Of a stretch of DNA of 64,000 nt, positions 1-64,000 are shown piece after piece; position 1 is the stretch's first letter; each line of letters starts with the position of its first letter. Where the stretch lies: positions 62,001 through 126,000 of the forward strand of contig CP002916.1 of assembly GCA_000350305.1 (NCBI GenBank). The letters are read 5' to 3'. Below the pieces are notes generated by a model. It saw only the letters and a program-made list of their open reading frames with translations. It was not told where the DNA came from and ran no database searches. The stretch comes from Thermoplasmatales archaeon BRNA1. Its GTDB lineage: Archaea; Thermoplasmatota; Thermoplasmata; Methanomassiliicoccales; Methanomethylophilaceae. The translations under genes were made by a program, and so were the position numbers.

Positions 1-762
1 GACGCCGAGTTCCTTAGCCTGCTGTTTCAGGGGTTCCATGGCCGGACCTTTTCCGACCACCAGGAGGACGATGTCCTCGTCGAGCCTCGGCATGATCTCC
101 ACGATGCGGTTTATCTCCTTCTCGAAGGAGACCCTTCCGACATGGACCATGACCCTCTTGCCTTGGAGACAGTGCCTCTCCCTGATCCTGGAGCCGTCGG
201 CGGGTTTGAAGCGGTTGGTGTCGACGGGTGTGGGAATGGCGCGGATCTCCTTGGTGATGCCGTTGGCGCGGAGCTCTTCGGCAGTATCCTTGGACGGGGT
301 GACAATAATATCGATCCATTTGGATAGCTGGCGGAAATAGATCCAGGAAAGCTTCACCCCGAGGTTCTTGGGAATCTTGATCGGGGAATAGTACTGAAGG
401 GCGTCTCCGCCGAGGGTGTGGAATGTGCAGATTACGGGGATGCCGAGCCTATGGGCGGCGATCACTCCCTTCAGGGTCATGAGGGTGTAGCCCTGGGCGT
501 GCATGACGTCCGCACCCATGTTCTTCAGGATCCTCTTGGTGTGGGAGGGGAAGATAGGGACGAAGTATCCCTCGTATGTACTGAGTTTGATGGATTTGCA
601 ATAGTGGACGTTGGGGCGGTGGTCCGCCGCGTTCCCCGAATCCGGGGCGACAATCTCGGCGGAGTATTCACCATCGTTGAGCAGTTCCTCCATGATGTCG
701 ACGCACGCGATGACGCCGTCCATGTGCGGATGGTAACTGTCGGTCACTATTGCGATCTTCAT
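1..762 (-). CDS. Glycosyltransferase family 4, N-terminal part (runs off window)
   Basis: A reading frame stays open on the minus strand from an ATG at 762 to the window edge (254 codons), so only the N-terminal part is visible. It starts MKIAIVTDSYHPHMDGVIAC, the usual opening of GT-B glycosyltransferases of family GT4. Further on are a His-rich acceptor-domain segment (HAQGYTLMTLKG), a linker read as TPVDTNRFKP, and VGRVSFEKEI, which opens the nucleotide-sugar-binding Rossmann domain. Such cytosolic enzymes move a sugar from a nucleotide sugar to a lipid or glycan. It starts 2 bases from the end of adenosylhomocysteinase on the same strand. The donor and acceptor cannot be told, and the C-terminal E-x7-E motif lies outside. 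Confidence 0.85.
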   Translation of the reverse strand, partial: MKIAIVTDSYHPHMDGVIACVDIMEELLNDGEYSAEIVAPDSGNAADHRPNVHYCKSIKLSTYEGYFVPIFPSHTKRILKNMGADVMHAQGYTLMTLKGVIAAHRLGIPVICTFHTLGGDALQYYSPIKIPKNLGVKLSWIYFRQLSKWIDIIVTPSKDTAEELRANGITKEIRAIPTPVDTNRFKPADGSRIRERHCLQGKRVMVHVGRVSFEKEINRIVEIMPRLDEDIVLLVVGKGPAMEPLKQQAKELGV

Positions 763-764
763 TC

Positions 765-2003
765 TCAGGTTCCTTCCTGCCAGCTGTGGATGTAGTTGTA
801 CTGCTCCTCGGTGAAGGAATCGATCTCGATGCCGAGGGTCCTCAGCTTGATTCTGGCGAGCTCGTTGTCGATCTCGTCGGGGACGGGGATGACCTGGTTG
901 GACAGCTTGTCGTGGTTCTCGACCATGTAGACGATGGCCATCGCCTGGGTGGAGAAGCTGGTGTCCATGATCTCGGCGGGGTGTCCCTGTCCTGCGGCGA
1001 GGTTCATCAGCCTTCCCTCTCCGATGAGGTACAGCTTCCTGCCGTCTTTGAGGGTGTAGCAGTCGATGAAGTCCCTGACGGGCTCCTTGGAGACGGAGAT
1101 CTCGTTGAGATCCTTCTTGGAGATCTCGTTGTCGAAGTGTCCGGCATTGCCCATGACGCATCCGTCCTTCATGTTGAGGAAGTCCTCCTTGGTGACGATG
1201 TCCTTGCATCCGGTGACGGTAAGGACGATGTCGGCGTTCCTGACGGCCTCCCTCATGGGTTTGACCTCGAAACCGTCCATCCTCGCCTCGATCGCCTTGA
1301 CGGGGTCGACCTCGGTGACGGTGACGAGGGCTCCGAGACCCTTGGACCTCATGGCGACTCCCTTCCCGCACCATCCGTAGCCGGCGACTACGACGTTCTT
1401 TCCCGCGACGATGAGGTTGGTGGCGTTCATCCATCCGTCGAAGACGGACTGCCCGGTCCCGTAGCGGTTGTCGAAGAGGTACTTCATCTTGGAGTCGTTG
1501 ACGTCCATGACGGGGAACTCGAGCTTTTTGTCGGCAGCCATGGCTTTGAGTCTGACGATGCCGGTGGTGGTCTCCTCGTTCCCTCCCTTGATGTTGGAGA
1601 GGGCATCCCTGCGGGAGGTGTGCGCCATGGTGATGAGGTCCGCACCGTCGTCGATGACGAAGTCTGGCTTCATGTCGAGGACGCTGTTGAGGTTGGCGTA
1701 GTACTCCTCGTCGCTCTCGAACTTCTTGGCGTAGACCTTGAGTCCGAACTCCTCGCGGAGGGCGGCAGCGACCGAGTCGTCGGTGGACAGGGGGTTGCAG
1801 CTTGCGAGCCTGATCTCCGCGCCCGCGTTGGCGAGGGTGACGGCAAGCATTCCGGTCTTGGCCTCGGTGTGGAGGGCCATTCCGATCTTGAGGCCGGCAA
1901 GGGGCTGTTCCTTGCGGAATTTTTTATCGATCTCCTGGATCACGGGCATGTGCTCGTAGGCCCAGTGGAGCCTGAGACTTCCTTTCTTTACGAGTTCGTC
2001 CAT
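765..2003 (-). CDS. ahcY: Adenosylhomocysteinase (S-adenosylhomocysteine hydrolase)
   Basis: 412 residues, normal for archaeal AhcY. It reversibly splits S-adenosylhomocysteine (or, in some methanogens, S-inosylhomocysteine) to homocysteine and the nucleoside, which relieves product inhibition of SAM methyltransferases. Visible motifs are HTEAKT near residue 45, the catalytic/substrate stretch GGNEETTTG (about 140), the NAD-binding AGYGWCGKG (about 207) and GNAGHFDNEI (about 287). It sits between a GT4 gene and the phosphopantoate ligase on the same strand with gaps of 2-4 bases, so co-transcription is likely. A long antisense frame across it is a shadow caused by codon bias. Confidence 0.96.
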   Translation of the reverse strand: MDELVKKGSLRLHWAYEHMPVIQEIDKKFRKEQPLAGLKIGMALHTEAKTGMLAVTLANAGAEIRLASCNPLSTDDSVAAALREEFGLKVYAKKFESDEEYYANLNSVLDMKPDFVIDDGADLITMAHTSRRDALSNIKGGNEETTTGIVRLKAMAADKKLEFPVMDVNDSKMKYLFDNRYGTGQSVFDGWMNATNLIVAGKNVVVAGYGWCGKGVAMRSKGLGALVTVTEVDPVKAIEARMDGFEVKPMREAVRNADIVLTVTGCKDIVTKEDFLNMKDGCVMGNAGHFDNEISKKDLNEISVSKEPVRDFIDCYTLKDGRKLYLIGEGRLMNLAAGQGHPAEIMDTSFSTQAMAIVYMVENHDKLSNQVIPVPDEIDNELARIKLRTLGIEIDSFTEEQYNYIHSWQEGT

Positions 2004-2007
2004 TTGA

Positions 2008-2757
2008 TTACTCTCCGAATTCGGACATCAGTGATTTGCATATGTGGTCGATGGTGTCCCTGCGGGTCCTGACCGATGAAAACTGTTTGATTATGGCATC
2101 GATCTCATCGTCCTTTCCGCGGAGTTCCTCGACGAACTTCCTAATGTTCTCCACCGCTCTGCTGATTTCGTCGGATATGGGGACGGATGCCACCCTGGAT
2201 GTTCTTGACAGGGGGTTCAGGTCAATAGAGATTACTGTCTTCCCCATGGCGATGAGGGCTTCTGCGCGGTCGCCGTCCTCGATAGGAACGACGATCACGT
2301 CGGAATCGAAGATCCCCTCCTTCGTGCAGAGTGCCCTATCGGATGTGAGGTTGGGGATCCTTGCATCGGGATTCCTCCCGAGGATGCCTTTCGCCCCTTG
2401 GGATTCCATGTACTCGATGAGCTGCTCCATTCTCTCTTCTGTGCGATGGAAGATGTTGACCTCCATTTTAGCGGGAACGGACTGTGCCAGAGCAATCAAT
2501 CCCCCGGGTTCCAGTGCGATGGAGTTTCCGTTCACGCAGACGATGGGTTTCTTCGCTTTGAGGAGGAATGCTGCTGCGGCTTTTTCAGCCTCTAATGCAG
2601 GGGTTATGGTGTGCTCACCCATCAGATAATCGAAAGCCTCCCCCCTCCCATGGGAGATGAGGCCGGTGGGGGTCACGAGGCCCTGTGCGACCATATCTGC
2701 GAGGTGTTCCCTCACCATGAGGGATTTGTAACGGGGGTGGTTCTTGGGAGTAGACAC
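2008..2757 (-). CDS. 4-phosphopantoate--beta-alanine ligase (archaeal phosphopantothenate synthetase, DUF137)
   Basis: Joins 4-phosphopantoate to beta-alanine with ATP, the archaeal route to CoA that replaces bacterial PanC. Recognised by NHPRYKSL at the N-terminus, ISHGRGEAFDYLMGE, VCVNGNS, EVNIFHRTEERM and the strongly conserved IEDGDRAEALIAMGKT followed by SIDLNPLSRTSR. The open frame extends to an ATG at 2853, but this runs 47 bases into the upstream gene and adds a low-complexity tail. I chose the GTG at 2757: it places NHPRY close to the N-terminus as in the family and has GGCGGTG about 8 bases upstream. That gives about 249 residues. Another CoA gene, coaBC, lies at the far end of the window. 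Confidence 0.88.
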   Translation of the reverse strand: MSTPKNHPRYKSLMVREHLADMVAQGLVTPTGLISHGRGEAFDYLMGEHTITPALEAEKAAAAFLLKAKKPIVCVNGNSIALEPGGLIALAQSVPAKMEVNIFHRTEERMEQLIEYMESQGAKGILGRNPDARIPNLTSDRALCTKEGIFDSDVIVVPIEDGDRAEALIAMGKTVISIDLNPLSRTSRVASVPISDEISRAVENIRKFVEELRGKDDEIDAIIKQFSSVRTRRDTIDHICKSLMSEFGE

Positions 2758-2806
2758 GGTTCTGGCACCGCCATCAGGGGATATATTACAATCGGTCAGG
2801 AGAACA

Positions 2807-3475
2807 TCACTTCTTGTGATGGTGGGTCGCGTTGTAGATGATGTGCTTCTCATCCATGCTCGCGACGATATCCTCTGGCGATTTGCGCTTGAGGAGGACG
2901 AAACCGACGATTCCCATGGTCAGCGCACCGAGGAAGTCCATGTGGATGTCTTCCAGGGAATCGGCCATGTGGTGCTGCATGTAGTCCCCGCCGACCAGCC
3001 AATCGATGGTTCCCTCCATGAGCTCCCAGACGTTCCCGAATGCGAATCCTCCGATGAAGGTGAGGAAGCATAGGATGCCTGTAGGCATATCAGTCCTTCC
3101 GCCGAAGCACTGGATCAGGCACAGCGCAACGAACACGACCATGGAGACAAAAAGGGTCGACATCCAGTGGGCGAACTCGTCCCACCACCAGAAGTTGTCG
3201 TAGAACCCGAGGAACAGCGGGATTCCGTAAGCGTAGATGTTGAGGGTGATAATGATCACGAACCAGTACGGGAACACCAGTTTCCTGGTGTAGCGGATCG
3301 CAGGGATGATCGCCACGAGCATCGCGATGACGATGTGGGTGGCAGCGATGTACGTGTCGCCGTATTCGCCGGTGGCGTATCCGAGTCTCGCAAGGACGAA
3401 GAATATCAGCAGACCCGCGGGGAATAGGAAAATGCATGCGAGATCGATCTTCCTCTCGAACTCGACGTCGGTCAT
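2807..3475 (-). CDS. Multi-pass membrane protein, DUF2238/YjdF-like
   Basis: 222 residues from an ATG at 3475, which overlaps the previous stop in an ATGA; the longer open frame upstream of it is a shadow of that gene. About six hydrophobic segments are visible. Conserved polar pieces, FWWWDEFAHW near 90, GNVWELMEGTIDW near 145 and DIHMDFLGALTMG near 185, resemble the D-xx-xH / WE-E / D-xxDxxxxxxG pattern of the DUF2238 (YjdF) family, whose function is not established. The tail is His/Lys-rich. It forms an operon with the membrane protein at 3472-4056. Family assignment is from motif memory, so moderate. Confidence 0.65.
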   Translation of the reverse strand: MTDVEFERKIDLACIFLFPAGLLIFFVLARLGYATGEYGDTYIAATHIVIAMLVAIIPAIRYTRKLVFPYWFVIIITLNIYAYGIPLFLGFYDNFWWWDEFAHWMSTLFVSMVVFVALCLIQCFGGRTDMPTGILCFLTFIGGFAFGNVWELMEGTIDWLVGGDYMQHHMADSLEDIHMDFLGALTMGIVGFVLLKRKSPEDIVASMDEKHIIYNATHHHKK

Positions 3476-4056
3476 TCCTCTCCCTCCAAAACCCTTTCGG
3501 AATCGAAGAAGCGGGGCAGACCCTTCATCTTCTCGTAGACCATGAACGCCACAGCGAAGACAATGCACCACACGAATGCGGCAGCGAACTCCTGGGTGTT
3601 CAGTGCGTTGTTGACGGTGATATCGAACTCGGAGTGATACAGCATGTAGATGACCACCCCAGTGAAACTGGAGATGGCCAGTCCGAACAGGAAGATGAAC
3701 GTCGCGATGAGCTCTCTGTAGAACTTCAGGTTGAAGAATGCAATCAGGGAGATGACCGCGCAGAATCCGAGTACAGGATACGGTATGACGCACAGCCTGA
3801 ATCCTGGGTAGCACTCTGTGTCGATCCCATAGGCGAGTGCCAGAGAGACGGCGAGTGCGATGATATGGAGGATCGGGAACACGATTCTGATGTTCCTTCC
3901 CAGGAATGCCTCCACAATGTACAGCACGGAAATGAAGACTGACACGGCGGACGCGGAGACCAGCGGCGGTGATTCAAGAGAGATTCCCGCAGCCAGGGAT
4001 ATCACGGAGAAAAGCACCGTAACCGCGTAGATGCACATGCCGATTTTCGAAGACAC
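3472..4056 (-). CDS. Hypothetical membrane protein (about five transmembrane helices)
   Basis: 194 residues with five or six hydrophobic stretches and few charges until the C-terminal EKMKGLPRFFDSERVLEGEE tail. I recognise no family. It is the first gene of a two-gene unit: its TGA overlaps the ATG of the next membrane protein (2807-3475) by four bases, so the two are probably translated together. The location beside the phosphonate and LicD genes suggests an envelope role, but nothing in the protein proves it. Confidence 0.7.
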   Translation of the reverse strand: MSSKIGMCIYAVTVLFSVISLAAGISLESPPLVSASAVSVFISVLYIVEAFLGRNIRIVFPILHIIALAVSLALAYGIDTECYPGFRLCVIPYPVLGFCAVISLIAFFNLKFYRELIATFIFLFGLAISSFTGVVIYMLYHSEFDITVNNALNTQEFAAAFVWCIVFAVAFMVYEKMKGLPRFFDSERVLEGEE

Positions 4057-4118
4057 ACGACCCCATTATCGGTACTATCGATAAGTGTATCGCTTTGTAA
4101 AGTACAGAAGAGTACGTT

Positions 4119-4874
4119 TCACTTCCCGTTCTTTCCGATGACGTAGTCCTTGTAGACACTGCAGGGGTAGCCTGTCGCACCGGAGCGGGCACCCTCGGGG
4201 GGAGGGGTCATGTAGTTCCCGTAAAGTTGGGTGAGGACGGCATCGTATTCTTTCGGGAGGGGCACATCGGTATCCTCGAACCGATGCATGATCGGCTCGC
4301 CCCACCATTCCTTGGGGAAGACATCGTTCTGACGTATCGCACAGCGTATGACTGAAAGAGGAGTGTCCTTGTTGCATATCATGTCCGCAAGGCGTTGGAA
4401 CACTCCCACCGTCCATGCAAGACATTTATGCAGCCTTATCGAGGAAATGTGGTCGACTACGGTGGCGGACAGGTGGATGCCTGCAACCGGCAGCTTGATC
4501 AGCAGGGACCGGACCTTTGTAGACGGGGAATCCGACAGAACGAAGAGATCGATGAAGGGGGCCCTTTTGTTCTTTAGGTCGTCCTCGAAGTCCTCCGTTT
4601 TGAGGATGACATGCGGGTGGGTATCGGCGGAAGGAAAGTGCCAGTAGTACTTGTTTGAATCAAGATCCTGAGTCATCGCATCATCGATGCGGGGCAGGTC
4701 CTTCTCCCAAACGGCCAGATCGATGTCGTCGTCCCATGGGATGAAACCGTCGTGTCTGACGGCGCCGAGAGCGGATCCGTAGCAGAGGTAGAAGGGGATG
4801 CCGTGTGATTCCAGAACCTCGGAGACATCCTTGTACATCGAAATCAGGCGGGCCTGTTCATCGTTCATGGGCAC
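4119..4874 (-). CDS. LicD-family phosphotransferase, candidate 2-aminoethylphosphonate transferase
   Basis: 251 residues. The LicD/fukutin-type core is at residues 29-57: YGSALGAVRHDGFIPWDDDI, with the paired Asp residues that bind metal. LicD enzymes move phosphocholine or similar head groups from a CDP-activated donor onto glycans. The gene is transcribed divergently from the cytidylyltransferase-AEP transaminase fusion, 87 bases away, so the obvious inference is that it transfers AEP from CMP-AEP to a surface glycan. An alternative start is the second Met at 4868. It could instead use another CDP-activated group; substrate is not readable from the sequence. Confidence 0.85.
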   Translation of the reverse strand: MPMNDEQARLISMYKDVSEVLESHGIPFYLCYGSALGAVRHDGFIPWDDDIDLAVWEKDLPRIDDAMTQDLDSNKYYWHFPSADTHPHVILKTEDFEDDLKNKRAPFIDLFVLSDSPSTKVRSLLIKLPVAGIHLSATVVDHISSIRLHKCLAWTVGVFQRLADMICNKDTPLSVIRCAIRQNDVFPKEWWGEPIMHRFEDTDVPLPKEYDAVLTQLYGNYMTPPPEGARSGATGYPCSVYKDYVIGKNGK

Positions 4875-4961
4875 CCATGCGATTGGTTAGTGCGTATAAT
4901 ACCGTGTCGGACAATCAAGCATATATCATCCTGCATTCATCAAGGGGCAGAAGTGTTCCAC
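4875..4961. promoter_or_regulatory. Divergent promoter region, LicD / CMP-AEP synthase fusion
   Basis: The 87-base gap between two divergent starts holds TATA-like elements for both directions: GTATTATACG on the minus strand around 4889-4898, some 20 bases before the LicD start, and CATATATCAT around 4919-4928, some 35-40 bases before the plus-strand ATG at 4962. Read directly from the sequence; no start sites are known. Confidence 0.45.
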
Positions 4962-6791
4962 ATGATCAGGCAGGCAGTTATCATGGCAGGGGGTCTGGGG
5001 TCCCGTCTGAAGGACCGTACCGCCACCATGCCCAAGGGTTTCCTGGAGATCGACGGCATGGCTATCGTCGAGAGTTCCGTACGCAAGCTCATCTGGGCGG
5101 GCGTGGAGGAGATCATCATCGGCACCGGCCACTGCAGCGAATACTACGAGAAGCTGGCGGAGAAATACTCCTGCATAACCCTCGCCCACAATCCCGATTA
5201 TGCGAACACCGGCAGCATGGGGACCCTCGCATGCTGTGCCGAGAAGGTCTACGGCGAGTTCCTCCTGTTGGAATCCGATCTGGTCTATGACCGCATAGGG
5301 CTGTTCGTCCTGGTCAACGATTGCCACAGCGACGTCATCCTCGCGTCCGGGAAGACCGGATCCGGAGATGAGGTCTATCTCGAGACCGATGCTGACGGTA
5401 ATCTCCTGCGCCACTCCAAGAAGAGGGAGGAGATCGGGACCGTCGCGGGGGAGCTCGTGGGCATCACCAAACTCTCCAAGGACACACTGTCCCGCATGGT
5501 CGAGTACATGAACGCCGAGAAGGCGGTCCAGCCGAAGATGGAATACGAGGTCGCGATGACCTACGTGTCCACCCACGGCAGCGGCATCCACGTCCGCACA
5601 GTGGAACACTACGTCTGGTGCGAGATCGACTGCGAGGACCACCTCAAGCGCGCCCTGGGAACGGTCTATCCCCATGTGAAGGAGAACGAGTCCCTCATGG
5701 ATGTCCGCAGGGAGGTCCTTCTGAACCCCGGTCCGGCCACCACCACCGACGGTGTGAAGTATGCCCAGGTCCAGGCCGATATCTGTCCCCGCGAGAACGA
5801 GTTCGGGGACGTGGTCGAGTGGGTCGCGGACGAGCTGGCACTTATGGCAGGTAAGCCCGGACGCGTCGAGACGGTGCTGTTCGGAGGATCCGGAACCGCC
5901 GGCGATGAGGCCATGATATCATCCTGTGTCCCAGATTCCGGAAAGCTGCTGATTGTCGACAACGGCGCATACGGGAAGAGGATGGCAAAGATGGCCGAGA
6001 TCTACGGCCTTGATTTCGAAGTGTACCACAGCGACGGGGTCAACCGTCTCGACATCCCGGACATCGAGAAGAGGCTGGTCGACGGGAAGTTCACCCATTT
6101 CGCAGTCATCTATCACGAGACCACGACCGGCATCCTCAATCCAGTGCCGCAGCTCTGCAGGTTCTGCCACTCCAAGGGCATCGTTACCATCGTGGATGCC
6201 GTCAGCGCGTTCGCCGCCGTACCCATCGACATGGACGAGGACTGCATCGATTTTATGGCCTCAACCTCCAACAAGAACATCCAGGGGATGGCTGGCATCG
6301 CGTTCGTGTTCTGCAGGAAGGATGCGCTCGAGGCGATCAAGGATTACCCGATGCGCAACTACTACCTCAACATCTACGATCAGAACGCCTACTTCCAGAA
6401 GACCCACCAGATGAGGTTCACTCCTCCGGTGCAGACCTTCTACGCACTCAGGCAGGCGATCATCGAGACGAAACTGGAGACCATCGAGGGAAGATATGCC
6501 CGTTACACGGAGTGCTGGCACATTCTTATGGATGCCGTCAAGAAGCTGGGGCTGAGGAGCATCGTTTCCGAGGAGGAACAGTCCCATCTCATTATCTCCA
6601 TCGAGAATCCGAGTTCGGAGAAGTACGATTTCAACACACTTCATGACCTTGCAAGAAGCAGGGGATTCACGATCTATCCGGGTAAGATGAGCACCCTGCC
6701 CACGTTCCGCATTGCGAATATCGGTGACATCCGTCCCGAGGAGATGGCGGAATTCACCAAGATCCTGGGAGAATATGTGAAGACCCTGTGA
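4962..6791 (+). CDS. Bifunctional AEP cytidylyltransferase / 2-aminoethylphosphonate--pyruvate transaminase
   Basis: 609 residues from the ATG at 4962; the frame is open upstream to 4890 but that part has no domain. Residues about 1-235 are a LicC/GlmU-like nucleotidyltransferase: MAGGLGSRLKDRT with Lys of MPKGFLEI, then LLESDLVYD. Residues about 250-609 are a class V PLP aminotransferase of PhnW type, opening LLNPGPATTT, with FGGSGTAGDEA, the Asp of VDAVSAFAAVPIDM and the PLP Lys in STSNKNIQGM. It should aminate phosphonoacetaldehyde to AEP and activate AEP with CTP. PntC-type enzymes fused to the transaminase are known from bacteria such as Treponema. It converges on the decarboxylase with a 1-base gap. 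Confidence 0.88.
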   Translation: MIRQAVIMAGGLGSRLKDRTATMPKGFLEIDGMAIVESSVRKLIWAGVEEIIIGTGHCSEYYEKLAEKYSCITLAHNPDYANTGSMGTLACCAEKVYGEFLLLESDLVYDRIGLFVLVNDCHSDVILASGKTGSGDEVYLETDADGNLLRHSKKREEIGTVAGELVGITKLSKDTLSRMVEYMNAEKAVQPKMEYEVAMTYVSTHGSGIHVRTVEHYVWCEIDCEDHLKRALGTVYPHVKENESLMDVRREVLLNPGPATTTDGVKYAQVQADICPRENEFGDVVEWVADELALMAGKPGRVETVLFGGSGTAGDEAMISSCVPDSGKLLIVDNGAYGKRMAKMAEIYGLDFEVYHSDGVNRLDIPDIEKRLVDGKFTHFAVIYHETTTGILNPVPQLCRFCHSKGIVTIVDAVSAFAAVPIDMDEDCIDFMASTSNKNIQGMAGIAFVFCRKDALEAIKDYPMRNYYLNIYDQNAYFQKTHQMRFTPPVQTFYALRQAIIETKLETIEGRYARYTECWHILMDAVKKLGLRSIVSEEEQSHLIISIENPSSEKYDFNTLHDLARSRGFTIYPGKMSTLPTFRIANIGDIRPEEMAEFTKILGEYVKTL

Positions 6792-6792
6792 T

Positions 6793-7911
6793 TCACTCGG
6801 ATAGGTGACGCATGAACGCTTCCTTGTTCTCGACGGGAGTGGTCGTGGGTCTCCCCAGGTCCTCTCTGGAGCCGATGGCGGAATCTATCTCGATGAAACA
6901 AGGGCCCTCGATACTCTTTACAACGGTGAATTTCCACTTTAGGTCTTCATAGGTATCGACTTTAACAGCATAAGCATACCCACATGCTTTTGCAACGGAT
7001 ACGAAATCGACAGAATTAGCAACAGTGGGCATTCCACCGACAGATTCGTGTGCGAAATTATTGATGATTATATGAATTAAATTAACGGGCTTCACAGCAC
7101 CAACAGTGGCCATGGATCCCATGTGCATTAGTGCAGAACCGTCTCCGTCGATGCACCAGATGCGGGTTTTAGGTTTGTTAATCGCGATGCCAAGGGCTAT
7201 GGAAGAGCTGTGGCCCATTGAACCAACGGTCAAGAAATCATTATTGTGTCCTTGTCCAAGGGACTCTCTAACTTCGAAGAGTTCTCTTGAGGTTTTTCCA
7301 GTAGTCGAGACAATGGGGTCATCACCGCTAGCTTTTACAATGAGTTTTATGATTTCTTCCCGAACAAGTTTGCTTTTGTTCTTGTAAGATACCTTGTTGG
7401 AGTAGGTGAACGCTCCTTTCTGAACTATAAAAGCGACCTGTCTACCCTTATCCAGAAGAGGTTGCCATTCTTTGAACTGGGAAGATACATCTTCGATGTC
7501 TGTATCTTTGCCAATAATCATGAACGGTACATCCATAACATTCATGAGTTCCGTGGTTACCTTACCTTGCTGTATGTGCTGGGGTTCGTCATGAACCCCG
7601 GGCTCACCTCTCCATCCGATGATGAAGATACAAGGGATGGCGTAGACCTCTTCGCTAATTAGCGATGCAAGCGGGTTTATGATGTTGCCTTCTCCGGAGT
7701 TCTGCAAGTAGACGACTGGCACTTTTCCAGTTGCAAGGTGGTAACCTGCTGCCAGACCGACGGAGTTTCCTTCGTTGGCGGCTATGAGGTGATGTTTCGG
7801 GTCGATACCATAGGTGTCCATCAGATAATCGCACAGCTGCCTGAGCTGGGAATCCGGGACGCCGGTAAAGAAATCCGCACCGAGTATCTTTGCAAAGTCG
7901 CCTGCATCCAT
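6793..7911 (-). CDS. aepY: Phosphonopyruvate decarboxylase
   Basis: 372 residues, ThDP-dependent. It pulls the unfavourable PEP mutase reaction forward by decarboxylating phosphonopyruvate to phosphonoacetaldehyde. The N-terminal domain has FFTGVPDSQLRQLC (residues 13-26) and the ThDP-activating Glu in IAANEGNSVGLAAGY; GWRGEPGVHDEPQH is typical of the family. The ThDP/Mg motif starts with IDGDGSALMHMGS near 255 and ends with INNFAHESVGG. It follows PEP mutase by 9 bases on the same strand. Its base composition is visibly more AT-rich than the mutase and the fusion gene, which may mean a separate origin. Confidence 0.93.
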   Translation of the reverse strand: MDAGDFAKILGADFFTGVPDSQLRQLCDYLMDTYGIDPKHHLIAANEGNSVGLAAGYHLATGKVPVVYLQNSGEGNIINPLASLISEEVYAIPCIFIIGWRGEPGVHDEPQHIQQGKVTTELMNVMDVPFMIIGKDTDIEDVSSQFKEWQPLLDKGRQVAFIVQKGAFTYSNKVSYKNKSKLVREEIIKLIVKASGDDPIVSTTGKTSRELFEVRESLGQGHNNDFLTVGSMGHSSSIALGIAINKPKTRIWCIDGDGSALMHMGSMATVGAVKPVNLIHIIINNFAHESVGGMPTVANSVDFVSVAKACGYAYAVKVDTYEDLKWKFTVVKSIEGPCFIEIDSAIGSREDLGRPTTTPVENKEAFMRHLSE

Positions 7912-7920
7912 TTTCAGACC

Positions 7921-9216
7921 TCAGAGTTCGTCTATAAGTGAGATGATGTCCTTGATCGGAAGTAGACGGGAGTCGACTTCTTGGGCCCGGTGGTACCTGA
8001 GGATGTCCTTCGCGGTCTGTTCCATGGCGGGGAACGCGCTGCGGGTGAGCTGGTTGGCGTAGATGACGATGTTCACACCATGTTCAGCAAGTTCCGATTC
8101 GGTGATGGAGTTGAAAGAGGTCGGGACGACCACGATGGGAGTGTCCTTGTTCTCCTTCCTGAACAGGTCGCAGAACTCGAGGATCTCCGCGGGATCATTT
8201 TTCCTGCTGTGGATCATGATTCCGTCCGCTCCCGCGGCAACATATGCCCTGGCCCTGGCTAAAGCGTCATCCATGCCCTGTTCCAGGATGAGGCTCTCGA
8301 TCCTGGCGATGATCATGAAGTCATCGGTGAGCTGCACCCTCTTCCCGGCCTTGATCTTCTCGCAGAAGTTCTCGATGGAGTCCTGGGTCTGTTTGACCTC
8401 GGTGCCGAAGAGGGAGTTCTTCTTGAGACCTGTCTTGTCTTCGATGATGACCGCGGACACGCCCATCCTCTCGAGGGAGCGTACGATGTAAACGAAGTGC
8501 TCGGGAAGCCCTCCGGTGTCGCCGTCGAAGATGATCGGCTTGGTGGTGACCTCCATGACGTCATCTATGGTCCTGAACCTGGAGGTCATGTCGACGACCT
8601 CGATGTCGGGCTTGCCCTTGGCGGTGGAATCGCAGAGGGAGCTCAGCCACATGGCGTCGAACTGATCAATCTCGCCGTTGTGCTCCACGCAGGTCTTCTC
8701 GACGATGAGCCCGGTAAGGCCGCTGTGAACCTCCATAGCCTTGACGATGGGGCGGAGTGCCAGGAGCTGCTTCAGACGCTTCCTCCTATACTCGGGCATG
8801 GCGAGCTTCTCCTTGATCCTGGCATCCTCCCTCCTCACGCTCTCGCTGAAGGTGTAGGGGACGTCGATAATTTTGCCGCCGTAGGGGGCGATGAGCTTCT
8901 CGGCGTTGTCACGGATGGCCTTCATGGCACCGGTCTTCCAGTTGTCGCCGTGGATGATGTAATCGGGACGGATCTGCTTGACGATGCCGTCGTACATGAC
9001 ATCGTCCTGGACGAGGACCCTGGTGACCCCGGGGATGGCCTCAATCATCTTGAAGCGGTCCTCGAAGGAGACCGTCGGGAACTTGTTGTAGCGGATCGTG
9101 GCCTTGTCGGAAAGGACCCCCACGTAAACGTCGCCGTACTTCTGGGCGTTCTTGATGATGTTGAGGTGCCCCTCGTGCACGATGTCCGTGCTGAAACAAG
9201 TGTAGACGATTGCCAT
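7921..9216 (-). CDS. aepX: Phosphoenolpyruvate mutase with N-terminal cytidylyltransferase-like domain
   Basis: 431 residues. Residues 1-135 form a TagD/CTP_transf-like domain: TCFSTDIVHEGHLNIIKNA contains the HxGH-like site, followed by GVLSDKA and HGDNWKTG. Residues about 145-431 are the PEP mutase: FDGDTGG, then the diagnostic EDKTGLKKNSLFG, which matches the EDKxxxxxNS signature that separates true PEP mutases from isocitrate-lyase relatives. It makes the C-P bond by converting PEP to phosphonopyruvate. It heads the operon with the decarboxylase. The N-terminal domain implies a second nucleotidyl-transfer step besides that of the 4962-6791 fusion. Confidence 0.94.
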   Translation of the reverse strand: MAIVYTCFSTDIVHEGHLNIIKNAQKYGDVYVGVLSDKATIRYNKFPTVSFEDRFKMIEAIPGVTRVLVQDDVMYDGIVKQIRPDYIIHGDNWKTGAMKAIRDNAEKLIAPYGGKIIDVPYTFSESVRREDARIKEKLAMPEYRRKRLKQLLALRPIVKAMEVHSGLTGLIVEKTCVEHNGEIDQFDAMWLSSLCDSTAKGKPDIEVVDMTSRFRTIDDVMEVTTKPIIFDGDTGGLPEHFVYIVRSLERMGVSAVIIEDKTGLKKNSLFGTEVKQTQDSIENFCEKIKAGKRVQLTDDFMIIARIESLILEQGMDDALARARAYVAAGADGIMIHSRKNDPAEILEFCDLFRKENKDTPIVVVPTSFNSITESELAEHGVNIVIYANQLTRSAFPAMEQTAKDILRYHRAQEVDSRLLPIKDIISLIDEL

Positions 9217-9264
9217 GATAATCCCGATTAGTCACCCGTATGGTGTTCTTTGATTTTTAGATAA

Positions 9265-10515
9265 TCATGCCTGAGGGGCGGTTGACTGGTTCGTTTTCAG
9301 GCCCCTCGACTCTTTGAGGTGTTTGATGCTCGAGTAGAGGATGATGAGCATTATCCCGAACGTGCAGAAACTCTTGATCATCGGTACGCTGGGGACAAGT
9401 GCGAATATCAGTGCGAACAGCACCGTTATGATCTGTGTGGGTCTGTCCCATCTCTCGTATTGGGTGATGAAGAAGATGAATCCGGGGAGCAGGTAGAGGA
9501 AACCGTAGGTGGTGGATACCCCGACGCCGATGGCCATGTTGCATCCGAGCAGGGTGATCGCCTGCCACAGCGGCATTTCCCTGTCAAAGACGATTAGCAG
9601 AAGGGAACCAGCCAGGAAGAACAGCGTTACCGGGAGTCCGATGTAATTCAGGTTGTCGTCGAAGAAATACAGTCCGAAGGCAGCGAACCATTCGCGGATC
9701 CCAATACGGCTCCTGCTGGTGTCGTGGGGCGAGGAGAACGAGAATAAGTTATCGAGGAACGATATCGGATCCCCGTCCGTAAAGAGGAATGATACCAGGA
9801 ACACTCCTGCGACGAGTCCGACGCAGATGAGGAATTCTTTGATCTCCCTTTCGCGGAGGATCAGGATGGCGAGGAGGGCGGGATACAGCTTGATGCCCGT
9901 TGCGATTGCGAGGCAGACGTAAGACGCGTATCTGATCCATTTTTTCTCGGAGCGGTATCCGAGGATGAACAGGAGCATGAAGACGATTGCATAGAAGATG
10001 CAGTTCCCCCTCTGGATGGCGTACAATGCCGGGAGGGAGAAAAGGATGAAGAAGAACAGGAGTTCCGTTTTTGAAACCGAATATCTCCGGGATACGAGGC
10101 GCTGAAATACGAAATGAACCGCGTAGATGCCCAAAGCCATGAAGATTACGAACACAACGATGGATGAGTCGGATGTAGACAGGATACGTGCTAGATTGTC
10201 TCCAGTTCCATCGGCGTAGGGGATTGTAATCCATCCTATGAATGCATAAACTCCTGTGATTATGGGAGGATAGATCACCTTCCATTTTGAATATGGGTTA
10301 TCGGAGCTATACATGACGCTATCGAAGTGATCTCCGAAAACGTAACTCGCAGGATTAAAGTCGATAACGTGGTAGAAGTAATCTCCTCTTGTCAATAGGA
10401 GTAAACAAAGAAGAACCACAAGAGACAGGGCAGATAGAACAAGAAACAGCATCGATGCTGACGATATTGTCTTCTGAATCGTTTTCCTTATCAGAGTTGA
10501 TGAAGTGGTAATCAT
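9265..10515 (-). CDS. GT87-like (DUF2029) polytopic glycosyltransferase
   Basis: 416 residues with about ten transmembrane helices. A first extracytoplasmic loop follows TM1 (residues about 45-90), then AIQRGNCIFY near 165, matching the conserved RGN motif of GT87/DUF2029 mannosyltransferases, and GIKLYPALLAILILRER, the K-xYP element of the same family. Such GT-C enzymes use polyprenyl-phosphate sugars on the outer membrane face. It follows PEP mutase at 49 bases on the same strand. A related but broken gene is at 34920-36190. Substrate unknown. Confidence 0.75.
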   Translation of the reverse strand: MITTSSTLIRKTIQKTISSASMLFLVLSALSLVVLLCLLLLTRGDYFYHVIDFNPASYVFGDHFDSVMYSSDNPYSKWKVIYPPIITGVYAFIGWITIPYADGTGDNLARILSTSDSSIVVFVIFMALGIYAVHFVFQRLVSRRYSVSKTELLFFFILFSLPALYAIQRGNCIFYAIVFMLLFILGYRSEKKWIRYASYVCLAIATGIKLYPALLAILILREREIKEFLICVGLVAGVFLVSFLFTDGDPISFLDNLFSFSSPHDTSRSRIGIREWFAAFGLYFFDDNLNYIGLPVTLFFLAGSLLLIVFDREMPLWQAITLLGCNMAIGVGVSTTYGFLYLLPGFIFFITQYERWDRPTQIITVLFALIFALVPSVPMIKSFCTFGIMLIILYSSIKHLKESRGLKTNQSTAPQA

Positions 10516-10606
10516 TTCTCACCATCATAGACTGGTTAATCGTGAACGAGCGCTTAGGTATATGTGGTAAACCGTCGATGGCTCTTTGAGTCTTTTAGGT
10601 AACTCT

Positions 10607-10616
10607 TATTATATTA
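10607..10616 (+). promoter_or_regulatory. TATA box for the first UXS copy
   Basis: TTATTATATT lies 19-28 bases upstream of the ATG at 10635, the distance expected for a leaderless archaeal transcript. Confidence 0.5.
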
Positions 10617-10634
10617 ATTGGCATCCCCGATAGT

Positions 10635-11729
10635 ATGTCGAATAAGCAACTGAAAGCCGACCTGGAATACACCCTGGGGAGACTTTCCAAGGAAGAGCAA
10701 GAAAAAATGCAGAACAAGACCGTTCTTATTACAGGTTGCGCCGGTTTTCTTGGATTCTACTTTATGCACTTTTTCAGGGAGTTTGGCGACAAACTTGCCG
10801 TGAAGAAAGTGATTGCGTTAGACAATTTCATGCTCGGAACCCCGGATTGGCTGAAGGAGTTCGAAAAAGACAACAGATTCATCATTCGCAAATTCGACAT
10901 TATCAAGGATCGCATCGAGAGCATCGAGGAGGCTAAAGACGCCAATTACATCATCCACATGGCATCGATTGCGTCTCCGACATTCTACAGACAGTATCCG
11001 ATTGAAACACTCGATGCCAATATTTGGGGACTTAGGAACCTCTTTGATTATTATGTAGACAAGAAGGTAGACGGATTCCTGTTCTTCTCTTCCAGTGAGA
11101 TATACGGTGATCCTGTCCCTGAGGCCGTGCCAACATCGGAGGATTATTTCGGTAATGTCTCCTGCACTGGCCCCCGCTCCTGTTACGATGAATCCAAGAG
11201 GTTCGGAGAGACGATGTGTATGCTTTTCGCTCAGAAATATGGCATGCCGATTGCGGTAGTGAGGCCGTTCAACAACTACGGTCCAGGTATGAGGCTTGGT
11301 GACAAGCGCGTCCCTGCTGATTTCCTCAAGAACGTTATTGAAGGGAAGGACATCGTTATTCTCTCCAACGGAAGCCCTACCAGGACGTTCTGTTATGTTG
11401 CAGATTCGGTTGCAGGATACCTCAAAAGTCTTCTTCACGGAGAATATGATTACTTCAATATTGGTGTAGAGTCTCCTGAAATCTCCATGACTCAGCTTGC
11501 AGAGATCTATAAAGAGGCTGGGAAGGAGATTTTCGACTACAATGGAGAAGTCAAATACGCAACCTCTGAAGATCGCCAGTACCTTACCAACAATCCTCAG
11601 AGAAGGTGCCCGAATATCTCCAAGGCACGCAAGATCTTGGATTACAATCCTACAATCAAGGTGGACGAGGGAGTTAGGCGTTTTATGAGGTACATGAAAG
11701 AAGAGCTTCAAAGCAGGGGGGCCAACTGA
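10635..11729 (+). CDS. UDP-glucuronate decarboxylase-like NAD-dependent SDR, copy 1
   Basis: 364 residues, extended SDR. NAD-binding ITGCAGFLGFYF at residues 33-44, Ser/Thr-rich FFSSSEIYGDP near 150 and active-site GPRSCYDESKR near 180 (YxxxK), the pattern of UDP-xylose synthase (UXS). It should oxidise and decarboxylate UDP-glucuronate to UDP-4-keto-pentose/UDP-xylose. The stop overlaps the ATG of a UDP-sugar dehydrogenase by one base. The same pair occurs intact at 18295-20658. The proteins are nearly the same but the DNA differs at many third positions, and this copy is poorer in G/C, so it is not a recent duplicate. Whether it is still useful is unclear, since its partner is broken. Confidence 0.88.
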   Translation: MSNKQLKADLEYTLGRLSKEEQEKMQNKTVLITGCAGFLGFYFMHFFREFGDKLAVKKVIALDNFMLGTPDWLKEFEKDNRFIIRKFDIIKDRIESIEEAKDANYIIHMASIASPTFYRQYPIETLDANIWGLRNLFDYYVDKKVDGFLFFSSSEIYGDPVPEAVPTSEDYFGNVSCTGPRSCYDESKRFGETMCMLFAQKYGMPIAVVRPFNNYGPGMRLGDKRVPADFLKNVIEGKDIVILSNGSPTRTFCYVADSVAGYLKSLLHGEYDYFNIGVESPEISMTQLAEIYKEAGKEIFDYNGEVKYATSEDRQYLTNNPQRRCPNISKARKILDYNPTIKVDEGVRRFMRYMKEELQSRGAN

Positions 11730-11970
11730 TGCCTACGGTGACTGTGTTCGGACTTGGTTTTGTCGGACTGACAACTGCGCTCGGTTTCTCTCATATCGGA
11801 TGCAAAGTCTACGGAATCGAAGTCGATGAGCGTCGTAAAGACATTCTTCGCTCCGGAAAGCTTCCGTTTTCGGAGCCTTATATGGAGGACGTTCTTAACA
11901 AACATCTAGGAAAGCAGTTCATCGTTTGTGACGATGTGAAGGAGGCCGTCCGCTCCTCTGATTACATTTA
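11729..11970 (+). pseudogene. UDP-sugar 6-dehydrogenase, truncated by IS insertion
   Basis: Starts like the intact dehydrogenase at 19390 (VFGLGFVGLTTALGFSHIG, then YGIEVDERRKDILRSG) but after about 80 residues the frame reads into the terminal repeat of an insertion sequence and stops at a TAA. Only the start of the NAD domain remains; the catalytic Cys and sugar-binding domain are missing. The gene does not resume on the far side of the IS, so further DNA was lost. Confidence 0.93.
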
Positions 11971-13822
11971 TTAATGAGTTCACGAACTAACGTACTATAT
12001 CAGCTCTGGGACTTCTTTGGCTTACCGCGTTTTCTCGGTGGCTTGTCCGGGTTCTTCCTTCTATCGGACCTGTCGAGTAACCCTTTTATGGTCTCGGTCT
12101 TCACACGGCCTTTTGCGAGATGCAGAACGACCATCTCATCCAGGGCATATTCGAAAGGGTGGACCCACCCTTTCGAATCGCGTCCGGGGTTTTCATCGTC
12201 ACAATCCGTCTTTCTCCATACTCCCGAGAGATCATCGAGGATGTCTCCGAAGGACATCTCGCCCAACAGTCCCGAATCACGAGCACATTTCAGCATCCTG
12301 CAGGTTATTGTCGTAGCGATGAGATTCACGAACTCCTCCCCGATGACCGTGTAATCATCCTGTACATCCGTCGTCGCCAAGTCGATGTCGTTCTTGTAGA
12401 ATCTGAAGACCATCTCGATAAGCCAGCGTTCGGAGTATATTGCATAAGCATCCTCCGGTTTCAGATCCTCATCGGAGAGGAATGTGATTGTTCCGAACTG
12501 CTCCTTCTCGGAGAATTTGTCGTTATCGAATTCACCGTTCAGACGCCTGAGGTAGGCCGCCTCTTCGATGGCGGCCTTCTCAGGATCCCTGAACGAATAG
12601 AGGAACCGTCCTCCTTTGAGTCTGGTTTTCTTGAAGAGGATGCCGGAATCGTAACCCGGCAGGAGTCCGGTGAATTCCATCATCTTATTCGTCTTTATCC
12701 GGGTGTCGTTACGTTTCAAAGGGGTTATGAAATGCAGATTCGGACGCTCATCCAGCTCCTTCGATATTTTGGAAGGGGGGAATCCCTTGTCCGTAACGAG
12801 GATTCCTGAACGGACATCGTTATCGCAGATGAAAGCGGAGTATGCGGCGGCATCAATCTCATTCCCCGGGAACACTTCGGAACAAACAATCTCCTTCTTC
12901 TCCAGATCGTATGCGAAAATCACCGAGATGTTCCGAATGCCTTTCACACGCCCTTTGAACGAGAACCCCGACAGGTCGTTTACCGAACTGTTGTCTTCCT
13001 TGAGCATGCCGTCTATGATGAGGTGATGCCCCGGCATCACCCTCTCGAGACGTGCGGCAGTGAATGCCGCACGGATGGTACCGTCCATACCGATATTGCG
13101 GTACAGCTCTGTCATCGCATTCTTCCCAACATTCACCCCAGGATACCAATGGCCTACGAACGTGCGGTTGTATTCCATGCTCATTCTTTTGGCTTTGATG
13201 CCGGGTTTGATCACTTTCAGAAGAGCGGAAACATAGGCACGCATCGCATAATCAATATCCATCGTACCCAACAAATCCTCCATAAGATCACCGGATTCTC
13301 TTCTGGCGAATGCCGCTGCTCCGTAAGATCTGGAGTCGGGACCGTTCACGGCAGGTTCGTCCCGTACCGGGACGAACCTCCCTTCGAAGATGTAGCCGAT
13401 GATTCCTCCATTGATGGGCTGCGGATTGCCGCCCGGTACGTACTTCACACCAACACGGGCACGTACCCCGTAATGCTTGGGTCCTTCGCATTTGTTCTCG
13501 ACAACCACCGTGTTCGGCGGCCTAGGCACTTTTCTGATCTCTTCCGGCACTCCCATCGATTCACCTGACCCTATTTTATATGGTACAAATACTGTATAAC
13601 GTACTATATATTTAAACAAATCGATATGGATTTGGCAGGGAAAACAGGTCTCACGGACACTTTCGGAAATGTATGCCTGCCGTCCCCGGCAGGCGGATCG
13701 GAAAGGAATCGGGGAATGTGGACAGAATGAATGAGAAAAAAGTGCAGTTCGAAAAGAATATGTGGTTCAGAAAGAGGATTGCGTCATTTTTGATATAGTA
13801 CGCCACCTCGTGAACTCATTAA
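11971..13822. mobile_element. Insertion sequence, IS1634/IS4-like, 1.85 kb
   Basis: Bounded by 32-base imperfect inverted repeats at 11971-12002 and 13791-13822; both begin TTAATGAGTTCACGA and end CGTACTATATCA (inner strand), differing at a few central bases. It contains one transposase gene whose stop lies in the left repeat. TTAA is present at both outer edges, either as the end of the repeat or as a 4-base target duplication. It interrupts the UDP-sugar dehydrogenase at 11729. Confidence 0.9.
12000..13556 (-). CDS. IS1634/IS4-type DDE transposase
   Basis: 518 residues from the ATG at 13556; an in-frame start at 13619 adds 21 residues, but a TATA-like TTTTATATGG (about 13573-13582) lies between the two, favouring the shorter form. 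DDE residues: D in LIIDGML, D in LVTDKGFP, and E in YSERWLIEMVFRFYK, exactly the Y-2-R-3-E-6-K signature of the IS4 superfamily. The C-terminus is basic (RRKNPDKPPRKRGKPKKS). No frameshift or internal stop, so it may be active. Confidence 0.92.
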   Translation of the reverse strand: MGVPEEIRKVPRPPNTVVVENKCEGPKHYGVRARVGVKYVPGGNPQPINGGIIGYIFEGRFVPVRDEPAVNGPDSRSYGAAAFARRESGDLMEDLLGTMDIDYAMRAYVSALLKVIKPGIKAKRMSMEYNRTFVGHWYPGVNVGKNAMTELYRNIGMDGTIRAAFTAARLERVMPGHHLIIDGMLKEDNSSVNDLSGFSFKGRVKGIRNISVIFAYDLEKKEIVCSEVFPGNEIDAAAYSAFICDNDVRSGILVTDKGFPPSKISKELDERPNLHFITPLKRNDTRIKTNKMMEFTGLLPGYDSGILFKKTRLKGGRFLYSFRDPEKAAIEEAAYLRRLNGEFDNDKFSEKEQFGTITFLSDEDLKPEDAYAIYSERWLIEMVFRFYKNDIDLATTDVQDDYTVIGEEFVNLIATTITCRMLKCARDSGLLGEMSFGDILDDLSGVWRKTDCDDENPGRDSKGWVHPFEYALDEMVVLHLAKGRVKTETIKGLLDRSDRRKNPDKPPRKRGKPKKSQS

Positions 13823-13832
13823 TTGATTGGAT

Positions 13833-13850
13833 GGTCACATCATTGTGACC
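13833..13850. repeat. Short perfect hairpin beside the IS
   Basis: GGTCAC and GTGACC arms of 6 bases with a 6-base loop lie just outside the right IS end. Possibly an end or terminator of the neighbouring degraded element. Confidence 0.35.
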
Positions 13851-13859
13851 GAATTGTAT

Positions 13860-15549
13860 TCAGGAACCTTCGTAATCCTCTTGGAGACGTTCATCTTCCT
13901 CGAGAAGTTCTTTGACCTGACCTCGCCACTTTGTGACTGCTGAACGAAGTCTGGCCCATTTGCCACTTATGGATTTGCATAGCATCCGCTGCACGATGCT
14001 TCGATGATCGCGGTCCCGAATGTGTGTTTTCAGGCCGGAATTACCAGATTTCCTTCAAGATCCGCACGGATATTGCCAAAAATCTCCCTCGAGATAGGAT
14101 TCCAATTGCTGTAGATAGCCTGTTTCCTGTGCCCGTTCCCGATTATCCTCGTAAGTGTCAAATGGCCTAACGACGAAACGATGGATTCGGTGTTCGGTTT
14201 CTCGATTACGGTCTTGGTCCTTCCCCGTTTGTTCTCCGTTTTTTCTACGCCTTTCATCTCGTATCTTGCCATGGCTATCGCAGTCTCGGAAAGAAGGGCC
14301 AGCATCATCGATCCGCGGATCGATGATTCACTCCATACCCTCAGAGGCTTCAATCCAGTGACTCTTTTCAGGGAGTGGATCAAATGTTCTACGGTGACCC
14401 TTGCACGATACTTGTCGAGAGCTTCCAGCGGTGTCAATTGTTCCGAGGATTCCAGTTTGAAAATCCCTGCACGGGCACCCATGATCTCCCTGATGATGCC
14501 TTCCCTCTCGTTCTCTTCGAATGTGAATTTGGTCTGCAGACTCACCTTCACCTCGATATCTGCGAGTACGTTCCTCTTCACGGTAACGAAATCAGACTTC
14601 CTGAAATGCCCGCCCTCATAGGTCTTCACCGCTTCGACCATGCGGTCGAAGCTCCTGGAAGCGGAATGGTACGAACGGTACCAATTGTCCAGGGAGAAGA
14701 ACAGATACGTCGTCCTTCCGGACGAATCGAAGGTATGTTTCTTGCAGCACACCCCGTCCTCCACATATTCCCATTTGCACTCGGGATCGGCTATCCTCTT
14801 GTCATCGGAAGCGTTCATCTTCACCCTGGTGAGATACTTGTGCCCCGATTTCACTATGGAATCCAATATGTCTCCAGAGGCTCCCCCGTTGTCCACGATT
14901 ATCCACGACCCTTCCCGAATCATGGAGAAGATATCCGGCAGGGCATCCCGGTATTGCTCAGGGTCGGAAGTGTTCCCTTTGTATGCCCTCATGAAGAATG
15001 GGATCCTCGATTTCTGGAGTTCCGCTGTCAGGAACTCCACCTGTTTCCTGCTCTGGTCCCTGAAATCCCTTGGGTACCCCACGGCCCCGAGCTCCGCTTC
15101 GGGGCCGTTTACCACCACTGCCGAACCGTCGATGTTCACATCAGTGTTCTCGAAATGATTCTTGCATCGAGACCTTCCCACAGTCTCACTAGGATCTCAT
15201 CGCTGTGATCCCCTATGAGCGAAATAGCACGGTTAATGGTCCTCTGCGACAAACCCGAATCCAATCCGAGTTCCTTCCTCACATCCCTGTTCTTCAGCCA
15301 ATCGGAACACCTGCTCATGGAATTGCTGCCCATGAGGATGTGCGTGCACATCGCTGTAAGGATCCTGCTCATGGGTACACCACGGTGCTTGAACGTATCC
15401 ACAAAGTCCAATACGCCTGTGGCACCGAGATAATGTTCGATTGTTTTTACGAGCCCCGTCGGAACTGATATATTCTCGTTCGGACTGGGAAGTTCCGTCC
15501 CAGTCGTTAAGGTTCTTTGTGTCATAACTGAACATTCCGGCCGGGACAC
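13860..15549 (-). pseudogene. Second IS4-superfamily transposase, frameshifted
   Basis: An N-terminal piece (15136-15549, 137 residues) and a C-terminal piece (14030-15181, no good start of its own) lie in different frames and overlap around 15136-15181, so one frameshift splits the gene. DDE residues are in NIDGSAVVV, IIVDNGGASG and YRARVTVEHLIHSLK. The catalytic residues survive in the C-terminal piece. After the TGA at 14030-14032 the same frame stays open for 56 more codons to another TGA at 13860-13862, with a charged coiled-coil-like tail (KELLEEDERLQEDYEGS), so the stop at 14030 may be a nonsense mutation. The element ends were not found. The sequence differs from the transposase at 12000. 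Confidence 0.75.
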
Positions 15550-15606
15550 TTTTTGCTTTCGGTCCCAAAGCCAAAAATCAATGTTCAGTTGCTCTTGGTG
15601 GCGAGG

Positions 15607-16238
15607 TTAGGCTTTGAATCTTTGGTCGAGTTCGGGTATCCTGGCACTGTTTGTTTTCATGTAAATTTTGGCGAGTTCGATGAGTGCCATCGGGTCGCCG
15701 GAGTCGGCGGCTACTAGGAAGTACTCCTCCGCTTTGGCGAGGTCCTTTTCAGTTCCTTCTCCCTGGAGATGCATGGAGGCTGCGTTGAACGCTCCCTCGG
15801 GATTGCCTTCCTCTGCGGATCTTGTGAAGCAGTCGAGTGCCTTTTCGAAGGATTGTTCGGTACCTTTGCCTTCGTAATACATGTAGCCGAGATAATCGAG
15901 AGCGTAGGGTTCGTTCTGTTCAGCAGCGAGGGATACCCACTTGAATGCCTTTTTGTCAGATTGCTCCCCGCCTTCCCCGTCGAGGTACATCCTTCCGAGG
16001 AGGCTTGGGCTTCGGGATCCCCAGCTTCCGCAGCGGAACGGAAGTATCCTGCCGCTTCCTTGGGAGATCCGAGTTTGGGGTCGGCAATGATGAGCTTGCC
16101 GAGCTCCAGCTGGGAGAGGACGTGGTTCTTGGAGGCAGCTGCATGGAACTGTTCGGCAGCCATTTCTGGATTGTCTTGTTCCAGGTATTCCAGACCCTTT
16201 TCGTACAGTGCCTCGATTTCTTCAGAGGAGAAGTCCAT
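15607..16238 (-). pseudogene. Sel1-repeat (TPR-like) protein with single-base frameshift
   Basis: Reading from 16238 gives an N-terminus MDFSSEEIEALYEKGLEYLE and Sel1 units such as GYFRSAAEAGDPEAQ. Around 15996-16004 the frame is lost; in the next frame the repeat continues as LGRMYLDGEGG, AAEQNEPYALDYLGYMYYEG and further units to 15607. Restoring one base at GCCTCCTCGG would join both into about 210 residues. Sel1 proteins are scaffolds. Either a true pseudogene or a sequencing error. It is alone between an IS and a membrane glycosyltransferase. Confidence 0.85.
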
Positions 16239-16289
16239 GCATGAAACATGGGCGGGACATAATAAAAGATGTGCGCAGGGAAACTATAT

Positions 16290-18143
16290 TCAGATGTGAA
16301 CCATCACGTATATCGGATAGTTTTGGATGAAGTACTCCCCTCTGACTGTATACTGGCTTCCGGGGTCAGTCATGCAGGATTGTAGCCATTTGTACATTGC
16401 TCTCTGTCCCGAAGGCTCTCCGTTACGGTAGAGCTTCTCCTCGTAATTCATGGCGTCCTCTCCGTGATCCGCAAAAACTAGGAGTTTGGGTTCAACGGCT
16501 TTCACCGTGTCTAGGTCTTTATACAATGCATCATCGGACGAGACATCGAACCACGGTACCGGCGCCGTGACGAAGGGGAGCTTATGTGCCAGCGTATAGA
16601 ACACGGGGGTTGCGGCATACACATACATTGGGTCCGAATCTGAGAGCTCGGTCTGACAGATTGAGACGAAATCTTCGTACACGTACTTCTCTGTGTCCGT
16701 GAGTTTTATCCCTGCGAAGTAGTCGATATCCGTGTAGTTGTCGGCAGCGAAATAGGATTCGGTGTCGATGGTGAACCATACATAGGTGTTGTTCTCCTTG
16801 ATGCAGACTGTGGATACCAGTGTGCAGACGACCGCTCCTACAATGATGAAGTCGAGTGCCAACCGAAGTTCTTTCTTGGGGAGTTCTCTGATTTTGAGGA
16901 TCAGCATACCTGTGAGCAGTCCGAAGCACATGAAACAGTGGCGGAACGTAACATCTGCCGAAGTGCCTCCTCCGAAAGCGATAACGAACAGGATTCCCGC
17001 AAAGAACAGGATGGACATCCTTCCCGGTTCTATTTCTTTACCCAGGCGGACGCTGTTCAAGCCTTTGACGAGTACTACGAGGAAATAGGTGCATATGAAG
17101 CTGAAAACTATCGCGCAAAGATCCATCGGTCCGAGGACCCAGGTGGTGCAGATCTCGCTAAGTTCCCTCAGGAACAACGTCAGCAAGAGGAACAGCATGC
17201 AGGCCACAATCAGTGTGAGTTCATGGTGGGTTCTCGATACGGCGGGATCCCTCTTCTCCGCGTTCCTGAAGAATAGGGTGAACAATGCGAATCCGATGCC
17301 TATCAGCAGGAAAATCCAGCGTTCTTCGACAATCCTGACGAGGAACCCAGTCAGCATGACGACGAAACTGCCTTTGGAGCCGGAGAAGAACATCATGTGG
17401 ATGAAGGAATCCAGCACCCCCATCGCTGCGAATATCGCCAACAGTGCCAGGATGGGAATGGCTACCCCTGCGAGGAAAGCGAGCAGGTTGACGTAGTTCA
17501 CACGATACTGTTTCTGGAACTTTGCGACCACCAATAGAAATATGAGCAGATATACGATGAGTATGAGCCCCGTCGACTGCCTCAGCCAGAATGACAGTCC
17601 TGCTAGGATTCCTATCAGCAGCAGGTCGAGATTCTGCCGGGCCATCGAGACCTCTTCCTGTTGTCCCAGCACCTTGAGTAAGAGGTAGGACAGAAGGAAC
17701 ACGACAAAGTTGAAGAAGTACACGTAGTCGTAGGAGATGAAGATGCCTTCCGCAAAGAGGATCATCACCGATATCAGGGTGGACAGCAGGGCAGTCTCCG
17801 TGGGGAAGAACAAACGGAAGAGCTTGAATGCCAACACTCCTGTCAGTACGAAGAGGATGGAACCGATGATCCTCCAGACTATAAGATGGTCACCGAACAC
17901 CGCATTGACTCCGGCGGTGAAATAGGTGTACAGCGGAGTGAACGTGAGTTCGAAGTCCGAGTACGGCATCTTCCCGCTGAGGATGAGATCCGCGTAGACC
18001 GTGAACCATCCCTCGGTAACGGGGGCGGTCTTGTTGAACGTCAGCAGGGACCATACGGCCGTGAAAAGCACTATGAGAATGAGGAAGAATTTTTCATCAT
18101 GAGTATCCAGCCAGTGCTTGATTTCCGATACCCTGAAATCCAT
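16290..18143 (-). CDS. Large GT-C (GT39/PMT-like) membrane glycosyltransferase
   Basis: 617 residues, about 11-12 transmembrane helices between residues 17 and 450, then a soluble domain of about 160 residues. The first extracytoplasmic loop has TEGWFTVYADLILSGKMPYS with acidic residues and TFTPLYTYFTAG, in the place of the DE and HxPLY elements of PMT/ArnT-like enzymes. These transfer sugars from polyprenyl-phosphate carriers on the outer face. No neighbour in the same operon; the Sel1 pseudogene lies 52 bases downstream. The acceptor is unknown. The assignment rests on topology and the loop. Confidence 0.65.
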   Translation of the reverse strand: MDFRVSEIKHWLDTHDEKFFLILIVLFTAVWSLLTFNKTAPVTEGWFTVYADLILSGKMPYSDFELTFTPLYTYFTAGVNAVFGDHLIVWRIIGSILFVLTGVLAFKLFRLFFPTETALLSTLISVMILFAEGIFISYDYVYFFNFVVFLLSYLLLKVLGQQEEVSMARQNLDLLLIGILAGLSFWLRQSTGLILIVYLLIFLLVVAKFQKQYRVNYVNLLAFLAGVAIPILALLAIFAAMGVLDSFIHMMFFSGSKGSFVVMLTGFLVRIVEERWIFLLIGIGFALFTLFFRNAEKRDPAVSRTHHELTLIVACMLFLLLTLFLRELSEICTTWVLGPMDLCAIVFSFICTYFLVVLVKGLNSVRLGKEIEPGRMSILFFAGILFVIAFGGGTSADVTFRHCFMCFGLLTGMLILKIRELPKKELRLALDFIIVGAVVCTLVSTVCIKENNTYVWFTIDTESYFAADNYTDIDYFAGIKLTDTEKYVYEDFVSICQTELSDSDPMYVYAATPVFYTLAHKLPFVTAPVPWFDVSSDDALYKDLDTVKAVEPKLLVFADHGEDAMNYEEKLYRNGEPSGQRAMYKWLQSCMTDPGSQYTVRGEYFIQNYPIYVMVHI

Positions 18144-18261
18144 TTTTCCTCCCCGCGTGGACTTATCATAAACTGCTATAAAAAGCCGTACCCTCCCATT
18201 TAATGGTGAATTGGATTGGTTTAGAGTTATTTTCGGGATGTCGCAAATGCCAACTTAACGA

Positions 18262-18276
18262 AATATATATTATATA
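18262..18276 (+). promoter_or_regulatory. TATA box for the intact UXS operon
   Basis: AATATATATTATATA lies 19-33 bases before the ATG at 18295, a strong archaeal promoter at leaderless spacing. It probably drives the run UXS - dehydrogenase - RfbH - ThDP enzyme - SDR. Confidence 0.6.
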
Positions 18277-18294
18277 GCCGTCACTCACACACTT

Positions 18295-19389
18295 ATGTTC
18301 AATTCCCAGTTGAAAGCAGATCTGGATTACACGCTGGATAGACTTTCCGACGAGGAGAAAGCCAAGTTATCTGGAAAAACAGTCCTTATTACCGGTTGTG
18401 CAGGATTCCTTGGTTTCTACTTCATGAACTTCTTCAAGGAGTTCGGAGACAGGCTCTCCGTCAAGAACGTCATCGCCCTCGACAACTTCATGCTCGGAAC
18501 CCCCGACTGGTTAGAGGATTTCAAAGAGGATAAGAGATTCATCATCCGCAAGTTCGACATCATCAAGGACAGGATTGAATCTATTCTCGAGGCCAAGGAT
18601 GCAAATTACATTATCCATATGGCGTCCATCGCCTCCCCCACCTTCTACAGGCAGTACCCCATCGAGACCCTCGATGCAAACATCTGGGGACTCAGGAACC
18701 TCTTCGACTATTATGTCGAGAAGAAAGTCGACGGATTCCTGTTCTTCTCCTCCAGTGAGATCTACGGTGACCCCACCCCCGATGCTATCCCCACCCAGGA
18801 GGACTACAGGGGATTCGTTTCCTGCACTGGGCCTCGTGCCTGCTATGATGAGTCCAAGAGATTCGGTGAGACCATGTGTATGCTCTTCTCCCAGAAGTAC
18901 GGCATGCCCATCGCCGTCGTCAGGCCTTTCAACAACTACGGTCCCGGCATGAGGCTCGGGGACAAGCGTGTTCCCGCAGACTTCCTGAAGAATGTGGTGG
19001 AGCACAAGGATATTGTCATTCTTTCCAACGGAAGCCCCACCAGGACCTTCTGCTATGTTGCGGATTCGGTCGCAGGATACCTCAAAGCGCTCCTGCACGG
19101 AACTTACGATTACTTCAACATTGGTGTCGAGACTCCCGAGATTACAATGGCACAGCTTGCAGAAATCTATAAGCAGGCAGGAAAGGAAATCTTTGGTTAT
19201 GAGGGAGAGGTCAAATACGCTCAGTCCGAGGACAAGCAGTATCTCACCAACAATCCCCAGAGGAGATGCCCCAATATCGAGAAGGCCCGCAAGGTACTCG
19301 ATTACGACCCTACCATCAGGGTCGAGGAAGGAGTGCGCAGGTTCATGAGGTACGTCAAGGAAGACCTCGCCAACAAGGGGGCCAACTGA
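18295..19389 (+). CDS. UDP-glucuronate decarboxylase-like NAD-dependent SDR, copy 2
   Basis: 364 residues, same length as copy 1 at 10635 and about nine in ten residues identical by eye. Landmarks: ITGCAGFLGFYF, FFSSSEIYGDP, GPRACYDESKR with the YxxxK pair. It should convert UDP-glucuronate made by the next gene into UDP-4-keto-pentose or UDP-xylose. The codons are strongly G/C-ending like the core genome, unlike copy 1. Stop and next ATG are adjacent (TGAATG). As the first gene of a five-gene same-strand run it may supply the substrate for the 3-dehydrase. Confidence 0.9.
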   Translation: MFNSQLKADLDYTLDRLSDEEKAKLSGKTVLITGCAGFLGFYFMNFFKEFGDRLSVKNVIALDNFMLGTPDWLEDFKEDKRFIIRKFDIIKDRIESILEAKDANYIIHMASIASPTFYRQYPIETLDANIWGLRNLFDYYVEKKVDGFLFFSSSEIYGDPTPDAIPTQEDYRGFVSCTGPRACYDESKRFGETMCMLFSQKYGMPIAVVRPFNNYGPGMRLGDKRVPADFLKNVVEHKDIVILSNGSPTRTFCYVADSVAGYLKALLHGTYDYFNIGVETPEITMAQLAEIYKQAGKEIFGYEGEVKYAQSEDKQYLTNNPQRRCPNIEKARKVLDYDPTIRVEEGVRRFMRYVKEDLANKGAN

Positions 19390-20658
19390 ATGCCGGCAGT
19401 CACCGTCTTCGGACTCGGATTCGTCGGACTGACCACCGCCCTCGGATTCTCCCACCTCGGATATACTGTCTACGGAATCGAAGTAGACGAGCGCCGCAAG
19501 GAGATTCTCCGTTCCGGACAGCTTCCTTTCGTGGAGCCCTACATGGATGAGGTCCTGAAGGAGCACCTCGGCAAGGACTTCTTTGTCTGCGACGACGTTA
19601 AGAGGGCTGTTCAGAAATCCGATTACATCTACTATTGTGTGGGAACCCCCTACGGAAAGGACGGCGCCGCCGACCTCACCTATCTCTTCTCCGCCATTGA
19701 CACAACCATCGAGGCACTCACCGACGCCAATGGCAACCCCATCGATGACAAGTTCCGCTGCCTGGTGACCAAGTCCACCATCCCCCCCTCCACCACCTCG
19801 GACAAAATCGTGCCCTACGTGCAGTCCAAGGGGAAGATCGCCGACAACCTCGGCATCTGCAACAACCCCGAGTTCCTCAGGGAGGGCAAATGCTGGGAGG
19901 ACTTCATCAACTCCGACAGGATCGTCATCGGCGTCGATAAGGAGAAGAGCAAGGAGCTCATGGGAAAGCTTTACGAGCCTATGGGACGCCCCATCTTCTT
20001 CGTCTCCCACTCCACCGGGGAGTTCATCAAATACCTCTCCAACACCCTGCTGGCGACTCTCATCAGCTACTCCAACGAGATGGCTCATGTCGCCGACACC
20101 ATCGGCGGCATCGATGTCGCCAGTGCCTTCAAGATCCTGCATATGGATAAGCGCTGGAACGGCTGCAACATGACCTCCTACGTCTACCCCGGATGCGGAT
20201 ACGGCGGATACTGTCTCCCCAAGGATACCTGCGCCCTCCTCTCCCAGTCCGAGGTCAAGGGCTACGAGCCCGCCATTCTGAGGGAGGTCATCAACACCAA
20301 CGCCAACCGTCCCCACATCATCGCTTCCAACATCACGAAGGACCTTCCCAAGGATGCCTGCATCGGAATTCTTGGTCTGTCCTTCAAGCCCGAGTCCGAT
20401 GATGTCCGTGACACTCCCGCTTCGAAGATTATCAAAGAATTGATGGCGATGGGATACAGCAACATCGTCGCTTACGACCCGATTGCCAACAAAGAGTTCG
20501 CCTTCAGGTTCCCCGATATCAAGATTACCCTTTTGGATTCTGCCAGAGACGTCTACCAGAAAGCCGATGTTATAGCGATTACCACCGCCTGGAAGGAGTT
20601 CAAGGAAGTCCCGAAGTTCGGCGACAAGAAGATTTTCGATTGCAGGTACATGCTCTGA
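19390..20658 (+). CDS. UDP-glucose 6-dehydrogenase family protein
   Basis: 422 residues. NAD site VFGLGFVGLTTALGFSH at the N-terminus, catalytic Cys in PGCGYGGYCLPKDTCAL near 280, and GLSFKPESDDVRDTPASK near 338 for the third domain. It oxidises a UDP-hexose twice to the uronate. UDP-glucose is the likely substrate because the decarboxylase before it needs UDP-glucuronate, but related enzymes use UDP-GlcNAc or UDP-ManNAc. The end is 8 bases before the RfbH start. Confidence 0.9.
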   Translation: MPAVTVFGLGFVGLTTALGFSHLGYTVYGIEVDERRKEILRSGQLPFVEPYMDEVLKEHLGKDFFVCDDVKRAVQKSDYIYYCVGTPYGKDGAADLTYLFSAIDTTIEALTDANGNPIDDKFRCLVTKSTIPPSTTSDKIVPYVQSKGKIADNLGICNNPEFLREGKCWEDFINSDRIVIGVDKEKSKELMGKLYEPMGRPIFFVSHSTGEFIKYLSNTLLATLISYSNEMAHVADTIGGIDVASAFKILHMDKRWNGCNMTSYVYPGCGYGGYCLPKDTCALLSQSEVKGYEPAILREVINTNANRPHIIASNITKDLPKDACIGILGLSFKPESDDVRDTPASKIIKELMAMGYSNIVAYDPIANKEFAFRFPDIKITLLDSARDVYQKADVIAITTAWKEFKEVPKFGDKKIFDCRYML

Positions 20659-20666
20659 GTGATAAA

Positions 20667-21980
20667 ATGGAAAAGGAACAGATTTTCGAGATGGTGAAAG
20701 CTTATTACGAGGAGCATCACAAGAAACCCGAGTTCAAGGCGGGCGACAGAATCAACTATGCGGGACGTGTCTACGACTCCGAAGAGATTGTGAACATTGT
20801 CGACTCCGCTCTGGACTTCTGGCTCACTGCCGGAAAGTACGTCGACCAGTTCGAGAAGAACCTCGCCGAATACCTCGGTGTTCAGTTCGTATCCACCGTT
20901 AACTCCGGATCTTCTGCCAATCTCATCGCATTCATGGCTCTGACCTCTCCCCTTCTCGGGGACAGGCAGATCAGGCGCGGCGACGAGGTCATCTGCGTCG
21001 CGGCTGCCTTCCCCACCAGCGTGGCACCCATCCTCCAGTATGGGGCGGTGCCCGTCTTCGTGGATGTCGAGCCCCGCACCTGCGACATCGATGTCTCCAA
21101 GATGGAGGCCGCCCTGAGCGACAAGACCAAGCTCGTCTTCATGGCGCACACCCTCGGCAACCCCTTCGACCTCGCCAAGGTCAAGGAGTTCTGCGACAAG
21201 CACAACCTCTGGCTCATCGAGGACAACTGCGACGCCCTCGGAGGAGAGTACACCCTCAACGGCAAGACCTACAAGACCGGTACCATCGGAGATATCGGAA
21301 CATCCAGCTTCTATCCCGCCCACCAGATGACCATGGGCGAGGGAGGCGCGGTCTACACCGACAACCCTCTCCTGCACAAGCTCATCCGTTCCTTCAGGGA
21401 CTGGGGAAGAGAGTGCGTCTGCACCGGAGGACAGGACAACAGTTGCGGACAGAGGTTCATGGGACAGTTCGGAAAGCTCCCCTTCGGATACGACCACAAG
21501 TACGTGTACTCCCATTTAGGATACAACCTGAAGATCACCGAGATGCAGGCCGCCGTCGGAGTCGCACAGCTCAAGAAGCTGCCCGATTTCGTAGCCAAGA
21601 GGAGGGAGCACTGGGATTACCTGCGTGCCAACCTCGACTGCCTCAAGGACGTCCTCACCCTTCCCGAGAAGCAGGCCAACGCCAACCCCTGCTGGTTCGG
21701 ATTCCTGATGATCGCCAAGTCCAACAAGGACTGCAACCGCATCACCAGCTACCTGGAGTCCCACAACATCCAGACCCGCAAGCTGTTCGCGGGCAACATC
21801 ATCCTCCACCCCTGCTTCACCAACCTGGTCGAGGGCAAGGACTACCGTGTGGTCGGCGATCTCACCGTCACCAACACCCTGATGAACAACGCGTTCTGGG
21901 TAGGGGTATATCCCGGAATGACCCAGCCGATGATGGATGAGATTATCGCCTGCATCAAGGACGCAGTCAAGAACCTTTGA
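20667..21980 (+). CDS. rfbH: RfbH-type PLP/[2Fe-2S] sugar 3-dehydrase (E1-like)
   Basis: 437 residues from the ATG at 20667 (the open frame starts earlier, inside the previous gene). DegT/DnrJ/EryC1 fold, but the PLP Lys is replaced: SFYPAHQMTMGEGGAVYT has His where aminotransferases have Lys, the mark of CDP-6-deoxy-4-hexulose 3-dehydrase E1. The [2Fe-2S] cysteines are present as EDNC, then CVC and NSC, a C-x61-C-x-C-x7-C pattern close to the C-x57-C-x-C-x7-C of E1. It removes the 3-hydroxyl of a 4-keto sugar nucleotide with a reductase partner, which I do not see in the window. Substrate could be CDP-4-keto-6-deoxyglucose or the UDP-4-keto-pentose of the neighbours. Confidence 0.9.
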   Translation: MEKEQIFEMVKAYYEEHHKKPEFKAGDRINYAGRVYDSEEIVNIVDSALDFWLTAGKYVDQFEKNLAEYLGVQFVSTVNSGSSANLIAFMALTSPLLGDRQIRRGDEVICVAAAFPTSVAPILQYGAVPVFVDVEPRTCDIDVSKMEAALSDKTKLVFMAHTLGNPFDLAKVKEFCDKHNLWLIEDNCDALGGEYTLNGKTYKTGTIGDIGTSSFYPAHQMTMGEGGAVYTDNPLLHKLIRSFRDWGRECVCTGGQDNSCGQRFMGQFGKLPFGYDHKYVYSHLGYNLKITEMQAAVGVAQLKKLPDFVAKRREHWDYLRANLDCLKDVLTLPEKQANANPCWFGFLMIAKSNKDCNRITSYLESHNIQTRKLFAGNIILHPCFTNLVEGKDYRVVGDLTVTNTLMNNAFWVGVYPGMTQPMMDEIIACIKDAVKNL

Positions 21981-21990
21981 AAACCGTTTC

Positions 21991-22013
21991 CCGGCCGCCG
22001 GACAGACGGCCGG
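21991..22013 (+). terminator. Hairpin between RfbH and the ThDP enzyme
   Basis: CCGGCCG and CGGCCGG arms of 7 bases with a 9-base loop, followed by CCCCATCTTTAC. It lies in the 66-base gap after RfbH. It may attenuate rather than end the operon, because the next gene continues in the same direction. Confidence 0.45.
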
Positions 22014-22046
22014 CCCCATCTTTACTTTCCATATCTGAGGGTTACC

Positions 22047-23846
22047 ATGAAGGTCAAAGTATCCGATTACATCGCACAGTATCTGGTGGACTATGGGATA
22101 ACTGACGCATTCACCATCGTCGGCGGGGGTGCCATGCACCTCAACGACTCCTTCGGCAAGCAGAAGGGTCTGAAATGCTATTACAACCACCACGAGCAGG
22201 CCTGCGCCATCGCCGCGGAGGCCTATGCGAGGGTCACCAACAGGCTCGCACTGGTCTGCGTCACCACCGGACCCGGAGGCACCAACGCCATCACCGGTGT
22301 GGTCGGAGGGTGGCTCGATTCCATACCTATGCTCATAATCTCCGGACAGGTCCGTTATGATACGACCGCCCGCAGCACCGGTCTCCCCCTCAGGGCCATG
22401 GGCGATCAGGAGTTCGACATCTGCACCTCGGTAGCTTCGATGACTAAGTACTGCGAGATGGTCATCGACCCGAACAGGATCCGCTACTGCCTGCACAAGG
22501 CGCTCACCATCGCCACCAACGGACGTCCCGGACCCGTGTGGCTTGACATCCCCCTCAATGTCCAGGGAGCTTTCATCGAGACCGATGATCTCGAGGATTA
22601 CAATCCCGACGAATACCTATCCACTCTCCCTCTGAAAATCGAGGAAAAGACCGTCAGGATAATACTCGACAAGGTGAAGAACGCGGAGAGGCCGGTGTTT
22701 TACGCCGGTAACGGAATCCGCCTGTCCGGCGCTTACGACACCTTCCTACAGGTCATCGAGAAGCTCAACATCCCCGTGGTAACCAACTGGGACAGCGTCG
22801 ACATGCTTCCCGACGACCATCACCTCTATGCAGGCCGCGGAGGCAGTCTCGGAACCCGCGGCGGTAACTTCGCCGTGCAGAACAGCGATCTCGTGATTTC
22901 GATCGGCAGCAGACTCAGCCTGAGGCAGACCAGTTTCAACTGGAAGCGCTGGGCCAGCCACGCATACGTGATCATGGAGGACATCGACGAGGCGGAGCTC
23001 AAGAAGCCCATCCTCCATGTGGACATGCCCCTGCATGTCGATGCCAAGGTCCTACTGGAGGCCATGGACGGCCTCATCAAGGACAAGGTGTTCGCCAAGC
23101 AGCAGTGGATCGACAGATGCATCGAGTGGAGGGAGAAGTACCCTGTCGTGCAGCAGAAGCACTATGACGACCCCAAACTTTCCAACCCTTATTGCTTCAT
23201 GAAAGAGCTAAGCAGGCGTCTTCCTGAGGGAGCAATCACCGCTGCCGGTAACGGAACCGCCTGTGCGGTGGGAAGCCACTCCTACGTCATCAAGAAGTCC
23301 CAGAGATACATCACGAACTCCGCCATCGCAAGCATGGGATACGACCTCCCCGCGGCGATCGGAGTGTGCGTCGCCAACAAATGCCGGAGCGTCGTCTGCC
23401 TGGCAGGCGACGGAAGCATCATGATGAACCTCCAGGAACTGCAGACCGTGATCACCAACAATCTGCCCATCAAGATCTTCATCATCAACAACTCGGGATA
23501 CCAGTCAATCCGCCTGACCCAGACCAACATTTTCGACAAGCATTTTGTCGGCATCGGGAAGGATTCCGGTGACCTCAGCTTCCCCGACTACGAGAAGCTG
23601 GCGACAGCCTTCGGATACCCCTACTACAGGATATGCTCCAACGCCGAGATGGAAAAGCTCGACCAGATCCTGAACGAGACGGGCTACCTCATCTGCGAGG
23701 TGTTCTGCAACACCGAACAGGCCTTCGAGCCCAAGGTGGCCACCAAGAAACTCCCAGACGGTTCCCTCTATTCCCCTCCCCTCGAGGACATGGCGCCGTT
23801 CCTGGATTCGGAAGAGCTCAAATCGAACCTCTACTACGAGGGCTGA
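22047..23846 (+). CDS. ThDP-dependent enzyme, acetolactate synthase-like, YerE candidate
   Basis: 599 residues with the three domains of acetolactate synthase: N-terminal ThDP-activating Glu in NHHEQACAIAAEAYAR (about 48-63), central domain, C-terminal ThDP/Mg motif from AGDGSIMMNLQELQ (about 450) to INNSGYQSI. Valine-pathway IlvB is one option. However, its place directly after an RfbH 3-dehydrase and before an SDR is the arrangement of YerE, which adds a two-carbon unit from pyruvate to C4 of a 3,6-dideoxy-4-ketosugar to make the branched sugar yersiniose. I infer a branched-sugar role. It ends 4 bases before the SDR. Confidence 0.8.
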   Translation: MKVKVSDYIAQYLVDYGITDAFTIVGGGAMHLNDSFGKQKGLKCYYNHHEQACAIAAEAYARVTNRLALVCVTTGPGGTNAITGVVGGWLDSIPMLIISGQVRYDTTARSTGLPLRAMGDQEFDICTSVASMTKYCEMVIDPNRIRYCLHKALTIATNGRPGPVWLDIPLNVQGAFIETDDLEDYNPDEYLSTLPLKIEEKTVRIILDKVKNAERPVFYAGNGIRLSGAYDTFLQVIEKLNIPVVTNWDSVDMLPDDHHLYAGRGGSLGTRGGNFAVQNSDLVISIGSRLSLRQTSFNWKRWASHAYVIMEDIDEAELKKPILHVDMPLHVDAKVLLEAMDGLIKDKVFAKQQWIDRCIEWREKYPVVQQKHYDDPKLSNPYCFMKELSRRLPEGAITAAGNGTACAVGSHSYVIKKSQRYITNSAIASMGYDLPAAIGVCVANKCRSVVCLAGDGSIMMNLQELQTVITNNLPIKIFIINNSGYQSIRLTQTNIFDKHFVGIGKDSGDLSFPDYEKLATAFGYPYYRICSNAEMEKLDQILNETGYLICEVFCNTEQAFEPKVATKKLPDGSLYSPPLEDMAPFLDSEELKSNLYYEG

Positions 23847-23850
23847 TCCC

Positions 23851-24756
23851 ATGAGGATAGCGATCACCGGCCCCACCGGGGCCATCGGCACCGCGCTTAT
23901 CAAGGAGGCAATCTCCGCAGGACACGAGGTGATAGCGATAGTGCGTCCCGGTTCCTCCCGCATGTCCAACGTCGCTGTCACGAAAGGTGTGGAGATAATC
24001 GAATGCGACATCTCGGACTACGCCTCGCTGCATGGGAAGAGGCAGTGCGACGCATTCTTCCACCTGGCCTGGATGAAGACCTTCGGAGCTGCCAGAGACG
24101 ACGTCTATTCACAGGTCGATAATATCAGATATGCACTGAACGCGGTCGACCTGGCGGAGAGCTGGGGCGCCAAGGCTTTCGTGGGTGCGGGTTCCCAGGC
24201 GGAGTACGGCCATTCCGAGGTCAGCCTCAACGGCAGCGTTCCCGTTGATCCCACCAGCGGATACGGTATCGCCAAGTACTCCGCAGGCAAACTGTGCAGG
24301 TTGTTCTGTCAGCAGAAGGGCCTCCGCTTCAACTGGGCTAGGATCCTCAGCGTGTACGGGGAGAACGATGCAGACCATACCCTAATCATGTACCTGATCC
24401 ACACCCTTCTCGAAGGAGGAGTTCCGGAACTTACCAAATGCGAGCAGATGTGGGATTACATCTACTCGAAGGATGCCGCCTACGCATTATTGTGCATCGG
24501 GGAGAAGGGAGTGGACGGCAAGGTCTACTGCATCGGAAGCGGCGAATGCAGGCCGCTGAAAGCGTACGTAGAAGACCTCCGCGATGCGGTTGACCCTTCG
24601 AAGGAAGTCAGGTTCGGCGTCAAGCCGTACTATCCCCATCAGGCTATGTATCTATGTGCCGACATCTCGGAGCTCACGGCAGATACGGGATTCAGACCCA
24701 GGTACGGATTCAAGAAGGGTATCTCGGAACTGATCGGGATCATCCGTCAAGGATGA
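23851..24756 (+). CDS. NAD(P)-dependent SDR, sugar nucleotide reductase/epimerase
   Basis: 301 residues, extended SDR. ITGPTGAIGTAL at the N-terminus, FHLAWMKTFG near 70, and the active-site YGIAKYSAGKL near 146 (YxxxK). It follows the ThDP enzyme by 4 bases, so it may reduce the keto group of the side chain that enzyme adds, as YerF does for yersiniose; this is inference. Its tail overlaps the tail of the convergent HAD gene by 17 bases. A relative is at 29362-30267. Confidence 0.85.
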   Translation: MRIAITGPTGAIGTALIKEAISAGHEVIAIVRPGSSRMSNVAVTKGVEIIECDISDYASLHGKRQCDAFFHLAWMKTFGAARDDVYSQVDNIRYALNAVDLAESWGAKAFVGAGSQAEYGHSEVSLNGSVPVDPTSGYGIAKYSAGKLCRLFCQQKGLRFNWARILSVYGENDADHTLIMYLIHTLLEGGVPELTKCEQMWDYIYSKDAAYALLCIGEKGVDGKVYCIGSGECRPLKAYVEDLRDAVDPSKEVRFGVKPYYPHQAMYLCADISELTADTGFRPRYGFKKGISELIGIIRQG

Positions 24757-25387
24757 TCCTTCTCAGGTCATCCACCGTGGCGGCGAAGTGGTACTTCTCC
24801 GGGATGTCGGAGGGTCTGCGGAAGCCGAATCCGAATCCCACTCCGATGAAGTCCGTATCGCATTGAACGGCGGCGTTCAGGTCGCTGCTCGTGTCCCCGA
24901 CCATCACAGTGCCAGACGGGTCCACTCCGAGCTCCTTCATGCAGTTGTTGAGGATGTCGGGTTTCTTCAGTCTGTTGTATTGGTCGCCCCCGCAGATGCT
25001 GCCGAAGTACTGCTTCAGGCCGAGATTGTCCAATAAGGTAAGGGTATAATCGATCCTCTTGTTGGTGGCTATGCCGAGACGGAATCTGCCCTGTAGTTCC
25101 TCCAGCATCGCTGGGATTCCATCGAACACCTCGCACTCCATCAGATGCTTGTCCTTGTAGATCGGACGGAACACATCGTAGAATCTCCTGATGGTCTCCT
25201 CCGAGTATCCCATCTTGGAGCCGATGGAATCCCCGATGGGCGGACCGATGCAGGATTCTATGAACTCCCTGGAAAGGGTCTCCAGACCCATGATGTCGAT
25301 GGTTTCCACGACGGAGTTAACTATGCCCTCGCTGGAATCAATGAGAGTCCCGTCGAGGTCGAAGATGACTGCGGCAGGCCCGGACAT
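24740..25387 (-). CDS. HAD-superfamily phosphatase (phosphoglycolate phosphatase-like)
   Basis: 215 residues with all four HAD motifs: FDLDGTLIDSS (I), IATNKR (II), KKPDIL Lys (III) and MVGDTSSDL (IV), and a helical cap from about 20 to 85. It shares one base with the stop of the aldolase on the same strand, so the pair is translationally linked. The likely substrate is a phosphorylated sugar or aldol product made by that neighbour rather than phosphoglycolate, but this is inference from position. Confidence 0.88.
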   Translation of the reverse strand: MSGPAAVIFDLDGTLIDSSEGIVNSVVETIDIMGLETLSREFIESCIGPPIGDSIGSKMGYSEETIRRFYDVFRPIYKDKHLMECEVFDGIPAMLEELQGRFRLGIATNKRIDYTLTLLDNLGLKQYFGSICGGDQYNRLKKPDILNNCMKELGVDPSGTVMVGDTSSDLNAAVQCDTDFIGVGFGFGFRRPSDIPEKYHFAATVDDLRRIILDG

Positions 25388-26988
25388 CAGTTTGCCTCGT
25401 AGAGGGATTCGGTAAGGAATTTGATATTCATCGTCTTCCGGCAGGCCTTGATCTTCTTGGTCATGCAGCGGTTGAGCTCCGAGAGGTAATCGTATCTCTT
25501 GGAGAGGTCGAAATCCGTGCTGATGTAGTTGTCATCGACGTTCTTCTTGAAACCGTCGAAACCTGCCAGTGCGACATCCTTCAGGCCGATCTTCTCCAGA
25601 AGGGTGAGGAGGATGGCCAGGGCGTTGTCCCACTCGGTATTCTCGATGAGGGCGTCATACCTGACCGGGTACTCGAAAGGTTTGCCGACCGAGGTGATGT
25701 TGGTGGTGGCAATAACCTTGACATCACTATCTTTCAGCTTGGGCAGGGCCTGATCGTAACGGGAGGGTCTGCTCAGAAACACGAATCCCACGGGGATGTT
25801 GTCGGGGACGAAGTTGACTCCGATTGCGAGGGGGTTCTCCGAGGAGATGTAATCCTTGATCTCCTTCTCCCTGGCGACGATGGAGTTGCCGGGGCCGATC
25901 AGGAGGACCTTCCTGTCCTTGAGCGTCTGGGACAGCGCCTCCACATACTCCACGTCGTTTATGCCGTTGAGGATGTACCTCTCGTAGAGAGACTCGATGT
26001 ACTCTTCCTTGTACCTCAGTTTCCTCTCGAGTTCGATCTTCTGAAGGATGGTGTTTACATCCTTGACGGAGAGGGTGTGCCTGTCGAGGAGGTATTTGAC
26101 GTAAGTGGGGTGGCAGTCGTTCATCGCCGCTATGTAGAACAGGAGGTTGTAACCCCAGTAATGCTTGGCATAGATCGGCATGATGTTGACATCGATGGCG
26201 GTTAGAATCTGATCGATATCGTATTTCTTTCCGAACCTCTGGTTGAGGTTCATGGCGATGAGCTCGAGGGGGGCGTTGCCGGCGCTCTTCCCCATCCCGT
26301 ACAGCGAACCGTCGAGAACGATGTCCCTGTCGATGCCGAGATCGAGGATCTCGACGGTGTTGGTGTAAGCCAGCTGGAAGTTGTTATGGGAATGGTAGCC
26401 GATGGCAATGTCCTTGTTGAGGTACTTGTTGAGAAGGATGAAGTAATTGGTGGCCTGGGGCTTGTGCATGAGGCCGTAGGTGTCCACGATGGAGATGGCG
26501 TGGGGGCCGATCTTGTTGACGTATTCGCAGAAGTCCCTGATGTCCTGCTCCTCGTAATCAGTGATGGAGACCAACTGAAGGAATACCTTGTATCCCAGAT
26601 CCATGAGCTGTTTGCCGAAGTCGGCGGCCTTGTACATGTTCTCCTTCTTGAAGATGACCCTGATGCCGTCGAGGATTGTGTCCTTACAGGGCTGGACATT
26701 CTTGATGTCGCAGGTGCCGTAGTCGATCATCGCCACGACCATAGAAGTCGGTTTGATTGTGTTGGAGAAGGTTTTGGCTATGGCCTGCGTGTTGGGCTGG
26801 ATGGAACGGTTGATGTCCTCGGGATTGCGGTCGTCCAGGAATCCGATCTCGATGATGTCGACGTGGGCCTCGTTGAGCCTGTCGAAGATACCGGTAATGG
26901 TGCTGTTGCCGAAATTCCAATCGTTGACATACCCGCCATCGCGGAGAGTGCAGTCCAGCAGTCTTATGTTGGAACCCATCGCTCCCAT
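25387..26988 (-). CDS. DRE-TIM aldolase domain protein with C-terminal extension
   Basis: 533 residues. The first 290 are an HMGL-like (DRE-TIM) aldolase: LLDCTLRDGGYVNDWNF holds the D-R-E-type metal site, followed by IEIGFLDDR, SIVDTYGLMHKP and the metal-binding HSHNNFQLA. It resembles 4-hydroxy-2-oxovalerate aldolases. The remaining 240 residues form a separate domain starting at VLLIGPGNSIVAREKEIKDY, which I do not recognise by name. Proteins of this build are found in surface-polysaccharide loci with TPP enzymes. It probably cleaves or forms a C-C bond between a 2-oxo acid and an aldehyde sugar. A divergent promoter gap of about 120 bases separates it from the GT2 gene. Confidence 0.8.
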   Translation of the reverse strand: MGAMGSNIRLLDCTLRDGGYVNDWNFGNSTITGIFDRLNEAHVDIIEIGFLDDRNPEDINRSIQPNTQAIAKTFSNTIKPTSMVVAMIDYGTCDIKNVQPCKDTILDGIRVIFKKENMYKAADFGKQLMDLGYKVFLQLVSITDYEEQDIRDFCEYVNKIGPHAISIVDTYGLMHKPQATNYFILLNKYLNKDIAIGYHSHNNFQLAYTNTVEILDLGIDRDIVLDGSLYGMGKSAGNAPLELIAMNLNQRFGKKYDIDQILTAIDVNIMPIYAKHYWGYNLLFYIAAMNDCHPTYVKYLLDRHTLSVKDVNTILQKIELERKLRYKEEYIESLYERYILNGINDVEYVEALSQTLKDRKVLLIGPGNSIVAREKEIKDYISSENPLAIGVNFVPDNIPVGFVFLSRPSRYDQALPKLKDSDVKVIATTNITSVGKPFEYPVRYDALIENTEWDNALAILLTLLEKIGLKDVALAGFDGFKKNVDDNYISTDFDLSKRYDYLSELNRCMTKKIKACRKTMNIKFLTESLYEAN

Positions 26989-27108
26989 ATATCCAGTCTA
27001 ACTATTTAATGGAGATATGATGACCCACGTTAAGTTGCTCAAGTATGGAAAAAGTGTTCCCCGAGTGATAGGATTAATAAGTCAAGTTACATCCTGCACC
27101 CAGAGATT

Positions 27109-28047
27109 ATGAAGAAGATTTCCGTAATGGTCCCGACATACAACGAAGAGGAGAATGTCGAACCAATATCGAAAGCGATCATCGAACAGCTGGAACAGTT
27201 CCCGCAGTACGATTACGAGCTGCTGTTCATCGACAACTGCTCCAAAGACAGCACCCGCGAGATAATCCGCAGGCTCTGTGCGGAGAACCCCAAGATCAAG
27301 GCGATCTTCAATGCCAAGAACTACGGGCAGTTCAGTTCCCCGTACTACGGTATCCTGCAGACCACCGGGGACTGCACCATCTCCATGTGTGCCGATTTCC
27401 AGGATCCCCCGGAGATGATTCCCAAATACATCGCGGCTTGGGAGGAGGGATACAAGCTAGTCATGGGCCAGAAGACCTCCAGCAAGGAGTCGTTCCTCGT
27501 GTACAGGGCCCGTTCATTCTACTACAACTACATGAAGAAGCACTCCAACATCGGGTTCCTGGAGCACGTCACCGGTTCGGGACTCTACGACCGCTCGTTC
27601 ATCGAGGTCATGAGGAACCTGGACGACCCCAACCCTTTCCTCAGGGGAGTCGTGGCGGAGATGGGATACAACATCAAGCTGATCCCCTACGAACAGCCGC
27701 AGAGGCGCGCAGGGAAGTCCAGCAACAACCTGTTCTCATACTACGACGGCGCGATGCAGAGCCTCACCGCCTACACCAAAGTAGGAGTCCGTCTGACCAT
27801 CAGCACTGGACTCATCCTGACCTTCGCCAGTATCTTCACGATAGTGGGGTTCGGAATCTACAAGCTCCTTAACTGGAACACGTTCAGCCTCATGCCCTAC
27901 GGCCTGGACCTGCTGATATTCTTCGCCGTGTCGCTCAACATCTTCTTCCTGGGATTCATCGGAGAGTACATCCTCGACGTGAAACAGCAGGTGAGGAAAA
28001 GACCTCTCGTCCTCGAGGCGGAACGTATCAACTTCGACAAGGATTGA
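27109..28047 (+). CDS. GT2 glycosyltransferase, polyprenyl-phosphate (GtrB/DPM-like) type
   Basis: 312 residues. GT-A domain: VMVPTYNEEENVEPISKAI at the N-terminus, FIDNCSKDST near 40, metal-binding motif MCADFQDPPE near 92. Two C-terminal transmembrane helices (about 228-250 and 264-286) with GEYILDVKQQVRKRP at the end are typical of GtrB and bactoprenol/dolichol-phosphate glucosyltransferases. It would load a sugar onto the polyprenyl-phosphate carrier for the GT-C enzymes of this locus. The flippase follows at 88 bases. Confidence 0.88.
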   Translation: MKKISVMVPTYNEEENVEPISKAIIEQLEQFPQYDYELLFIDNCSKDSTREIIRRLCAENPKIKAIFNAKNYGQFSSPYYGILQTTGDCTISMCADFQDPPEMIPKYIAAWEEGYKLVMGQKTSSKESFLVYRARSFYYNYMKKHSNIGFLEHVTGSGLYDRSFIEVMRNLDDPNPFLRGVVAEMGYNIKLIPYEQPQRRAGKSSNNLFSYYDGAMQSLTAYTKVGVRLTISTGLILTFASIFTIVGFGIYKLLNWNTFSLMPYGLDLLIFFAVSLNIFFLGFIGEYILDVKQQVRKRPLVLEAERINFDKD

Positions 28048-28134
28048 AATAAGATCTTGGAAAAAGTTGTATACGTGTGTGCTCACAAAACTGATGGCGA
28101 ATCGCTCAAAAACAAATACCACTGGTAAACAGAC

Positions 28135-29376
28135 ATGAGCCTTGGAAAACAGATATCCTACAACACCCTTGGCAACGTTGCCTCGCTCTTCGGTCAATGG
28201 TTAATCATAATGATCATTCCCATCCTCACTGATTTCAGCGAGGCGGGAGTGTTCGCTGTAGCTGTATCTGTGTCCTCCATCCTAAACCAGATTGCACTTT
28301 TCTCTCTGACTCCTTATCAGGTTGTAGACCAATACAAAAGATTCTCAAAGAATGATTATGCAGTCACCAGATTCATCACCATAGTGTTGAGTTTCGCATT
28401 GATTCTGCCCATATCAGGCATATTCGGTTACGGACTCAATCAGATTCTGATTATCGTGGCATATACGATCTACCGCAACCTAATCAACTATGCATATTTG
28501 CATCTGTCCTCACTTCAGATAATCAACCATCTCGACTATGCTGGAAAATGCATGATTCTAGAAGGAATGGTAAGTTTCACGGTATTCGTCGGATGTTATG
28601 TCCTGACATACAATCTCCTGCTGTCCACCCTCTTGATGGCACTCGTGGGCGGAGGGATCTTCCTCTACCTGATGGCCTACGGACATAAACAGTATTTGGG
28701 ACACGGATTTGGACTTTATCTGAAAGACAGAGGGAACGTTCGCGCACTCCTCTTGGTGGGGACACCGCTATTGCTGTCCACCTTGTGCCCCATCGTCATC
28801 ACCGCACTCCCCAAACTCATCCTGGAGAACATGTGGAACACGGAGATTGTCGGCATATTCAACACCCTGACCTCGCCAACTATCATTATCCCCACCCTGG
28901 TACAGGCGGTTTTCGTCCCGTTCACGGTCTATTTCGCAAGGCTGTGCCGGGAAAACAATTTCAGTCTTCTGAAAAGACAGTATGGAAAATTCCTACTGGC
29001 AATGGCTTCGGGCGCAGTCGTCTGCTATTTCGTATCGGTATTATTCGCCGAACCGGTTTTCGTCCTGCTGTACGGTAGTGAAATCAGTTCCTACGTGGAT
29101 TACTTCAACATCCTGATTGTTGGTATCTTCTTCTACAGTCTCGGTATTTGCGGAATAACCGTACTCATTGCCAAAGAACAAGGCAGGGCGGCAGGTTACT
29201 CCGCGATTGTCTCGTTGATCGCGTCCATCGCAATTTTCTTTATGCTGATTCCCGAACACGGAATCGATGGGGCCACATGGGGACTGTTCCTAGCATACGG
29301 GCTTTTCGGAATACTCATTACCGCATGCATCTACCTGATTCCGCTGAGAATGGGTGATGTCTCAGGAACCCAGTAA
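28135..29376 (+). CDS. Wzx-type polysaccharide flippase
   Basis: 413 residues, 11-12 hydrophobic helices, starting MSLGKQISYNTLGNVASLFG, which is typical of polysaccharide_synt (MATE/MOP) proteins. It should move a lipid-linked oligosaccharide to the outer face, linking the cytosolic GT2/GT4 enzymes with the membrane GT-C enzymes. The last 15 bases overlap the end of the convergent SDR gene. Its base composition is more AT-rich than the preceding aldolase, as in the rest of 28-36 kb. Confidence 0.88.
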   Translation: MSLGKQISYNTLGNVASLFGQWLIIMIIPILTDFSEAGVFAVAVSVSSILNQIALFSLTPYQVVDQYKRFSKNDYAVTRFITIVLSFALILPISGIFGYGLNQILIIVAYTIYRNLINYAYLHLSSLQIINHLDYAGKCMILEGMVSFTVFVGCYVLTYNLLLSTLLMALVGGGIFLYLMAYGHKQYLGHGFGLYLKDRGNVRALLLVGTPLLLSTLCPIVITALPKLILENMWNTEIVGIFNTLTSPTIIIPTLVQAVFVPFTVYFARLCRENNFSLLKRQYGKFLLAMASGAVVCYFVSVLFAEPVFVLLYGSEISSYVDYFNILIVGIFFYSLGICGITVLIAKEQGRAAGYSAIVSLIASIAIFFMLIPEHGIDGATWGLFLAYGLFGILITACIYLIPLRMGDVSGTQ

Positions 29377-30267
29377 CTTCAACCATTCGACGGTACGGGC
29401 TACACCCTCCGCCAAATCAACGGTCTGCCTGAATCCGAGTTCCGAATATATCCTCCCGATGTCGAATTGGGTCACATCCAAACCGACGGGAGAATCTTCG
29501 ATGGCACCGAAAAGAAGTTCTGACGACGACCCCACTATGGATTTCATCGATTCGACATAGTCACGTATACGCCGAGGCGTGTCGGAACCGACATAATAGC
29601 AACAGTTGGCCTTACCTTTCTCACCGAGAAGGATTATGGCGTTGGCCAAATCTGTGATGTAGATGAAATCGTAATCCTGAAGACCTTTGGTGAGTTTGAT
29701 GGGTTCATTGGCCAGCATCTTAGTCAGAACACTGTTCATGAAACTATTCCTATTCGACCCAGGGCCATAACCATTCATTATTGCAGCTTCGACGTACTTG
29801 ATGCCCAAGTTATAACAAAGGGTACGGGCCATGAGATTGGAGGCCTGTTTCGCAGCATAATATAGGTTCCTCAAACCGGGTTGGGAATCATCCGAACAGA
29901 CCACCTTGCCAAAACTGTACTCCATCACGGTGCCCGAAAACACGAACCTGTCGGCATTCAGTTCCTTTGCCACCTTTACCATTGAACAGGTGAATGAAAT
30001 ATTCTTGGCCTGTATGGTGGGATCGCTAGAATTGAAAGCCCCTTCCCAGGCGAAATGGAAGAAACAGTCTATGTCCTCGTGAATCCTGACAGACAGTTCT
30101 TCAACGTGTACCGAATTGGTCTTGATGATGACGATATTATCGGAATCTCTCAGATTGTCCGAACGTTCGTTGACTAAAGCGAATACCTTGACACCGGACT
30201 CGGCAAGTGTGTTGCAGACGTTGGAACCGATGAATCCGTTGGCTCCGGTCACTACAGCAGTTTTCAT
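29362..30267 (-). CDS. NAD(P)-dependent SDR, sugar nucleotide epimerase/reductase
   Basis: 301 residues. VTGANGFIGSNVCNTL at the N-terminus, FHFAWEGAF near 72 and YYAAKQASNL near 140 (YxxxK). The Ser/Thr of FSGTVMEYS completes the triad. Stop/start overlap (ATGA) with UDP-galactopyranose mutase upstream, so the two form an operon. Same subfamily as the SDR at 23851. Substrate unknown; possibly reduction of a keto sugar for the glycan that uses Galf. Confidence 0.85.
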   Translation of the reverse strand: MKTAVVTGANGFIGSNVCNTLAESGVKVFALVNERSDNLRDSDNIVIIKTNSVHVEELSVRIHEDIDCFFHFAWEGAFNSSDPTIQAKNISFTCSMVKVAKELNADRFVFSGTVMEYSFGKVVCSDDSQPGLRNLYYAAKQASNLMARTLCYNLGIKYVEAAIMNGYGPGSNRNSFMNSVLTKMLANEPIKLTKGLQDYDFIYITDLANAIILLGEKGKANCCYYVGSDTPRRIRDYVESMKSIVGSSSELLFGAIEDSPVGLDVTQFDIGRIYSELGFRQTVDLAEGVARTVEWLKLLGS

Positions 30268-31430
30268 TTCTTGACCAACTCCTTGTAGACTTCGAATGCT
30301 CTACTGGCTGCGTTATCCATATCGTAGTATTTGTAGTCTGCAAGTCTTCCGCAAATGGTCAGATTGGAGTATTTACCGGAAAGTTGCTTGTATTTCTCGT
30401 AAATCTGCTGATTAGCCTCACTGAGGATAGGATAGAACGGTTCCGAATCCTTCACGGTATGATCGTACTCGCCAGGGAACTCCTTAAGAACCACCGTCGT
30501 TCCGGCCTTTTTCTGTCCGGTGATGGATTTGAACTCAGTCATGCGGGTCATTGTCGGGTGCATGGGGTATGCGACAAAAGGCGCATTGAGGTAATAGTCC
30601 ACGTGCTCGGTAAAGAACTCGAAGCCTATCGTACGATACGGCAACTGCCCGTATTGATAGTCGAAGAGATCGTCCAATGCTCCGGTATAGACAATCTTAG
30701 CATCGGGATTCACTCCATCTACCACGACCCTGTCGCCATCAAAAGAAATCATGTCTTTGAAATCGGTTTCCAGGCGCAATTCGATGTTCGGGTGATTGAG
30801 CATTCTCTTGAACATCTCCGTGAACCCGTCGCGCGGAGTAAACTGGTATTTGTTGGTGAAATACCTGTCATCGTACGACAGAGCCACCTTCACCCTGGAA
30901 AGGATGGAGGGTTCGATCTCCTCGGGTTTTCTGCCCCATTGCTTGCAGGTATACGGCTTGTAATCGTTCTCGAAGAGGAACAGAGCGAATTCTCTGACAA
31001 GTTCATCATCAGAGTTGATGAGCTCCAGAATCGGAACCCTTTCATCGTCGGGGTATTTCTGCTTCAGACGGGTCTTCAGTTCTTCGCTGCGGTCAGGGAA
31101 AAACGTGTCTATTGCCGCGTAATTGAATGGGACTGGGACATACTTTTGCTGGATCTCCGCCAGACACGTCAATTCGTAGTGATCCCATTCGGTGAACCTG
31201 GACAGGTACTCGAAGATATTGTCCTTATCAGTGTGGAACACATGGACTCCGTACTTCTGGACGAGTATTCCGTCGGAGTCATATTCATCATACATATTCC
31301 CGGCGATATGATTCCTGCGATCCAGGATGAGCACCTTGGCACTCTGCTCTTCTGCCAGCCTCCTTGCGATCACCGATCCGCAGAATCCGCAACCGACAAC
31401 AACATAATCCACATCGGAACCCATTTGCAT
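30264..31430 (-). CDS. glf: UDP-galactopyranose mutase
   Basis: 388 residues, FAD enzyme that makes UDP-galactofuranose. FAD-binding VVGCGFCGSVIARRLAE at the N-terminus, RRNHIAGNMYDEYD near 38, HVFHTDKDNIFEYLSRF near 63, and the C-terminal GRLADYKYYDMDNAASRAFE, all signature elements of Glf, with the final FAD/substrate Arg and Asp residues. An in-frame second Met (MGSDVDYV) could be the start. It shares ATGA with the SDR downstream and lies 4 bases from a GT2 gene. It shows that the glycan contains galactofuranose. Confidence 0.96.
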   Translation of the reverse strand: MQMGSDVDYVVVGCGFCGSVIARRLAEEQSAKVLILDRRNHIAGNMYDEYDSDGILVQKYGVHVFHTDKDNIFEYLSRFTEWDHYELTCLAEIQQKYVPVPFNYAAIDTFFPDRSEELKTRLKQKYPDDERVPILELINSDDELVREFALFLFENDYKPYTCKQWGRKPEEIEPSILSRVKVALSYDDRYFTNKYQFTPRDGFTEMFKRMLNHPNIELRLETDFKDMISFDGDRVVVDGVNPDAKIVYTGALDDLFDYQYGQLPYRTIGFEFFTEHVDYYLNAPFVAYPMHPTMTRMTEFKSITGQKKAGTTVVLKEFPGEYDHTVKDSEPFYPILSEANQQIYEKYKQLSGKYSNLTICGRLADYKYYDMDNAASRAFEVYKELVKK

Positions 31431-31434
31431 CGCC

Positions 31435-32451
31435 TTATGTTGAAATATAATGGAACTTGGAAATCGTCAGGAAACCAAACAGTGCCAGACCGAATATATG
31501 CATACGCTCGCACAGTACCAGTCCCCTCATCAGAATCTTGCGGGATCTACTCCCCATATGCCCGGATAACAGTTTCATGTCGAGCTCTTTGCAATAGTCC
31601 GGGAACTTCTCTTTGAAGTAACCGTTTATCGAACAGTATGCAGCCTTGGCATCACGGTACTTGGCCCCTCTCGTTCCCAGCATTATGAAAGAGTAATAGA
31701 GGCGTACAATCTGCATCAGGCAAGAAGCTTTCTCGGAATCCTCGGTCGAATCGAAGACCTCTTTCATTATGTCGATGAATCCGGTATACGTGAATCTGCC
31801 TGTATCCTCGATTACGTTGTGGACCATCTTGTTATTGTTGGAGGTCGACTCATGAACATAGTAGTTGTAACATACAGTTGGGACGAATACCGTACTTTTG
31901 CTCACGACTGAGAATTTCATCGTCTTCTCAGCATCGAGGAAAAGAATGTCGTGGAGCCTGATTCCGTTCTCCACATATACCGAACGCTTGAAGAGACTGC
32001 ACTGCTGCATCGTGTAGAACCACTTGTTGAGTCCTTCCCCCTCCATGGCCATTGTTTTTATCGTCTCCCCATTCTGATTGACATAACGGTACGAGCCAAT
32101 TACCCTATCGGCATCGGTCTCTTTAGCCTTCGAAGTCAAGCACTCAAGACAATTAGGGTCCATCCAGTCGTCAGCATCCACGAACATAAGGTATTCGCCG
32201 GTCGCTTTCGATGCGCCTTCGTTGTCTCCGTTGGCAGGACCTTTGTTGACTTCGATATATACAATCTTGCAGGAAATCTCCGGATGATCCTTCACGAACT
32301 GGTCGAAAACCTCGGCTGTGTTGTCCGTGCTCCCGTTGTTGACGAGTATCAATTCGTAATCTGTGAACGTCTGTTCCGCAATGGAACCCAGCACCCTGGG
32401 CAGCAGGTGTGCGTAGTTGTAACAAATGAGGACGACAGACACGTAACACAT
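31435..32451 (-). CDS. GT2 family glycosyltransferase
   Basis: 338 residues. GT-A fold: VVLICYNYAHLLPRVLGSI at the N-terminus, ILVNNGSTDNT near 35 and the DxD motif in MFVDADDWMDPN near 94. A C-terminal region with weak hydrophobicity follows. It ends 4 bases before Glf and so may be the galactofuranosyl transferase of this operon; that is inference from position. Confidence 0.9.
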   Translation of the reverse strand: MCYVSVVLICYNYAHLLPRVLGSIAEQTFTDYELILVNNGSTDNTAEVFDQFVKDHPEISCKIVYIEVNKGPANGDNEGASKATGEYLMFVDADDWMDPNCLECLTSKAKETDADRVIGSYRYVNQNGETIKTMAMEGEGLNKWFYTMQQCSLFKRSVYVENGIRLHDILFLDAEKTMKFSVVSKSTVFVPTVCYNYYVHESTSNNNKMVHNVIEDTGRFTYTGFIDIMKEVFDSTEDSEKASCLMQIVRLYYSFIMLGTRGAKYRDAKAAYCSINGYFKEKFPDYCKELDMKLLSGHMGSRSRKILMRGLVLCERMHIFGLALFGFLTISKFHYIST

Positions 32452-32467
32452 GTAAACGCCAACTCAT

Positions 32468-33913
32468 TCACGCTAAACTATATAGATATACGCAGTAGCC
32501 AGTGTACAGAAGAGTGCCGCTGGATTCCGTTTCGATCCAATCTATTACCTCGGCGATTTCGGTCTCGTGCCCCTTCGGTTCTGAACTCATGATGAGATAG
32601 TAGTGCGGATACGCATGAGCACCCAATATCGTCTGAATGTCCTGAAGATTGTCAGCACCTAGATAAGTCACGTTGTGACTGGTATAGTCATAGTATGCCC
32701 GGGTCGGACCGATAACCAAATCATCCAAGTCGGGCAAGAAGATGACACAATCCCCGTCCTCGAGGACCTGCGACATCTCATTGGCCAGACCCCTGTAATC
32801 AGCCTTAGTTTCAGTAGTGTAATAATTGTAGACGAACGGTGCAGAAACGAGAACAATCGCGCATGCCGTAATCAAAGAAACCTTCCGGATGTCATACTTT
32901 TCCAAATATCCGATTATTCCGGATATGGATATCAGGAATACTGGCAGACAGAATAAAGCATAACGCGGTACCATGCGCATCTTAAAGGATAGTAAAACCA
33001 GAATCACCAAAGTACTGAGTTGAACGAATAGGATACACCGGAATTCCTTCTGTTTAAGCATGCAAAATAACTTGATCGCTCCCACAACGGCAGCTGCAAG
33101 TGCAATCACCATGAGATAATCCGTGAGGAAGAATGCCTCGAAGATGTCCATTAGTGCAGCAAGTCCGGAGGCCCATACGCCCATATTCGTAACAGTCCTC
33201 ACAGCGAAGATTGCATGGTACAATATCGGCGAGCAGAGCACGCAGATTATTGCAATGAAAAGCAGCCAGTGAAGGAGGCACCTTAGTAGGTTCTTGAACC
33301 GATTCTCTCTATATTCGGCGATGAGCAAGTACACGAAGAAACAGACTATCGGCAATATAGCCAGATAGTTAAAATAGATGGTCAGGGCGGACACTAAACA
33401 GTATTTATACCAATCCTTCCGGTCATTATTACGAATAATCTCCAAACACAGATAGAGTTCCACCAAGGTTAGCAGGAGATCGATGGAATACGGACGGCCG
33501 TCCTGTGCATAGAACAGGACAAATGGAGAGACGAGGAGCATCAGAGCGGTAAGGCCCGCCATGTGTTCCGAATCAGTGAGTTTCAGCGTCAGAAGATAAA
33601 TCATCGGGACAGAGAGTCCGAACGATATCGCTGAAAGTATTCTTACCGTAAGTTCGCTTATCCCGAACGTCTTGAGAATCGAGCCCTCGACCAGGAAATA
33701 ACCTATCGGGGTGAAGTCATTCGATGCCCACAAATCCGACAGGGACATCATAGAATAGTGTATGGTCGACCCTTCATCACACCAAATTGACTGATAGGTC
33801 AGTCTGAAGAATGCAAGTAACAGCGATGCCACTAAGAGAACAATTAATGCGGTACGCCGATCCTTCAGATAACACGATAATGCTGCCGTTGTCCTCTCCA
33901 TCAACATTGACAC
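32468..33913 (-). CDS. GT-C (GT39/ArnT-like) membrane glycosyltransferase
   Basis: 481 residues, about ten transmembrane helices and a C-terminal soluble stretch. The first outer loop contains SIWCDEGSTIHYSMMS with the catalytic-type Asp-Glu pair, then TPIGYFLVEGSILK, and YAQDGRPYSIDLLL near 117, the conserved R-PY element of PMT_2/ArnT-like enzymes. It takes a sugar from polyprenyl phosphate. It follows the glucose-1-phosphate cytidylyltransferase at 90 bases and precedes the GT2 gene by 16 bases. Confidence 0.8.
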   Translation of the reverse strand: MSMLMERTTAALSCYLKDRRTALIVLLVASLLLAFFRLTYQSIWCDEGSTIHYSMMSLSDLWASNDFTPIGYFLVEGSILKTFGISELTVRILSAISFGLSVPMIYLLTLKLTDSEHMAGLTALMLLVSPFVLFYAQDGRPYSIDLLLTLVELYLCLEIIRNNDRKDWYKYCLVSALTIYFNYLAILPIVCFFVYLLIAEYRENRFKNLLRCLLHWLLFIAIICVLCSPILYHAIFAVRTVTNMGVWASGLAALMDIFEAFFLTDYLMVIALAAAVVGAIKLFCMLKQKEFRCILFVQLSTLVILVLLSFKMRMVPRYALFCLPVFLISISGIIGYLEKYDIRKVSLITACAIVLVSAPFVYNYYTTETKADYRGLANEMSQVLEDGDCVIFLPDLDDLVIGPTRAYYDYTSHNVTYLGADNLQDIQTILGAHAYPHYYLIMSSEPKGHETEIAEVIDWIETESSGTLLYTGYCVYLYSLA

Positions 33914-34003
33914 TATGTCCCAATATTACTTTTTCGGAACTTGACAGCATCCCGGAAGTCGCTCCAAAAATAATTTCAGAGGATGTTTCCGGAAATCGGG
34001 CAA

Positions 34004-34777
34004 TCACTCCCAGCTCTTCCAAGGTGCTTTCTTAGATTCCCATAGAGCTTCAAGTTTCTGTTTGTCCCGAAGGGTGTCCATGCACTGCCAGAAGCCGTTA
34101 TGCTTGTATGCCATCAATTCGCCCTTGGCGCTGAGAGCCTCCATAGGCTCCTTCTCGAATGTTGTTTCGTCTCCGTCGATCAGATCGATGACCTTCGGAT
34201 CCAGTACCATGAACCCGCCATTGATCCAATCGGTCTGGGACTCAGTCTTCTCGCCGAACGAAGTGATCTGATCCCCGCTGAGATCCAGTACACCGAACCT
34301 TCCCACAGGATGGACCGCGGTCAGGGTGGCAAGTTTTCCATGGGACTTGTGGAACTTGATCAGTTTCTTGATGTCCACGTCGGAAACTCCGTCCCCGTAA
34401 GTAAGGAGGAACGGCTCGTTCCCAAGGTACTTGGCGACCCTCTTAATCCTTCCGCCGGTCAGGGTGTTAAGTCCGGTGTCCACCACTGTGACCTTCCATT
34501 TCTCTGAAGAATTCGCATGGACGGTCATGTGATACTCATCCGTAAAATCGAAGGTAATATCACTGCGGTGCAGGAAGTAATCTGCAAAGTATTCCTTGAT
34601 CATGTGCTGTTTGTATCCTGCACAGATTATGAACTCGTCAACTCCCTGAGAATAGAAGATTTTCATGATGTGCCAGAGGATTGGATATCCGCCAATCTCG
34701 ATCATGGGCTTAGGTCTCAGATAGCTTTCCTCGGAGATACGTGTGCCAAGTCCTCCTGCAAGGATTACAGTTTTCAT
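34004..34777 (-). CDS. rfbF: Glucose-1-phosphate cytidylyltransferase
   Basis: 257 residues, the usual RfbF length. Nucleotide-binding LAGGLGTRISEESYLRPKPM at residues 6-25, metal Asp in LTYGDGVSDVD near 126, EKTESQTDWINGGFMV near 175, and the GFWQCMDTLRDK C-terminal motif. It makes CDP-glucose. RfbF normally works with CDP-glucose 4,6-dehydratase (RfbG) and RfbH; RfbH is 12 kb upstream but no RfbG was found in this window. Confidence 0.93.
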   Translation of the reverse strand: MKTVILAGGLGTRISEESYLRPKPMIEIGGYPILWHIMKIFYSQGVDEFIICAGYKQHMIKEYFADYFLHRSDITFDFTDEYHMTVHANSSEKWKVTVVDTGLNTLTGGRIKRVAKYLGNEPFLLTYGDGVSDVDIKKLIKFHKSHGKLATLTAVHPVGRFGVLDLSGDQITSFGEKTESQTDWINGGFMVLDPKVIDLIDGDETTFEKEPMEALSAKGELMAYKHNGFWQCMDTLRDKQKLEALWESKKAPWKSWE

Positions 34778-34797
34778 GAATCGTGAAAGAAGCTAGC

Positions 34798-34808
34798 ACT
34801 ATATATAA
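34798..34808 (-). promoter_or_regulatory. TATA box for rfbF
   Basis: On the minus strand CTTATATATAG lies 21-31 bases before the ATG at 34777, the leaderless spacing seen at other genes here. It probably drives rfbF and the GT genes after it. Confidence 0.55.
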
Positions 34809-34919
34809 GACTTCATTGGATTGGAATAATGTCATACTGCATCCGTTAACTCTTGTCTCAACGAACAGAATTTTTGAACTGACTCCAACCGAACATCTGG
34901 ACATATACAACTATGATAT

Positions 34920-36190
34920 ATGATACGGCCATATTCTTCACGAATGAGTCGGTCTGACCGCATGTCGCTGGACAGCGTACGTAGTTCTCTCGCAAGGTGT
35001 TCTGAGACCTGGTACATTTACTATCCCGCAGTTGTACTGATAATCTCTCTATCAGTATTGTTGATTACCCTCGCGGTCAACAACGCTCAAACGGTCCTTG
35101 ACAGGATAACCTGGAACGCGGACGACTCTCTTATCCCTGACTTCACAGAAGTCGTTTGGAAAGCATACAATGGAAATCCCTATGATATGGGAAGTACCTA
35201 CCTTCCGATAACCTTCCTGATCTTCAAACAATTTTCGTATCTTATCCCCGACATATCTTCAATGGAGTCTTACTCCTTGACGCCCTCAGACCCGAACATC
35301 CCCTACTTCCTTGCGGAATTCGGAATCATGATGGGCCTGTGTATCGTTGTGACGATACTGATTCTGTACAAAGAAGTGAAAGAGCGCAGGATTCTCTCGA
35401 TTCTGATACTCCTCCTGCTTCTGGGCACCCCGATGATCTGGATGATTGAACGGGGAAATATCATTTTCTTAGGTTTCACGTTCCTCCTCTATTTCTACTT
35501 CAACTATGACAGCGATACCGAGTGGAAGAAGAAAACGGCAGTGTTCTGCCTGATTATGGCATGCTCGATTAAGCCCTATCTGTGGGGGTATTGATTATTC
35601 TTCTTCTCAAAGATAAGATGTACAAAGAGATAATCCAAGCAATCCTCGGTCTCCTCATAATCAATCTGATTGCATCGCTGTGGTTCGGAGGAGCTGAGGT
35701 AATCGGCCAGATAATCTCCAATATGACTAATCTGAACCTGACGTTCATGTTCATAGACGGATTCAAGATAGGTGCGGCCAACACGCTGGAAATCATCTTT
35801 TCCAACATGGGCGTCGAGATGAATCAGGTAGCAGATTTCATGAAGTATCTCATCTGCATTGGATTGCTGGTCTACAGCATCCTCTCAAGATACAGAAGCC
35901 TATGTGCATTATCCGCAATACTTTGCTACATAATGTTCTCCAATGTATCGTGGACTTATCTCCTCATTCTGCTCATTATTCCCATTGCCGCGATATATCT
36001 AGAGAATATTTCTGAAGAATTCGCAAAACCCGTGTTGATTCTTTTGATATTCTCCCTTGCGATACTGCCCGTCGGAGTTTACATAACTCCAAGTTACAAT
36101 ACCGTACCGATAACTTATTTCGTGAACTCATTAGTCTATTATCGATTTCAATCGATCAATAAGAAAACCAGCAGTATATCATCTCGATAA
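34920..36190 (+). pseudogene. GT87-like membrane glycosyltransferase, frameshifted in a G run
   Basis: Frame 1 runs 34920-35594 (start could also be the ATG at 34944 or 34962) and contains MIWMIERGNIIFLG with the RGN motif of GT87 and the CSIKPYL element. It stops at a TGA just after CTGTGGGGG (35581-35589). The next frame continues without a gap as GVLIILLLKDKMYKE to 36190 with more transmembrane helices. One additional G in the run would restore a single protein of about 420 residues, close to the GT87 gene at 9265. It may be a pseudogene, a sequencing slip or a slipping switch. Confidence 0.75.
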
Positions 36191-36660
36191 TGTCAACGTG
36201 TTCGAGGAACCTCTGAGTCTGGAGGATTTCGGGATATCCTGTCCGCCGCAATCGTTCGCATACATCGATGATGATAGTTGACTTGTTGCTAACTGTGTTC
36301 TCAAGTGTGTATCAAACAAGGGGGTGTAGCAGGCAATACGGCCAACTCACGTCACTGTGACGGGTTGGTGGTTTTTGTCAGTTGCATCAAAACAATAGGT
36401 TTTGAGAAGACGAATAACTGTTTTGAAGATGTGTTAATCATTTCGGAAAACTAACTGCAGTCTTCACGTTTTTAATATCCACAACTCAAACTGCATCTAT
36501 TGGGAGCTTATGCCCCCAAACGGTGCGGAATGAGAGTCTTGATCGAAGAGAAGAATACATTCGGGAAACAGATCCCAATCTGTTCTTAGCAGTTGTATTT
36601 CGGAATATTAACTATTAAATATGATACAAATTGTATCAAATTTCAGAGTTAAGTGAGAAT
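36191..36660. other. 470-base intergenic stretch with a coding remnant and hairpins
   Basis: No full gene. From about 36140 to 36283 one frame reads a protein-like tail (HLDNVNVFEEPLSLEDFG, ending IDDDS) without a start, perhaps the end of a deleted gene. A strong hairpin is at 36342-36367. A TATA-like TTTTTAATA at about 36469-36477 is followed by a second hairpin TTGGGAGC-TTAT-GCCCCCAA (36502-36521), so a small RNA is possible. An AT-rich TATTAAATA near 36612-36620 may promote the ATPase gene. Confidence 0.4.
36342..36367 (+). terminator. Imperfect hairpin followed by T run
   Basis: CCAAC...GTCAC pairs with GTGACGGGTTGG with a small bulge, then GGTGGTTTTTG. It looks like a terminator closing the surface-glycan region. 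Confidence 0.45.
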
Positions 36661-38040
36661 ATGACCGCAATCAGGAGAATCACACTCGACAATTACAAAT
36701 CGTTCGGCCATGTGGATTTCGACCTTACAGACGGGAAGGATCCCCTCCCTTACGCGTTCGTATACGGAGAGAACGGTTCCGGAAAGACCAATCTTCTTGA
36801 GACCATCTCCTATCTCAAGGATTCGGTGCTAACCCTTTCCCGCGGGAACGAGGTCGTGGACAGGGGGAGGGAATACGTGGAGGCTTTCGGCACCCTAATC
36901 GGATCCATGGGGCATGACTTCGACAGGGAGGAATTCGGGCAGTCGTTCATGGATATCCTCCTCCCCAAGGACATCACGCATCTCGCATCGCGGCACAGGA
37001 TGATTGGTTCCGCAGAGGACATGAGAATCTGCATTGTCTTCGACATCGACGGGCGTGACGCAACGTACGAGATGGTGTTTAACGGCGACAATAACCTCGT
37101 AAGCGAATCCCTGAAATGCGTTGCGAACGAGCGTACCTCAACACTCTACCAACTGACTGCGGATTCAGGCGCTATCGCAGCGAAGTTCAGCCGCACGTTC
37201 TTCGTCAGCTCCACCTACGAGAAGACCGTCCGTGAACTTATATCCAAACATTGGGGAAAGCACTCCTTCCTGTCCATCATGAACTATGAGACCGTCAGGA
37301 ACAATTCAGAATTCATGGAAAAGTCAGTTTCCGGCAGTTTCTTCAGATTCATGGCCGCACTGGAGGACATCAAGGTGGAGAACGGGCCCTACAGCGAGAT
37401 GATCTTCCGGGAACGCAGCGTTAGGTATAATCCCGAATCCGGAATAATCGAAAAGAGCCGGATGGGGGAACTAAAGCGTTACGAGAGCGCGTTGAACAAG
37501 GCGTTCACGAGGATATACTCCGACGTCCGCAGGGTGTATTTCGAACTCTCCGACCGCGGGGAGGACAGGGTGGAGTATTCGCTTATCTTCGTTAGGCACA
37601 TCCACGGGCAGGACAGGGAGATCTCTGCCGAGTTCGAATCCAGTGGAACCGAAAAACTGCTCGAAATCCTGCCCTTCCTCCTCGACTGTGCCAACGGAAA
37701 GGCAGTCCTCATCGACGAGATGGATTCCGGCATACACGACAAACTGGTGTTCGATCTCATACGTGAGGTCCTCGGGGAGATCAAGGGGCAACTCATCGTT
37801 ACGACTCACAACACCTCTCTGTTGAGGATACTGGATCCTGCAAACACGTTCATTATCAACGTGGACCTGAACGGCGAGAGGGAAATCCGTTGCGTGAAGA
37901 AGATTCTCCGTACACAGAAGAACAACAACAATCAGGACAGGTACCTGAAAGGCATGATGGACGGGGTTCCCTACATGGGTTCCCTGGACCTTGACGAGAT
38001 TGCATCATCTCTCGAGAACGATGTCAAGGGGACGGAATGA
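36661..38040 (+). CDS. AAA (AAA15/OLD-like) ATPase, putative anti-phage sensor
   Basis: 459 residues from the ATG at 36661; a TTG at 36631 is less likely. Residues 1-60 hold IRRITLDNYKSFGHVDFDL and Walker A GENGSGKTNLLE. The C-terminal half has the signature-like EFESSGTEKLLEIL, Walker B KAVLIDEMDSGIHD near 366 and LIVTTHNTSLL with the switch His. This is the SMC-like AAA15/AbiLi/AriA type found in abortive-infection systems. The stop overlaps the start of the TOPRIM-like partner (ATGA). In PARIS and AbiL the ATPase holds or senses and the partner acts; the same logic is inferred here. Confidence 0.85.
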   Translation: MTAIRRITLDNYKSFGHVDFDLTDGKDPLPYAFVYGENGSGKTNLLETISYLKDSVLTLSRGNEVVDRGREYVEAFGTLIGSMGHDFDREEFGQSFMDILLPKDITHLASRHRMIGSAEDMRICIVFDIDGRDATYEMVFNGDNNLVSESLKCVANERTSTLYQLTADSGAIAAKFSRTFFVSSTYEKTVRELISKHWGKHSFLSIMNYETVRNNSEFMEKSVSGSFFRFMAALEDIKVENGPYSEMIFRERSVRYNPESGIIEKSRMGELKRYESALNKAFTRIYSDVRRVYFELSDRGEDRVEYSLIFVRHIHGQDREISAEFESSGTEKLLEILPFLLDCANGKAVLIDEMDSGIHDKLVFDLIREVLGEIKGQLIVTTHNTSLLRILDPANTFIINVDLNGEREIRCVKKILRTQKNNNNQDRYLKGMMDGVPYMGSLDLDEIASSLENDVKGTE

Positions 38041-38627
38041 GCAGGACAGATATCGTCGTCATAGCTCACGGTAAATCGGAGATGATCCTTGCCAAATCCA
38101 TGAGGAGGGCTCTCAGGCTGCCGATAGAGGTGTTCAATCCGTTCAACGGGGAACACGACATCGCCATCGGAAATATCCTGGAAGTGATGGAGGAGTATGG
38201 TTTTCACGATGACCTCTCCCTCCACAAGATGTTCGACGGACTGCAGTATTCTCCGAAAGGCCGTCCGCCTATGAAGAATCTGGCGGTATTCCCCATACTC
38301 GACATCGATGCTTACCGCAAAGAGAAAAAGGCCTATTCCACCGGCAACATGTTCAGGGACAGCGCATTCGCGGACCGCATCCATCCGATCTTCAACGATA
38401 CCGACCTGGACACGGTCCTTCAGAGCCTGGGATACGACATCAGTACCGGAGGGGCGGTCAAGACCACATCGTATCACAACGTCTTCGATTCCATGACCGC
38501 GGAAGGGTATCTTCAACTGAGCGAACAGCTCAAAACCGTTCCCGAAAACAGCAACATGCACATCTTCATCGACTTCTGCCTGAGTCAGAGGCCGGAATAC
38601 CAGGGAAAGGTGGAATCTCCCTTCTAA
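38037..38627 (+). CDS. TOPRIM/RloB-like partner of the ATPase
   Basis: 196 residues. IVVIAHGKSEMILAKSM at the N-terminus resembles the first TOPRIM strand with Glu of the E-x-D type after a Gly loop, and AVFPILDIDAYRKEK (near 84-98) gives a DxD-like metal motif. The end reads IFIDFCLSQRPEYQGKVESP. RloB, DUF4276 and AriB-type nucleases have this pattern. Coupled to the ATPase by a 4-base overlap. The family call is motif-based and should be treated as likely rather than proven. Confidence 0.7.
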   Translation: MSRTDIVVIAHGKSEMILAKSMRRALRLPIEVFNPFNGEHDIAIGNILEVMEEYGFHDDLSLHKMFDGLQYSPKGRPPMKNLAVFPILDIDAYRKEKKAYSTGNMFRDSAFADRIHPIFNDTDLDTVLQSLGYDISTGGAVKTTSYHNVFDSMTAEGYLQLSEQLKTVPENSNMHIFIDFCLSQRPEYQGKVESPF

Positions 38628-38651
38628 TCTTATTATAATCAGTACCAACTC

Positions 38652-38662
38652 TTTTTATATAA
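38652..38662 (+). promoter_or_regulatory. TATA box of the L7Ae-S28e-L24e-NDK operon
   Basis: TTTTTATATAA lies about 79-89 bases before the L7Ae ATG. With a normal 25-base spacing, transcription would start near 38685, giving an unusually long leader of about 55 bases compared with other genes here. Confidence 0.6.
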
Positions 38663-38700
38663 TCACCAAATAGTCCCGTCTGCTCTTTTAGAGCCGATGA

Positions 38701-38730
38701 ATGATGAGGGCCCCTAACCGGGCCTGAAAG
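38701..38730 (+). promoter_or_regulatory. Candidate kink-turn (box C/D-like) in the L7Ae leader
   Basis: ATGATGA (box C consensus RUGAUGA, 38701-38707) is followed by GGCCC, a 6-base loop and GGGCC, then TGA so that CTGA (box D) is at 38724-38727. GA on each side of the 5-bp stem can form the tandem sheared G-A pairs of a kink-turn. It sits just before the ribosome-binding AGAGG (38730) of L7Ae, a kink-turn-binding protein. Binding would hide the start, an autoregulation known for L7Ae in other archaea. Confidence 0.6.
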
Positions 38731-38740
38731 AGGTATTGAT

Positions 38741-39106
38741 ATGGCAGTATACGTCAAGTTTGAGACCCCCAAGGATGTTTCCGACAAAGCCTACGCCGTC
38801 GCCGAGATCGCTCGCGACAGCGGAAAACTCAAGAAGGGAACCAATGAGGTCACCAAGGTCGTCGAGCGCGGAGAGGCAGTCTTTGTCATCATGGCTGCCG
38901 ACGTCGAGCCCCCGGAGATCCTGGCCCACATGCCCGCCCTCTGCGACGAGAGGAACGTCCCCTACGCGTACGTCCCCTCCAAGGAGGAGCTCGGAAAGGC
39001 CATCGGACTCGAGAAGCCCACCGCGTCCGTCGCCATCGTCGACGCCGGCAACGGAAAGGCCCAGATCGACGAGATCGCAGCAGCAGTCAAGGACCTGAAG
39101 AACTGA
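38741..39106 (+). CDS. rpl7ae: Ribosomal protein L7Ae
   Basis: 121 residues, full length. Ribosomal protein that also binds kink-turns in box C/D and H/ACA guide RNAs and RNase P. Landmarks: KKGTNEVTKVVERGEAVFV near 32-50 (RNA-binding helix and strand), AADVEPPEILAHMPALCDER, VPYAYVPSKEELG. First gene of the operon L7Ae-S28e-L24e-NDK. Strong G/C-ending codons as expected for a highly expressed gene. Its leader carries a possible L7Ae binding site. Confidence 0.98.
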   Translation: MAVYVKFETPKDVSDKAYAVAEIARDSGKLKKGTNEVTKVVERGEAVFVIMAADVEPPEILAHMPALCDERNVPYAYVPSKEELGKAIGLEKPTASVAIVDAGNGKAQIDEIAAAVKDLKN

Positions 39107-39116
39107 AGGTGTCTGA

Positions 39117-39332
39117 ATGGTCGACACTGACAGCATCCCGTCCGAGGTGGTCGAGATCATCGGCCGCACCGGTATGACGGGCGAGGCAACCCAGGTCAAG
39201 GTCCGTGTCCTCGACGGCCGCGACAAAGGAAGGATCATCACCAGGAACATCATGGGCCCGGTCAGGATGGGAGACATCCTGATGCTCAGGGAGACTTCCA
39301 GAGAGGCCCGCAAGCTCGGAATGGGCAGGTGA
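39117..39332 (+). CDS. rps28e: Ribosomal protein S28e
   Basis: 71 residues. Small-subunit protein of archaea and eukaryotes with an OB fold near the mRNA exit. The C-terminal [12 protein letters not shown] is the S28e signature; [20 protein letters not shown] and [12 protein letters not shown] are also typical. It starts 10 bases after L7Ae and ends 6 bases before L24e. Confidence 0.97.
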
Positions 39333-39338
39333 TTTTGA

Positions 39339-39578
39339 ATGGTCGAGATTAGGAAGTGCTCTTTCTGCGGACAGGACATCCCCCCGGGAACCGGCAAGAT
39401 GTTCGTGAAGAAGGACGGAACCGTCCTCTACTTCGACGCTAACCGCTGCTACAAGAACATGATCCAGCTGAAGAGGGTCCCCAGGACCACCCGCTGGACC
39501 CAGAAGGCCCACGACGAGAAGGATGCCCGCCTCAAGAACGAGAGGGCCAAGGCCGAGCAGGCCGCCAACAAGGAGTGA
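39339..39578 (+). CDS. rpl24e: Ribosomal protein L24e
   Basis: 79 residues. Zinc-binding large-subunit protein: [20 protein letters not shown] opens the protein with the CxxC pair; [10 protein letters not shown] follows with the third Cys, and the fourth ligand position is not a clear Cys (a Cys-poor variant, as often in archaea). Lys-rich tail. GTRT-type [10 protein letters not shown] is characteristic. The stop is 5 bases before the likely NDK start. Confidence 0.95.
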
Positions 39579-39583
39579 GCCCC

Positions 39584-40036
39584 GTGGCATGCGAGAGGAC
39601 CTACCTCATGGTCAAGCCCGACGGAGTCCAGCGCGGACTCGTCGGAGAGATCCTCAGCCGCTTCGAGAAGAAGGGTCTGAAGCTCGTCGCCGCCAAGCTC
39701 ATGGTCATCCCCAAGGAGACCGCCGAGAAGCACTACGCCGAGCACAAGGACAAGAAGTTCTTCCCGTCCCTGATTTCCTACATCACCTCCGGACCCGTCT
39801 TCGCGATGGTCTGGGAGGGAGAGAACGCCGTCCAGGTCTGCAGGAACCTCATGGGGAAGACCAACCCCCAGGAGTCCGCCCCCGGAACCATCCGCGGCGA
39901 CTACTGCATGGTCACCGGCGTCAACATCATCCACGGAAGCGACTCCCCCGAGTCCGCCGCGCGCGAGATCGGCATCTTCTTCCCCGAGGGTGTCGTCGAG
40001 TACAAGCGCGACGCAGACAAGTGGATCTACGAGTGA
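39584..40036 (+). CDS. ndk: Nucleoside diphosphate kinase
   Basis: 150 residues. It transfers phosphate from ATP to other NDPs through a phospho-His. Motifs: [15 protein letters not shown] at the N-terminus, and [16 protein letters not shown] with the catalytic His near 117. I chose the GTG at 39584 (MACERTY) rather than the GTG at 39575, because AGGAG at 39571-39575 sits about 8 bases before it. Same-strand last gene of the ribosomal operon; a hairpin follows at 40046. Confidence 0.97.
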
Positions 40037-40045
40037 AGTCACCCT

Positions 40046-40065
40046 GCGGACCCTTACGGGTCCGC
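40046..40065 (+). terminator. Hairpin after ndk
   Basis: GCGGACCC-TTAC-GGGTCCGC, a perfect 8-bp stem with a 4-base loop, 10 bases after the ndk stop and 48 bases before infB. An AT-rich CTTTAATTTTC behind it may serve as the infB promoter. Confidence 0.55.
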
Positions 40066-40112
40066 GGAAACCCTTTAATTTTCATTTCAGAGTACACCGG
40101 ATGTGATGTGAG

Positions 40113-41861
40113 ATGGCTATAAGGCAACCCGTCGTCAGCGTTCTGGGACATGTGGACCACGGAAAGACCAAGCTCCTCGACCGTATCCGCGGGACCGCCG
40201 TGGGCGCGAGGGAGGCGGGAGCCATCACCCAGCACATCGGCGCGACCGAGGTCCCCATCGACCGTATCTACGAGATGTGCGGCTCGATCATCGGACAGAA
40301 GAAGTTCACCGTCCCGGGGCTGCTTTTCATCGACACCCCCGGACACCAGGCATTCACCTCCCTGCGCGCAAGGGGAGGTTCCCTCGCGGACCTTGCGGTC
40401 CTCGTCATCGACATCAGGGAGGGACTTATGCCCCAGACCATCGAGTCCATCCACATTCTGAGGCAGTACAAGACTCCCTTCGTCATCGCACTCAACAAGG
40501 TGGACACCGTCGACGGGTGGATCGCGGAGCCGGACCGCCCGTTCATCCTCGCCGAGAAGCAGCAGATGGACCATACCAGGCAGATGTTCGAGACCCACAT
40601 GTACAACATCATCTCCCAGCTGTCTGAGAACGGGGTCTTCGCCGACCGCTACGACCGCATCGAGGACTTCACCAAGGCGGTCGCCCTCATCCCCATGTCC
40701 GCCAAGACCGGGGAGGGAGTGCCCGACCTCATGCTCATGCTTATCGGCCTGGCACAGCGCTTCCTCGAGTCCAGGCTGGAGAAGGGAGAGGGTGCCGGGA
40801 AGGGTACCGTCCTCGAGCTCAAGGAGGTGAAGGGACTGGGTCAGACCATCGACATGATCCTCTACTCCGGCACCATCAAGACCGGGGACACCGTGGCCAT
40901 CGGTACCAACAGCGCACCTCTGGTCACCCGTGTGAAGGCCATCCTCAAGCCCCGTCCCCTGGACGAGATCCGCGACCCCCAGGACACCTTCGAGAGGGTC
41001 AAGGAGGTCCACGCCGCCGCGGGAGTGAAGATCGCGTGCAAGGAGTCCGACGGAATCATCGCCGGAGCCCCGATCCGTGTGGTGAAAAGCCCCAAGGACC
41101 CCGCCGTCAAGGAGATCTCCGAGGAGACCTCCATCAAGATCGAGACCGAGGAGAAGGGAATCACCATCAAGGCCGACGCCATCGGTTCCCTGGAGGCCCT
41201 GGCGTTCGAGGCCAAGGCCGCAGGCATCCCCATCCGCAAGTACGGAATAGGGGATATCACCAGGCGCGACATCCTCGAGTCCTCCTACGGCAACGACACC
41301 TACCACGTCCTCCTGGGATTCAACGTCACCCTCACCAAGGACGCAGAGGCCGCCCTCGAGTCGCAGCCCCTCAAGGTGTTCACCAACAACATCGTGTACG
41401 CCCTCATCGACGATTACACCGAGTGGATGGAGGACTCCAAGAAGACCAGCGAGGCCGACCTCCGCCAGCAGTTCACCTTCCCCGCGAAGTTCACCATCCT
41501 TCCCGACCACATCTTCCGCGTCAACAAGCCCGCGGTCGTCGGAGTGAGGGTGCTCGCCGGGCGCATCAGGGTCGGAATGCCCCTCATCAACAAGGAGGGC
41601 AAGGACTGCGGAATCATCAAGTCCGTCCGTGCCGACGACGGGACCGTCCTCGCAGAGGGGGTCCAGGGAGATGAGGTCTCCGTGGCCATCGACGGGGTCA
41701 CCGTCGGACGCCAGATCAACGAGAACGACATCATCTACACGGACATGATCGAGAGCGGGTACAAGGCGCTCTCCAAGATCGAGCTCACCGAGGACGAGAA
41801 GATGGCCATGCAGGACATCGTCTCCATCAAGCGCCTCACCGAGAAGTTCTGGGGAATGTGA
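40113..41861 (+). CDS. infB: Translation initiation factor aIF5B (IF2-like)
   Basis: 582 residues, the archaeal length without a long N-terminal extension. Translational GTPase that joins the ribosomal subunits. G1 [19 protein letters not shown] at 9-27, G2 region AITQHIGATEV, G3 FIDTPGHQAF, G4 ALNKVDTVDGW. The end EDEKMAMQDIVSIKRLTEKF is typical of aIF5B domain IV. A large antisense frame across it is an artefact of codon bias. The Fic gene follows after 150 bases. Confidence 0.98.
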   Translation: MAIRQPVVSVLGHVDHGKTKLLDRIRGTAVGAREAGAITQHIGATEVPIDRIYEMCGSIIGQKKFTVPGLLFIDTPGHQAFTSLRARGGSLADLAVLVIDIREGLMPQTIESIHILRQYKTPFVIALNKVDTVDGWIAEPDRPFILAEKQQMDHTRQMFETHMYNIISQLSENGVFADRYDRIEDFTKAVALIPMSAKTGEGVPDLMLMLIGLAQRFLESRLEKGEGAGKGTVLELKEVKGLGQTIDMILYSGTIKTGDTVAIGTNSAPLVTRVKAILKPRPLDEIRDPQDTFERVKEVHAAAGVKIACKESDGIIAGAPIRVVKSPKDPAVKEISEETSIKIETEEKGITIKADAIGSLEALAFEAKAAGIPIRKYGIGDITRRDILESSYGNDTYHVLLGFNVTLTKDAEAALESQPLKVFTNNIVYALIDDYTEWMEDSKKTSEADLRQQFTFPAKFTILPDHIFRVNKPAVVGVRVLAGRIRVGMPLINKEGKDCGIIKSVRADDGTVLAEGVQGDEVSVAIDGVTVGRQINENDIIYTDMIESGYKALSKIELTEDEKMAMQDIVSIKRLTEKFWGM

Positions 41862-41940
41862 TTTTCCCTCTGGCAGATTCGGGTTCGACTGTGTTAGTTC
41901 AGCATTAATTGATGCCATTCTGGTACATCATTTGAACAAT

Positions 41941-41992
41941 TTCAAAACTCTTCAAAACTCTTCAAAGCTCTTCAAATGAAGAGTTAAATATC
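41941..41992 (+). promoter_or_regulatory. Operator array and promoter in front of the Fic gene
   Basis: Three 10-base units, TTCAAAACTC twice and TTCAAAGCTC, at 41941, 41951 and 41961 lead into a palindrome CTCTTCA-AA-TGAAGAG (41968-41983). A TATA-like TTAAATA (41984-41990) directly follows, about 23-29 bases before the GTG at 42013. The 10-base period puts repeats on one DNA face. A regulator bound here would block the promoter. Confidence 0.75.
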
Positions 41993-42012
41993 TGCATGCC
42001 CATCAGGCAAGT

Positions 42013-43293
42013 GTGAAAATCCCTGAAAAAGCACCCGAGCTGTCAGAAATGGCGGTTCTGGACCTGTCATCCGTTTCATCAGATGCAATGAAATATGCTA
42101 AAATTTACAACGACAAGTATTATCATTGGGATGAACTGAAATACAAAGATTTTGGGGATTCGAGCAGAGATGATGTATGGAAGATTATGAAAATCTTCAG
42201 AATTCTGTCATATCGCTCGGTCAATATCGGAAATAAAACTCTTTACTACAGTGTTGCAGATGACTACATTCAACGTGCTTTGCACGAGATTGATTCGAGA
42301 ATAGCTTCTGGTTTTCTCATATCTGGAGATGTGACAGAGAAGAGAAGAATTATGCTATCTGTTAGCTCGATGATGGAGGAATCAATAGCTTCTAGTCAGC
42401 TAGAAGGTGCATCTACAACTACTAAACTGGCCAAGAAACTGTTGCGCTCCAATTTAGAACCAAAAGATCGTTCTCAAAGAATGATTTTAAACAACTACCA
42501 TGCTATGCAATTTATTAAAGAACGTCTTGATGAGCCTCTGTCTCTCGAATTAATCAAAGACGTTCATCGTGTCATTACCGAGAGTTTAATGGACGATCCG
42601 CAAACTAGCGGGGAATTCAGAACAGATGATTCGATTGCTGTCAGAGACGTCTATGAGGACGTCACATATCATGTGCCAGTGTCGCACACAGAAATAGGAA
42701 AGATGATCGTCGATTTATGCGACTATGTTAACGAGGATGCCGAATTTATTCATCCCCTTATTAAAGGAATAATGATTCACTTCATTTTAGCATACATTCA
42801 TCCTTTTCTTGATGGAAACGGACGTGTTTCAAGGGCTTTGTTTTACTGGTACTGTATGAAAAATGGTTATTCCATGGTCGAATTCTTATCGATTTCAAAG
42901 ACCATAAAGAATCATCGTCAGGATTACGACAGGTCTTATTTGTTAACTGAGACCGATGGAATGGACGCTACGTATTTCGCAAGATATAATCTAAAGATGG
43001 TCTCCGAAGCCATCGATGTATTCGATACATATCTTAAAAGAAAGATGGATGAGCAGAAAAAACTCATCGAAGATCTTCATATGACCGGTCTAAGTTACAG
43101 ACAGAGTCAGATTTTGAAAGACATGGTTCGTAGCGGAGAGCCAGTGTCTCAATACGAATTGTCTGTGAAATACCAGACCACTGTACCAACTATTAGAAGA
43201 GATTTGATTGCACTTTTGGAATCTGGGTATATTTCCCTTGCAGGAAAAGACGGCCACAGGCAGTTGTATATATACAGCAAGGAAAAGAATTAA
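42013..43293 (+). CDS. Fic/DOC-family protein (AMPylase) with C-terminal winged helix
   Basis: 426 residues from a GTG at 42013. N-terminal inhibitory motif SSQLEG (about 130, S-xxx-E-G) and the catalytic HPFLDGNGRVSR near 261, with a Fic_N-type region before it. The last 70 residues read as a DNA-binding winged helix (KDMVRSGEPVSQYELSVKYQ, then TVPTIRRDLIALLESGYI). It would transfer AMP to a target and is held back by its own Glu. AT-rich and A/T-ending codons mark it as foreign between infB and rps6e. It probably binds the repeats on both sides and controls itself. Confidence 0.9.
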   Translation: MKIPEKAPELSEMAVLDLSSVSSDAMKYAKIYNDKYYHWDELKYKDFGDSSRDDVWKIMKIFRILSYRSVNIGNKTLYYSVADDYIQRALHEIDSRIASGFLISGDVTEKRRIMLSVSSMMEESIASSQLEGASTTTKLAKKLLRSNLEPKDRSQRMILNNYHAMQFIKERLDEPLSLELIKDVHRVITESLMDDPQTSGEFRTDDSIAVRDVYEDVTYHVPVSHTEIGKMIVDLCDYVNEDAEFIHPLIKGIMIHFILAYIHPFLDGNGRVSRALFYWYCMKNGYSMVEFLSISKTIKNHRQDYDRSYLLTETDGMDATYFARYNLKMVSEAIDVFDTYLKRKMDEQKKLIEDLHMTGLSYRQSQILKDMVRSGEPVSQYELSVKYQTTVPTIRRDLIALLESGYISLAGKDGHRQLYIYSKEKN

Positions 43294-43332
43294 ACTCTTC
43301 ATAACTCTTCAAAACTCTTCATTTGAAGAGTT
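43293..43332. promoter_or_regulatory. Second operator array after the Fic gene
   Basis: AACTCTTCA occurs at 43293, 43303 and 43313 (10-base steps) and the last unit pairs with TGAAGAGTT at 43324-43332 across two bases. Same motif as the array in front of the gene. The TATA box of the S6e operon (ACTATATAAAC, about 43378-43388) is 50 bases further on. Confidence 0.75.
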
Positions 43333-43422
43333 ATGAATATCATGCATAGCATCTGCATACGTGCGCGCGTGTAGATAACTATATAAACGGTCCCAGGATA
43401 ACGCAGTTTTACAGGTGTTCAA

Positions 43423-43824
43423 ATGGCTGAATACAAAGTCGTTATCAACGATGTGAAGACCGGTAAGTCCTACAACGTTACCGTGTCGGGCAACTACGCG
43501 AACTCCCTGGATGGAAAGAACATCGGGGAGATTGTCGACGGAATTTTTGTCGGACTTCCCGGATACAAGCTCCAGATCACCGGCGGATCCGACTCCACTG
43601 GAACCCCCATGAGGAAGGACCTTCCCGGAAAGAAGAGGGTCAAGCTCCTGCTGTCCGACGGACAGGGATTCCACGAGATCTACCAGGGAGAGAGGCGCAA
43701 GGTCGCTCAGCGCGGATCCGCCATCTCCTCCGAGATCGTGCAGATCAACATGAAGGTCACTGAGTACGGCGGAAAATCCATCGAGGAGTCCCTCGCTGCC
43801 GGCTCCGAGGAGAAGAAGGAATGA
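43423..43824 (+). CDS. rps6e: Ribosomal protein S6e
   Basis: 133 residues. Small-subunit protein specific to archaea and eukaryotes. [13 protein letters not shown] at the start, [21 protein letters not shown] (G-E/D pattern of S6e) and [19 protein letters not shown] are diagnostic. It is translated with aIF2-gamma through an ATGA overlap. Promoter at about 43378-43388 leaves a short leader. Confidence 0.97.
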
Positions 43825-45059
43825 AGGTACCGAAGCAGCCCGAGATCAACATCGGGATGATCGGTCACGTCGACCACGGGAAGACCACCCTCACCAAGGC
43901 CCTTTCCGGCGAGTGGACCGACCGCCATTCCGAGGAGGTCAAAAGAGGGATCTCCATCCGTCTCGGGTACGCCGACGTCGCATTCTACAGGTGCCCCAAC
44001 TGCGAGGGCGTCGCCGCCTACGGCACCGCCAAGAAGTGTCCCGTCTGCGGAGGCGAGGCCGAGTTCCTGAGAGCCGTCTCTTTCGTGGACGCTCCGGGTC
44101 ACGAGACCCTGATGGCCACCATGCTGTCGGGGGCCGCCCTCATGGACGGCGCACTCCTCCTGGTGGCGGCCAACGAGCGCTGCCCCCAGCCCCAGACCAA
44201 GGAGCACCTGATGGCACTGTCCATCATCGGAATCGACAAGATCGTCATCGTCCAGAACAAGATCGACCTCGTCACCCGCGAGCAGGCCCTCCAGAACTAC
44301 AGGGAGATCAAGGAGTTCGTCAAAGGCACCGTCGCCGAGAACGCCCCGATCATCCCCGTGTCCGCCCAGAGCGGTGTCAACATTGACATGCTCATCAAGG
44401 CGATCGAGGACAACATCGTCGCCAAGGTAGAGAGGGACGTCTCCGCGGACCCCATCATGCACGTTGCGAGGTCCTTCGACATCAACTCCCCCGGAACCGT
44501 TCCCGAGGACCTCAAGGGAGGGGTCATCGGAGGTTCCCTTATCCAGGGAAAGCTCAAGGTCGGCGACGAGATCGAGATCGTGCCCGGCCGCAAGGTCGAG
44601 GTCGCCGGAAAGACCACCTACGAGCCCATCACCGCCAAGGTCGTTTCCCTCGAGGCGGGGGAGAGGAGCGTCAAGGAGGTCCTGCCCGGAGGACTCATCG
44701 CAATCGGTACCCAGCTCGATCCCTCCATCACCAAGTCCGACGGACTGACCGGAAGGGTCATCGGGAAGCCCGGCAAGATGCCGCAGGTGGTCAGCACCTT
44801 CAAGATGAAGACCGTCCTGCTGGACCGCGTCGTCGGTTCCGCATCCGAGCTCGACGTGGACGAGATCAAGAGCAACGAACCCCTCATGCTCAGCGTCGGC
44901 ACCGCAACCACCGTCGGTGTCGTCAAGAGCGCCCACAAGGGCAACGCCGACGTGGCACTCAAGCTGCCGGTCTGCATCCTGCCCGGACAGAGGGTCGCCA
45001 TATCCAGAAGGATCTCCAACAAGTGGAGGCTCATCGGATACGGCATCGTCGACCAGTGA
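43821..45059 (+). CDS. eif2g: Translation initiation factor aIF2 subunit gamma
   Basis: 412 residues. GTPase that brings initiator Met-tRNA to the ribosome. G1 [17 protein letters not shown] near 14-30, G3 [12 protein letters not shown]4 VQNKIDLV, and a zinc-knuckle [11 protein letters not shown]...KKCPVCGG with four Cys near 54-74. Domain II starts near 205 with [11 protein letters not shown]. It overlaps S6e by ATGA; the PIN nuclease follows 2 bases later. Confidence 0.98.
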
Positions 45060-45061
45060 CC

Positions 45062-45424
45062 ATGCAGACAGTCGTCCTGGACACAAACGCCTTACTCATG
45101 CCTTTTGAGATGGGCATCAACCTGGATGCCCAGGTGCGCAATGTTCTCGGGGACGTGCGTTTCGTCGTTCCCGGCCCCCTCATCGGGGAGCTCAAGCACC
45201 TCACGGAGACCAACAGGCACGCCAAGCCCGCCCTGGCACTTGCCAGGACAAAGGAGATCGTGCAGTGCGATTCCTTCGGCGACGATGCTGTCATCGAGGT
45301 CGCCGAGAGGGAGCACGGGTACATCCTCACCAACGACAAGGAGCTGAGGAGAAGAGCCAGAAAGCAGCTCATTCCACTCCTGTTCCTGCGCTCCAACACG
45401 CATTTGGAACTCGAGACCTACTGA
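45062..45424 (+). CDS. PIN-domain nuclease (FCF1/VapC-like)
   Basis: 120 residues from the ATG at 45062. First acidic residue in VVLDTNALLMPFEMG, then ELKHLTE (Glu), and D in ILTNDKELRRRA, the PIN metal triad. In many archaea this gene follows aIF2-gamma and is related to the FCF1/UTP23 rRNA-processing nucleases. No antitoxin gene lies beside it, which supports a housekeeping RNA role over a toxin. Confidence 0.88.
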   Translation: MQTVVLDTNALLMPFEMGINLDAQVRNVLGDVRFVVPGPLIGELKHLTETNRHAKPALALARTKEIVQCDSFGDDAVIEVAEREHGYILTNDKELRRRARKQLIPLLFLRSNTHLELETY

Positions 45425-45426
45425 GT

Positions 45427-46266
45427 TCAGAGAAGGGGCCGGGGATCGTCCCTCTCGGGGGTGCCGTTCCAGAACGTTTTCCCCAGGGATTCGAGTTTGG
45501 AACCCACGAGATCCTTGCCGAAATCGGTTATCGCCACAATCTGCACCTTGTTACCGGCGATGAGGACGTCCTTTCTGGACATCATGATCTCCCTAATGGG
45601 GCCGGATGCGCAGGCCGTGGTGAAATCGCAGTTGTCGAAGAGCATCTCCGCCTGTTTCCTGTTGAGGGTGCTGGTGTGCACCCCGACGATCACGGCGGAA
45701 TCGCCGAAGGCCTTCCGGATGGCGAGGGCGTCCAGGGGCCTGGAGACGGTGACTGCGAATTTCCTGAATCCCTTCGAGAATGCCAGGGCCGCACCCGCGG
45801 CCTGGTCGATGGGTGTCGTGCGGGGATCCACGACATTGTCCCTTCCGACGGCATCAAGGACGACGTTCAGAGGTGAAGTCTCGATTATTCCGGAGATCCT
45901 CCCGCAAAGACCCTGCAGGACCTCCGGATCGGTGACGACGGCGGAACCGCAGCCGTCGGCCACAATTACCGCCGCGTCTATCTTACCGTCTCTGATCGCC
46001 TTGTTCAGGATCTCCGACACCCCGAACGTGACGATGTCCGGGGCGCGGACCACGCGGTCCTCGGTAAAGAGGCCGAAGTCCCTGATGCGGAACTCTATGT
46101 TCTGGCGGACGGCATCCTCGTCGATGGTCTCGATATTCCTCATCTTGTTGAACATCGGGCAGTATCTCAGGACGGGCGGTCTCATCTCGACGATCTTCCC
46201 GTCGGAGACGACCACGGTCGCCATCCCGAGCACCTCCATGACGTGCCTGTCCGCCATTTGGATCAC
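45427..46266 (-). CDS. Methanogenesis marker protein 8 (DUF2099)
   Basis: 279 residues. Protein family found in methanogens with no settled function. Landmarks recalled from the family: HVMEVLGMATVVVSDGKIVE, LRYCPMFNKMR, EFRIRDFGLFTEDR, VADGCGSAVVTDPEVLQG and HTSTLNRKQAEMLFDNCDF with TACAS. Its ATG overlaps the cyclophilin stop by four bases. Another start, MADRHV, is 9 bases inside. Convergent with the PIN gene, 2 bases apart. Confidence 0.8.
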   Translation of the reverse strand: MIQMADRHVMEVLGMATVVVSDGKIVEMRPPVLRYCPMFNKMRNIETIDEDAVRQNIEFRIRDFGLFTEDRVVRAPDIVTFGVSEILNKAIRDGKIDAAVIVADGCGSAVVTDPEVLQGLCGRISGIIETSPLNVVLDAVGRDNVVDPRTTPIDQAAGAALAFSKGFRKFAVTVSRPLDALAIRKAFGDSAVIVGVHTSTLNRKQAEMLFDNCDFTTACASGPIREIMMSRKDVLIAGNKVQIVAITDFGKDLVGSKLESLGKTFWNGTPERDDPRPLL

Positions 46267-46742
46267 TCGATGACTTCCGCTCTCTCGATGACGACATCCT
46301 TGAGGGGGCGGTCGTTCCTGCTCCTGGGGACCTCGCTGATCTTCACGACGAGCTCGTATCCCTGGGTGACCTCCCCGAAGACGGGGTGGGCGTAGGGGGT
46401 CGAGGGGTTGTCCCAGTCCAGGTAGCCGTTGTCGGCCACGTTGATGAAGAACTGGGAGCCTCCGGAATGTGGGCGTCCGGTGTTGGCCATGGCGATGGTC
46501 CCGGGCTGGTTGCTGTGGCCCTTGACCTTCTCGTCGTCGATGGTGTATCCCGGACCTCCGCAGCCGGTCCCCTCGGGGTCCCCGCCCTGAATCATGAACC
46601 CGTCGATGACGCGGTGGAAGATCGTGCCGTCGTAGAATCCGGATTTCGCCAGTTTGACGAAGTTGCCGACGGTGATCGGCATGTCGTCGTACATTCTCAG
46701 AGCGATGTCTCCCATGTTGGTGTGGAGTATGACCTGTACCAT
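46263..46742 (-). CDS. Cyclophilin-type peptidyl-prolyl cis-trans isomerase
   Basis: 159 residues from the ATG at 46742; the frame is open to 46835 but the extra part is not conserved. Cyclophilin core: ITVGNFVKLAKSGFYDGTIF, FHRVIDGFMIQGGDPEGTG with the catalytic Arg, IAMANTGRPHSGGSQFFI and HPVFGEVTQGYELV. No signal peptide, so cytosolic. In operon with the marker 8 gene. Confidence 0.95.
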   Translation of the reverse strand: MVQVILHTNMGDIALRMYDDMPITVGNFVKLAKSGFYDGTIFHRVIDGFMIQGGDPEGTGCGGPGYTIDDEKVKGHSNQPGTIAMANTGRPHSGGSQFFINVADNGYLDWDNPSTPYAHPVFGEVTQGYELVVKISEVPRSRNDRPLKDVVIERAEVIE

Positions 46743-46846
46743 GACGGGGGTATCCCCGTGAATACTAATTAAGCCTCTGGCATCTACTATTTTATACTCA
46801 TTCAACTTAACCAGTCTCAGTTGGTGCACCAGCACCGGTGTCGGAT

Positions 46847-46960
46847 ATGGAAAAAATCAGCCTTAAGCCCAGCAAGAGGGTCCTCATCGCCGCCGTGATG
46901 ATTGTCGCGGTCGTCGCAGTCCTGGTTGTCTCCTTCGTCTGGGGACCTGCATCCCAGTGA
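46847..46960 (+). CDS. Small single-pass membrane protein, 37 residues
   Basis: ATG at 46847 to TGA at 46958-46960: MEKISLKPSKRVL, then a 20-residue Ala/Val-rich helix, ending VWGPASQ. The codons are G/C-ending like real genes here and the positive-inside start fits a membrane anchor. No family recognised. It stands alone between divergent genes. Confidence 0.5.
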   Translation: MEKISLKPSKRVLIAAVMIVAVVAVLVVSFVWGPASQ

Positions 46961-47045
46961 CCCACGGGTCGGTTTTGTCGGTATGTATCAGCGTGAGCTA
47001 TGTTTCTATATCCCGGCCGCATGAAGTATCACGGAGTGTACCCAG

Positions 47046-47675
47046 ATGACCCCCGAAGAAGTCGTAGCGTTCATCGAGAATTGCGACAGCGAATCCGCCG
47101 TCTCGGCAGCAAAGGAGCTGGTGGCATCCGGCATGGATGCCCAGGATGTCACCGTCAGGACCGCCGAGAGGGCCATCTACAACATCGAGAAGAAGTTCAC
47201 CCTCGGAGCCGTGGGTCTCGCACCCATGATGAAGGTCGTCAAGGCGGCCAACGATGTACGCGAGGCCCTGGGAACCGTTCCCGACTTCGGGAAGGCCGTG
47301 GTTTGCACCGTCGATAACCACACAAACGGACGTGCCCTCATGGCACTCCTCCTGCAGGTGGCAGGGTTCGATGTCAACGAGGTCTCCAAGGATTACGTCA
47401 TGGACGATATCCGCAGGCTATGTATGGACCCGGATGTCCATGTCTGCACAGCATCCTCAGCTTTCGCGACCACCGAGGTCAAGCTGAAGGAGATCAACCA
47501 GTGCCTTATCGATGCCGGAATCCGCGACCGCATAGTATTCAATGTCGGGGGTTCCCCCGTATCGGGATTCGCCGCGGAGAAGGTCGGTGCTGACGTATAC
47601 GCGGACAACGCGGCCGACACGGTGATGCTCATAGTGGAGAGGATCCACCTTCTCAAGAAGGAAGGCAAGATCTGA
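47046..47675 (+). CDS. Corrinoid-protein-like (methyltransferase cognate B12-binding) protein
   Basis: 209 residues. N-terminal helical cap (residues 1-85) and a B12-binding Rossmann domain. DNHTNG near 90 matches the DxHxxG lower-axial His motif, TASSAFATTE stands at the SxL/T position and VGGSPVSGFAAEKVGADVY matches the GG loop. MtaC/MtbC-like proteins carry the methyl group to coenzyme M in methylotrophic methanogens. No methyltransferase gene is next to it, so its partner is not known. Confidence 0.78.
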   Translation: MTPEEVVAFIENCDSESAVSAAKELVASGMDAQDVTVRTAERAIYNIEKKFTLGAVGLAPMMKVVKAANDVREALGTVPDFGKAVVCTVDNHTNGRALMALLLQVAGFDVNEVSKDYVMDDIRRLCMDPDVHVCTASSAFATTEVKLKEINQCLIDAGIRDRIVFNVGGSPVSGFAAEKVGADVYADNAADTVMLIVERIHLLKKEGKI

Positions 47676-47761
47676 TCGCATTCTGCAGAACACCATGCCG
47701 AAGTCGGCATCGGCCACTCTTATGCACACGCGGCAGATTCCCGCCGGGATATCCGGATGCT

Positions 47762-48859
47762 TCATCCGATGGTGACGTCGTATCCCTTGGCAGCCAGCAT
47801 ATCGTGGACGGTCTTCACGTCCTTCTCGTCATGGAGTTCGATACGCAGGGAACCGGTCTCGACCTCGCGGTTGTGGATGATCCCCACATTCTTCACGTCT
47901 ATCCCGCGGGATGCTATCATGGTAACGACGATTGCGAGAGCCCCGGGCTCGTCGGGGATCTCCACGTGGACGGCATTGTCCGTTTTGATGGGTCCGCTGG
48001 AGGCATCGATGAAGGAGTCGCGGTAGGTCCTGGCACTGTCGAAGAACCTCAGCAGGGAATCAGAATCCCCGGAGACGATGCCGTCGCGGATCTCGGTAAG
48101 CCGGGCGATGTAGTCGCCGAGGAGCTTGGTGATGTTCTCCGAGTTCCCGAGGCAGATCTGCTGCCACATGGCAGGGGACGATGAGGAGATCCTGGTGATG
48201 TCCTTGAATCCGCCCGCGGCGATCATGCGCATCTCCCCTTCGGGGTTGTCGCTGTCCCTGACGAGGTTGACCAGGGATGCGGAGATTACATGGGGGACGT
48301 GGGAGACCGCGGCGGTGATGTAATCGTGTTCCTCCGGAGTCATCACCAGGGGGATCGCACCCATCATGCGCACGAGGCCTTCGTACCTCTCAACCATGGC
48401 ATCGGTGGTCTCGGGGGTGCGGGTGATGATATAGTATGCGTTCTCCAGGAGCTTGGCCTTGGAGTTCGCGAATCCCGTCCTCTCGGAGCCTGCCATAGGA
48501 TGTCCGCCGATGAACCTCCCGTCGAGTCCCAGGGCGTGTATGCGGGCGTGCATGGGGCCTTTGATACTGCCGACATCGGTGAGGACGGCACCGTCCTTGA
48601 GATAGGGGCGGAGTCTTTCCGCGTTCTCGATGTTGAAGTCGATGGGGGCACACAGGAATACGTAGTCGCAGTCCGAGAAGTCCGGACCGATGTCGGAGAC
48701 CATGACATCCGTCACACCCTCCTCGAAAGCCAGGGTGACGGCTTTCCTGTCCGAATCGAAGGCCTTGATCTTGACGTCCGCTTCGGGGTTGGCCTTGAAT
48801 GCGCGGGCTATGGAGCCCCCAATGAGGCCGAGTCCAATGAATCCGATCGTGACTGTCAT
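47762..48859 (-). CDS. tyrA: Prephenate dehydrogenase with ACT domain
   Basis: 365 residues. NAD domain GFIGLGLIGGSIARAF at the start, GSIKGPMHARI near 95 and the catalytic HPMAGSERTGFANSKA near 119; an ACT domain covers about 293-365 (VHVEIPDEPGALAIVVTMI). It oxidises prephenate to 4-hydroxyphenylpyruvate for tyrosine; the ACT domain likely senses tyrosine. Stands alone on this strand. Confidence 0.95.
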   Translation of the reverse strand: MTVTIGFIGLGLIGGSIARAFKANPEADVKIKAFDSDRKAVTLAFEEGVTDVMVSDIGPDFSDCDYVFLCAPIDFNIENAERLRPYLKDGAVLTDVGSIKGPMHARIHALGLDGRFIGGHPMAGSERTGFANSKAKLLENAYYIITRTPETTDAMVERYEGLVRMMGAIPLVMTPEEHDYITAAVSHVPHVISASLVNLVRDSDNPEGEMRMIAAGGFKDITRISSSSPAMWQQICLGNSENITKLLGDYIARLTEIRDGIVSGDSDSLLRFFDSARTYRDSFIDASSGPIKTDNAVHVEIPDEPGALAIVVTMIASRGIDVKNVGIIHNREVETGSLRIELHDEKDVKTVHDMLAAKGYDVTIG

Positions 48860-48926
48860 GGGTTTCCCTCGGTGGTACCGCAGTGTGCTGTGATGTCAAG
48901 GGAATCCTGCGGGGATAAAAAAGGTT

Positions 48927-48956
48927 GGCACCGGACGGTCTTGCCGTCCGGGTGCC
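48927..48956 (-). terminator. Strong hairpin terminator
   Basis: GGCACCGGACGG pairs with CCGTCC-GGGTGCC around a 5-base loop with one bulged base. On the minus strand it follows the membrane gene at 48972 by 15 bases. Confidence 0.65.
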
Positions 48957-48971
48957 GGTTTAGAGTTTAGT

Positions 48972-49589
48972 TCACATTCCGAACTTGGCCTTCACATCTC
49001 CATCGAGCATGAATATGGTCATGAAGATGTAGATGATGATTCCGCAGATGGCGGAGATGAGGGCGACAACGATGGCGAGTGCGCCGTCGTAGCCGAACGC
49101 TCCGAAGAGAGCGAGGAAGTTCAGGATAATCATGATGACGAAGATCACGAGGAGGATGATCCACATGATCCTGTCAAAGGTGCCGACAGAGTCGTTGGTG
49201 ATCTTGGTGTAGATGAAGTAGATAATCAGACCGATGATGATGCTGACGATTCCGCTTCCAGCGACGGCGCCCTTGTCGTCGAATCCGATGCAGGAGATTG
49301 CGGTGAAGATTCCACCGATGATGGTAACCATCGCAACAACCATGACAAAGCGGGTGACGATGTCGAACTTGTCGGAGAGCTCTCCGGATTTGATCATCTT
49401 TCCGAATCCGAGCATGATGAAGCCGCAGATGAGATCTCCAACTCCCTGGATAGCCCATCCGATATCGTCCTCCTTCATGTCGTCATCGACGAAAGCACAG
49501 ACAATGAGCAGGATCGCTCCGATGATGGAGAGAATGGCTGCGATGTACAGCGCAAGTCCTGCATTCTTGGTGTCGTCAAAGAATGACAT
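48972..49589 (-). CDS. Hypothetical membrane protein, six helices
   Basis: 205 residues with six hydrophobic helices at about 10-33, 43-66, 76-102, 108-130, 138-165 and 170-195 and short charged loops. No family recognised. The promoter is visible on the minus strand: ATTTATATCC about 22-30 bases before the ATG. The end is marked by the hairpin at 48927. Transcribed alone. Confidence 0.75.
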   Translation of the reverse strand: MSFFDDTKNAGLALYIAAILSIIGAILLIVCAFVDDDMKEDDIGWAIQGVGDLICGFIMLGFGKMIKSGELSDKFDIVTRFVMVVAMVTIIGGIFTAISCIGFDDKGAVAGSGIVSIIIGLIIYFIYTKITNDSVGTFDRIMWIILLVIFVIMIILNFLALFGAFGYDGALAIVVALISAICGIIIYIFMTIFMLDGDVKAKFGM

Positions 49590-49779
49590 GTGTGGTATAT
49601 TTTGTTGATAGGATATAAATTATGCGCTAAAAACATCCTTCGACATACGTGTGTGGCTCTTTGGACAGGGCATGACCCAGAGGTTCGAAATTGCCCCGTC
49701 GGTGTGCCGGCGCGTTCTTACGTGCATGTTCACAGTGCCACAGGTCAGTTTTTATCGGTTGAAATAATGATGGAGTTCG

Positions 49780-50613
49780 ATGGGCATCGTATCCCGCATC
49801 AGCGTATTCATCGTGGGTCATGTGTTCAATTCCCGCTACAGGCTGGCATCGTGGACACGCAGGTTCCCACGTTTCGGGAGGGTCGTGAAGAAGATCGCCT
49901 TCGAGGACGACGACATGGTCGTGGTGCCGAAGGCAGCGTCCGTCCGCAGGATGGTGGATGTAAACATCGATATCGACTCCGCCGGGGACCGCAACGTGAT
50001 GCCCTCGGATCTGGTCAAGGAGGTCATCCGCGGGTCGGAGAGGATATTCATGATGGATTTCTGCCTCTGCAGGCAGTCCAACGGATGCAGGGACTATCCC
50101 GTCGACAAGGGGTGCATCTTCATCGGGAAGGGCACCCAGAGCATCCCCTCCAAGTACGGGCACTTCGCAGACGCGGAGGAAGCCTGCGACTTCATCGACG
50201 AATGCGACGAGCTGGGTCTTGTCCACATCATCGGGAGGAACAAGCTCGACAGCATATGGCTCCACACCGGCAACCGCAAGGACCTGCTAACGATCTGCAA
50301 CTGCTGTCCCTGCTGCTGTCTCTGGAATATTGCGAGGGACATCGATCCGGGGATCTCCGATGTCTACAGGCGTCTGGACGGGGTTACCGTCTCGGTGGAT
50401 CCGGGGAAATGCACCGGATGCGGGTTCTGCGTCGAGCTTTGCTTCGTGAGGGCGATATCCGTGAGGGACGGGAAGGCGGAGCTGAACGATGCCAAGTGCC
50501 GCGGGTGCGGCAGGTGTTCCGAGCAGTGCCCCTCGGAAGCGATATCGATTTCCTATGACACTTCGGTGATCCATTCCGAAGCGGAGAGGATACTGTCTCT
50601 CGTGAACCAGTGA
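49780..50613 (+). CDS. 4Fe-4S ferredoxin-domain protein with a Cys-rich central cluster
   Basis: 277 residues. Middle part has MDFCLCRQSNGCRDYP near 88-103 and ICNCCPCCCLWN near 167-178, then two [4Fe-4S] motifs at the C-terminus: CTGCGFCVELC near 208 and CRGCGRCSEQC near 240. No membrane helices. It looks like an electron-transfer or Fe-S oxidoreductase protein; partner not visible. The ATG at 49780 has GGAG 6-9 bases upstream. Confidence 0.8.
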   Translation: MGIVSRISVFIVGHVFNSRYRLASWTRRFPRFGRVVKKIAFEDDDMVVVPKAASVRRMVDVNIDIDSAGDRNVMPSDLVKEVIRGSERIFMMDFCLCRQSNGCRDYPVDKGCIFIGKGTQSIPSKYGHFADAEEACDFIDECDELGLVHIIGRNKLDSIWLHTGNRKDLLTICNCCPCCCLWNIARDIDPGISDVYRRLDGVTVSVDPGKCTGCGFCVELCFVRAISVRDGKAELNDAKCRGCGRCSEQCPSEAISISYDTSVIHSEAERILSLVNQ

Positions 50614-50700
50614 ATCGCCGTCGCCGCCGTCCCGCATTATGCCGAACCCGGCATGCATTCCGCCATTTTTATAGTGGGAAAGACTGTATGCCCGATTGAA

Positions 50701-52038
50701 ATGGCTAGCCTGTCACAGCGCCTCGAATCACTGCCCATGACGAGGACCACCTGGACGGTCCTCCTGCTCATCGGGATAGGCCTGATGTTCGATGCGATGG
50801 ACCAGGGCATGGTCAGCGGCGTCATCGCTGCCATTGGCGACGACTGGGACCTCTCCAAGTACGAACTGGGATGGCTTACCAGCGCCGGCGTCATAGGGAT
50901 GATCGTCGGGGCCGCAATCTCCGGCGAACTCTGCGACCGTATGGGGAGGCGCACGGTCATATTGTGCACGCTCCTGATCTACAGTGCCGGAAGCTTCCTC
51001 TGCGGTATCGCCACCGAATACTGGATGCTGATGGTGTTCCGTTTCTTGACCGGGTTCGGTCTCGGGGGCGAGTTGCCGGCGGCCATAACGCTTGCGAGCG
51101 AGATCTCACCTCTGAGATCCAGGGGAAGGAATGTAGTCCTGGTGGAGAGCTTCTGGGCATGGGGCTGGCTGGCCGCATCCCTGGTGGCATTCCTGCTCAT
51201 CCCCTCGCACGGATGGCGCGTGGCGTTCTTCGCCGGTGCCGTACCCGCTCTGTTCGCCGCCATCCTCCGTTTCAAGGTACCGGAATCGCCGAGGTACCTG
51301 GAGCTCAACGGCAGGAGGGAAGAGGCCGAGAGGATCGTAGGTGTCTTCGAGAGGGCGGCGGGCGTGGAACCCGTTGCGGACGACACCCCGGCCGAGAAGG
51401 CGGAGAAGAGGCCCTGGTACGTGGAGTTCAAGGGCCTGTGGGGAAGGGAGAACATCCGTTCGACCGCGGTGCTGTGGGTGATCTGGTTCGGCATAAACTT
51501 CGGATATTACGGTTTCGTACTGTGGACGCCCACCCTCCTCATCGACCGCGGTTTCGACATTACGAAGAGCTTCGGGTACACCGTCATCATGTGCCTGGCA
51601 CAGTTGCCGGGTTACTTCAGCGCCGCCTATCTGATCGAGAGGATGGGGCGTAAACCGACGCTTATAATGTTCTTCCTCGGGACCGCCGCCGCGGCATGGT
51701 TCTTCGGTCACGCCGATTCGGACACCTCGATCCTCGCCGCCGGATGCGTGCTCTACTTCTTCGCCCTCGGTGCGTGGGGAAGCATCTATTCGTACACACC
51801 GGAGGTCTATCCCACGGACGTCCGCGGATCGGGAAGCGGCTGGGCGTCGGCGTTCGGACGCGTAGGCGCCTTCATCGCGCCGTTCGTCGTCCCGGTGCTC
51901 TACAACGCTTATGGGACGGAACAGGGTTTCGCCCTGGTGTTCAGCGTACTGGCGGCGGCCTTCGCGGTGGTCGCCATCGTCATCGCCGTATTCGGCAAGG
52001 AGACCATGGGAAGCAGCCTCAGGGACTCCACGAAGTGA
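50701..52038 (+). CDS. MFS transporter (sugar/organic-acid porter type)
   Basis: 445 residues from the ATG at 50701. 12 helices. MFS signatures: DRMGRRTVILC after TM2, VPESPRYLELNGRREEAERI after TM6, and PTDVRGSGSGWASAFGRVG near TM11, together typical of metabolite:H+ symporters. Asp in FDAMDQGMVSG lies in TM1. Substrate unknown. It is the last gene before the integration hot spot. Confidence 0.9.
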   Translation: MASLSQRLESLPMTRTTWTVLLLIGIGLMFDAMDQGMVSGVIAAIGDDWDLSKYELGWLTSAGVIGMIVGAAISGELCDRMGRRTVILCTLLIYSAGSFLCGIATEYWMLMVFRFLTGFGLGGELPAAITLASEISPLRSRGRNVVLVESFWAWGWLAASLVAFLLIPSHGWRVAFFAGAVPALFAAILRFKVPESPRYLELNGRREEAERIVGVFERAAGVEPVADDTPAEKAEKRPWYVEFKGLWGRENIRSTAVLWVIWFGINFGYYGFVLWTPTLLIDRGFDITKSFGYTVIMCLAQLPGYFSAAYLIERMGRKPTLIMFFLGTAAAAWFFGHADSDTSILAAGCVLYFFALGAWGSIYSYTPEVYPTDVRGSGSGWASAFGRVGAFIAPFVVPVLYNAYGTEQGFALVFSVLAAAFAVVAIVIAVFGKETMGSSLRDSTK

Positions 52039-52090
52039 TCCTGGGTTCTGTCGGAAAATGACAGTACTTGTCCCGCTGGGATTCTGGAAT

Positions 52091-52106
52091 ATGGCGGGCC
52101 TGAAGG
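52091..52106. repeat. Third copy of the tRNA-Lys 3'-end att core
   Basis: ATGGCGGGCCTGAAGG, identical for 16 bases to 53935-53950 and 59110-59125. With the copy at 53935 it frames a 1.84 kb block containing the AbiE pair. Confidence 0.8.
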
Positions 52107-52155
52107 AACCCGCACGGTAGACTTATCGATTTTCCAGGAGTTTCGAAGTTCGGAT

Positions 52156-52204
52156 TATTCTAACTATTCTAACTATTTCAACAGCCAGTGGACTAGTTGG
52201 AATA
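52156..52204. repeat. Direct 9-base repeats with an inverted copy
   Basis: TATTCTAAC at 52156 and 52165, TATTTCAAC at 52174, and the inverted GTTGGAATA at 52196-52204. Same plan as the Fic operators but another sequence. It lies behind the AbiEii gene, near the att copy. Confidence 0.6.
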
Positions 52205-52224
52205 ACGATAGATATGGGACAGCA

Positions 52225-53220
52225 TCATGGCTGATGTTTGATTTGACCCAACTCCGTCTCAAGTTCCGAGATGTCCTTCAGAACATCATCGAAATTAGGA
52301 GGATTGCCGAATATCATGTCTGCCATCGAACCGTAGTCTTTTCTCAGGGCGGAACGTACGGAGTCCGGTGGGACGAGTTTCAGAATGCCTTCACATGCAA
52401 GATCGTATCCGTAAGATGTACCGGGGAAGAAGCGCGATTTGAATTCAGCAATCTCCTTTATCAGGTCAGGGTTCGGCGATAATTTGTCGTATCTGTGAAT
52501 GCACGAGACGTCGTAATAGTGTCTCGAATACCTCTCAGGTACTTTTTCCCTGCATGCAACCGTATGCAGAATCACCAGTTTCTCGCAGAATGTACGTTCC
52601 AAGGATAGTGTCCGCACGCTTATTTGCTCCCCGCATAGTTTCGGGAGTCTTTCTGCAACATATGATTGGATGCTTCTTGATACGGGTGAACCCCATAGCC
52701 CCCTGGGGCCGATTTCCATCAGAATCTCATTTTTTATCGTCGAAGTATCGAATGCGCAGGGGTACCTGAATATGATGTTGGGACCGTCGGTTTCAATCTC
52801 GAATTCTTTCTTCAAAATCTTGTCTAGATCGGATTTCATCCTGGGGCGCATATGCTCAAGAAGGAACATTTCGGTCTTGGCCATCAATTGATCATTGGAC
52901 TGTTCCTGTTTTTTCCTTGTTTTTTCTTCTTTGGGGCCTTCTTCGGGATACCCGAGCTCGCGCCAGTCCAGAAGAAGATCAATGTCCTCGGAGAATCTAC
53001 GGATTGCTCCGTAGCATTTGGATAGGCTGGTGCCCCCTTTGAACAGCAACCTGTGTTTCCAAGGAGAGTCCGAGTACAGGTATTTCAGCATCAACGAAAC
53101 CCAGAAATCCTTCTCAATCAACGAAGGCGGAATGTTCATTTCCGAACCCACCTGCAGAAATATGTCTCTGAGGTCCGAGTCGGGAAGGTTTGCTATCTCA
53201 TAGTGGCTGTACACGGGCAA
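52225..53220 (-). CDS. AbiEii-type nucleotidyltransferase toxin
   Basis: 331 residues. The nucleotidyltransferase core reads LLFKGGTSLSKCYGAIRRF followed by SEDIDLLLDW (residues 58-86): GG-S-LSK and D-x-D motifs of DUF1814/AbiEii (MenA-like). Such toxins add nucleotides to tRNA 3' ends and are neutralised by AbiEi at the level of transcription (type IV). It overlaps the antitoxin gene by 23 bases. More AT-rich than the neighbouring core genes, as expected for a mobile cassette. Confidence 0.92.
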   Translation of the reverse strand: MPVYSHYEIANLPDSDLRDIFLQVGSEMNIPPSLIEKDFWVSLMLKYLYSDSPWKHRLLFKGGTSLSKCYGAIRRFSEDIDLLLDWRELGYPEEGPKEEKTRKKQEQSNDQLMAKTEMFLLEHMRPRMKSDLDKILKKEFEIETDGPNIIFRYPCAFDTSTIKNEILMEIGPRGLWGSPVSRSIQSYVAERLPKLCGEQISVRTLSLERTFCEKLVILHTVACREKVPERYSRHYYDVSCIHRYDKLSPNPDLIKEIAEFKSRFFPGTSYGYDLACEGILKLVPPDSVRSALRKDYGSMADMIFGNPPNFDDVLKDISELETELGQIKHQP

Positions 53221-53800
53221 TCCTCTGAAGCTCCCTCTTTATCCAGGGTGCGGTCCTGCTGTATTCGGCGGAATCCATCGCAATTCCGTGTGAACGGACA
53301 TATTCAGACAGTGTACGGATGTCATCTTGGGTGAGGTTTCCATTTCCTTTGGTCTTCAAAGCGTGAATAAGTATCGCCAATCCGTCCGAATCAGGCATGT
53401 CTTTGGATCCCCTGTGTCTAAGCTCGATGTTGGTGTCCCCTATGTTGTATGTCTTGTAGGGCCCATCGGAATAGTATATGAAACGAGAAGGCACTTGGGT
53501 CGAAAGTCCTGTCAGGTTAAGACACGAATTCCCTCCGGGGATGATGTGCCAGCCATTATTCCTCGCAATCGCATAGGCAACATCGTCCGGATTGTAGGGT
53601 ATCATGATTCCCAAGAGTTTGTTGTATTTGGGCTTGTAATAAATCCCGCGCATGATACGTACGATGCGACCTCTTTTACATGCAACAGATAGTTGAGTCT
53701 TTATAGAATCGGAACTGGAATCATTGAGTATGTCGCATATCGCAAAAACGGTCCCGTCATCGATGGAATCTACGTATTTTGCGACCGCTCCCGATTTCAT
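53198..53800 (-). CDS. AbiEi-type antitoxin / transcriptional regulator
   Basis: 200 residues. N-terminal winged helix: FAICDILNDSSSDSIKTQL, then RGRIVRIMRGIYYKPKYNK (the AbiEi wing). Middle: VAYAIARNNGWHIIPGGNSC. AbiEi represses the operon by binding inverted repeats in front of it. A TATA-like CTATATATG lies about 22-30 bases upstream of the ATG at 53800. Confidence 0.9.
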   Translation of the reverse strand: MKSGAVAKYVDSIDDGTVFAICDILNDSSSDSIKTQLSVACKRGRIVRIMRGIYYKPKYNKLLGIMIPYNPDDVAYAIARNNGWHIIPGGNSCLNLTGLSTQVPSRFIYYSDGPYKTYNIGDTNIELRHRGSKDMPDSDGLAILIHALKTKGNGNLTQDDIRTLSEYVRSHGIAMDSAEYSRTAPWIKRELQRIARVQPL

Positions 53801-54046
53801 TATATCACCGAATATTTACTTTCTATATATGTAAAACATTAATTAATGATATAAAACTGGTGATGGTGGGATTGCAATATGGAAGGAATGAAATGGCGAA
53901 TGAATAACTTCAAAGTCGACAGAAGGTCAAAGAAATGGCGGGCCTGAAGGGATACCATACATCGTTAGCCAGTGAGCTCGAAACTTTTTCTATTAGGGGC
54001 CGATTTTTCGGCCATAGCGGACTCGAACCTTCAGTCGTAAAGCTAT

Positions 54047-55150
54047 ATGGTTTCGAACCCCATATCTTCACCCTCTTCCCGCTATCGTTTCAAGGGGAAG
54101 AAAGGGGGTGAATGGGATTACGGGACCGAGCTGATGAAGGCCCTCTATTCGGGCAGATCGTCCCTGACGGACGAGTCCATTCAGGCCGATTTTCTCGATT
54201 GGATCCTCACGGACAAGGTCAATGTGTTCCGTAACCGGGAGACGAGGGAATTGGTATACGCACTCGTCTCCAAGCGTGGTAATTCTCTCTATGCTGCGAA
54301 GAAGAACGAGACCCTCAATGAGATCATCGAGGCCGCGAATAATTCGGTACTCGATTTCCCGGTCGATGGTCTTCGTGACAGTAAATTCAGGATGACGAAG
54401 GTCTTGTTCTTCACTCTGACTTTCTCGCATAAGAGATATTCCCAAGAGGAAGCTTGGTCGATGCTCAGGTCCACCCCCATCGAGGATTGTTCCAATCAAT
54501 GCGGGATTCTCAATAAGTTTGGTGCCAACATTACGAGCATCTTTGGAGGCAATGGGAAGCTTACATGCAAGGAATCGGACAGTCGCGGTTATCCTGCTCC
54601 TCACGTGATTGTAATCTTGGACCGCCCCGTCTTTGTGAAGAGGCATATCGGGAAGGATGGTACAGTCTCATGGAGGCTCGCAGATAGGCATTTTCTCCAG
54701 CGTGTCGGCAAGGACCTTGCCTCCAGATCCAAATCGTGGAATGATGTTGAAGCTGCTAACGCCAACAATCCGATCTGGCCTTATGGCCTTATGGATGTTC
54801 AGGGAATTGTTAAGGATTCCAAGTTCGGCAGGTTCTCTAACGGTTTCACATATCTTTTCAAGTATCTCATCAAGACTGTATCCCTCGAGAAGTTCCCTCA
54901 GCTGAACGATCTCTCATCGTTCACGGATTATTCAGACAAATCCCTTCGCACGATGATGTTCACCCATCTGGGGAACAAGTGTTTCAGGACAAGGGACATA
55001 GTGTTCGGGAAGGCCTTCAAGGATCGTCTGGGTATTATGAAGAAAGAACCCTATTCTCCTTCAGGTCAATGGGAGAGATTGAAGACAATTCCCGAGACTT
55101 TGGCGGAGTATATCCAACGTAGATCCTCGGAAAAATCGGATCCCTCGTGA
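54047..55150 (+). CDS. HUH-like replication initiator of the element
   Basis: 367 residues. FFTLTFSHKRY near 122 fits motif 1 of rolling-circle Rep proteins, YPAPHVIVILDRP near 184 resembles the His motif with only one His, and YLFKYLIKT near 268 offers the Y-xx-K catalytic pattern twice in tandem. No helicase domain. It would nick an origin of the element. The match is to motifs only, so a related relaxase is possible. Confidence 0.65.
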   Translation: MVSNPISSPSSRYRFKGKKGGEWDYGTELMKALYSGRSSLTDESIQADFLDWILTDKVNVFRNRETRELVYALVSKRGNSLYAAKKNETLNEIIEAANNSVLDFPVDGLRDSKFRMTKVLFFTLTFSHKRYSQEEAWSMLRSTPIEDCSNQCGILNKFGANITSIFGGNGKLTCKESDSRGYPAPHVIVILDRPVFVKRHIGKDGTVSWRLADRHFLQRVGKDLASRSKSWNDVEAANANNPIWPYGLMDVQGIVKDSKFGRFSNGFTYLFKYLIKTVSLEKFPQLNDLSSFTDYSDKSLRTMMFTHLGNKCFRTRDIVFGKAFKDRLGIMKKEPYSPSGQWERLKTIPETLAEYIQRRSSEKSDPS

Positions 55151-55235
55151 ACAATTTTCATTCTTTTTTCATAGCATCCATTAGCGAACGCTATCTTCTC
55201 TTTTCTCCTTCTTCATAACCTACCCCTATCTCGTG

Positions 55236-55363
55236 TCGGCCGAAGGCCGAAACAACAAGGCTGAGTGCGGTAGCCCGCGACGGCTCTGCCGGCGGGCGAC
55301 GCACCAGCCGCTTTACCCCGAGCGTAGCGAGGGGGAGCAGGGCGGAGCGAAGCGTAGCCCTGC
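55236..55363. other. Tandem hairpin region, candidate replication origin of the element
   Basis: Four stems in 128 bases: TCGGCC-GAA-GGCCGA (55236-55250), GCCCGC...GCGGGC (55273-55297), CCCC...GGGG around AGCGTAGC (55316-55334) and GCAGGGC...GCCCTGC (55337-55363). The words GCGTAGCG and GCGAAGCG recur. It is non-coding, more GC-rich than the genes around it and directly follows the Rep-like gene. It could also be a structured RNA. Confidence 0.5.
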
Positions 55364-55397
55364 CATACGACTTGATAGATAGTACACGAATTAAAAC

Positions 55398-56363
55398 TCA
55401 AAGGCCTGGAGTATCAATGTGCATGACCTCTGAGAAGACTTCATCATCTAGAGAGTCAATAGCTTTGGATATACTTTTTTCAGTAGTCGGAGGTTCGTTC
55501 AATTCAAAATTACATAGTGGTTTTAGATGGTCATATAACTGTGTCAAAGGCATAGTATGTCTTATCTGAATCAATTTTACATTGTGTTTTTCGGCAGTAT
55601 CGTAGATATTTGTTTTTGCACCTACAATGTCGAATATTACAACCCCTTTGGGCCCAACACGGTTTATTTTATCTTCAATCACTTCTTGATTTCCACTCGC
55701 AATTAGTCCAAGTTCGATTCTTATCCTTCCTCTTTTGGTTTCTACTTCTGCATCGGTTTCTCTCTCCACTTCATTATCTCTTTGAAGATCAACCCAGAAG
55801 TTTTTGTTTTCCGTAAATCCTAGAAGAGTGAGCATTGATTTTAGAAGGACACGTTCAACCCATTTACCATTCTTGGATTTGTCTGATCCCCTAATGGTTA
55901 ATGCCGCAGAACCACACATCATCATAATCCAAACATTATCCAACTCTTTCTCCCTTTTAATGGAAGTAAGGGTGTCTGTTAATTGTTCTTCTAGTTCGGA
56001 TAAAAGGGAAGGAAGTTCCTTTGTGTTACCATCAATGTTATTGAATGTTTTTTGTGTTAAGCCAAGCAACCAATATTGAAGATATTTTTCTTCTGTAGTT
56101 TTTTTCTTTTTATCTAGGAGAGCCGCTAGCATTTTTTCCTTCCATGCCAGTCCATATTCTTTTCTTGCAACTTCTACGACATCAGACAACCACAGATCTG
56201 TGAGTGCAATTTTACATTTAGTATTGAATTCAGTTATTGCGCGATAGTTTCCGCCACAAAGTAAGTGCTTGGTCAGCTTTTTCAAAGAATCTGCGGTATA
56301 TGCATCAGAGATGTAGACATTTCCTTTTAACCACGTTTCATATTTTTGAATTTGAAAATCCAT
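55398..56363 (-). CDS. Type II restriction endonuclease, CfrBI-like
   Basis: 321 residues. Likely catalytic part near 200-245: EVERETDAEVETKRGRIRIE, with acidic residues and E-x-G-L followed by EDKINRVG and KGVVIFD, a PD-(D/E)xK-like arrangement. It resembles the CfrBI family as I remember it. The methyltransferase gene ends 1 base before its start on the same strand, which secures the restriction role. AT-rich. Recognition site unknown. Confidence 0.7.
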   Translation of the reverse strand: MDFQIQKYETWLKGNVYISDAYTADSLKKLTKHLLCGGNYRAITEFNTKCKIALTDLWLSDVVEVARKEYGLAWKEKMLAALLDKKKKTTEEKYLQYWLLGLTQKTFNNIDGNTKELPSLLSELEEQLTDTLTSIKREKELDNVWIMMMCGSAALTIRGSDKSKNGKWVERVLLKSMLTLLGFTENKNFWVDLQRDNEVERETDAEVETKRGRIRIELGLIASGNQEVIEDKINRVGPKGVVIFDIVGAKTNIYDTAEKHNVKLIQIRHTMPLTQLYDHLKPLCNFELNEPPTTEKSISKAIDSLDDEVFSEVMHIDTPGL

Positions 56364-57503
56364 TTAGTTCACTTCCTCGTAAGCATAACATTCAACATCC
56401 GTATTTTCGTCCAATTCTTTCAGTACTGTATCTTTCATGTAATCATAGTATGATCTTTCTTTATCGATTACCATAAATCTACGGCCCATTTCATGTGCCA
56501 CTTTCGCCACAGTTCCTGTTCCAGCAAATGGATCCAAAACCATATCACCAATGAATGAGTAATATCTTATCACTCTACGACACAATTCTTCAGGGAATGT
56601 GGCGGGATGTAATTTGTTGTTGCTAGGTTTTATCTTCCATATATTGGTGACGTCATATTCGCCCAATATTTTCGAATCTTTTACAGCTTGTTGATCATAA
56701 TGATTGCGAATGTTCCAGTCAATCAATTTATCGGTAGATTTGCGATATACCAATACATATTCTGTTACCGGCACAGGTTTATACTGTAGGGGGTTGCGAT
56801 CGGCTTTGAATCTTCTCCCGCGGCCAACATTCCACCCTGCTCCTTCTGGTTTTTCCCAGATAATGTCATCTATGAATTCGAATCCATTGTTTACCATGAT
56901 GGTATTGATATCGAATGGAATCGGGATACGTTTACTTGAGGTATTCCTCGACGTTCTTTTTATCAAAACAGGGGAGATATTGATTATGAAGAATCTTCCT
57001 TCTGAAAGGATATCTCTACAGCGTACGATAACTTTTCTCAATGCATCCAGATATTCTTGATAATCTACATATTCCGAATATTCTGGTTTCGCATTGTAGT
57101 ATGGGGGTGAAGTAAAGACTAATTGTACACTGTTAGGTGGATAATCTTCCAAAACTTTACACGAGTCCCCTAATATGATCTTGTTTCCCATGGGTACTGG
57201 TTTGAATATCTCTTTTTTGCTGGAACGTTTTTTGGGAGCAGCATCTTTGTTTTTTGCAATTCTTTCTTTTATGAGGGTCAATTCCGTTGTCTCAACCACT
57301 TTGGTCAAACCAGAATCTATTCTAATCTCGCCTATATTTTCGGAATTATTTTTGATCATGATAGAAACATGCCAATTATCCGTACGATCATTGTATTCAG
57401 GCAGTCCGATTTTTAACTTTGTATGAATTTCTGGAAAGTACTCTTCTAGCCACGAATTGGCAATCTCTCTTGCAATTTTTGTGGACCCTTTTTTGAAATT
57501 CAT
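56364..57503 (-). CDS. DNA methyltransferase, probably N4-cytosine, of the RM system
   Basis: 379 residues. Order IV...I: IILGDSCKVLEDYP near 107, catalytic TSPPYYNAKPEY near 130 (SPPY suggests m4C), and the SAM motif MVLDPFAGTGTVAKVAHEMG near 330. The N-terminal 95 residues are a separate region, perhaps for specificity. It overlaps the AbrB-like gene upstream by ATGA and touches the endonuclease downstream, so all three form one transcript. Confidence 0.9.
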   Translation of the reverse strand: MNFKKGSTKIAREIANSWLEEYFPEIHTKLKIGLPEYNDRTDNWHVSIMIKNNSENIGEIRIDSGLTKVVETTELTLIKERIAKNKDAAPKKRSSKKEIFKPVPMGNKIILGDSCKVLEDYPPNSVQLVFTSPPYYNAKPEYSEYVDYQEYLDALRKVIVRCRDILSEGRFFIINISPVLIKRTSRNTSSKRIPIPFDINTIMVNNGFEFIDDIIWEKPEGAGWNVGRGRRFKADRNPLQYKPVPVTEYVLVYRKSTDKLIDWNIRNHYDQQAVKDSKILGEYDVTNIWKIKPSNNKLHPATFPEELCRRVIRYYSFIGDMVLDPFAGTGTVAKVAHEMGRRFMVIDKERSYYDYMKDTVLKELDENTDVECYAYEEVN

Positions 57504-57844
57504 TGAATGTCCCTCTTATTTTTCGCAGATTCCCTAAGTTTTTTGTCTCTTTCATATTGCTCTCTTGCAATACGCTCAGCTTCTTCGGGATCATCGACTA
57601 CCGGGAAATTTACTGCAAGATTTTCTTCATAGTCCCGTAGCCTGTCTGCAATTTCATCACCTTCGAAGTCGAAAGTTCCGTATTTTTTGGTATCTTTTTT
57701 CACAATAAGGCGACCCTCGTGTAGGAAGAAAGAGACATAATCTTCGCCTTTTTCAAGGTTCATTAATTCTGCGATCTCCCTGAGGATAGTAATACGCCCG
57801 TTATTGTCATACTTGCTTCTTCCCACGTATTCCATGTTTACCAT
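57500..57844 (-). CDS. AbrB/SpoVT-like regulator, candidate controller of the RM system
   Basis: 114 residues. SpoVT-AbrB fold at the N-terminus: YVGRSKYDNNGRITILREIA, then LIVKK; the rest is a charged helix. The second Met at 57835 is an equally good start. First gene of the RM transcript, and two palindromes lie at its start, so it likely represses its own promoter in the manner of a C protein. Could also be an antitoxin-type protein. Confidence 0.75.
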   Translation of the reverse strand: MVNMEYVGRSKYDNNGRITILREIAELMNLEKGEDYVSFFLHEGRLIVKKDTKKYGTFDFEGDEIADRLRDYEENLAVNFPVVDDPEEAERIAREQYERDKKLRESAKNKRDIQ

Positions 57845-57901
57845 TAATGGTATTGATGGTAATCAATAAATATGTTGCTTGGTATAGATGGTATTGATAC
57901 C
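57839..57901. promoter_or_regulatory. Palindromic operators in the divergent RM/integrase promoter
   Basis: TACCATTAATGGTA (57839-57852) is a perfect palindrome over the AbrB start. GGTATTGATACC (57890-57901) is another, ending just before the plus-strand ATG at 57902. ATGGTATTGAT occurs twice. Both divergent genes may be controlled from here. Confidence 0.7.
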
Positions 57902-58084
57902 ATGAATGGTAAAAAGTTAAAACATTGGTGGAGACACAGGAAGAGCCGTCGTTTCACCGTCATACTCGAGGGGAAGGACGGCTGCATCCATCCTGTTAGG
58001 TTCACTCTTGTCGAACCCGGAAGATATGAACTCGAGAACATGGAAGACCGCCGTGTCTGGCGTTTCGTTCACAGGTGGAACTGA
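57902..58084 (+). CDS. Small basic protein before the integrase (possible excisionase)
   Basis: 60 residues from the ATG at 57902 (an earlier ATG at 57872 would run through the operator). MNGKKLKHWWRHRKSRRFTV is very basic, then a short beta-rich part to FVHRWN. Its stop is 1 base before the integrase start. No family recognised; a DNA-binding excision or regulatory factor is inferred from position and charge. Confidence 0.6.
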   Translation: MNGKKLKHWWRHRKSRRFTVILEGKDGCIHPVRFTLVEPGRYELENMEDRRVWRFVHRWN

Positions 58085-58085
58085 C

Positions 58086-59057
58086 ATGGGAAGGTATCCT
58101 TTCAGCGAATGCATCAACGAGTATCTCCCTGCCGAAGAGGGTCACATCGCCAAATCTACCATGGGGACCACCTCAAGAAGGCTCAGGCAGATTGGCTCGA
58201 TATTCCATTATCTCAGGGGCGAAGGGCTCGTATCTACCGATAATCCCAGAGAGATCACTCCAAAAGACGTCGACGTTTTCGTCGGTTTCCGCAGGAAGAA
58301 CGGCATCAAGAATACCACTCTCCACAAGGATCTGGGTCTTCTCTCGAAGTTCCTCGCATATTTCGATAATGAGGCCGTCGTGAAGTTCAAGGCCAAGTAT
58401 CCCGCACACGTTCCCAAGAAGTACAAGAAACGCGGGGCCTCGATGGAAGAGGATACCGTTCAGAGGATCATCGAGAAAGCCGAAAAGCTCAACATTGCCG
58501 ATTGGCCGAAGATGGAAGCATACGGTGTCGTAGTCATCGCAATCTGCACCGGGCTGAGGCCTCAGGAGCTGCGTATGCTCTCCATCAGGAACGTCCACGA
58601 GACCGATACCTCGGTCGAGATCTATGCGGAGCATGTCAAAGGGGAAGGAACGTACGGATCCGAGAGGTTGGTGGTAGTCCATCCCGACGGAGTCCCCTTC
58701 GTCAAGAAGTTCCTTGCCGCCAGAAGACTCAGGCTCGAGAAAGCGGGCAAGTTCGAGGACTCTCTTTTCCCTCCCCTGAAGAACAAGGGCGGATATCTCA
58801 GTTACAACCGTATCCGCATGCTCAAGACCAAGGTCGAGCAGGATCTTGACATAACCTTCGAGCTCAGGAAGTGCAGGCGTACTTTCGGTCAGCGTGCAAT
58901 CGACGAGGGTCAGGATCTCCATAATGTCTCGTTGGTCATGGGACACACGACTTTGAACACCACGCAGAAGGATTACTGCGACAAGGACGAACGCGTCGCC
59001 GCGAAGGACATGAGAGTCTTCTGGGAAGGGTGCGTCCGCAACAAGAGGTGCGACTGA
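58086..59057 (+). CDS. Tyrosine recombinase (integrase) of the element
   Basis: 323 residues from the ATG at 58086. Core-binding SAM-like domain to about 120, then the catalytic domain: Arg in ICTGLRPQELRML near 165, Lys in AEHVKGEG near 192, ELRKCRRTFGQRA near 270 (H/K-xx-R), MGHTTLNTTQKDYC near 300 with the nucleophile Tyr. The gene is not split by its own att site, so it is not of the SSV type. It is 53 bases from the tRNA-Lys att site. Confidence 0.94.
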   Translation: MGRYPFSECINEYLPAEEGHIAKSTMGTTSRRLRQIGSIFHYLRGEGLVSTDNPREITPKDVDVFVGFRRKNGIKNTTLHKDLGLLSKFLAYFDNEAVVKFKAKYPAHVPKKYKKRGASMEEDTVQRIIEKAEKLNIADWPKMEAYGVVVIAICTGLRPQELRMLSIRNVHETDTSVEIYAEHVKGEGTYGSERLVVVHPDGVPFVKKFLAARRLRLEKAGKFEDSLFPPLKNKGGYLSYNRIRMLKTKVEQDLDITFELRKCRRTFGQRAIDEGQDLHNVSLVMGHTTLNTTQKDYCDKDERVAAKDMRVFWEGCVRNKRCD

Positions 59058-59110
59058 GGGCAAAAATCCGCAAACAATAGAATTTTTTTGAAGCTTGCTG
59101 GACAAAGACA

Positions 59111-59187
59111 TGGCGGGCCTGAAGGGATTCGAACCCTTGGCCGTCCGATTAAGAGTCGGACGCTCTACCTAGCTGAGCTACAGGCCC
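59111..59187 (-). tRNA. tRNA-Lys (anticodon CTT)
   Basis: 77 bases on the minus strand. GGGCCTG acceptor arm pairs with CAGGCCC, discriminator G and encoded CCA (59111-59113). D arm AGCTCAGCTAGGTAGAGC, anticodon stem GTCCGA/TCGGAC with loop CTCTTAA, T arm AAGGGTTCGAATCCCTT. Its 3' end serves as the att core of the neighbouring elements; the gene is intact. Confidence 0.97.
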
Positions 59188-59297
59188 GTGCGAACCCTCT
59201 GATTCCATTCTGGTTAATAAAACTATTGAGCCCGCATCCAGCCCGAACACAGCATAACGCGAAAACAAATATATGGATTCCAGATGATAGCGTACGC

Positions 59298-59783
59298 ATG
59301 AGTCAGCTCAGGGTTAGGGATCTTATGACCACTCAGGTCATCACCGTCAAGCCTACCGACACGGTCAGGCATGCGGTCATCAGGATGGCCATCGACAACG
59401 TGTCCGGTGCGCCGGTCGTCGACAACAGGAACCACGTCCTCGGTATCCTTTCCCAGAACGACATTCTCAAGCTCATTCTCAAGAAGCAGCAGGAGCTCGA
59501 TGCGGGAACCAGCGGACTCCACCTCCTGGACAACCCCCTGGATTCCGCCAACACCGAGGCGGACATCATCGAGAAGGCGAAGCAAGAGATCTCCGATATG
59601 AAGGTCGAGGATCTCATGGTCCGCAGCACCCTCTGCACCACTCCCGACGCCGAGATTATGGAGGCCCTGAAGGCGATGATGAAGATGGACGTCGGAAGGC
59701 TCCCCGTCCTGGAGCAGGGCGTCCTCGTCGGAACCGTCTCTAGATCGGACATCATTTTCTACATCTACAAGAAGAAGATCTGA
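59298..59783 (+). CDS. CBS-domain pair protein
   Basis: 161 residues from the ATG at 59298 (open frame further upstream crosses the tRNA). Two CBS domains: RDLMTTQVITVKPTDTVRHA to GILSQNDILK, and VEDLMVRSTLCTTPDAEIME to GTVSRSDIIFYI. They bind adenine nucleotides and act as regulators; no fused domain shows the target. It is followed by the MBL gene at 11 bases. Confidence 0.93.
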   Translation: MSQLRVRDLMTTQVITVKPTDTVRHAVIRMAIDNVSGAPVVDNRNHVLGILSQNDILKLILKKQQELDAGTSGLHLLDNPLDSANTEADIIEKAKQEISDMKVEDLMVRSTLCTTPDAEIMEALKAMMKMDVGRLPVLEQGVLVGTVSRSDIIFYIYKKKI

Positions 59784-59794
59784 GCTGATCGTAG

Positions 59795-60559
59795 ATGTTC
59801 GAGGTCCACGTCATAGCCAGCGGTAGCGACGGTAACTGCACCGTGATACAACTGGACGACGAGGCGGTGGTCATCGATGCCGGCCTGAGCTACAAGAAGC
59901 TCCATTCGCTCATGTCCGTGGAGGGCGTGGACGAAGGCTGCATCAAAGCGATGCTCATCACCCACGAGCACAACGATCACATCCTGGGCGCCGGTGCGAT
60001 GGCGAGGAAGCTGGATATCCCGATGTACTGCAACCTTCCCACCTTCGATGCTTTCGGCCACGGTTCCGTCTCCTACAGGCAGATATTCACATCCCGGCCC
60101 TTCGATCTCTGCGGGATGAGGATCACGCCCCTTCCGACATCCCACGATGCCGCCGAGCCCAACGCCTTCGTATTCGAGGCCGAGGACAGGAACGTGCTCC
60201 TCGCCACAGACACCGGAAGGCTCACCGAACCCTGCCAGGCCGCCCTCCAGAGGGCGGATCTCGCCATAATCGAGTCCAACTACGACCTCAGGATGCTGAA
60301 GGAGGGCCCGTATCCGTATCCTCTCAAGCAGAGGATCGCCTCGGATTCGGGCCATATGTGCAACGATGCGACCGGGAACTGGATACGCACCACCGCCACC
60401 GCAAGGGAGAGGAAGATATTCTTAGCCCACCTCAGCAGGACCAACAACGAACCGGATCTCGCCAGGGAGACGGTATCCAGGATTTCGGGGATCCCCAGGC
60501 ACAAAATAGACTGCCTGGAGTTCCAGGGCGACACGCGTTATCTTAGCGTGTCAAGGTGA
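59795..60559 (+). CDS. Metallo-beta-lactamase-fold hydrolase (YycJ/WalJ-like)
   Basis: 254 residues. IASGSDGNCTVIQLDDEAVV is the opening of the YycJ group; metal motif THEHNDHILG near 56 (HxHxDH), LPTSHDAAEP near 109 and LATDTGRL near 137, AHLSRTNNEPDLA near 213. Likely a nuclease or phosphodiesterase. The end overlaps the convergent GINS gene by 9 bases. Confidence 0.9.
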   Translation: MFEVHVIASGSDGNCTVIQLDDEAVVIDAGLSYKKLHSLMSVEGVDEGCIKAMLITHEHNDHILGAGAMARKLDIPMYCNLPTFDAFGHGSVSYRQIFTSRPFDLCGMRITPLPTSHDAAEPNAFVFEAEDRNVLLATDTGRLTEPCQAALQRADLAIIESNYDLRMLKEGPYPYPLKQRIASDSGHMCNDATGNWIRTTATARERKIFLAHLSRTNNEPDLARETVSRISGIPRHKIDCLEFQGDTRYLSVSR

Positions 60560-61432
60560 AGGCTTCACCTCGACCGCCATGTCGCGGTTGATGAGGACCT
60601 GTGCCAGATTCTCCGGCATGAGTACCACGTCCTCCTTGCGGAGGGTATAGTTCTGAGTGGATCCCGCAAAGGTAGGGATGCCGTCCGCGGTCACGCGGAT
60701 CATGAGCATGCCCTTCTCCCTGTAATCGGGGGCGGCGGTATCTGAGGGGGCATTTTCCCCGACGGGTTCCGCCGCCGCGGGAGGGACGTCGAGCTCGTCC
60801 GCAGGGATGTCCCGGAACTCCTCCTCGGAGAAGTCGGGTTCGTCCTCAATGGGGAAGTCCTCCTCGTCCGCGGGGGGAATGGCGGGCTCCTCGGTCCGCG
60901 ATCCCTCAACGGGGAACTCCTCCGCGGTCACGGGAGGCACGGCGGTATCCTCCTCGGCAGGCCCATCCTCTGCGACGGGCGCCGGTGCGGGTTTGGGGGA
61001 GGGAGCGGCGGAGATGTCCGGGGAAATGTACTTCTGGGTGCCGTTGAGGCGCTTGAAGATGTCCTTCTGCTCCTTGCAGAGCGCCAGGACCCTATCGAAG
61101 AAGGTGCGCTCCTCTTCGGTGAGCTTGTCGATAGGCACGTCGGCGCCCTCGGAAGCGCGCGACGCCAGGTTGAGGATCTTCTTCGTGCGTATGCTGACTA
61201 TCCTCTGGCTGTTCTCCATGCACGATTTGCGGCGCTGGTTGAGCCCCTCGGCGATGATGGAATCCGGGTCCTTGGAGAGAAGGTTGGAATACTCCGTTTT
61301 CAGGACCTTCTGATGGGTTGCCATGGCCTTGTAGAGGTCCCTCCTGACCGTTGTCAATCCGGGAGATTTGGTCTCCATGCGGATTATCGCCGATATCTCG
61401 TCGTCGGTCATCGGACCGTTCTCTTCGCCCAT
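60551..61432 (-). CDS. GINS replication complex subunit (Gins51-like)
   Basis: About 293 residues with an ATG at 61432, chosen because a TATA-like GATAAAAAC lies about 22-30 bases before it; an ATG at 61477 is also open. N-terminal helical A domain: LYKAMATHQKVLKTEYSNLL, KILNLASR, LTEEERTFFDRVLAL. Then about 100 residues of Pro/Glu/Ala-rich linker. B domain at the end: RVTADGIPTFAGSTQNYTLR, EDVVLMPENLAQVLINRDMA. GINS joins MCM helicase and Cdc45/RecJ at the replication fork. Call rests on the B domain. Confidence 0.78.
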   Translation of the reverse strand: MGEENGPMTDDEISAIIRMETKSPGLTTVRRDLYKAMATHQKVLKTEYSNLLSKDPDSIIAEGLNQRRKSCMENSQRIVSIRTKKILNLASRASEGADVPIDKLTEEERTFFDRVLALCKEQKDIFKRLNGTQKYISPDISAAPSPKPAPAPVAEDGPAEEDTAVPPVTAEEFPVEGSRTEEPAIPPADEEDFPIEDEPDFSEEEFRDIPADELDVPPAAAEPVGENAPSDTAAPDYREKGMLMIRVTADGIPTFAGSTQNYTLRKEDVVLMPENLAQVLINRDMAVEVKPSP

Positions 61433-61512
61433 CGGAACATCATGCAATCCGCCGTTTTTATCTTCTTCGCCCTTCACGAAAAAATGTTATTCCGCGGGGT
61501 CGTTCTAGGGTC

Positions 61513-61809
61513 ATGGAACTGGCGGACGTGTCGCGTAGGAAGGACGGTGCCGTGGAGGTGGACGTCCTCGTATCCCCGAAGGCATCGCGCTCGGGCATAG
61601 GCGGCATCGACGAGTGGAGGAAGCGTCTCATCGTCAAGGTCAGGGCGCCGCCGGTGGAAGGCAAGGCGAACAAGGAGGTCGCAGACGTTTTCTCCGAGGT
61701 CACCGGCTGCCGCGCGGCGGTCACCTCGGGCATGACCTCCCATCAGAAGACGGTCACCATAACGGGGGATCCGGACGATATATGCGCAAGGCTTCAGAAG
61801 ACGTTATGA
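61513..61809 (+). CDS. DUF167 (YggU-like) protein
   Basis: 98 residues from the ATG at 61513. VDVLVSPKASRSGIGGIDEW, LIVKVRAPPVEGKANKEVAD and GMTSHQKTVTI are the DUF167 signatures. Function unknown; small alpha/beta fold. Overlaps the Toprim gene by ATGA. Confidence 0.92.
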   Translation: MELADVSRRKDGAVEVDVLVSPKASRSGIGGIDEWRKRLIVKVRAPPVEGKANKEVADVFSEVTGCRAAVTSGMTSHQKTVTITGDPDDICARLQKTL

Positions 61810-62201
61810 ACGACGATGTCCGCCTGGAGGAGGTCCTCAAGGTCCTGGAGAGGCTGAAGGAACTCTCCGCCGACCACATCCTCCTGATCGAAGGGGCCAA
61901 GGACAGGGAGGCTCTGGCACATGTGGGGATTGACGGGGACATGTTCCAGATCCAGTCCGGAGGAGGCCCCATCAAGGCAGCCGAATACGTCGAATCGCAC
62001 GGCGGGAAAGCGGTGATCCTCACAGATTGGGACCGCAGGGGAGGATCCCTGTGCAGACAGCTCAGGGATATCCTCGGACGCGATAACCCCGACATCGACT
62101 GCCAGGTCAGAGAGGACCTCGCCACCCTCACCAGGCACTACATCAAGGACATCGAATCCGTCGACAGCCTGGTGGACAGGCTGTCCGGCACCACGTTTTA
62201 A
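61806..62201 (+). CDS. Small Toprim-domain protein
   Basis: 131 residues from the ATG at 61806. Toprim: ILLIEGAKDREALAHVGI with catalytic Glu near 28 and AVILTDWDRRGGSL with DxD near 75. Similar to archaeal small primase-like / RNase M5-like proteins. Translationally coupled to DUF167; thymidylate kinase follows in 25 bases. Confidence 0.85.
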   Translation: MNDDVRLEEVLKVLERLKELSADHILLIEGAKDREALAHVGIDGDMFQIQSGGGPIKAAEYVESHGGKAVILTDWDRRGGSLCRQLRDILGRDNPDIDCQVREDLATLTRHYIKDIESVDSLVDRLSGTTF

Positions 62202-62226
62202 TCCCTCGAGACCATATCGAGGGAGG

Positions 62227-62823
62227 ATGAAAGGCAGGTTCATCGTCCTCGAGGGGATAGACGGGTCGGGAAAGACCACTCTCGCCAAGAGGCTCGCCGC
62301 CGATGCGGGCGATGCCTGGGTGACCTTCGAGCCCACCGACGGGAAGATCGGCTCCGCCCTCCGTTCGGGGGAGTACGGGGACATCCCGCCTGCCGCCGAA
62401 GCGCTGCTTTTCGCCGCCGACCGCTCCATCCACACGGCGGAGATCGCCAAGGCCCTCGACGGGGGTAGATGGGTGATCTGCGACCGCTACATGGGATCCA
62501 CCGTGGCATACCAGTCCGCGTCCATGGGCGATTCCGCCGACTGGGATTGGCTGGTATCCATGCAGAAGGATGCCGTCATCCAGCCCGACGCGGTGATCCT
62601 CCTCGACATGGACCCGGAGGTCAGTATGTCGAGGGTGGGCAACCGCGGGGAGGAGCTCAGCCGCTTCGAGAAGCTGGAGTTCCAGAGGCGCGTGAGGGAC
62701 GCATACCTGCGTCTGGCACAGATGTTCGGCTACATAGTCATAGATGCCTCCAAGGACGCAGACAGCGTCTATGAGGAGGCGGTTTCGGCACTGAAAGGGA
62801 GGGGTTTATTTGCATCCGAGTGA
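62227..62823 (+). CDS. tmk: Thymidylate kinase
   Basis: 198 residues. It phosphorylates dTMP to dTDP. P-loop VLEGIDGSGKTTLAKRLA near 7-24, DRYMGSTVAYQ near 86 (DR-Y motif), LLDMDPEVSMSRV near 125 and lid region GEELSRFEKLEFQRRVRDAY. Its end overlaps the coaBC start by 14 bases. Confidence 0.95.
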   Translation: MKGRFIVLEGIDGSGKTTLAKRLAADAGDAWVTFEPTDGKIGSALRSGEYGDIPPAAEALLFAADRSIHTAEIAKALDGGRWVICDRYMGSTVAYQSASMGDSADWDWLVSMQKDAVIQPDAVILLDMDPEVSMSRVGNRGEELSRFEKLEFQRRVRDAYLRLAQMFGYIVIDASKDADSVYEEAVSALKGRGLFASE

Positions 62824-64000
62824 GGAGATTTACCGCGAGAAGAGCAACAAACTGATGGGGAAGACGATAGTGGTAGGGATCACCGGCAGCATCGCAGCCG
62901 TCGACAGCTTCCATCTTATCAGGGAGCTCGTGAAGAACGGGGCCAAGGTCGTCCCCGTGATGACGCAGGCCGCCACTAGGCTGTCCGCCCCGGACGCCAT
63001 CGAGTTCGCGTCCGGAATGAAGCCCATCACCGAGATCACCGGGCAGTGCGAGCACATCAAGTACCTGGGGAGCCCGTCCGATGCCGACCTGTTCCTGATC
63101 TATCCCTGCACCGCAAACACCATCTCCAAGATGGCCAACGGAATCGATGACAGCCCCGTCACCACCATGGCCACCGTCGCCCTGGGAAGCAGGACCCCCG
63201 TCGCCATCGCCCCCGCCATGCACGGCTACATGATGGAGAACCCCGCCGTCGAGAAGAACCTGGAGACCCTAGCGGAGTGGGGGGTTAACATCATCGGCCC
63301 CCACATCGACAGGGAGAGGGCGAAGGTCGCATCCGTGAACGAGGTCGTCGCATGGGCCATCAGGCTGCTCTCCAAGGACGATCTCATCGGAAAGAAGATC
63401 CTCATCATCGGGGGCCGCAGCGAGGAGCCCATGGATTCCATGCGTCTCATCACCAACCGCTCCACCGGCCTCATGGCGGTATCCCTGGCACAGTCCGCTT
63501 TCGAGAGAGGGGCGGAGGTCGAGTTGTGGATGGGCGCATCGAGCGTCCCCATGCCCGACTACATCCCCGTTAGGAGATACGGCACCGTGGACGACCTCAT
63601 CGGCCTGCTGAAGGACATCGACCACGACGTGGTCATCGTCCCCGCGGCGCTGGCGGATTTTGCGCCCGAGAGCGTCTTCGACGGGAAGATCCCCAGCGAG
63701 AAGGGTTTCAGCATGAAGCTCAGGTCCGTTCCGAAGGTCCTCCCGCTGATCAGGGAGAAGTGCTCCTACGTCATCGGATACAAGGCGGAGTCCGGACTCT
63801 CCGGGGACAGGCTCATCGCCAGGGCGAGGGAGCGCCTAGAGCAGTACGACCTCGTAGCGGTCGTCGCCAACGATGTCGATGCCGCCGGCAAGACCTCCGC
63901 GTCCATGCACCTGGTCACCAAGAACGATGTCCGCAACATCACCGGGACCAAGCCGGTCATATCCGAAGGCATCCTGAACTTCGTCGCAGAGAACCTATGA
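62810..64000 (+). CDS. coaBC: Bifunctional phosphopantothenoylcysteine decarboxylase / phosphopantothenate--cysteine ligase
   Basis: 396 residues, complete; the stop is the last codon of the window. TTG start at 62810 with GGGAGGGG 6-13 bases upstream; alternatives are the internal Met (MGKTIVVG). CoaC half: VGITGSIAAVDSFHLIREL, AIAPAMHGYM and a Cys in YPCTANTISKMANG. CoaB half from about 195: ILIIGGRSEEPMDSMRLITN, STGLMAVSLAQ, with Lys KIPSEKG near 285. Makes 4'-phosphopantetheine from phosphopantothenate, so it works after the ligase at 2008-2757. Confidence 0.95.
   Translation: MHPSEEIYREKSNKLMGKTIVVGITGSIAAVDSFHLIRELVKNGAKVVPVMTQAATRLSAPDAIEFASGMKPITEITGQCEHIKYLGSPSDADLFLIYPCTANTISKMANGIDDSPVTTMATVALGSRTPVAIAPAMHGYMMENPAVEKNLETLAEWGVNIIGPHIDRERAKVASVNEVVAWAIRLLSKDDLIGKKILIIGGRSEEPMDSMRLITNRSTGLMAVSLAQSAFERGAEVELWMGASSVPMPDYIPVRRYGTVDDLIGLLKDIDHDVVIVPAALADFAPESVFDGKIPSEKGFSMKLRSVPKVLPLIREKCSYVIGYKAESGLSGDRLIARARERLEQYDLVAVVANDVDAAGKTSASMHLVTKNDVRNITGTKPVISEGILNFVAENL

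What the first reader, a model, noticed from the sequence alone, without database searches (positions are those of the whole stretch)
36661..38627. Candidate two-gene anti-phage system in an archaeon
AAA15-type ATPase with Walker A/B and a coupled small protein with TOPRIM-like E and DxD motifs is the build of PARIS (AriA/AriB), AbiL and related systems. It stands between a scarred glycan locus and the ribosomal cluster. The partner is short and lacks a clear DUF4435 signature, so it may be a distinct subtype.
Basis: partly seen in the sequence, partly recalled or inferred. Interest (0 to 1): 0.62.

Follow-up and report, generated by a model that had tools for sequence, protein, structure and literature searches.

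The report
Two-gene ATPase–nuclease defence module in archaeon
A gut-type methanogen carries a mobile pair of overlapping genes, a DNA-repair-like ATPase and a small nuclease-like protein, that belongs to a previously unnamed branch of the AbiL/PARIS kind of virus-defence systems and is shared mainly with gut Firmicutes and their phages.

Summary
The pair is real. A 459-aa ABC ATPase (36661-38040) overlaps a 196-aa partner (38037-38627) by ATGA. The ATPase is AbiLi-like (PADLOC E=1e-42). The partner matches no Pfam, PADLOC or NCBIfam family, but its predicted fold is most like OLD/GajA TOPRIM domains (Z 7.2, suggestive). Sixty-seven of 83 ATPases in one supported clade have the same partner next door, and none has AbiLii. 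The two proteins co-diverge (r=0.89) and are under purifying selection. The module sits in phages, plasmids, gut Firmicutes, Brachyspira and 18 of 147 Methanomassiliicoccales genomes, in changing places, so it is not a housekeeping operon. The partner keeps the TOPRIM DxD and the GxxE glutamate, but the classical catalytic glutamate is apparently replaced by an almost invariant histidine (HGxxE, 71 of 72). It fails the PARIS test (no DUF4435; the same genome has a separate DUF4435 pair) and the AbiL test (no AbiLii). Best reading: a third two-gene ABC-ATPase/TOPRIM abortive-infection module, a new variant of a known kind. Antiviral activity is inferred, not shown. A 2023 study validated AAA:TOPRIM toxin-antitoxin pairs from Firmicutes; I could not check whether one belongs here.

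The parts
36661..38040 (+). ABC/RecF-like ATPase, AbiLi-like (sensor and scaffold), 459 aa plus stop
   Evidence: PADLOC AbiLi 144 bits E=1.3e-42; AAA_21 and AAA_15 over cut-off; fold matches Rad50 (Z 20.9) and PtuA (Z 18.4)
38037..38627 (+). TOPRIM-like effector of the HGxxE family, 196 aa plus stop
   Evidence: AF2 pLDDT 87; best PDB matches OLD C-terminal TOPRIM Z 7.2 and GajA Z 6.5; conserved HGxxE and DxD
38037..38040 (+). ATGA overlap of ATPase stop and partner start (probable translational coupling)
   Evidence: sequence; same 4-nt overlap in L003
36763..36789 (+). Walker A YGENGSGKT
   Evidence: sequence; Y35 G36 E37 N38 G39 G41 K42 invariant
37636..37662 (+). ABC-signature-like ESSGTEKLL
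   Evidence: E326 S327 G329 T330 invariant
37702..37740 (+). Walker B, catalytic glutamate and D-loop AVLIDEMDSGIHD
   Evidence: D352 E353 D355 H359 D360 invariant
37801..37812 (+). H-loop TTHN
   Evidence: T381 T382 H383 invariant
38067..38081 (+). HGKSE: H11 at the place of the canonical TOPRIM glutamate, E15 at the place of OLD E404 / GajA E383
   Evidence: H 71/72, G 72/72, E 72/72; equivalence inferred from ranges
38301..38309 (+). DxD motif D89-I-D91
   Evidence: D89 73/73, D91 72/73
38385..38411 (+). PIxNxxxL(D/E): acid D125, candidate second-metal ligand
   Evidence: P117 73/73, acidic residue at 125 in 73/73
38550..38555 (+). T/S-N motif (N173) near the C terminus
   Evidence: N173 in 70 of 71
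36615..36622 (+). possible archaeal TATA box TTAAATAT upstream of the operon
   Evidence: inference from sequence only

Best explanation
The pair is a mobile two-gene abortive-infection module of the ABC-ATPase/TOPRIM kind. The AbiLi-like ATPase probably binds and silences the small TOPRIM-like protein, senses an invader, and on sensing releases or activates the partner, which cuts nucleic acid (host tRNA or other RNA most likely, DNA possible) with a metal-dependent active site and stops growth before the virus can spread. Shown here: the gene pair, its conservation as a unit, its mobility, intact ATPase motifs, and a TOPRIM-like predicted fold with conserved acidic residues. Inferred from AbiL, PARIS and OLD: complex formation, sensing, release, nuclease activity and abortive infection.
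For: ATPase matches AbiLi (1e-42) and AriA (4e-22; PDB AriA E=2e-4). Partner: top five structural matches are OLD/GajA TOPRIM domains; scattered weak profile matches among relatives to AbiLii (3e-4), MAD4 (0.0015), GajA (0.0026), HEC-01B (0.02). 67 of 83 clade ATPases have the partner adjacent. ATPase and partner distances correlate at r=0.89, maximum of 2000 permutations 0.20; dN/dS 0.06-0.17 for both genes. Carried by E. faecalis conjugative plasmids and Oenococcus phage phi9805 and IMG/VR contigs, next to terminase genes (L012, L009), amidase/tail genes (L010, L038) or a Rep/ParA-like plasmid module (L013). Patchy in the order (18/147). Literature: F. nucleatum AbiLii is toxic in E. coli (PMC3985639); AAA-neutralised TOPRIM_OLD toxins were validated (PMC10440598); AriB cuts tRNA (PMC12409363).
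Against: No assay. The TOPRIM assignment rests on Z 7.2 (below 8), Foldseek E 0.008 and weak profile matches; profile-profile comparison with archaeal AbiLii gave probability 9% (score 25.8 against 12.9 for the reversed control). The canonical TOPRIM glutamate seems to be histidine, so catalysis could differ or be lost. Fourteen clade ATPases stand without the partner. No trigger or target is known.
Confidence: 0.78

Rival explanations
1. A toxin-antitoxin or addiction module that keeps mobile elements in the host: the partner is a toxin neutralised by the ATPase, and virus defence is secondary or absent.
For: Plasmid and phage carriage; AAA:TOPRIM_OLD pairs neutralise toxicity in E. coli (PMC10440598).
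Against: Related AriA/AriB is not a toxin-antitoxin by deletion and gives defence (PMC9122126); F. nucleatum AbiLi did not neutralise AbiLii (PMC3985639). The boundary between the two kinds is blurred.
Confidence: 0.12
2. A cellular function such as DNA repair or cell-cycle control, as for the archaeal OLD protein Cran1.
For: Cran1, an archaeal OLD-family ATPase, is needed for cell-cycle progression and not for defence (PMC12796447); the ATPase fold is Rad50-like.
Against: Patchy: 18 of 147 genomes of the order and 4 of 14 of the genus hold it, at non-matching sites; found in phages and plasmids.
Confidence: 0.05
3. The partner is not a nuclease but another Rossmann-like enzyme (for example a hydrolase) or an inactive TOPRIM that only binds nucleic acid.
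For: Invariant HG in place of EG; SGNH hydrolases (TesA, OatA) come close in the fold search (Z 5.5-6.0).
Against: Motif order, DxD after a strand, the third acidic position, best matches all OLD-type, and ATPase context all fit TOPRIM; strong conservation of E15, D89 and D91 suggests metal binding.
Confidence: 0.15

Closest known systems
AbiL (AbiLi/AbiLii, RloA/RloB-like), Lactococcus
   Same: Two-gene order, AbiLi-like ATPase, small second gene of about 200 aa, motif order xG..xE, DxD, N...E
   Different: Partner has HGxxE instead of CEGxxTE, lacks the SNPxFExW motif of AbiLii, no AbiLii profile match in the window; ATPases form a separate clade with no AbiLii
PARIS (AriA/AriB)
   Same: ABC ATPase with AAA_15/AAA_21 plus separate TOPRIM effector
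   Different: No DUF4435; partner is 196 aa against 286 aa of the DUF4435 protein in this same genome, which has VEGVTD
OLD family / Gabija GajA
   Same: ABC ATPase with TOPRIM; predicted partner fold closest to OLD and GajA TOPRIM
   Different: Two separate genes, no GajB helicase, histidine at the E400/E379 place
NetFlax AAA(D29):TOPRIM_OLD pairs, including S. agalactiae 2603V/R (PMC10440598)
   Same: Bicistronic AAA ATPase and TOPRIM_OLD toxin from Firmicutes
   Different: Membership of that S. agalactiae toxin in this family could not be tested; it may be the same branch
MADS MAD3/MAD4
   Same: ATPase hits mad3 (4e-15); some partners weakly hit mad4
   Different: Far below the NCBIfam MADS3 cut-off (42 against 420 bits) and no other MADS genes beside it

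Membership tests
PARIS | ATPase with AAA_15 or AAA_21 over threshold | tested here: met
   AAA_21 77 bits (threshold 27), AAA_15 52 bits (threshold 32) (rule in PMC9122126)
PARIS | Adjacent or fused DUF4435 (PF14491) at 27 bits or more | tested here: not met
   No PF14491 match at E<=1 in the window partner and PF14491 is not among the families listed for its relatives (25 of 30 shown); the genome's only PF14491 match is elsewhere, at G000:C1:923070
AbiL | AbiLi ATPase | tested here: met
   PDLC02335 144 bits, residues 4-447
AbiL | AbiLii (RloB-like) second gene | tested here: not met
   No match at E<=1 in the window partner and none at E<=0.001 anywhere in the genome; only 2 of 42 relatives match weakly
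TOPRIM domain | TOPRIM fold | tested here: inconclusive
   Best matches OLD/GajA TOPRIM, Z 7.2-6.0, Foldseek best E 0.0078
TOPRIM domain | DxD motif | tested here: met
   D89 73/73, D91 72/73
TOPRIM domain | Canonical glutamate after strand 1 (OLD E400, GajA E379) | tested here: inconclusive
   Histidine at that place in 71 of 72; the equivalence rests on start positions of structural alignments (model 2 with OLD 391, model 4 with GajA 372) and not on a residue table. The second glutamate (E404/E383) is kept
OLD class 1/2 (Gabija) | ATPase and TOPRIM in one protein, with a helicase gene downstream for class 2 | tested here: not met
   Two separate ORFs; downstream genes are L7Ae and ribosomal/translation genes
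MADS | MAD3 over NCBIfam cut-off and the other MADS genes | tested here: not met
   42 bits against 420; neighbours are glycan and ribosomal genes
Anti-phage system | Protection against a virus in an assay | not testable with these tools
   no experiment possible

The most novel reading that the evidence does not exclude
The partner founds a distinct TOPRIM-type effector family in which the classical catalytic glutamate has been replaced by histidine (HGxxE...DxD...D/E), with an altered metal site and possibly a new target, working with its own AbiLi-like ATPase clade and exchanged between Firmicutes phages and gut methanogens.
Probability: 0.45. Interest if true: 0.62.

Novelty: new variant of a known kind. 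Interest (0 to 1): 0.5.

Why it matters
It would add a third two-gene ABC-ATPase/TOPRIM defence type beside PARIS and AbiL, one that detection by profile would miss because the effector matches no profile held here. It would give methanogens of the animal gut, whose antiviral systems are little tested, a defence shared with gut Firmicutes. The histidine at the place of the TOPRIM glutamate is a direct question about how this widespread nuclease domain can work.

Tried and rejected
PARIS membership: rejected, no DUF4435 while the same genome has a separate DUF4435 pair. AbiL membership: rejected on AbiLii. MADS and Gabija: rejected on cut-off and gene content. Housekeeping operon: rejected on patchiness. 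Sequence search of the partner profile against PDB: nothing. Pfam and PHROGs scans of relatives: only scattered chance matches. First collection scan with the window partner alone found nothing, and alignment A1 had no stretch conserved enough; the ATPase alignment solved this. AriA is not among the 50 listed fold matches of the ATPase model, which does not exclude it. Apparent ATPase-partner fusions (L006, L026) look like frameshifts, since in L006 the HGKSE segment lies in another frame. A profile-profile mapping of AbiLii onto the partner was too weak to use. More tblastn searches of phages and plasmids with other family members found only the same Oenococcus phage and Enterococcus plasmids.

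Full report
What is there. Two ORFs overlap by ATGA on the plus strand: an ATPase at 36661-38040 and a 196-aa partner at 38037-38627. The ATG at 36661 fits the start of the aligned relatives. Upstream lies a glycan region ending in a membrane-protein gene split over two frames; downstream, L7Ae and ribosomal/translation genes. The genome is one contig of 1.46 Mb, and its kin are Methanomassiliicoccales (nearest relatives; the order name is my reading of the record titles).

The ATPase. It exceeds the Pfam cut-offs of AAA_21 and AAA_15 and matches PADLOC AbiLi best, 144 bits over residues 4-447, then AriA at 78 bits. Walker A, signature, Walker B with catalytic glutamate and H-loop are intact and nearly invariant in relatives, so ATP hydrolysis is plausible. 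The AF2 model (pLDDT 81) matches Rad50 (Z 20.9) and Septu/retron PtuA (Z 18.4), as expected for this superfamily.

The partner. No family in Pfam (above chance), PADLOC or NCBIfam matches it. Its AF2 model is confident (pLDDT 87). The best structural matches are the TOPRIM domains of OLD proteins (6nk8 Z 7.2, rmsd 4.3 over 142 residues) and GajA (8j4t Z 6.5), ahead of SGNH hydrolases at 6.0 and less; a small TOPRIM protein and retron Eco2 also appear. Z is under 8 and Foldseek's best E is 0.008, so this alone is suggestive. Weak sequence matches of relatives point the same way: AbiLii 3e-4, MAD4 0.0015, PDC-M04B 0.003, GajA 0.0026, HEC-01B 0.02; AbiLii and GajA are TOPRIM proteins (PMC10440598), and the others are second components of ATPase systems as far as I know. 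I put TOPRIM at about 0.85.

The active site. Over 72 full-length relatives the invariant positions are H11 (71/72), G12, E15, D89 (73/73), D91 (72/73), P117, an acid at 125 (E 43, D 30) and N173. In OLD the metal ligands are E400, E404, D455, D457, T506 and E508 (PMC6755086), and in GajA E379, E383, D432, D434, D511, D513 (PMC10822852). The structural alignments begin at model 2 with OLD 391 and model 4 with GajA 372; without gaps in strand 1 this puts H11 on E400/E379 and E15 on E404/E383. So the classical glutamate appears replaced by histidine while the second glutamate, DxD and third acid remain. The residue pairing is inferred, not read from a table. Archaeal AbiLii has CEGxxTE at the same place, and the DUF4435 protein of this same genome has VEGVTD.

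A unit, not a coincidence. Among ATPases found by scans of viral contigs, one public genome collection and archaeal genomes, one clade (SH support 98) holds 83 rows: 67 with the HGxxE partner next door, 2 with a frameshifted partner, 14 without it, and none with AbiLii; 28 other ATPases go with AbiLii and fall in another group. The tree is FastTree and its deep joins are weak. Partner and ATPase distances correlate at 0.89 over 59 pairs against at most 0.20 in 2000 permutations, and dN/dS is 0.06-0.17 for both genes. Closely related pairs make the permutation test generous, but the correlation is large.

A mobile unit. It occurs on E. faecalis conjugative plasmids and in Oenococcus phage phi9805, where the partner has a premature stop. 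In viral contig L012 it sits before the terminase genes, as it does in phi9805; in L010 and L038 it follows a phage-type amidase; L013 carries Rep_3 and ParA-like genes. Hosts are mostly gut Firmicutes, with Brachyspira, Mucispirillum and Methanomassiliicoccales. The archaeal rows form one group (98) within the bacterial diversity, which suggests an old transfer; its direction was not tested.

Place in the archaeal genome. Eighteen of 147 genomes of the order have the partner family, 4 of 14 in the genus. In G075, same genus, the pair lies at 660 kb while L7Ae is at 1,876 kb. None of nine same-genus genomes with enough sequence has the pair upstream of L7Ae; there one finds glycan genes, a DDE transposase (G107), an AAA_14/DUF4143 protein (G325), and in G319 an AbiLii gene with a truncated ATPase. 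The region thus takes up variable genes.

How it probably works. By analogy with AriA/AriB, where AriA senses a viral trigger and releases AriB, which cuts tRNA (PMC12409363), and with AbiL, whose second protein can be toxic (PMC3985639), the ATPase should hold the partner and release it on infection. A tRNA target is my best single guess (about 0.35); RNA in general 0.55. None of this is shown for this branch.

Novelty. By the published rules it is neither PARIS nor AbiL, and no profile held here names the partner. I found no paper that describes it, but only open-access papers were searched, and the S. agalactiae AAA:TOPRIM_OLD pair of PMC10440598 may belong here. I therefore file it as a new variant of a known kind.

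Noticed in passing
G000:C1 about 921.9-923.9 kb (L174:303-1418 and 1429-2289), outside the window: The same genome has a separate PARIS-like pair: a 371-aa ATPase followed by a 286-aa DUF4435 protein with VEGVTD.
   Followed up: partly
Methanomassiliicoccales, 147 genomes: ATPase/TOPRIM-type defence genes are very common in this order: AbiLii in 54 and DUF4435 in 61 of 147 genomes.
   Followed up: no
upstream of L7Ae (window 36000-38740; L163-L171): The stretch before the L7Ae gene is variable within the genus and holds an AbiLii gene with a truncated ATPase, a transposase or an AAA_14 protein in other genomes: a possible hotspot for acquired genes.
   Followed up: partly
L004/L140 near 1660 and L150 near 1641: Two archaeal partner genes have an in-frame TAG in the same region of the protein; these archaea are known for pyrrolysine, so it could be readthrough or decay.
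   Followed up: partly
L058, L071, L077, L086, L088 and L039, L075, L082, L084: Two small sub-clades of the ATPase stand without any partner gene.
   Followed up: partly
L023, L024, L025: Archaeal contigs with two ATPases of this clade close together, some without a recognisable partner.
   Followed up: no
window 34920-36190: A glycan-type membrane-protein gene is split over two frames directly upstream of the pair.
   Followed up: no
window 59111-59187: The only tRNA gene in the window is tRNA-Lys(CTT); probably unrelated.
   Followed up: no

Follow-up and report, generated by a model that had tools for sequence, protein, structure and literature searches.

Two probable stacked elements at one archaeal tRNA-Lys gene: an integrative rolling-circle plasmid and an AbiE-bearing remnant

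We analysed a window of 64,000 nucleotides from Thermoplasmatales archaeon BRNA1 (GCA_000350305.1, CP002916.1:62001-126000), in which a tRNA-Lys gene is accompanied by three copies of a short word from its own 3' end, an AbiE toxin-antitoxin cassette and a set of integrase, restriction-modification (RM) and replication genes. From its relative Methanomassiliicoccaceae archaeon COG_1, we infer that the host belongs to the order Methanomassiliicoccales and is a methane-producing archaeon. The features of the locus, in window coordinates, are as follows.

52091-52106, plus strand: outer 16-base att copy, bordering the core DNA
52225-53220, minus strand: AbiEii nucleotidyltransferase toxin, intact (PF08843, 1.3e-40; PADLOC AbiEii, 7.6e-90)
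53198-53800, minus strand: AbiEi antitoxin of the DUF6088 type, intact (PF19570, 1e-28; PADLOC AbiEi, 1e-44)
53935-53953, plus strand: middle att copy, shared by the inner element (as attL) and the AbiE cassette (as right end)
53969-53993, plus strand: Rep-side (L) arm, CCAG N15 TTCTAT, in inverse orientation to the R arm; same motif at other L ends
54047-55150, plus strand: replication initiator (Rep), HUH-like, from profile matches of its relatives and alignment
55316-55397, plus strand: candidate double-strand origin, with hairpins, nick motif and a conserved 30-base motif
55398-56363, minus strand: CfrBI-type restriction endonuclease (PF09516, 7e-103, full profile)
56364-57503, minus strand: DNA methyltransferase, N4/N6 type (PF01555, 4.6e-46; PADLOC MTase_II, 4e-125)
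57500-57844, minus strand: AbrB/MazE-like DNA-binding protein, first gene of the RM operon (weak PF04014 match)
57872-58084, plus strand: small open reading frame of 70 aa outside known families, just upstream of the integrase
58086-59057, plus strand: tyrosine integrase of 323 aa, XerC/D-like, frame intact (PF00589, 3e-11)
59077-59101, plus strand: integrase-side (R) arm, ATAGAATTTTTTT...CTGG, 9 bases before the core; same spacing at seven family R ends
59110-59128, plus strand: attR, with the 19-base core common to 53935-53953, within the tRNA 3' end
59111-59187, minus strand: tRNA-Lys, anticodon CTT, the integration target (ARAGORN; Rfam RF00005, 73.7 bits)

The 16-mer ATGGCGGGCCTGAAGG occurs at three sites, all on the plus strand (52091-52106, 53935-53950 and 59110-59125); dinucleotide shuffles of the window gave an expected number of 0, also when one mismatch was allowed. 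Its 15-base core, TGGCGGGCCTGAAGG, has exactly three copies in the genome (a single contig of 1,461,105 bases), all at the tRNA-Lys locus, and one single-mismatch copy lies elsewhere with no tRNA nearby. Because ARAGORN and Rfam call a tRNA at 59111-59187 on the minus strand, the copy at 59110 represents the 3' end of tRNA-Lys(CTT). The insertion left this gene intact, as judged by ARAGORN, and the att core matches the tRNA 3' end at both borders of the inner element. The middle and tRNA-side copies are identical over 19 bases (27 of 29 with the flank included), and identity of the outermost copy to the others is limited to 16 bases. On the core side of the outer copy, an MFS gene ends with its stop at 52038. 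The G+C content is 58-61% in the core and 44-46% between the outer att copies, and is uneven inside this block, at 38% in the RM genes and 47% in AbiE. Two further candidates were dropped: a tRNA-like fragment at 54011-54070, considered as an older second att, whose sole other genome match falls in a tRNA-free stretch; and the similarity of the left flank of the outer att to the native flanks of three related genomes (G012, G004 and G010), considered as proof of an empty site, which is short and gapped and may involve flanks that are themselves element ends.

Between the att copies at 52091 and 53935 lies the AbiE cassette of 1.84 kb, whose overlapping intact reading frames for AbiEi and AbiEii constitute an AbiE type IV toxin-antitoxin pair. 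Examination of this interval revealed no trace of an integrase or Rep and no origin motif. The inner att pair (53935/59110) bounds a 5.2-kb element with integrase, RM genes, Rep and origin. In the integrase, R158, K185, R264, H287 and Y297 are invariant across the family alignment. The endonuclease and methyltransferase genes abut and make up a type II restriction-modification system of the CfrBI type; together with the AbrB-like gene they form one apparent operon. The AbrB-like protein, which has homologues in the elements of G016 and G026, is a probable controller of this operon. Between the AbrB-like gene and the small open reading frame (57830-57915) we observed repeated TTACCAT/ATGGTAA inverted repeats, which are operator-like for the RM operon and perhaps also for the integrase. 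A preliminary description of this DNA had placed an att word at 52091, 53935 and 59110, read the inner pair as the borders of a complete integrative element, and assigned AbiE to the outer interval with no integrase beside it. All three copies were recovered, the gene content of the inner interval agrees with that reading, and the outer interval holds the AbiE pair as described.

Replication of the inner element would depend on its HUH-like Rep. Motif 2 of this protein (GYPAPHVIVIL) has a single His and motif 3 reads YLFKYLIK; in the family alignment, His186 and Tyr269/Tyr273 are invariant and the second HUH His is absent. Relatives of Rep match REP_ORF2-G2P at 5e-5 and RepSA at 9e-4, both weak and the latter for one relative only, and the family profile reaches a weak 0.013 against Helraiser (7lcc). 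Searches of PHROGs and NCBIfam with Rep returned no name, and an AlphaFold model built from a two-sequence alignment was uninformative (pLDDT 34). Downstream of rep lie two G+C-rich hairpins, CCCC-GAGCGTAGCGA-GGGG at 55316-55334 and a second at 55337-55363, followed from 55368 by a nick region beginning CGACTTGATA, where the sequence reads CGACTTGATAGATAGTACACGAATTAAAAC; the nick is predicted between 55374 and 55375. Each of the eight Rep-bearing loci has a 30-base origin motif, which scores 37.2 in the window, against 9.1 for the next best site. The element origin resembles that of phiX174, CAACTTG^ATATTAATAAC, in which the annotated start is the A after CTTG. The pC194-type origin, GGATTTGAGCGTAGCGAAAAATCC...TATCTTGATAATAAGGGTAAC (PMC7072734), has in common with it the GAGCGTAGCGA hairpin and the CTTGATA nick motif. 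Because this conserved pC194/phiX174-like origin accompanies the profile matches of Rep, we regard the inner element as an integrative rolling-circle plasmid. Rep with the same origin was also observed in Methanomassiliicoccaceae archaeon COG_1 (L025, 6968-8392), in a 15-kb locus where no tRNA was called. Searches for free forms found no exact attP junction, integrase or Rep in viral contigs and no Rep in plasmids.

Related genomes carry similar elements at the same position. Integrases of one subfamily, 58-64% identical to that of the window, adjoin the same tRNA-Lys in G002, G016, G027, G037 and G058, and tRNA-Arg(TCG) in G026. Paired att words span 7,530 bp in G002, 5,283 bp in G016 and approximately 8.2 kb in G037, and G058 has three att copies with two complete elements in tandem, each encoding integrase and Rep. 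The Rep gene lies directly inside the left att in the window element, in G002, G016 and G037, and in both G058 elements. Many other genomes lack such an integrase and have just one att word. The backbone genes on the far side, tyrA and a peptidyl-prolyl isomerase gene, are conserved; in G001, about 360 bp separate tyrA from tRNA-Lys, an arrangement that, as read from the sequence, corresponds to an empty site. Cargo differs among the members: a type IIG enzyme and a methyltransferase in G002, a type II endonuclease, a methyltransferase and an AbrB-like protein in G016, a type IIG enzyme in the first G058 element, and other genes in G026, G037 and the second G058 element. Defence genes are thus a common cargo in the family, though not a universal one.

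Several of these loci have features of their own. A second, divergent tyrosine-recombinase-like gene, about 25-28% identical to the integrase and absent from the window element, directly follows rep in G037 (L091, 10347-11225) and G058 (L092, 10058-10945). Cargo of the G026 element at tRNA-Arg includes an asparagine-synthase-like protein of 576 aa (L093, 13799-15529), which matched nothing in the defence library. At the same tRNA-Lys, G012 has a different integrase, 29-32% identical (L072, 4387-7144), together with a gene for a 541-aa protein with no relative seen among the compared loci; the far att border of this G012 element was not found.

The ends of the elements share arm sites. At seven integrase-side ends, ATAGAATTTTTTT...TCTGG, with slight differences, precedes the core by exactly 9 bases, and at the Rep-side ends CCAG follows 18-19 bases past the 15-base core, with TTCTAT (or TCTAT) some 15-17 bases beyond. 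A matrix built from the R ends was run over a background of 130,655 positions, of which one scored equally, consistent with the window's own R end, included there; in G016 and G037, the matrix picked out relict R ends immediately beyond the left att. In G002, an integrase fragment lies beside the left att. On account of these relict ends and this fragment, we conclude that older decaying elements lie outside the young one in G002, G016 and G037. The AbiE cassette has no recognisable R arm (CTGG/ATAGAA) of the resident integrase at its right end, where an R-arm match is equalled by 4% of background sites ungapped and by 0.2% gapped, the gapped value being suggestive. Its left end carries CCAG and then TTATTCTAAC, at a spacing unlike that of the family (+27 versus +18). 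This 10-mer recurs in G012, within the R end of the tRNA-Lys element that has the different integrase, and in G010; an arm pattern of this kind follows only 0.18% of GC-matched sites. The sequence of its ends suggests that the cassette may come from an older element of another integrase type.

We consider it probable (roughly 0.8) that the locus comprises two stacked elements, the inner one a complete integrative rolling-circle plasmid and the outer AbiE segment a CIME-like remnant. The inner element is complete by itself, since the middle att has an L arm at the family position with Rep adjacent. The outer segment displays the features of a CIME: both att ends are kept, integration and transfer genes are absent, and it stands in tandem with an integrase-bearing element. 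As no recognisable part of an older element other than the att ends is present in the cassette, the remnant reading leans on analogy with the relatives, which makes it probable that the AbiE segment is left over from an earlier element. The preliminary description had proposed that defence genes accreted at a tRNA-Lys hot spot, and had named a lack of empty or variable sites in relatives as the observation that would count against it. Five occupied genomes, single-att genomes and the empty G001 site were found instead, and the same-site integrases of the five relatives and the G058 tandem bear out the hot spot. It had also offered the cassette as either a satellite or an older remnant, and of these the remnant gained from the decayed outer remains in relatives and the missing R arm, leaving the satellite less favoured.

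As an active satellite, that is, a minimal mobilisable element, the AbiE cassette would receive integrase in trans from the inner element or from one of the G012 type, and would leave either on its own, by excision between 52091 and 53935, or jointly with its neighbour as a composite. Retention of both att cores, the intactness of both AbiE genes and the left-end pattern shared with G012 and G010 are in keeping with such a role, and bacterial CIMEs can move with a neighbour (PMC5704250, PMC3146451). However, the right end is without the arm of the resident integrase, the left arm is displaced from the family position and the cassette has no replicon; moreover, no second copy was found among approximately 100 related genomes, in which the closest AbiEii is 46% identical and lies outside any such element. 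An AbiE relative in G060 was set aside, as it is not within a comparable integrase element. We therefore regard mobility of the cassette as unlikely. More doubtful still is a specific form of it, in which the two-gene toxin-antitoxin unit, equipped with att ends and arm sites of its own, would be a minimal defence satellite of archaea moved by the integrase of neighbouring rolling-circle elements, and tRNA-Lys would serve across the order as a loading dock at which such elements gather. Arrival of the whole interval from 52091 to 59110 as a single element, its internal att being accidental or a relict duplicate, would account for the one continuous low-G+C block, and excision of a composite between the outer copies would be mechanistically feasible. 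However, the middle att has its L arm at the exact family position with Rep directly inside as in the relatives, and G+C differs within the block between the RM and AbiE genes; we consider a single arrival very improbable.

According to the two-element reading, the integrase would bind inverted arms (ATAGAA...CTGG and CCAG...TTCTAT) flanking a core of 15-19 bases, and insertion would rebuild the tRNA gene because the core is copied from the tRNA end. Following excision, Rep may nick CGACTTG^ATA at 55374/55375, allowing the circle to replicate. The cargo would be the CfrBI-type RM operon, probably under the AbrB-like protein, and the cargo of the element is presumed to act in defence. An older element at tRNA-Lys would have lost its integrase and replicon while its att ends and toxin-antitoxin pair were retained. 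We infer the order of arrival, which architecture alone does not give; integration, decay to a CIME and new integration beside the tRNA, the three-step history reported from bacteria (PMC5704250), fits best.

Bacteria are known to accrete both intact islands and islands that lack an integrase (PMC5704250, PMC3146451), and tandem integration is known in archaea (PMC8371274). ICESt1/CIME of Streptococcus and the tRNA-Lys island of S. agalactiae (PMC5704250) have the same arrangement of an intact element by the tRNA and an outer integrase-less att segment; unlike these, the present case, known from sequence alone, has an archaeal host and small rolling-circle plasmids without conjugation genes. 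The Dehalococcoides ssrA islands (PMC3146451) are alike in their tandem order, their direct repeats of an RNA-gene end and the absence of an integration module from some of them, but employ a serine recombinase and a tmRNA target, whereas a tyrosine integrase and tRNA-Lys are involved here. Cryptic integrated elements of Thaumarchaeota (PMC6563490) are likewise small, with integrase and replication genes and in some cases RM cargo; they occupy other hosts and have no signature genes, whereas the present family has a common Rep and origin. We found no description of the element family in the literature searched, the coverage of which did not extend to subscription papers, and the family appears to be undescribed. 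The pSAM2-like elements of actinomycetes combine tRNA integration with a rolling-circle Rep. In comparison, no pSAM2 transfer genes were seen in the element, and the similarity of Rep is marginal (the RepSA match of a single relative).

In summary, our analysis groups the inner element with its relatives as one family of small integrative rolling-circle plasmids from gut-type methanogens and maps their core, arms and origin. The cargo of the family is variable, and several members carry a restriction-modification system. The stacking and decay of elements at a single tRNA, a process studied in depth in bacteria, would also build defence islands in these archaea. With arms and origin mapped, direct tests of excision, replication and mobilisation become possible.
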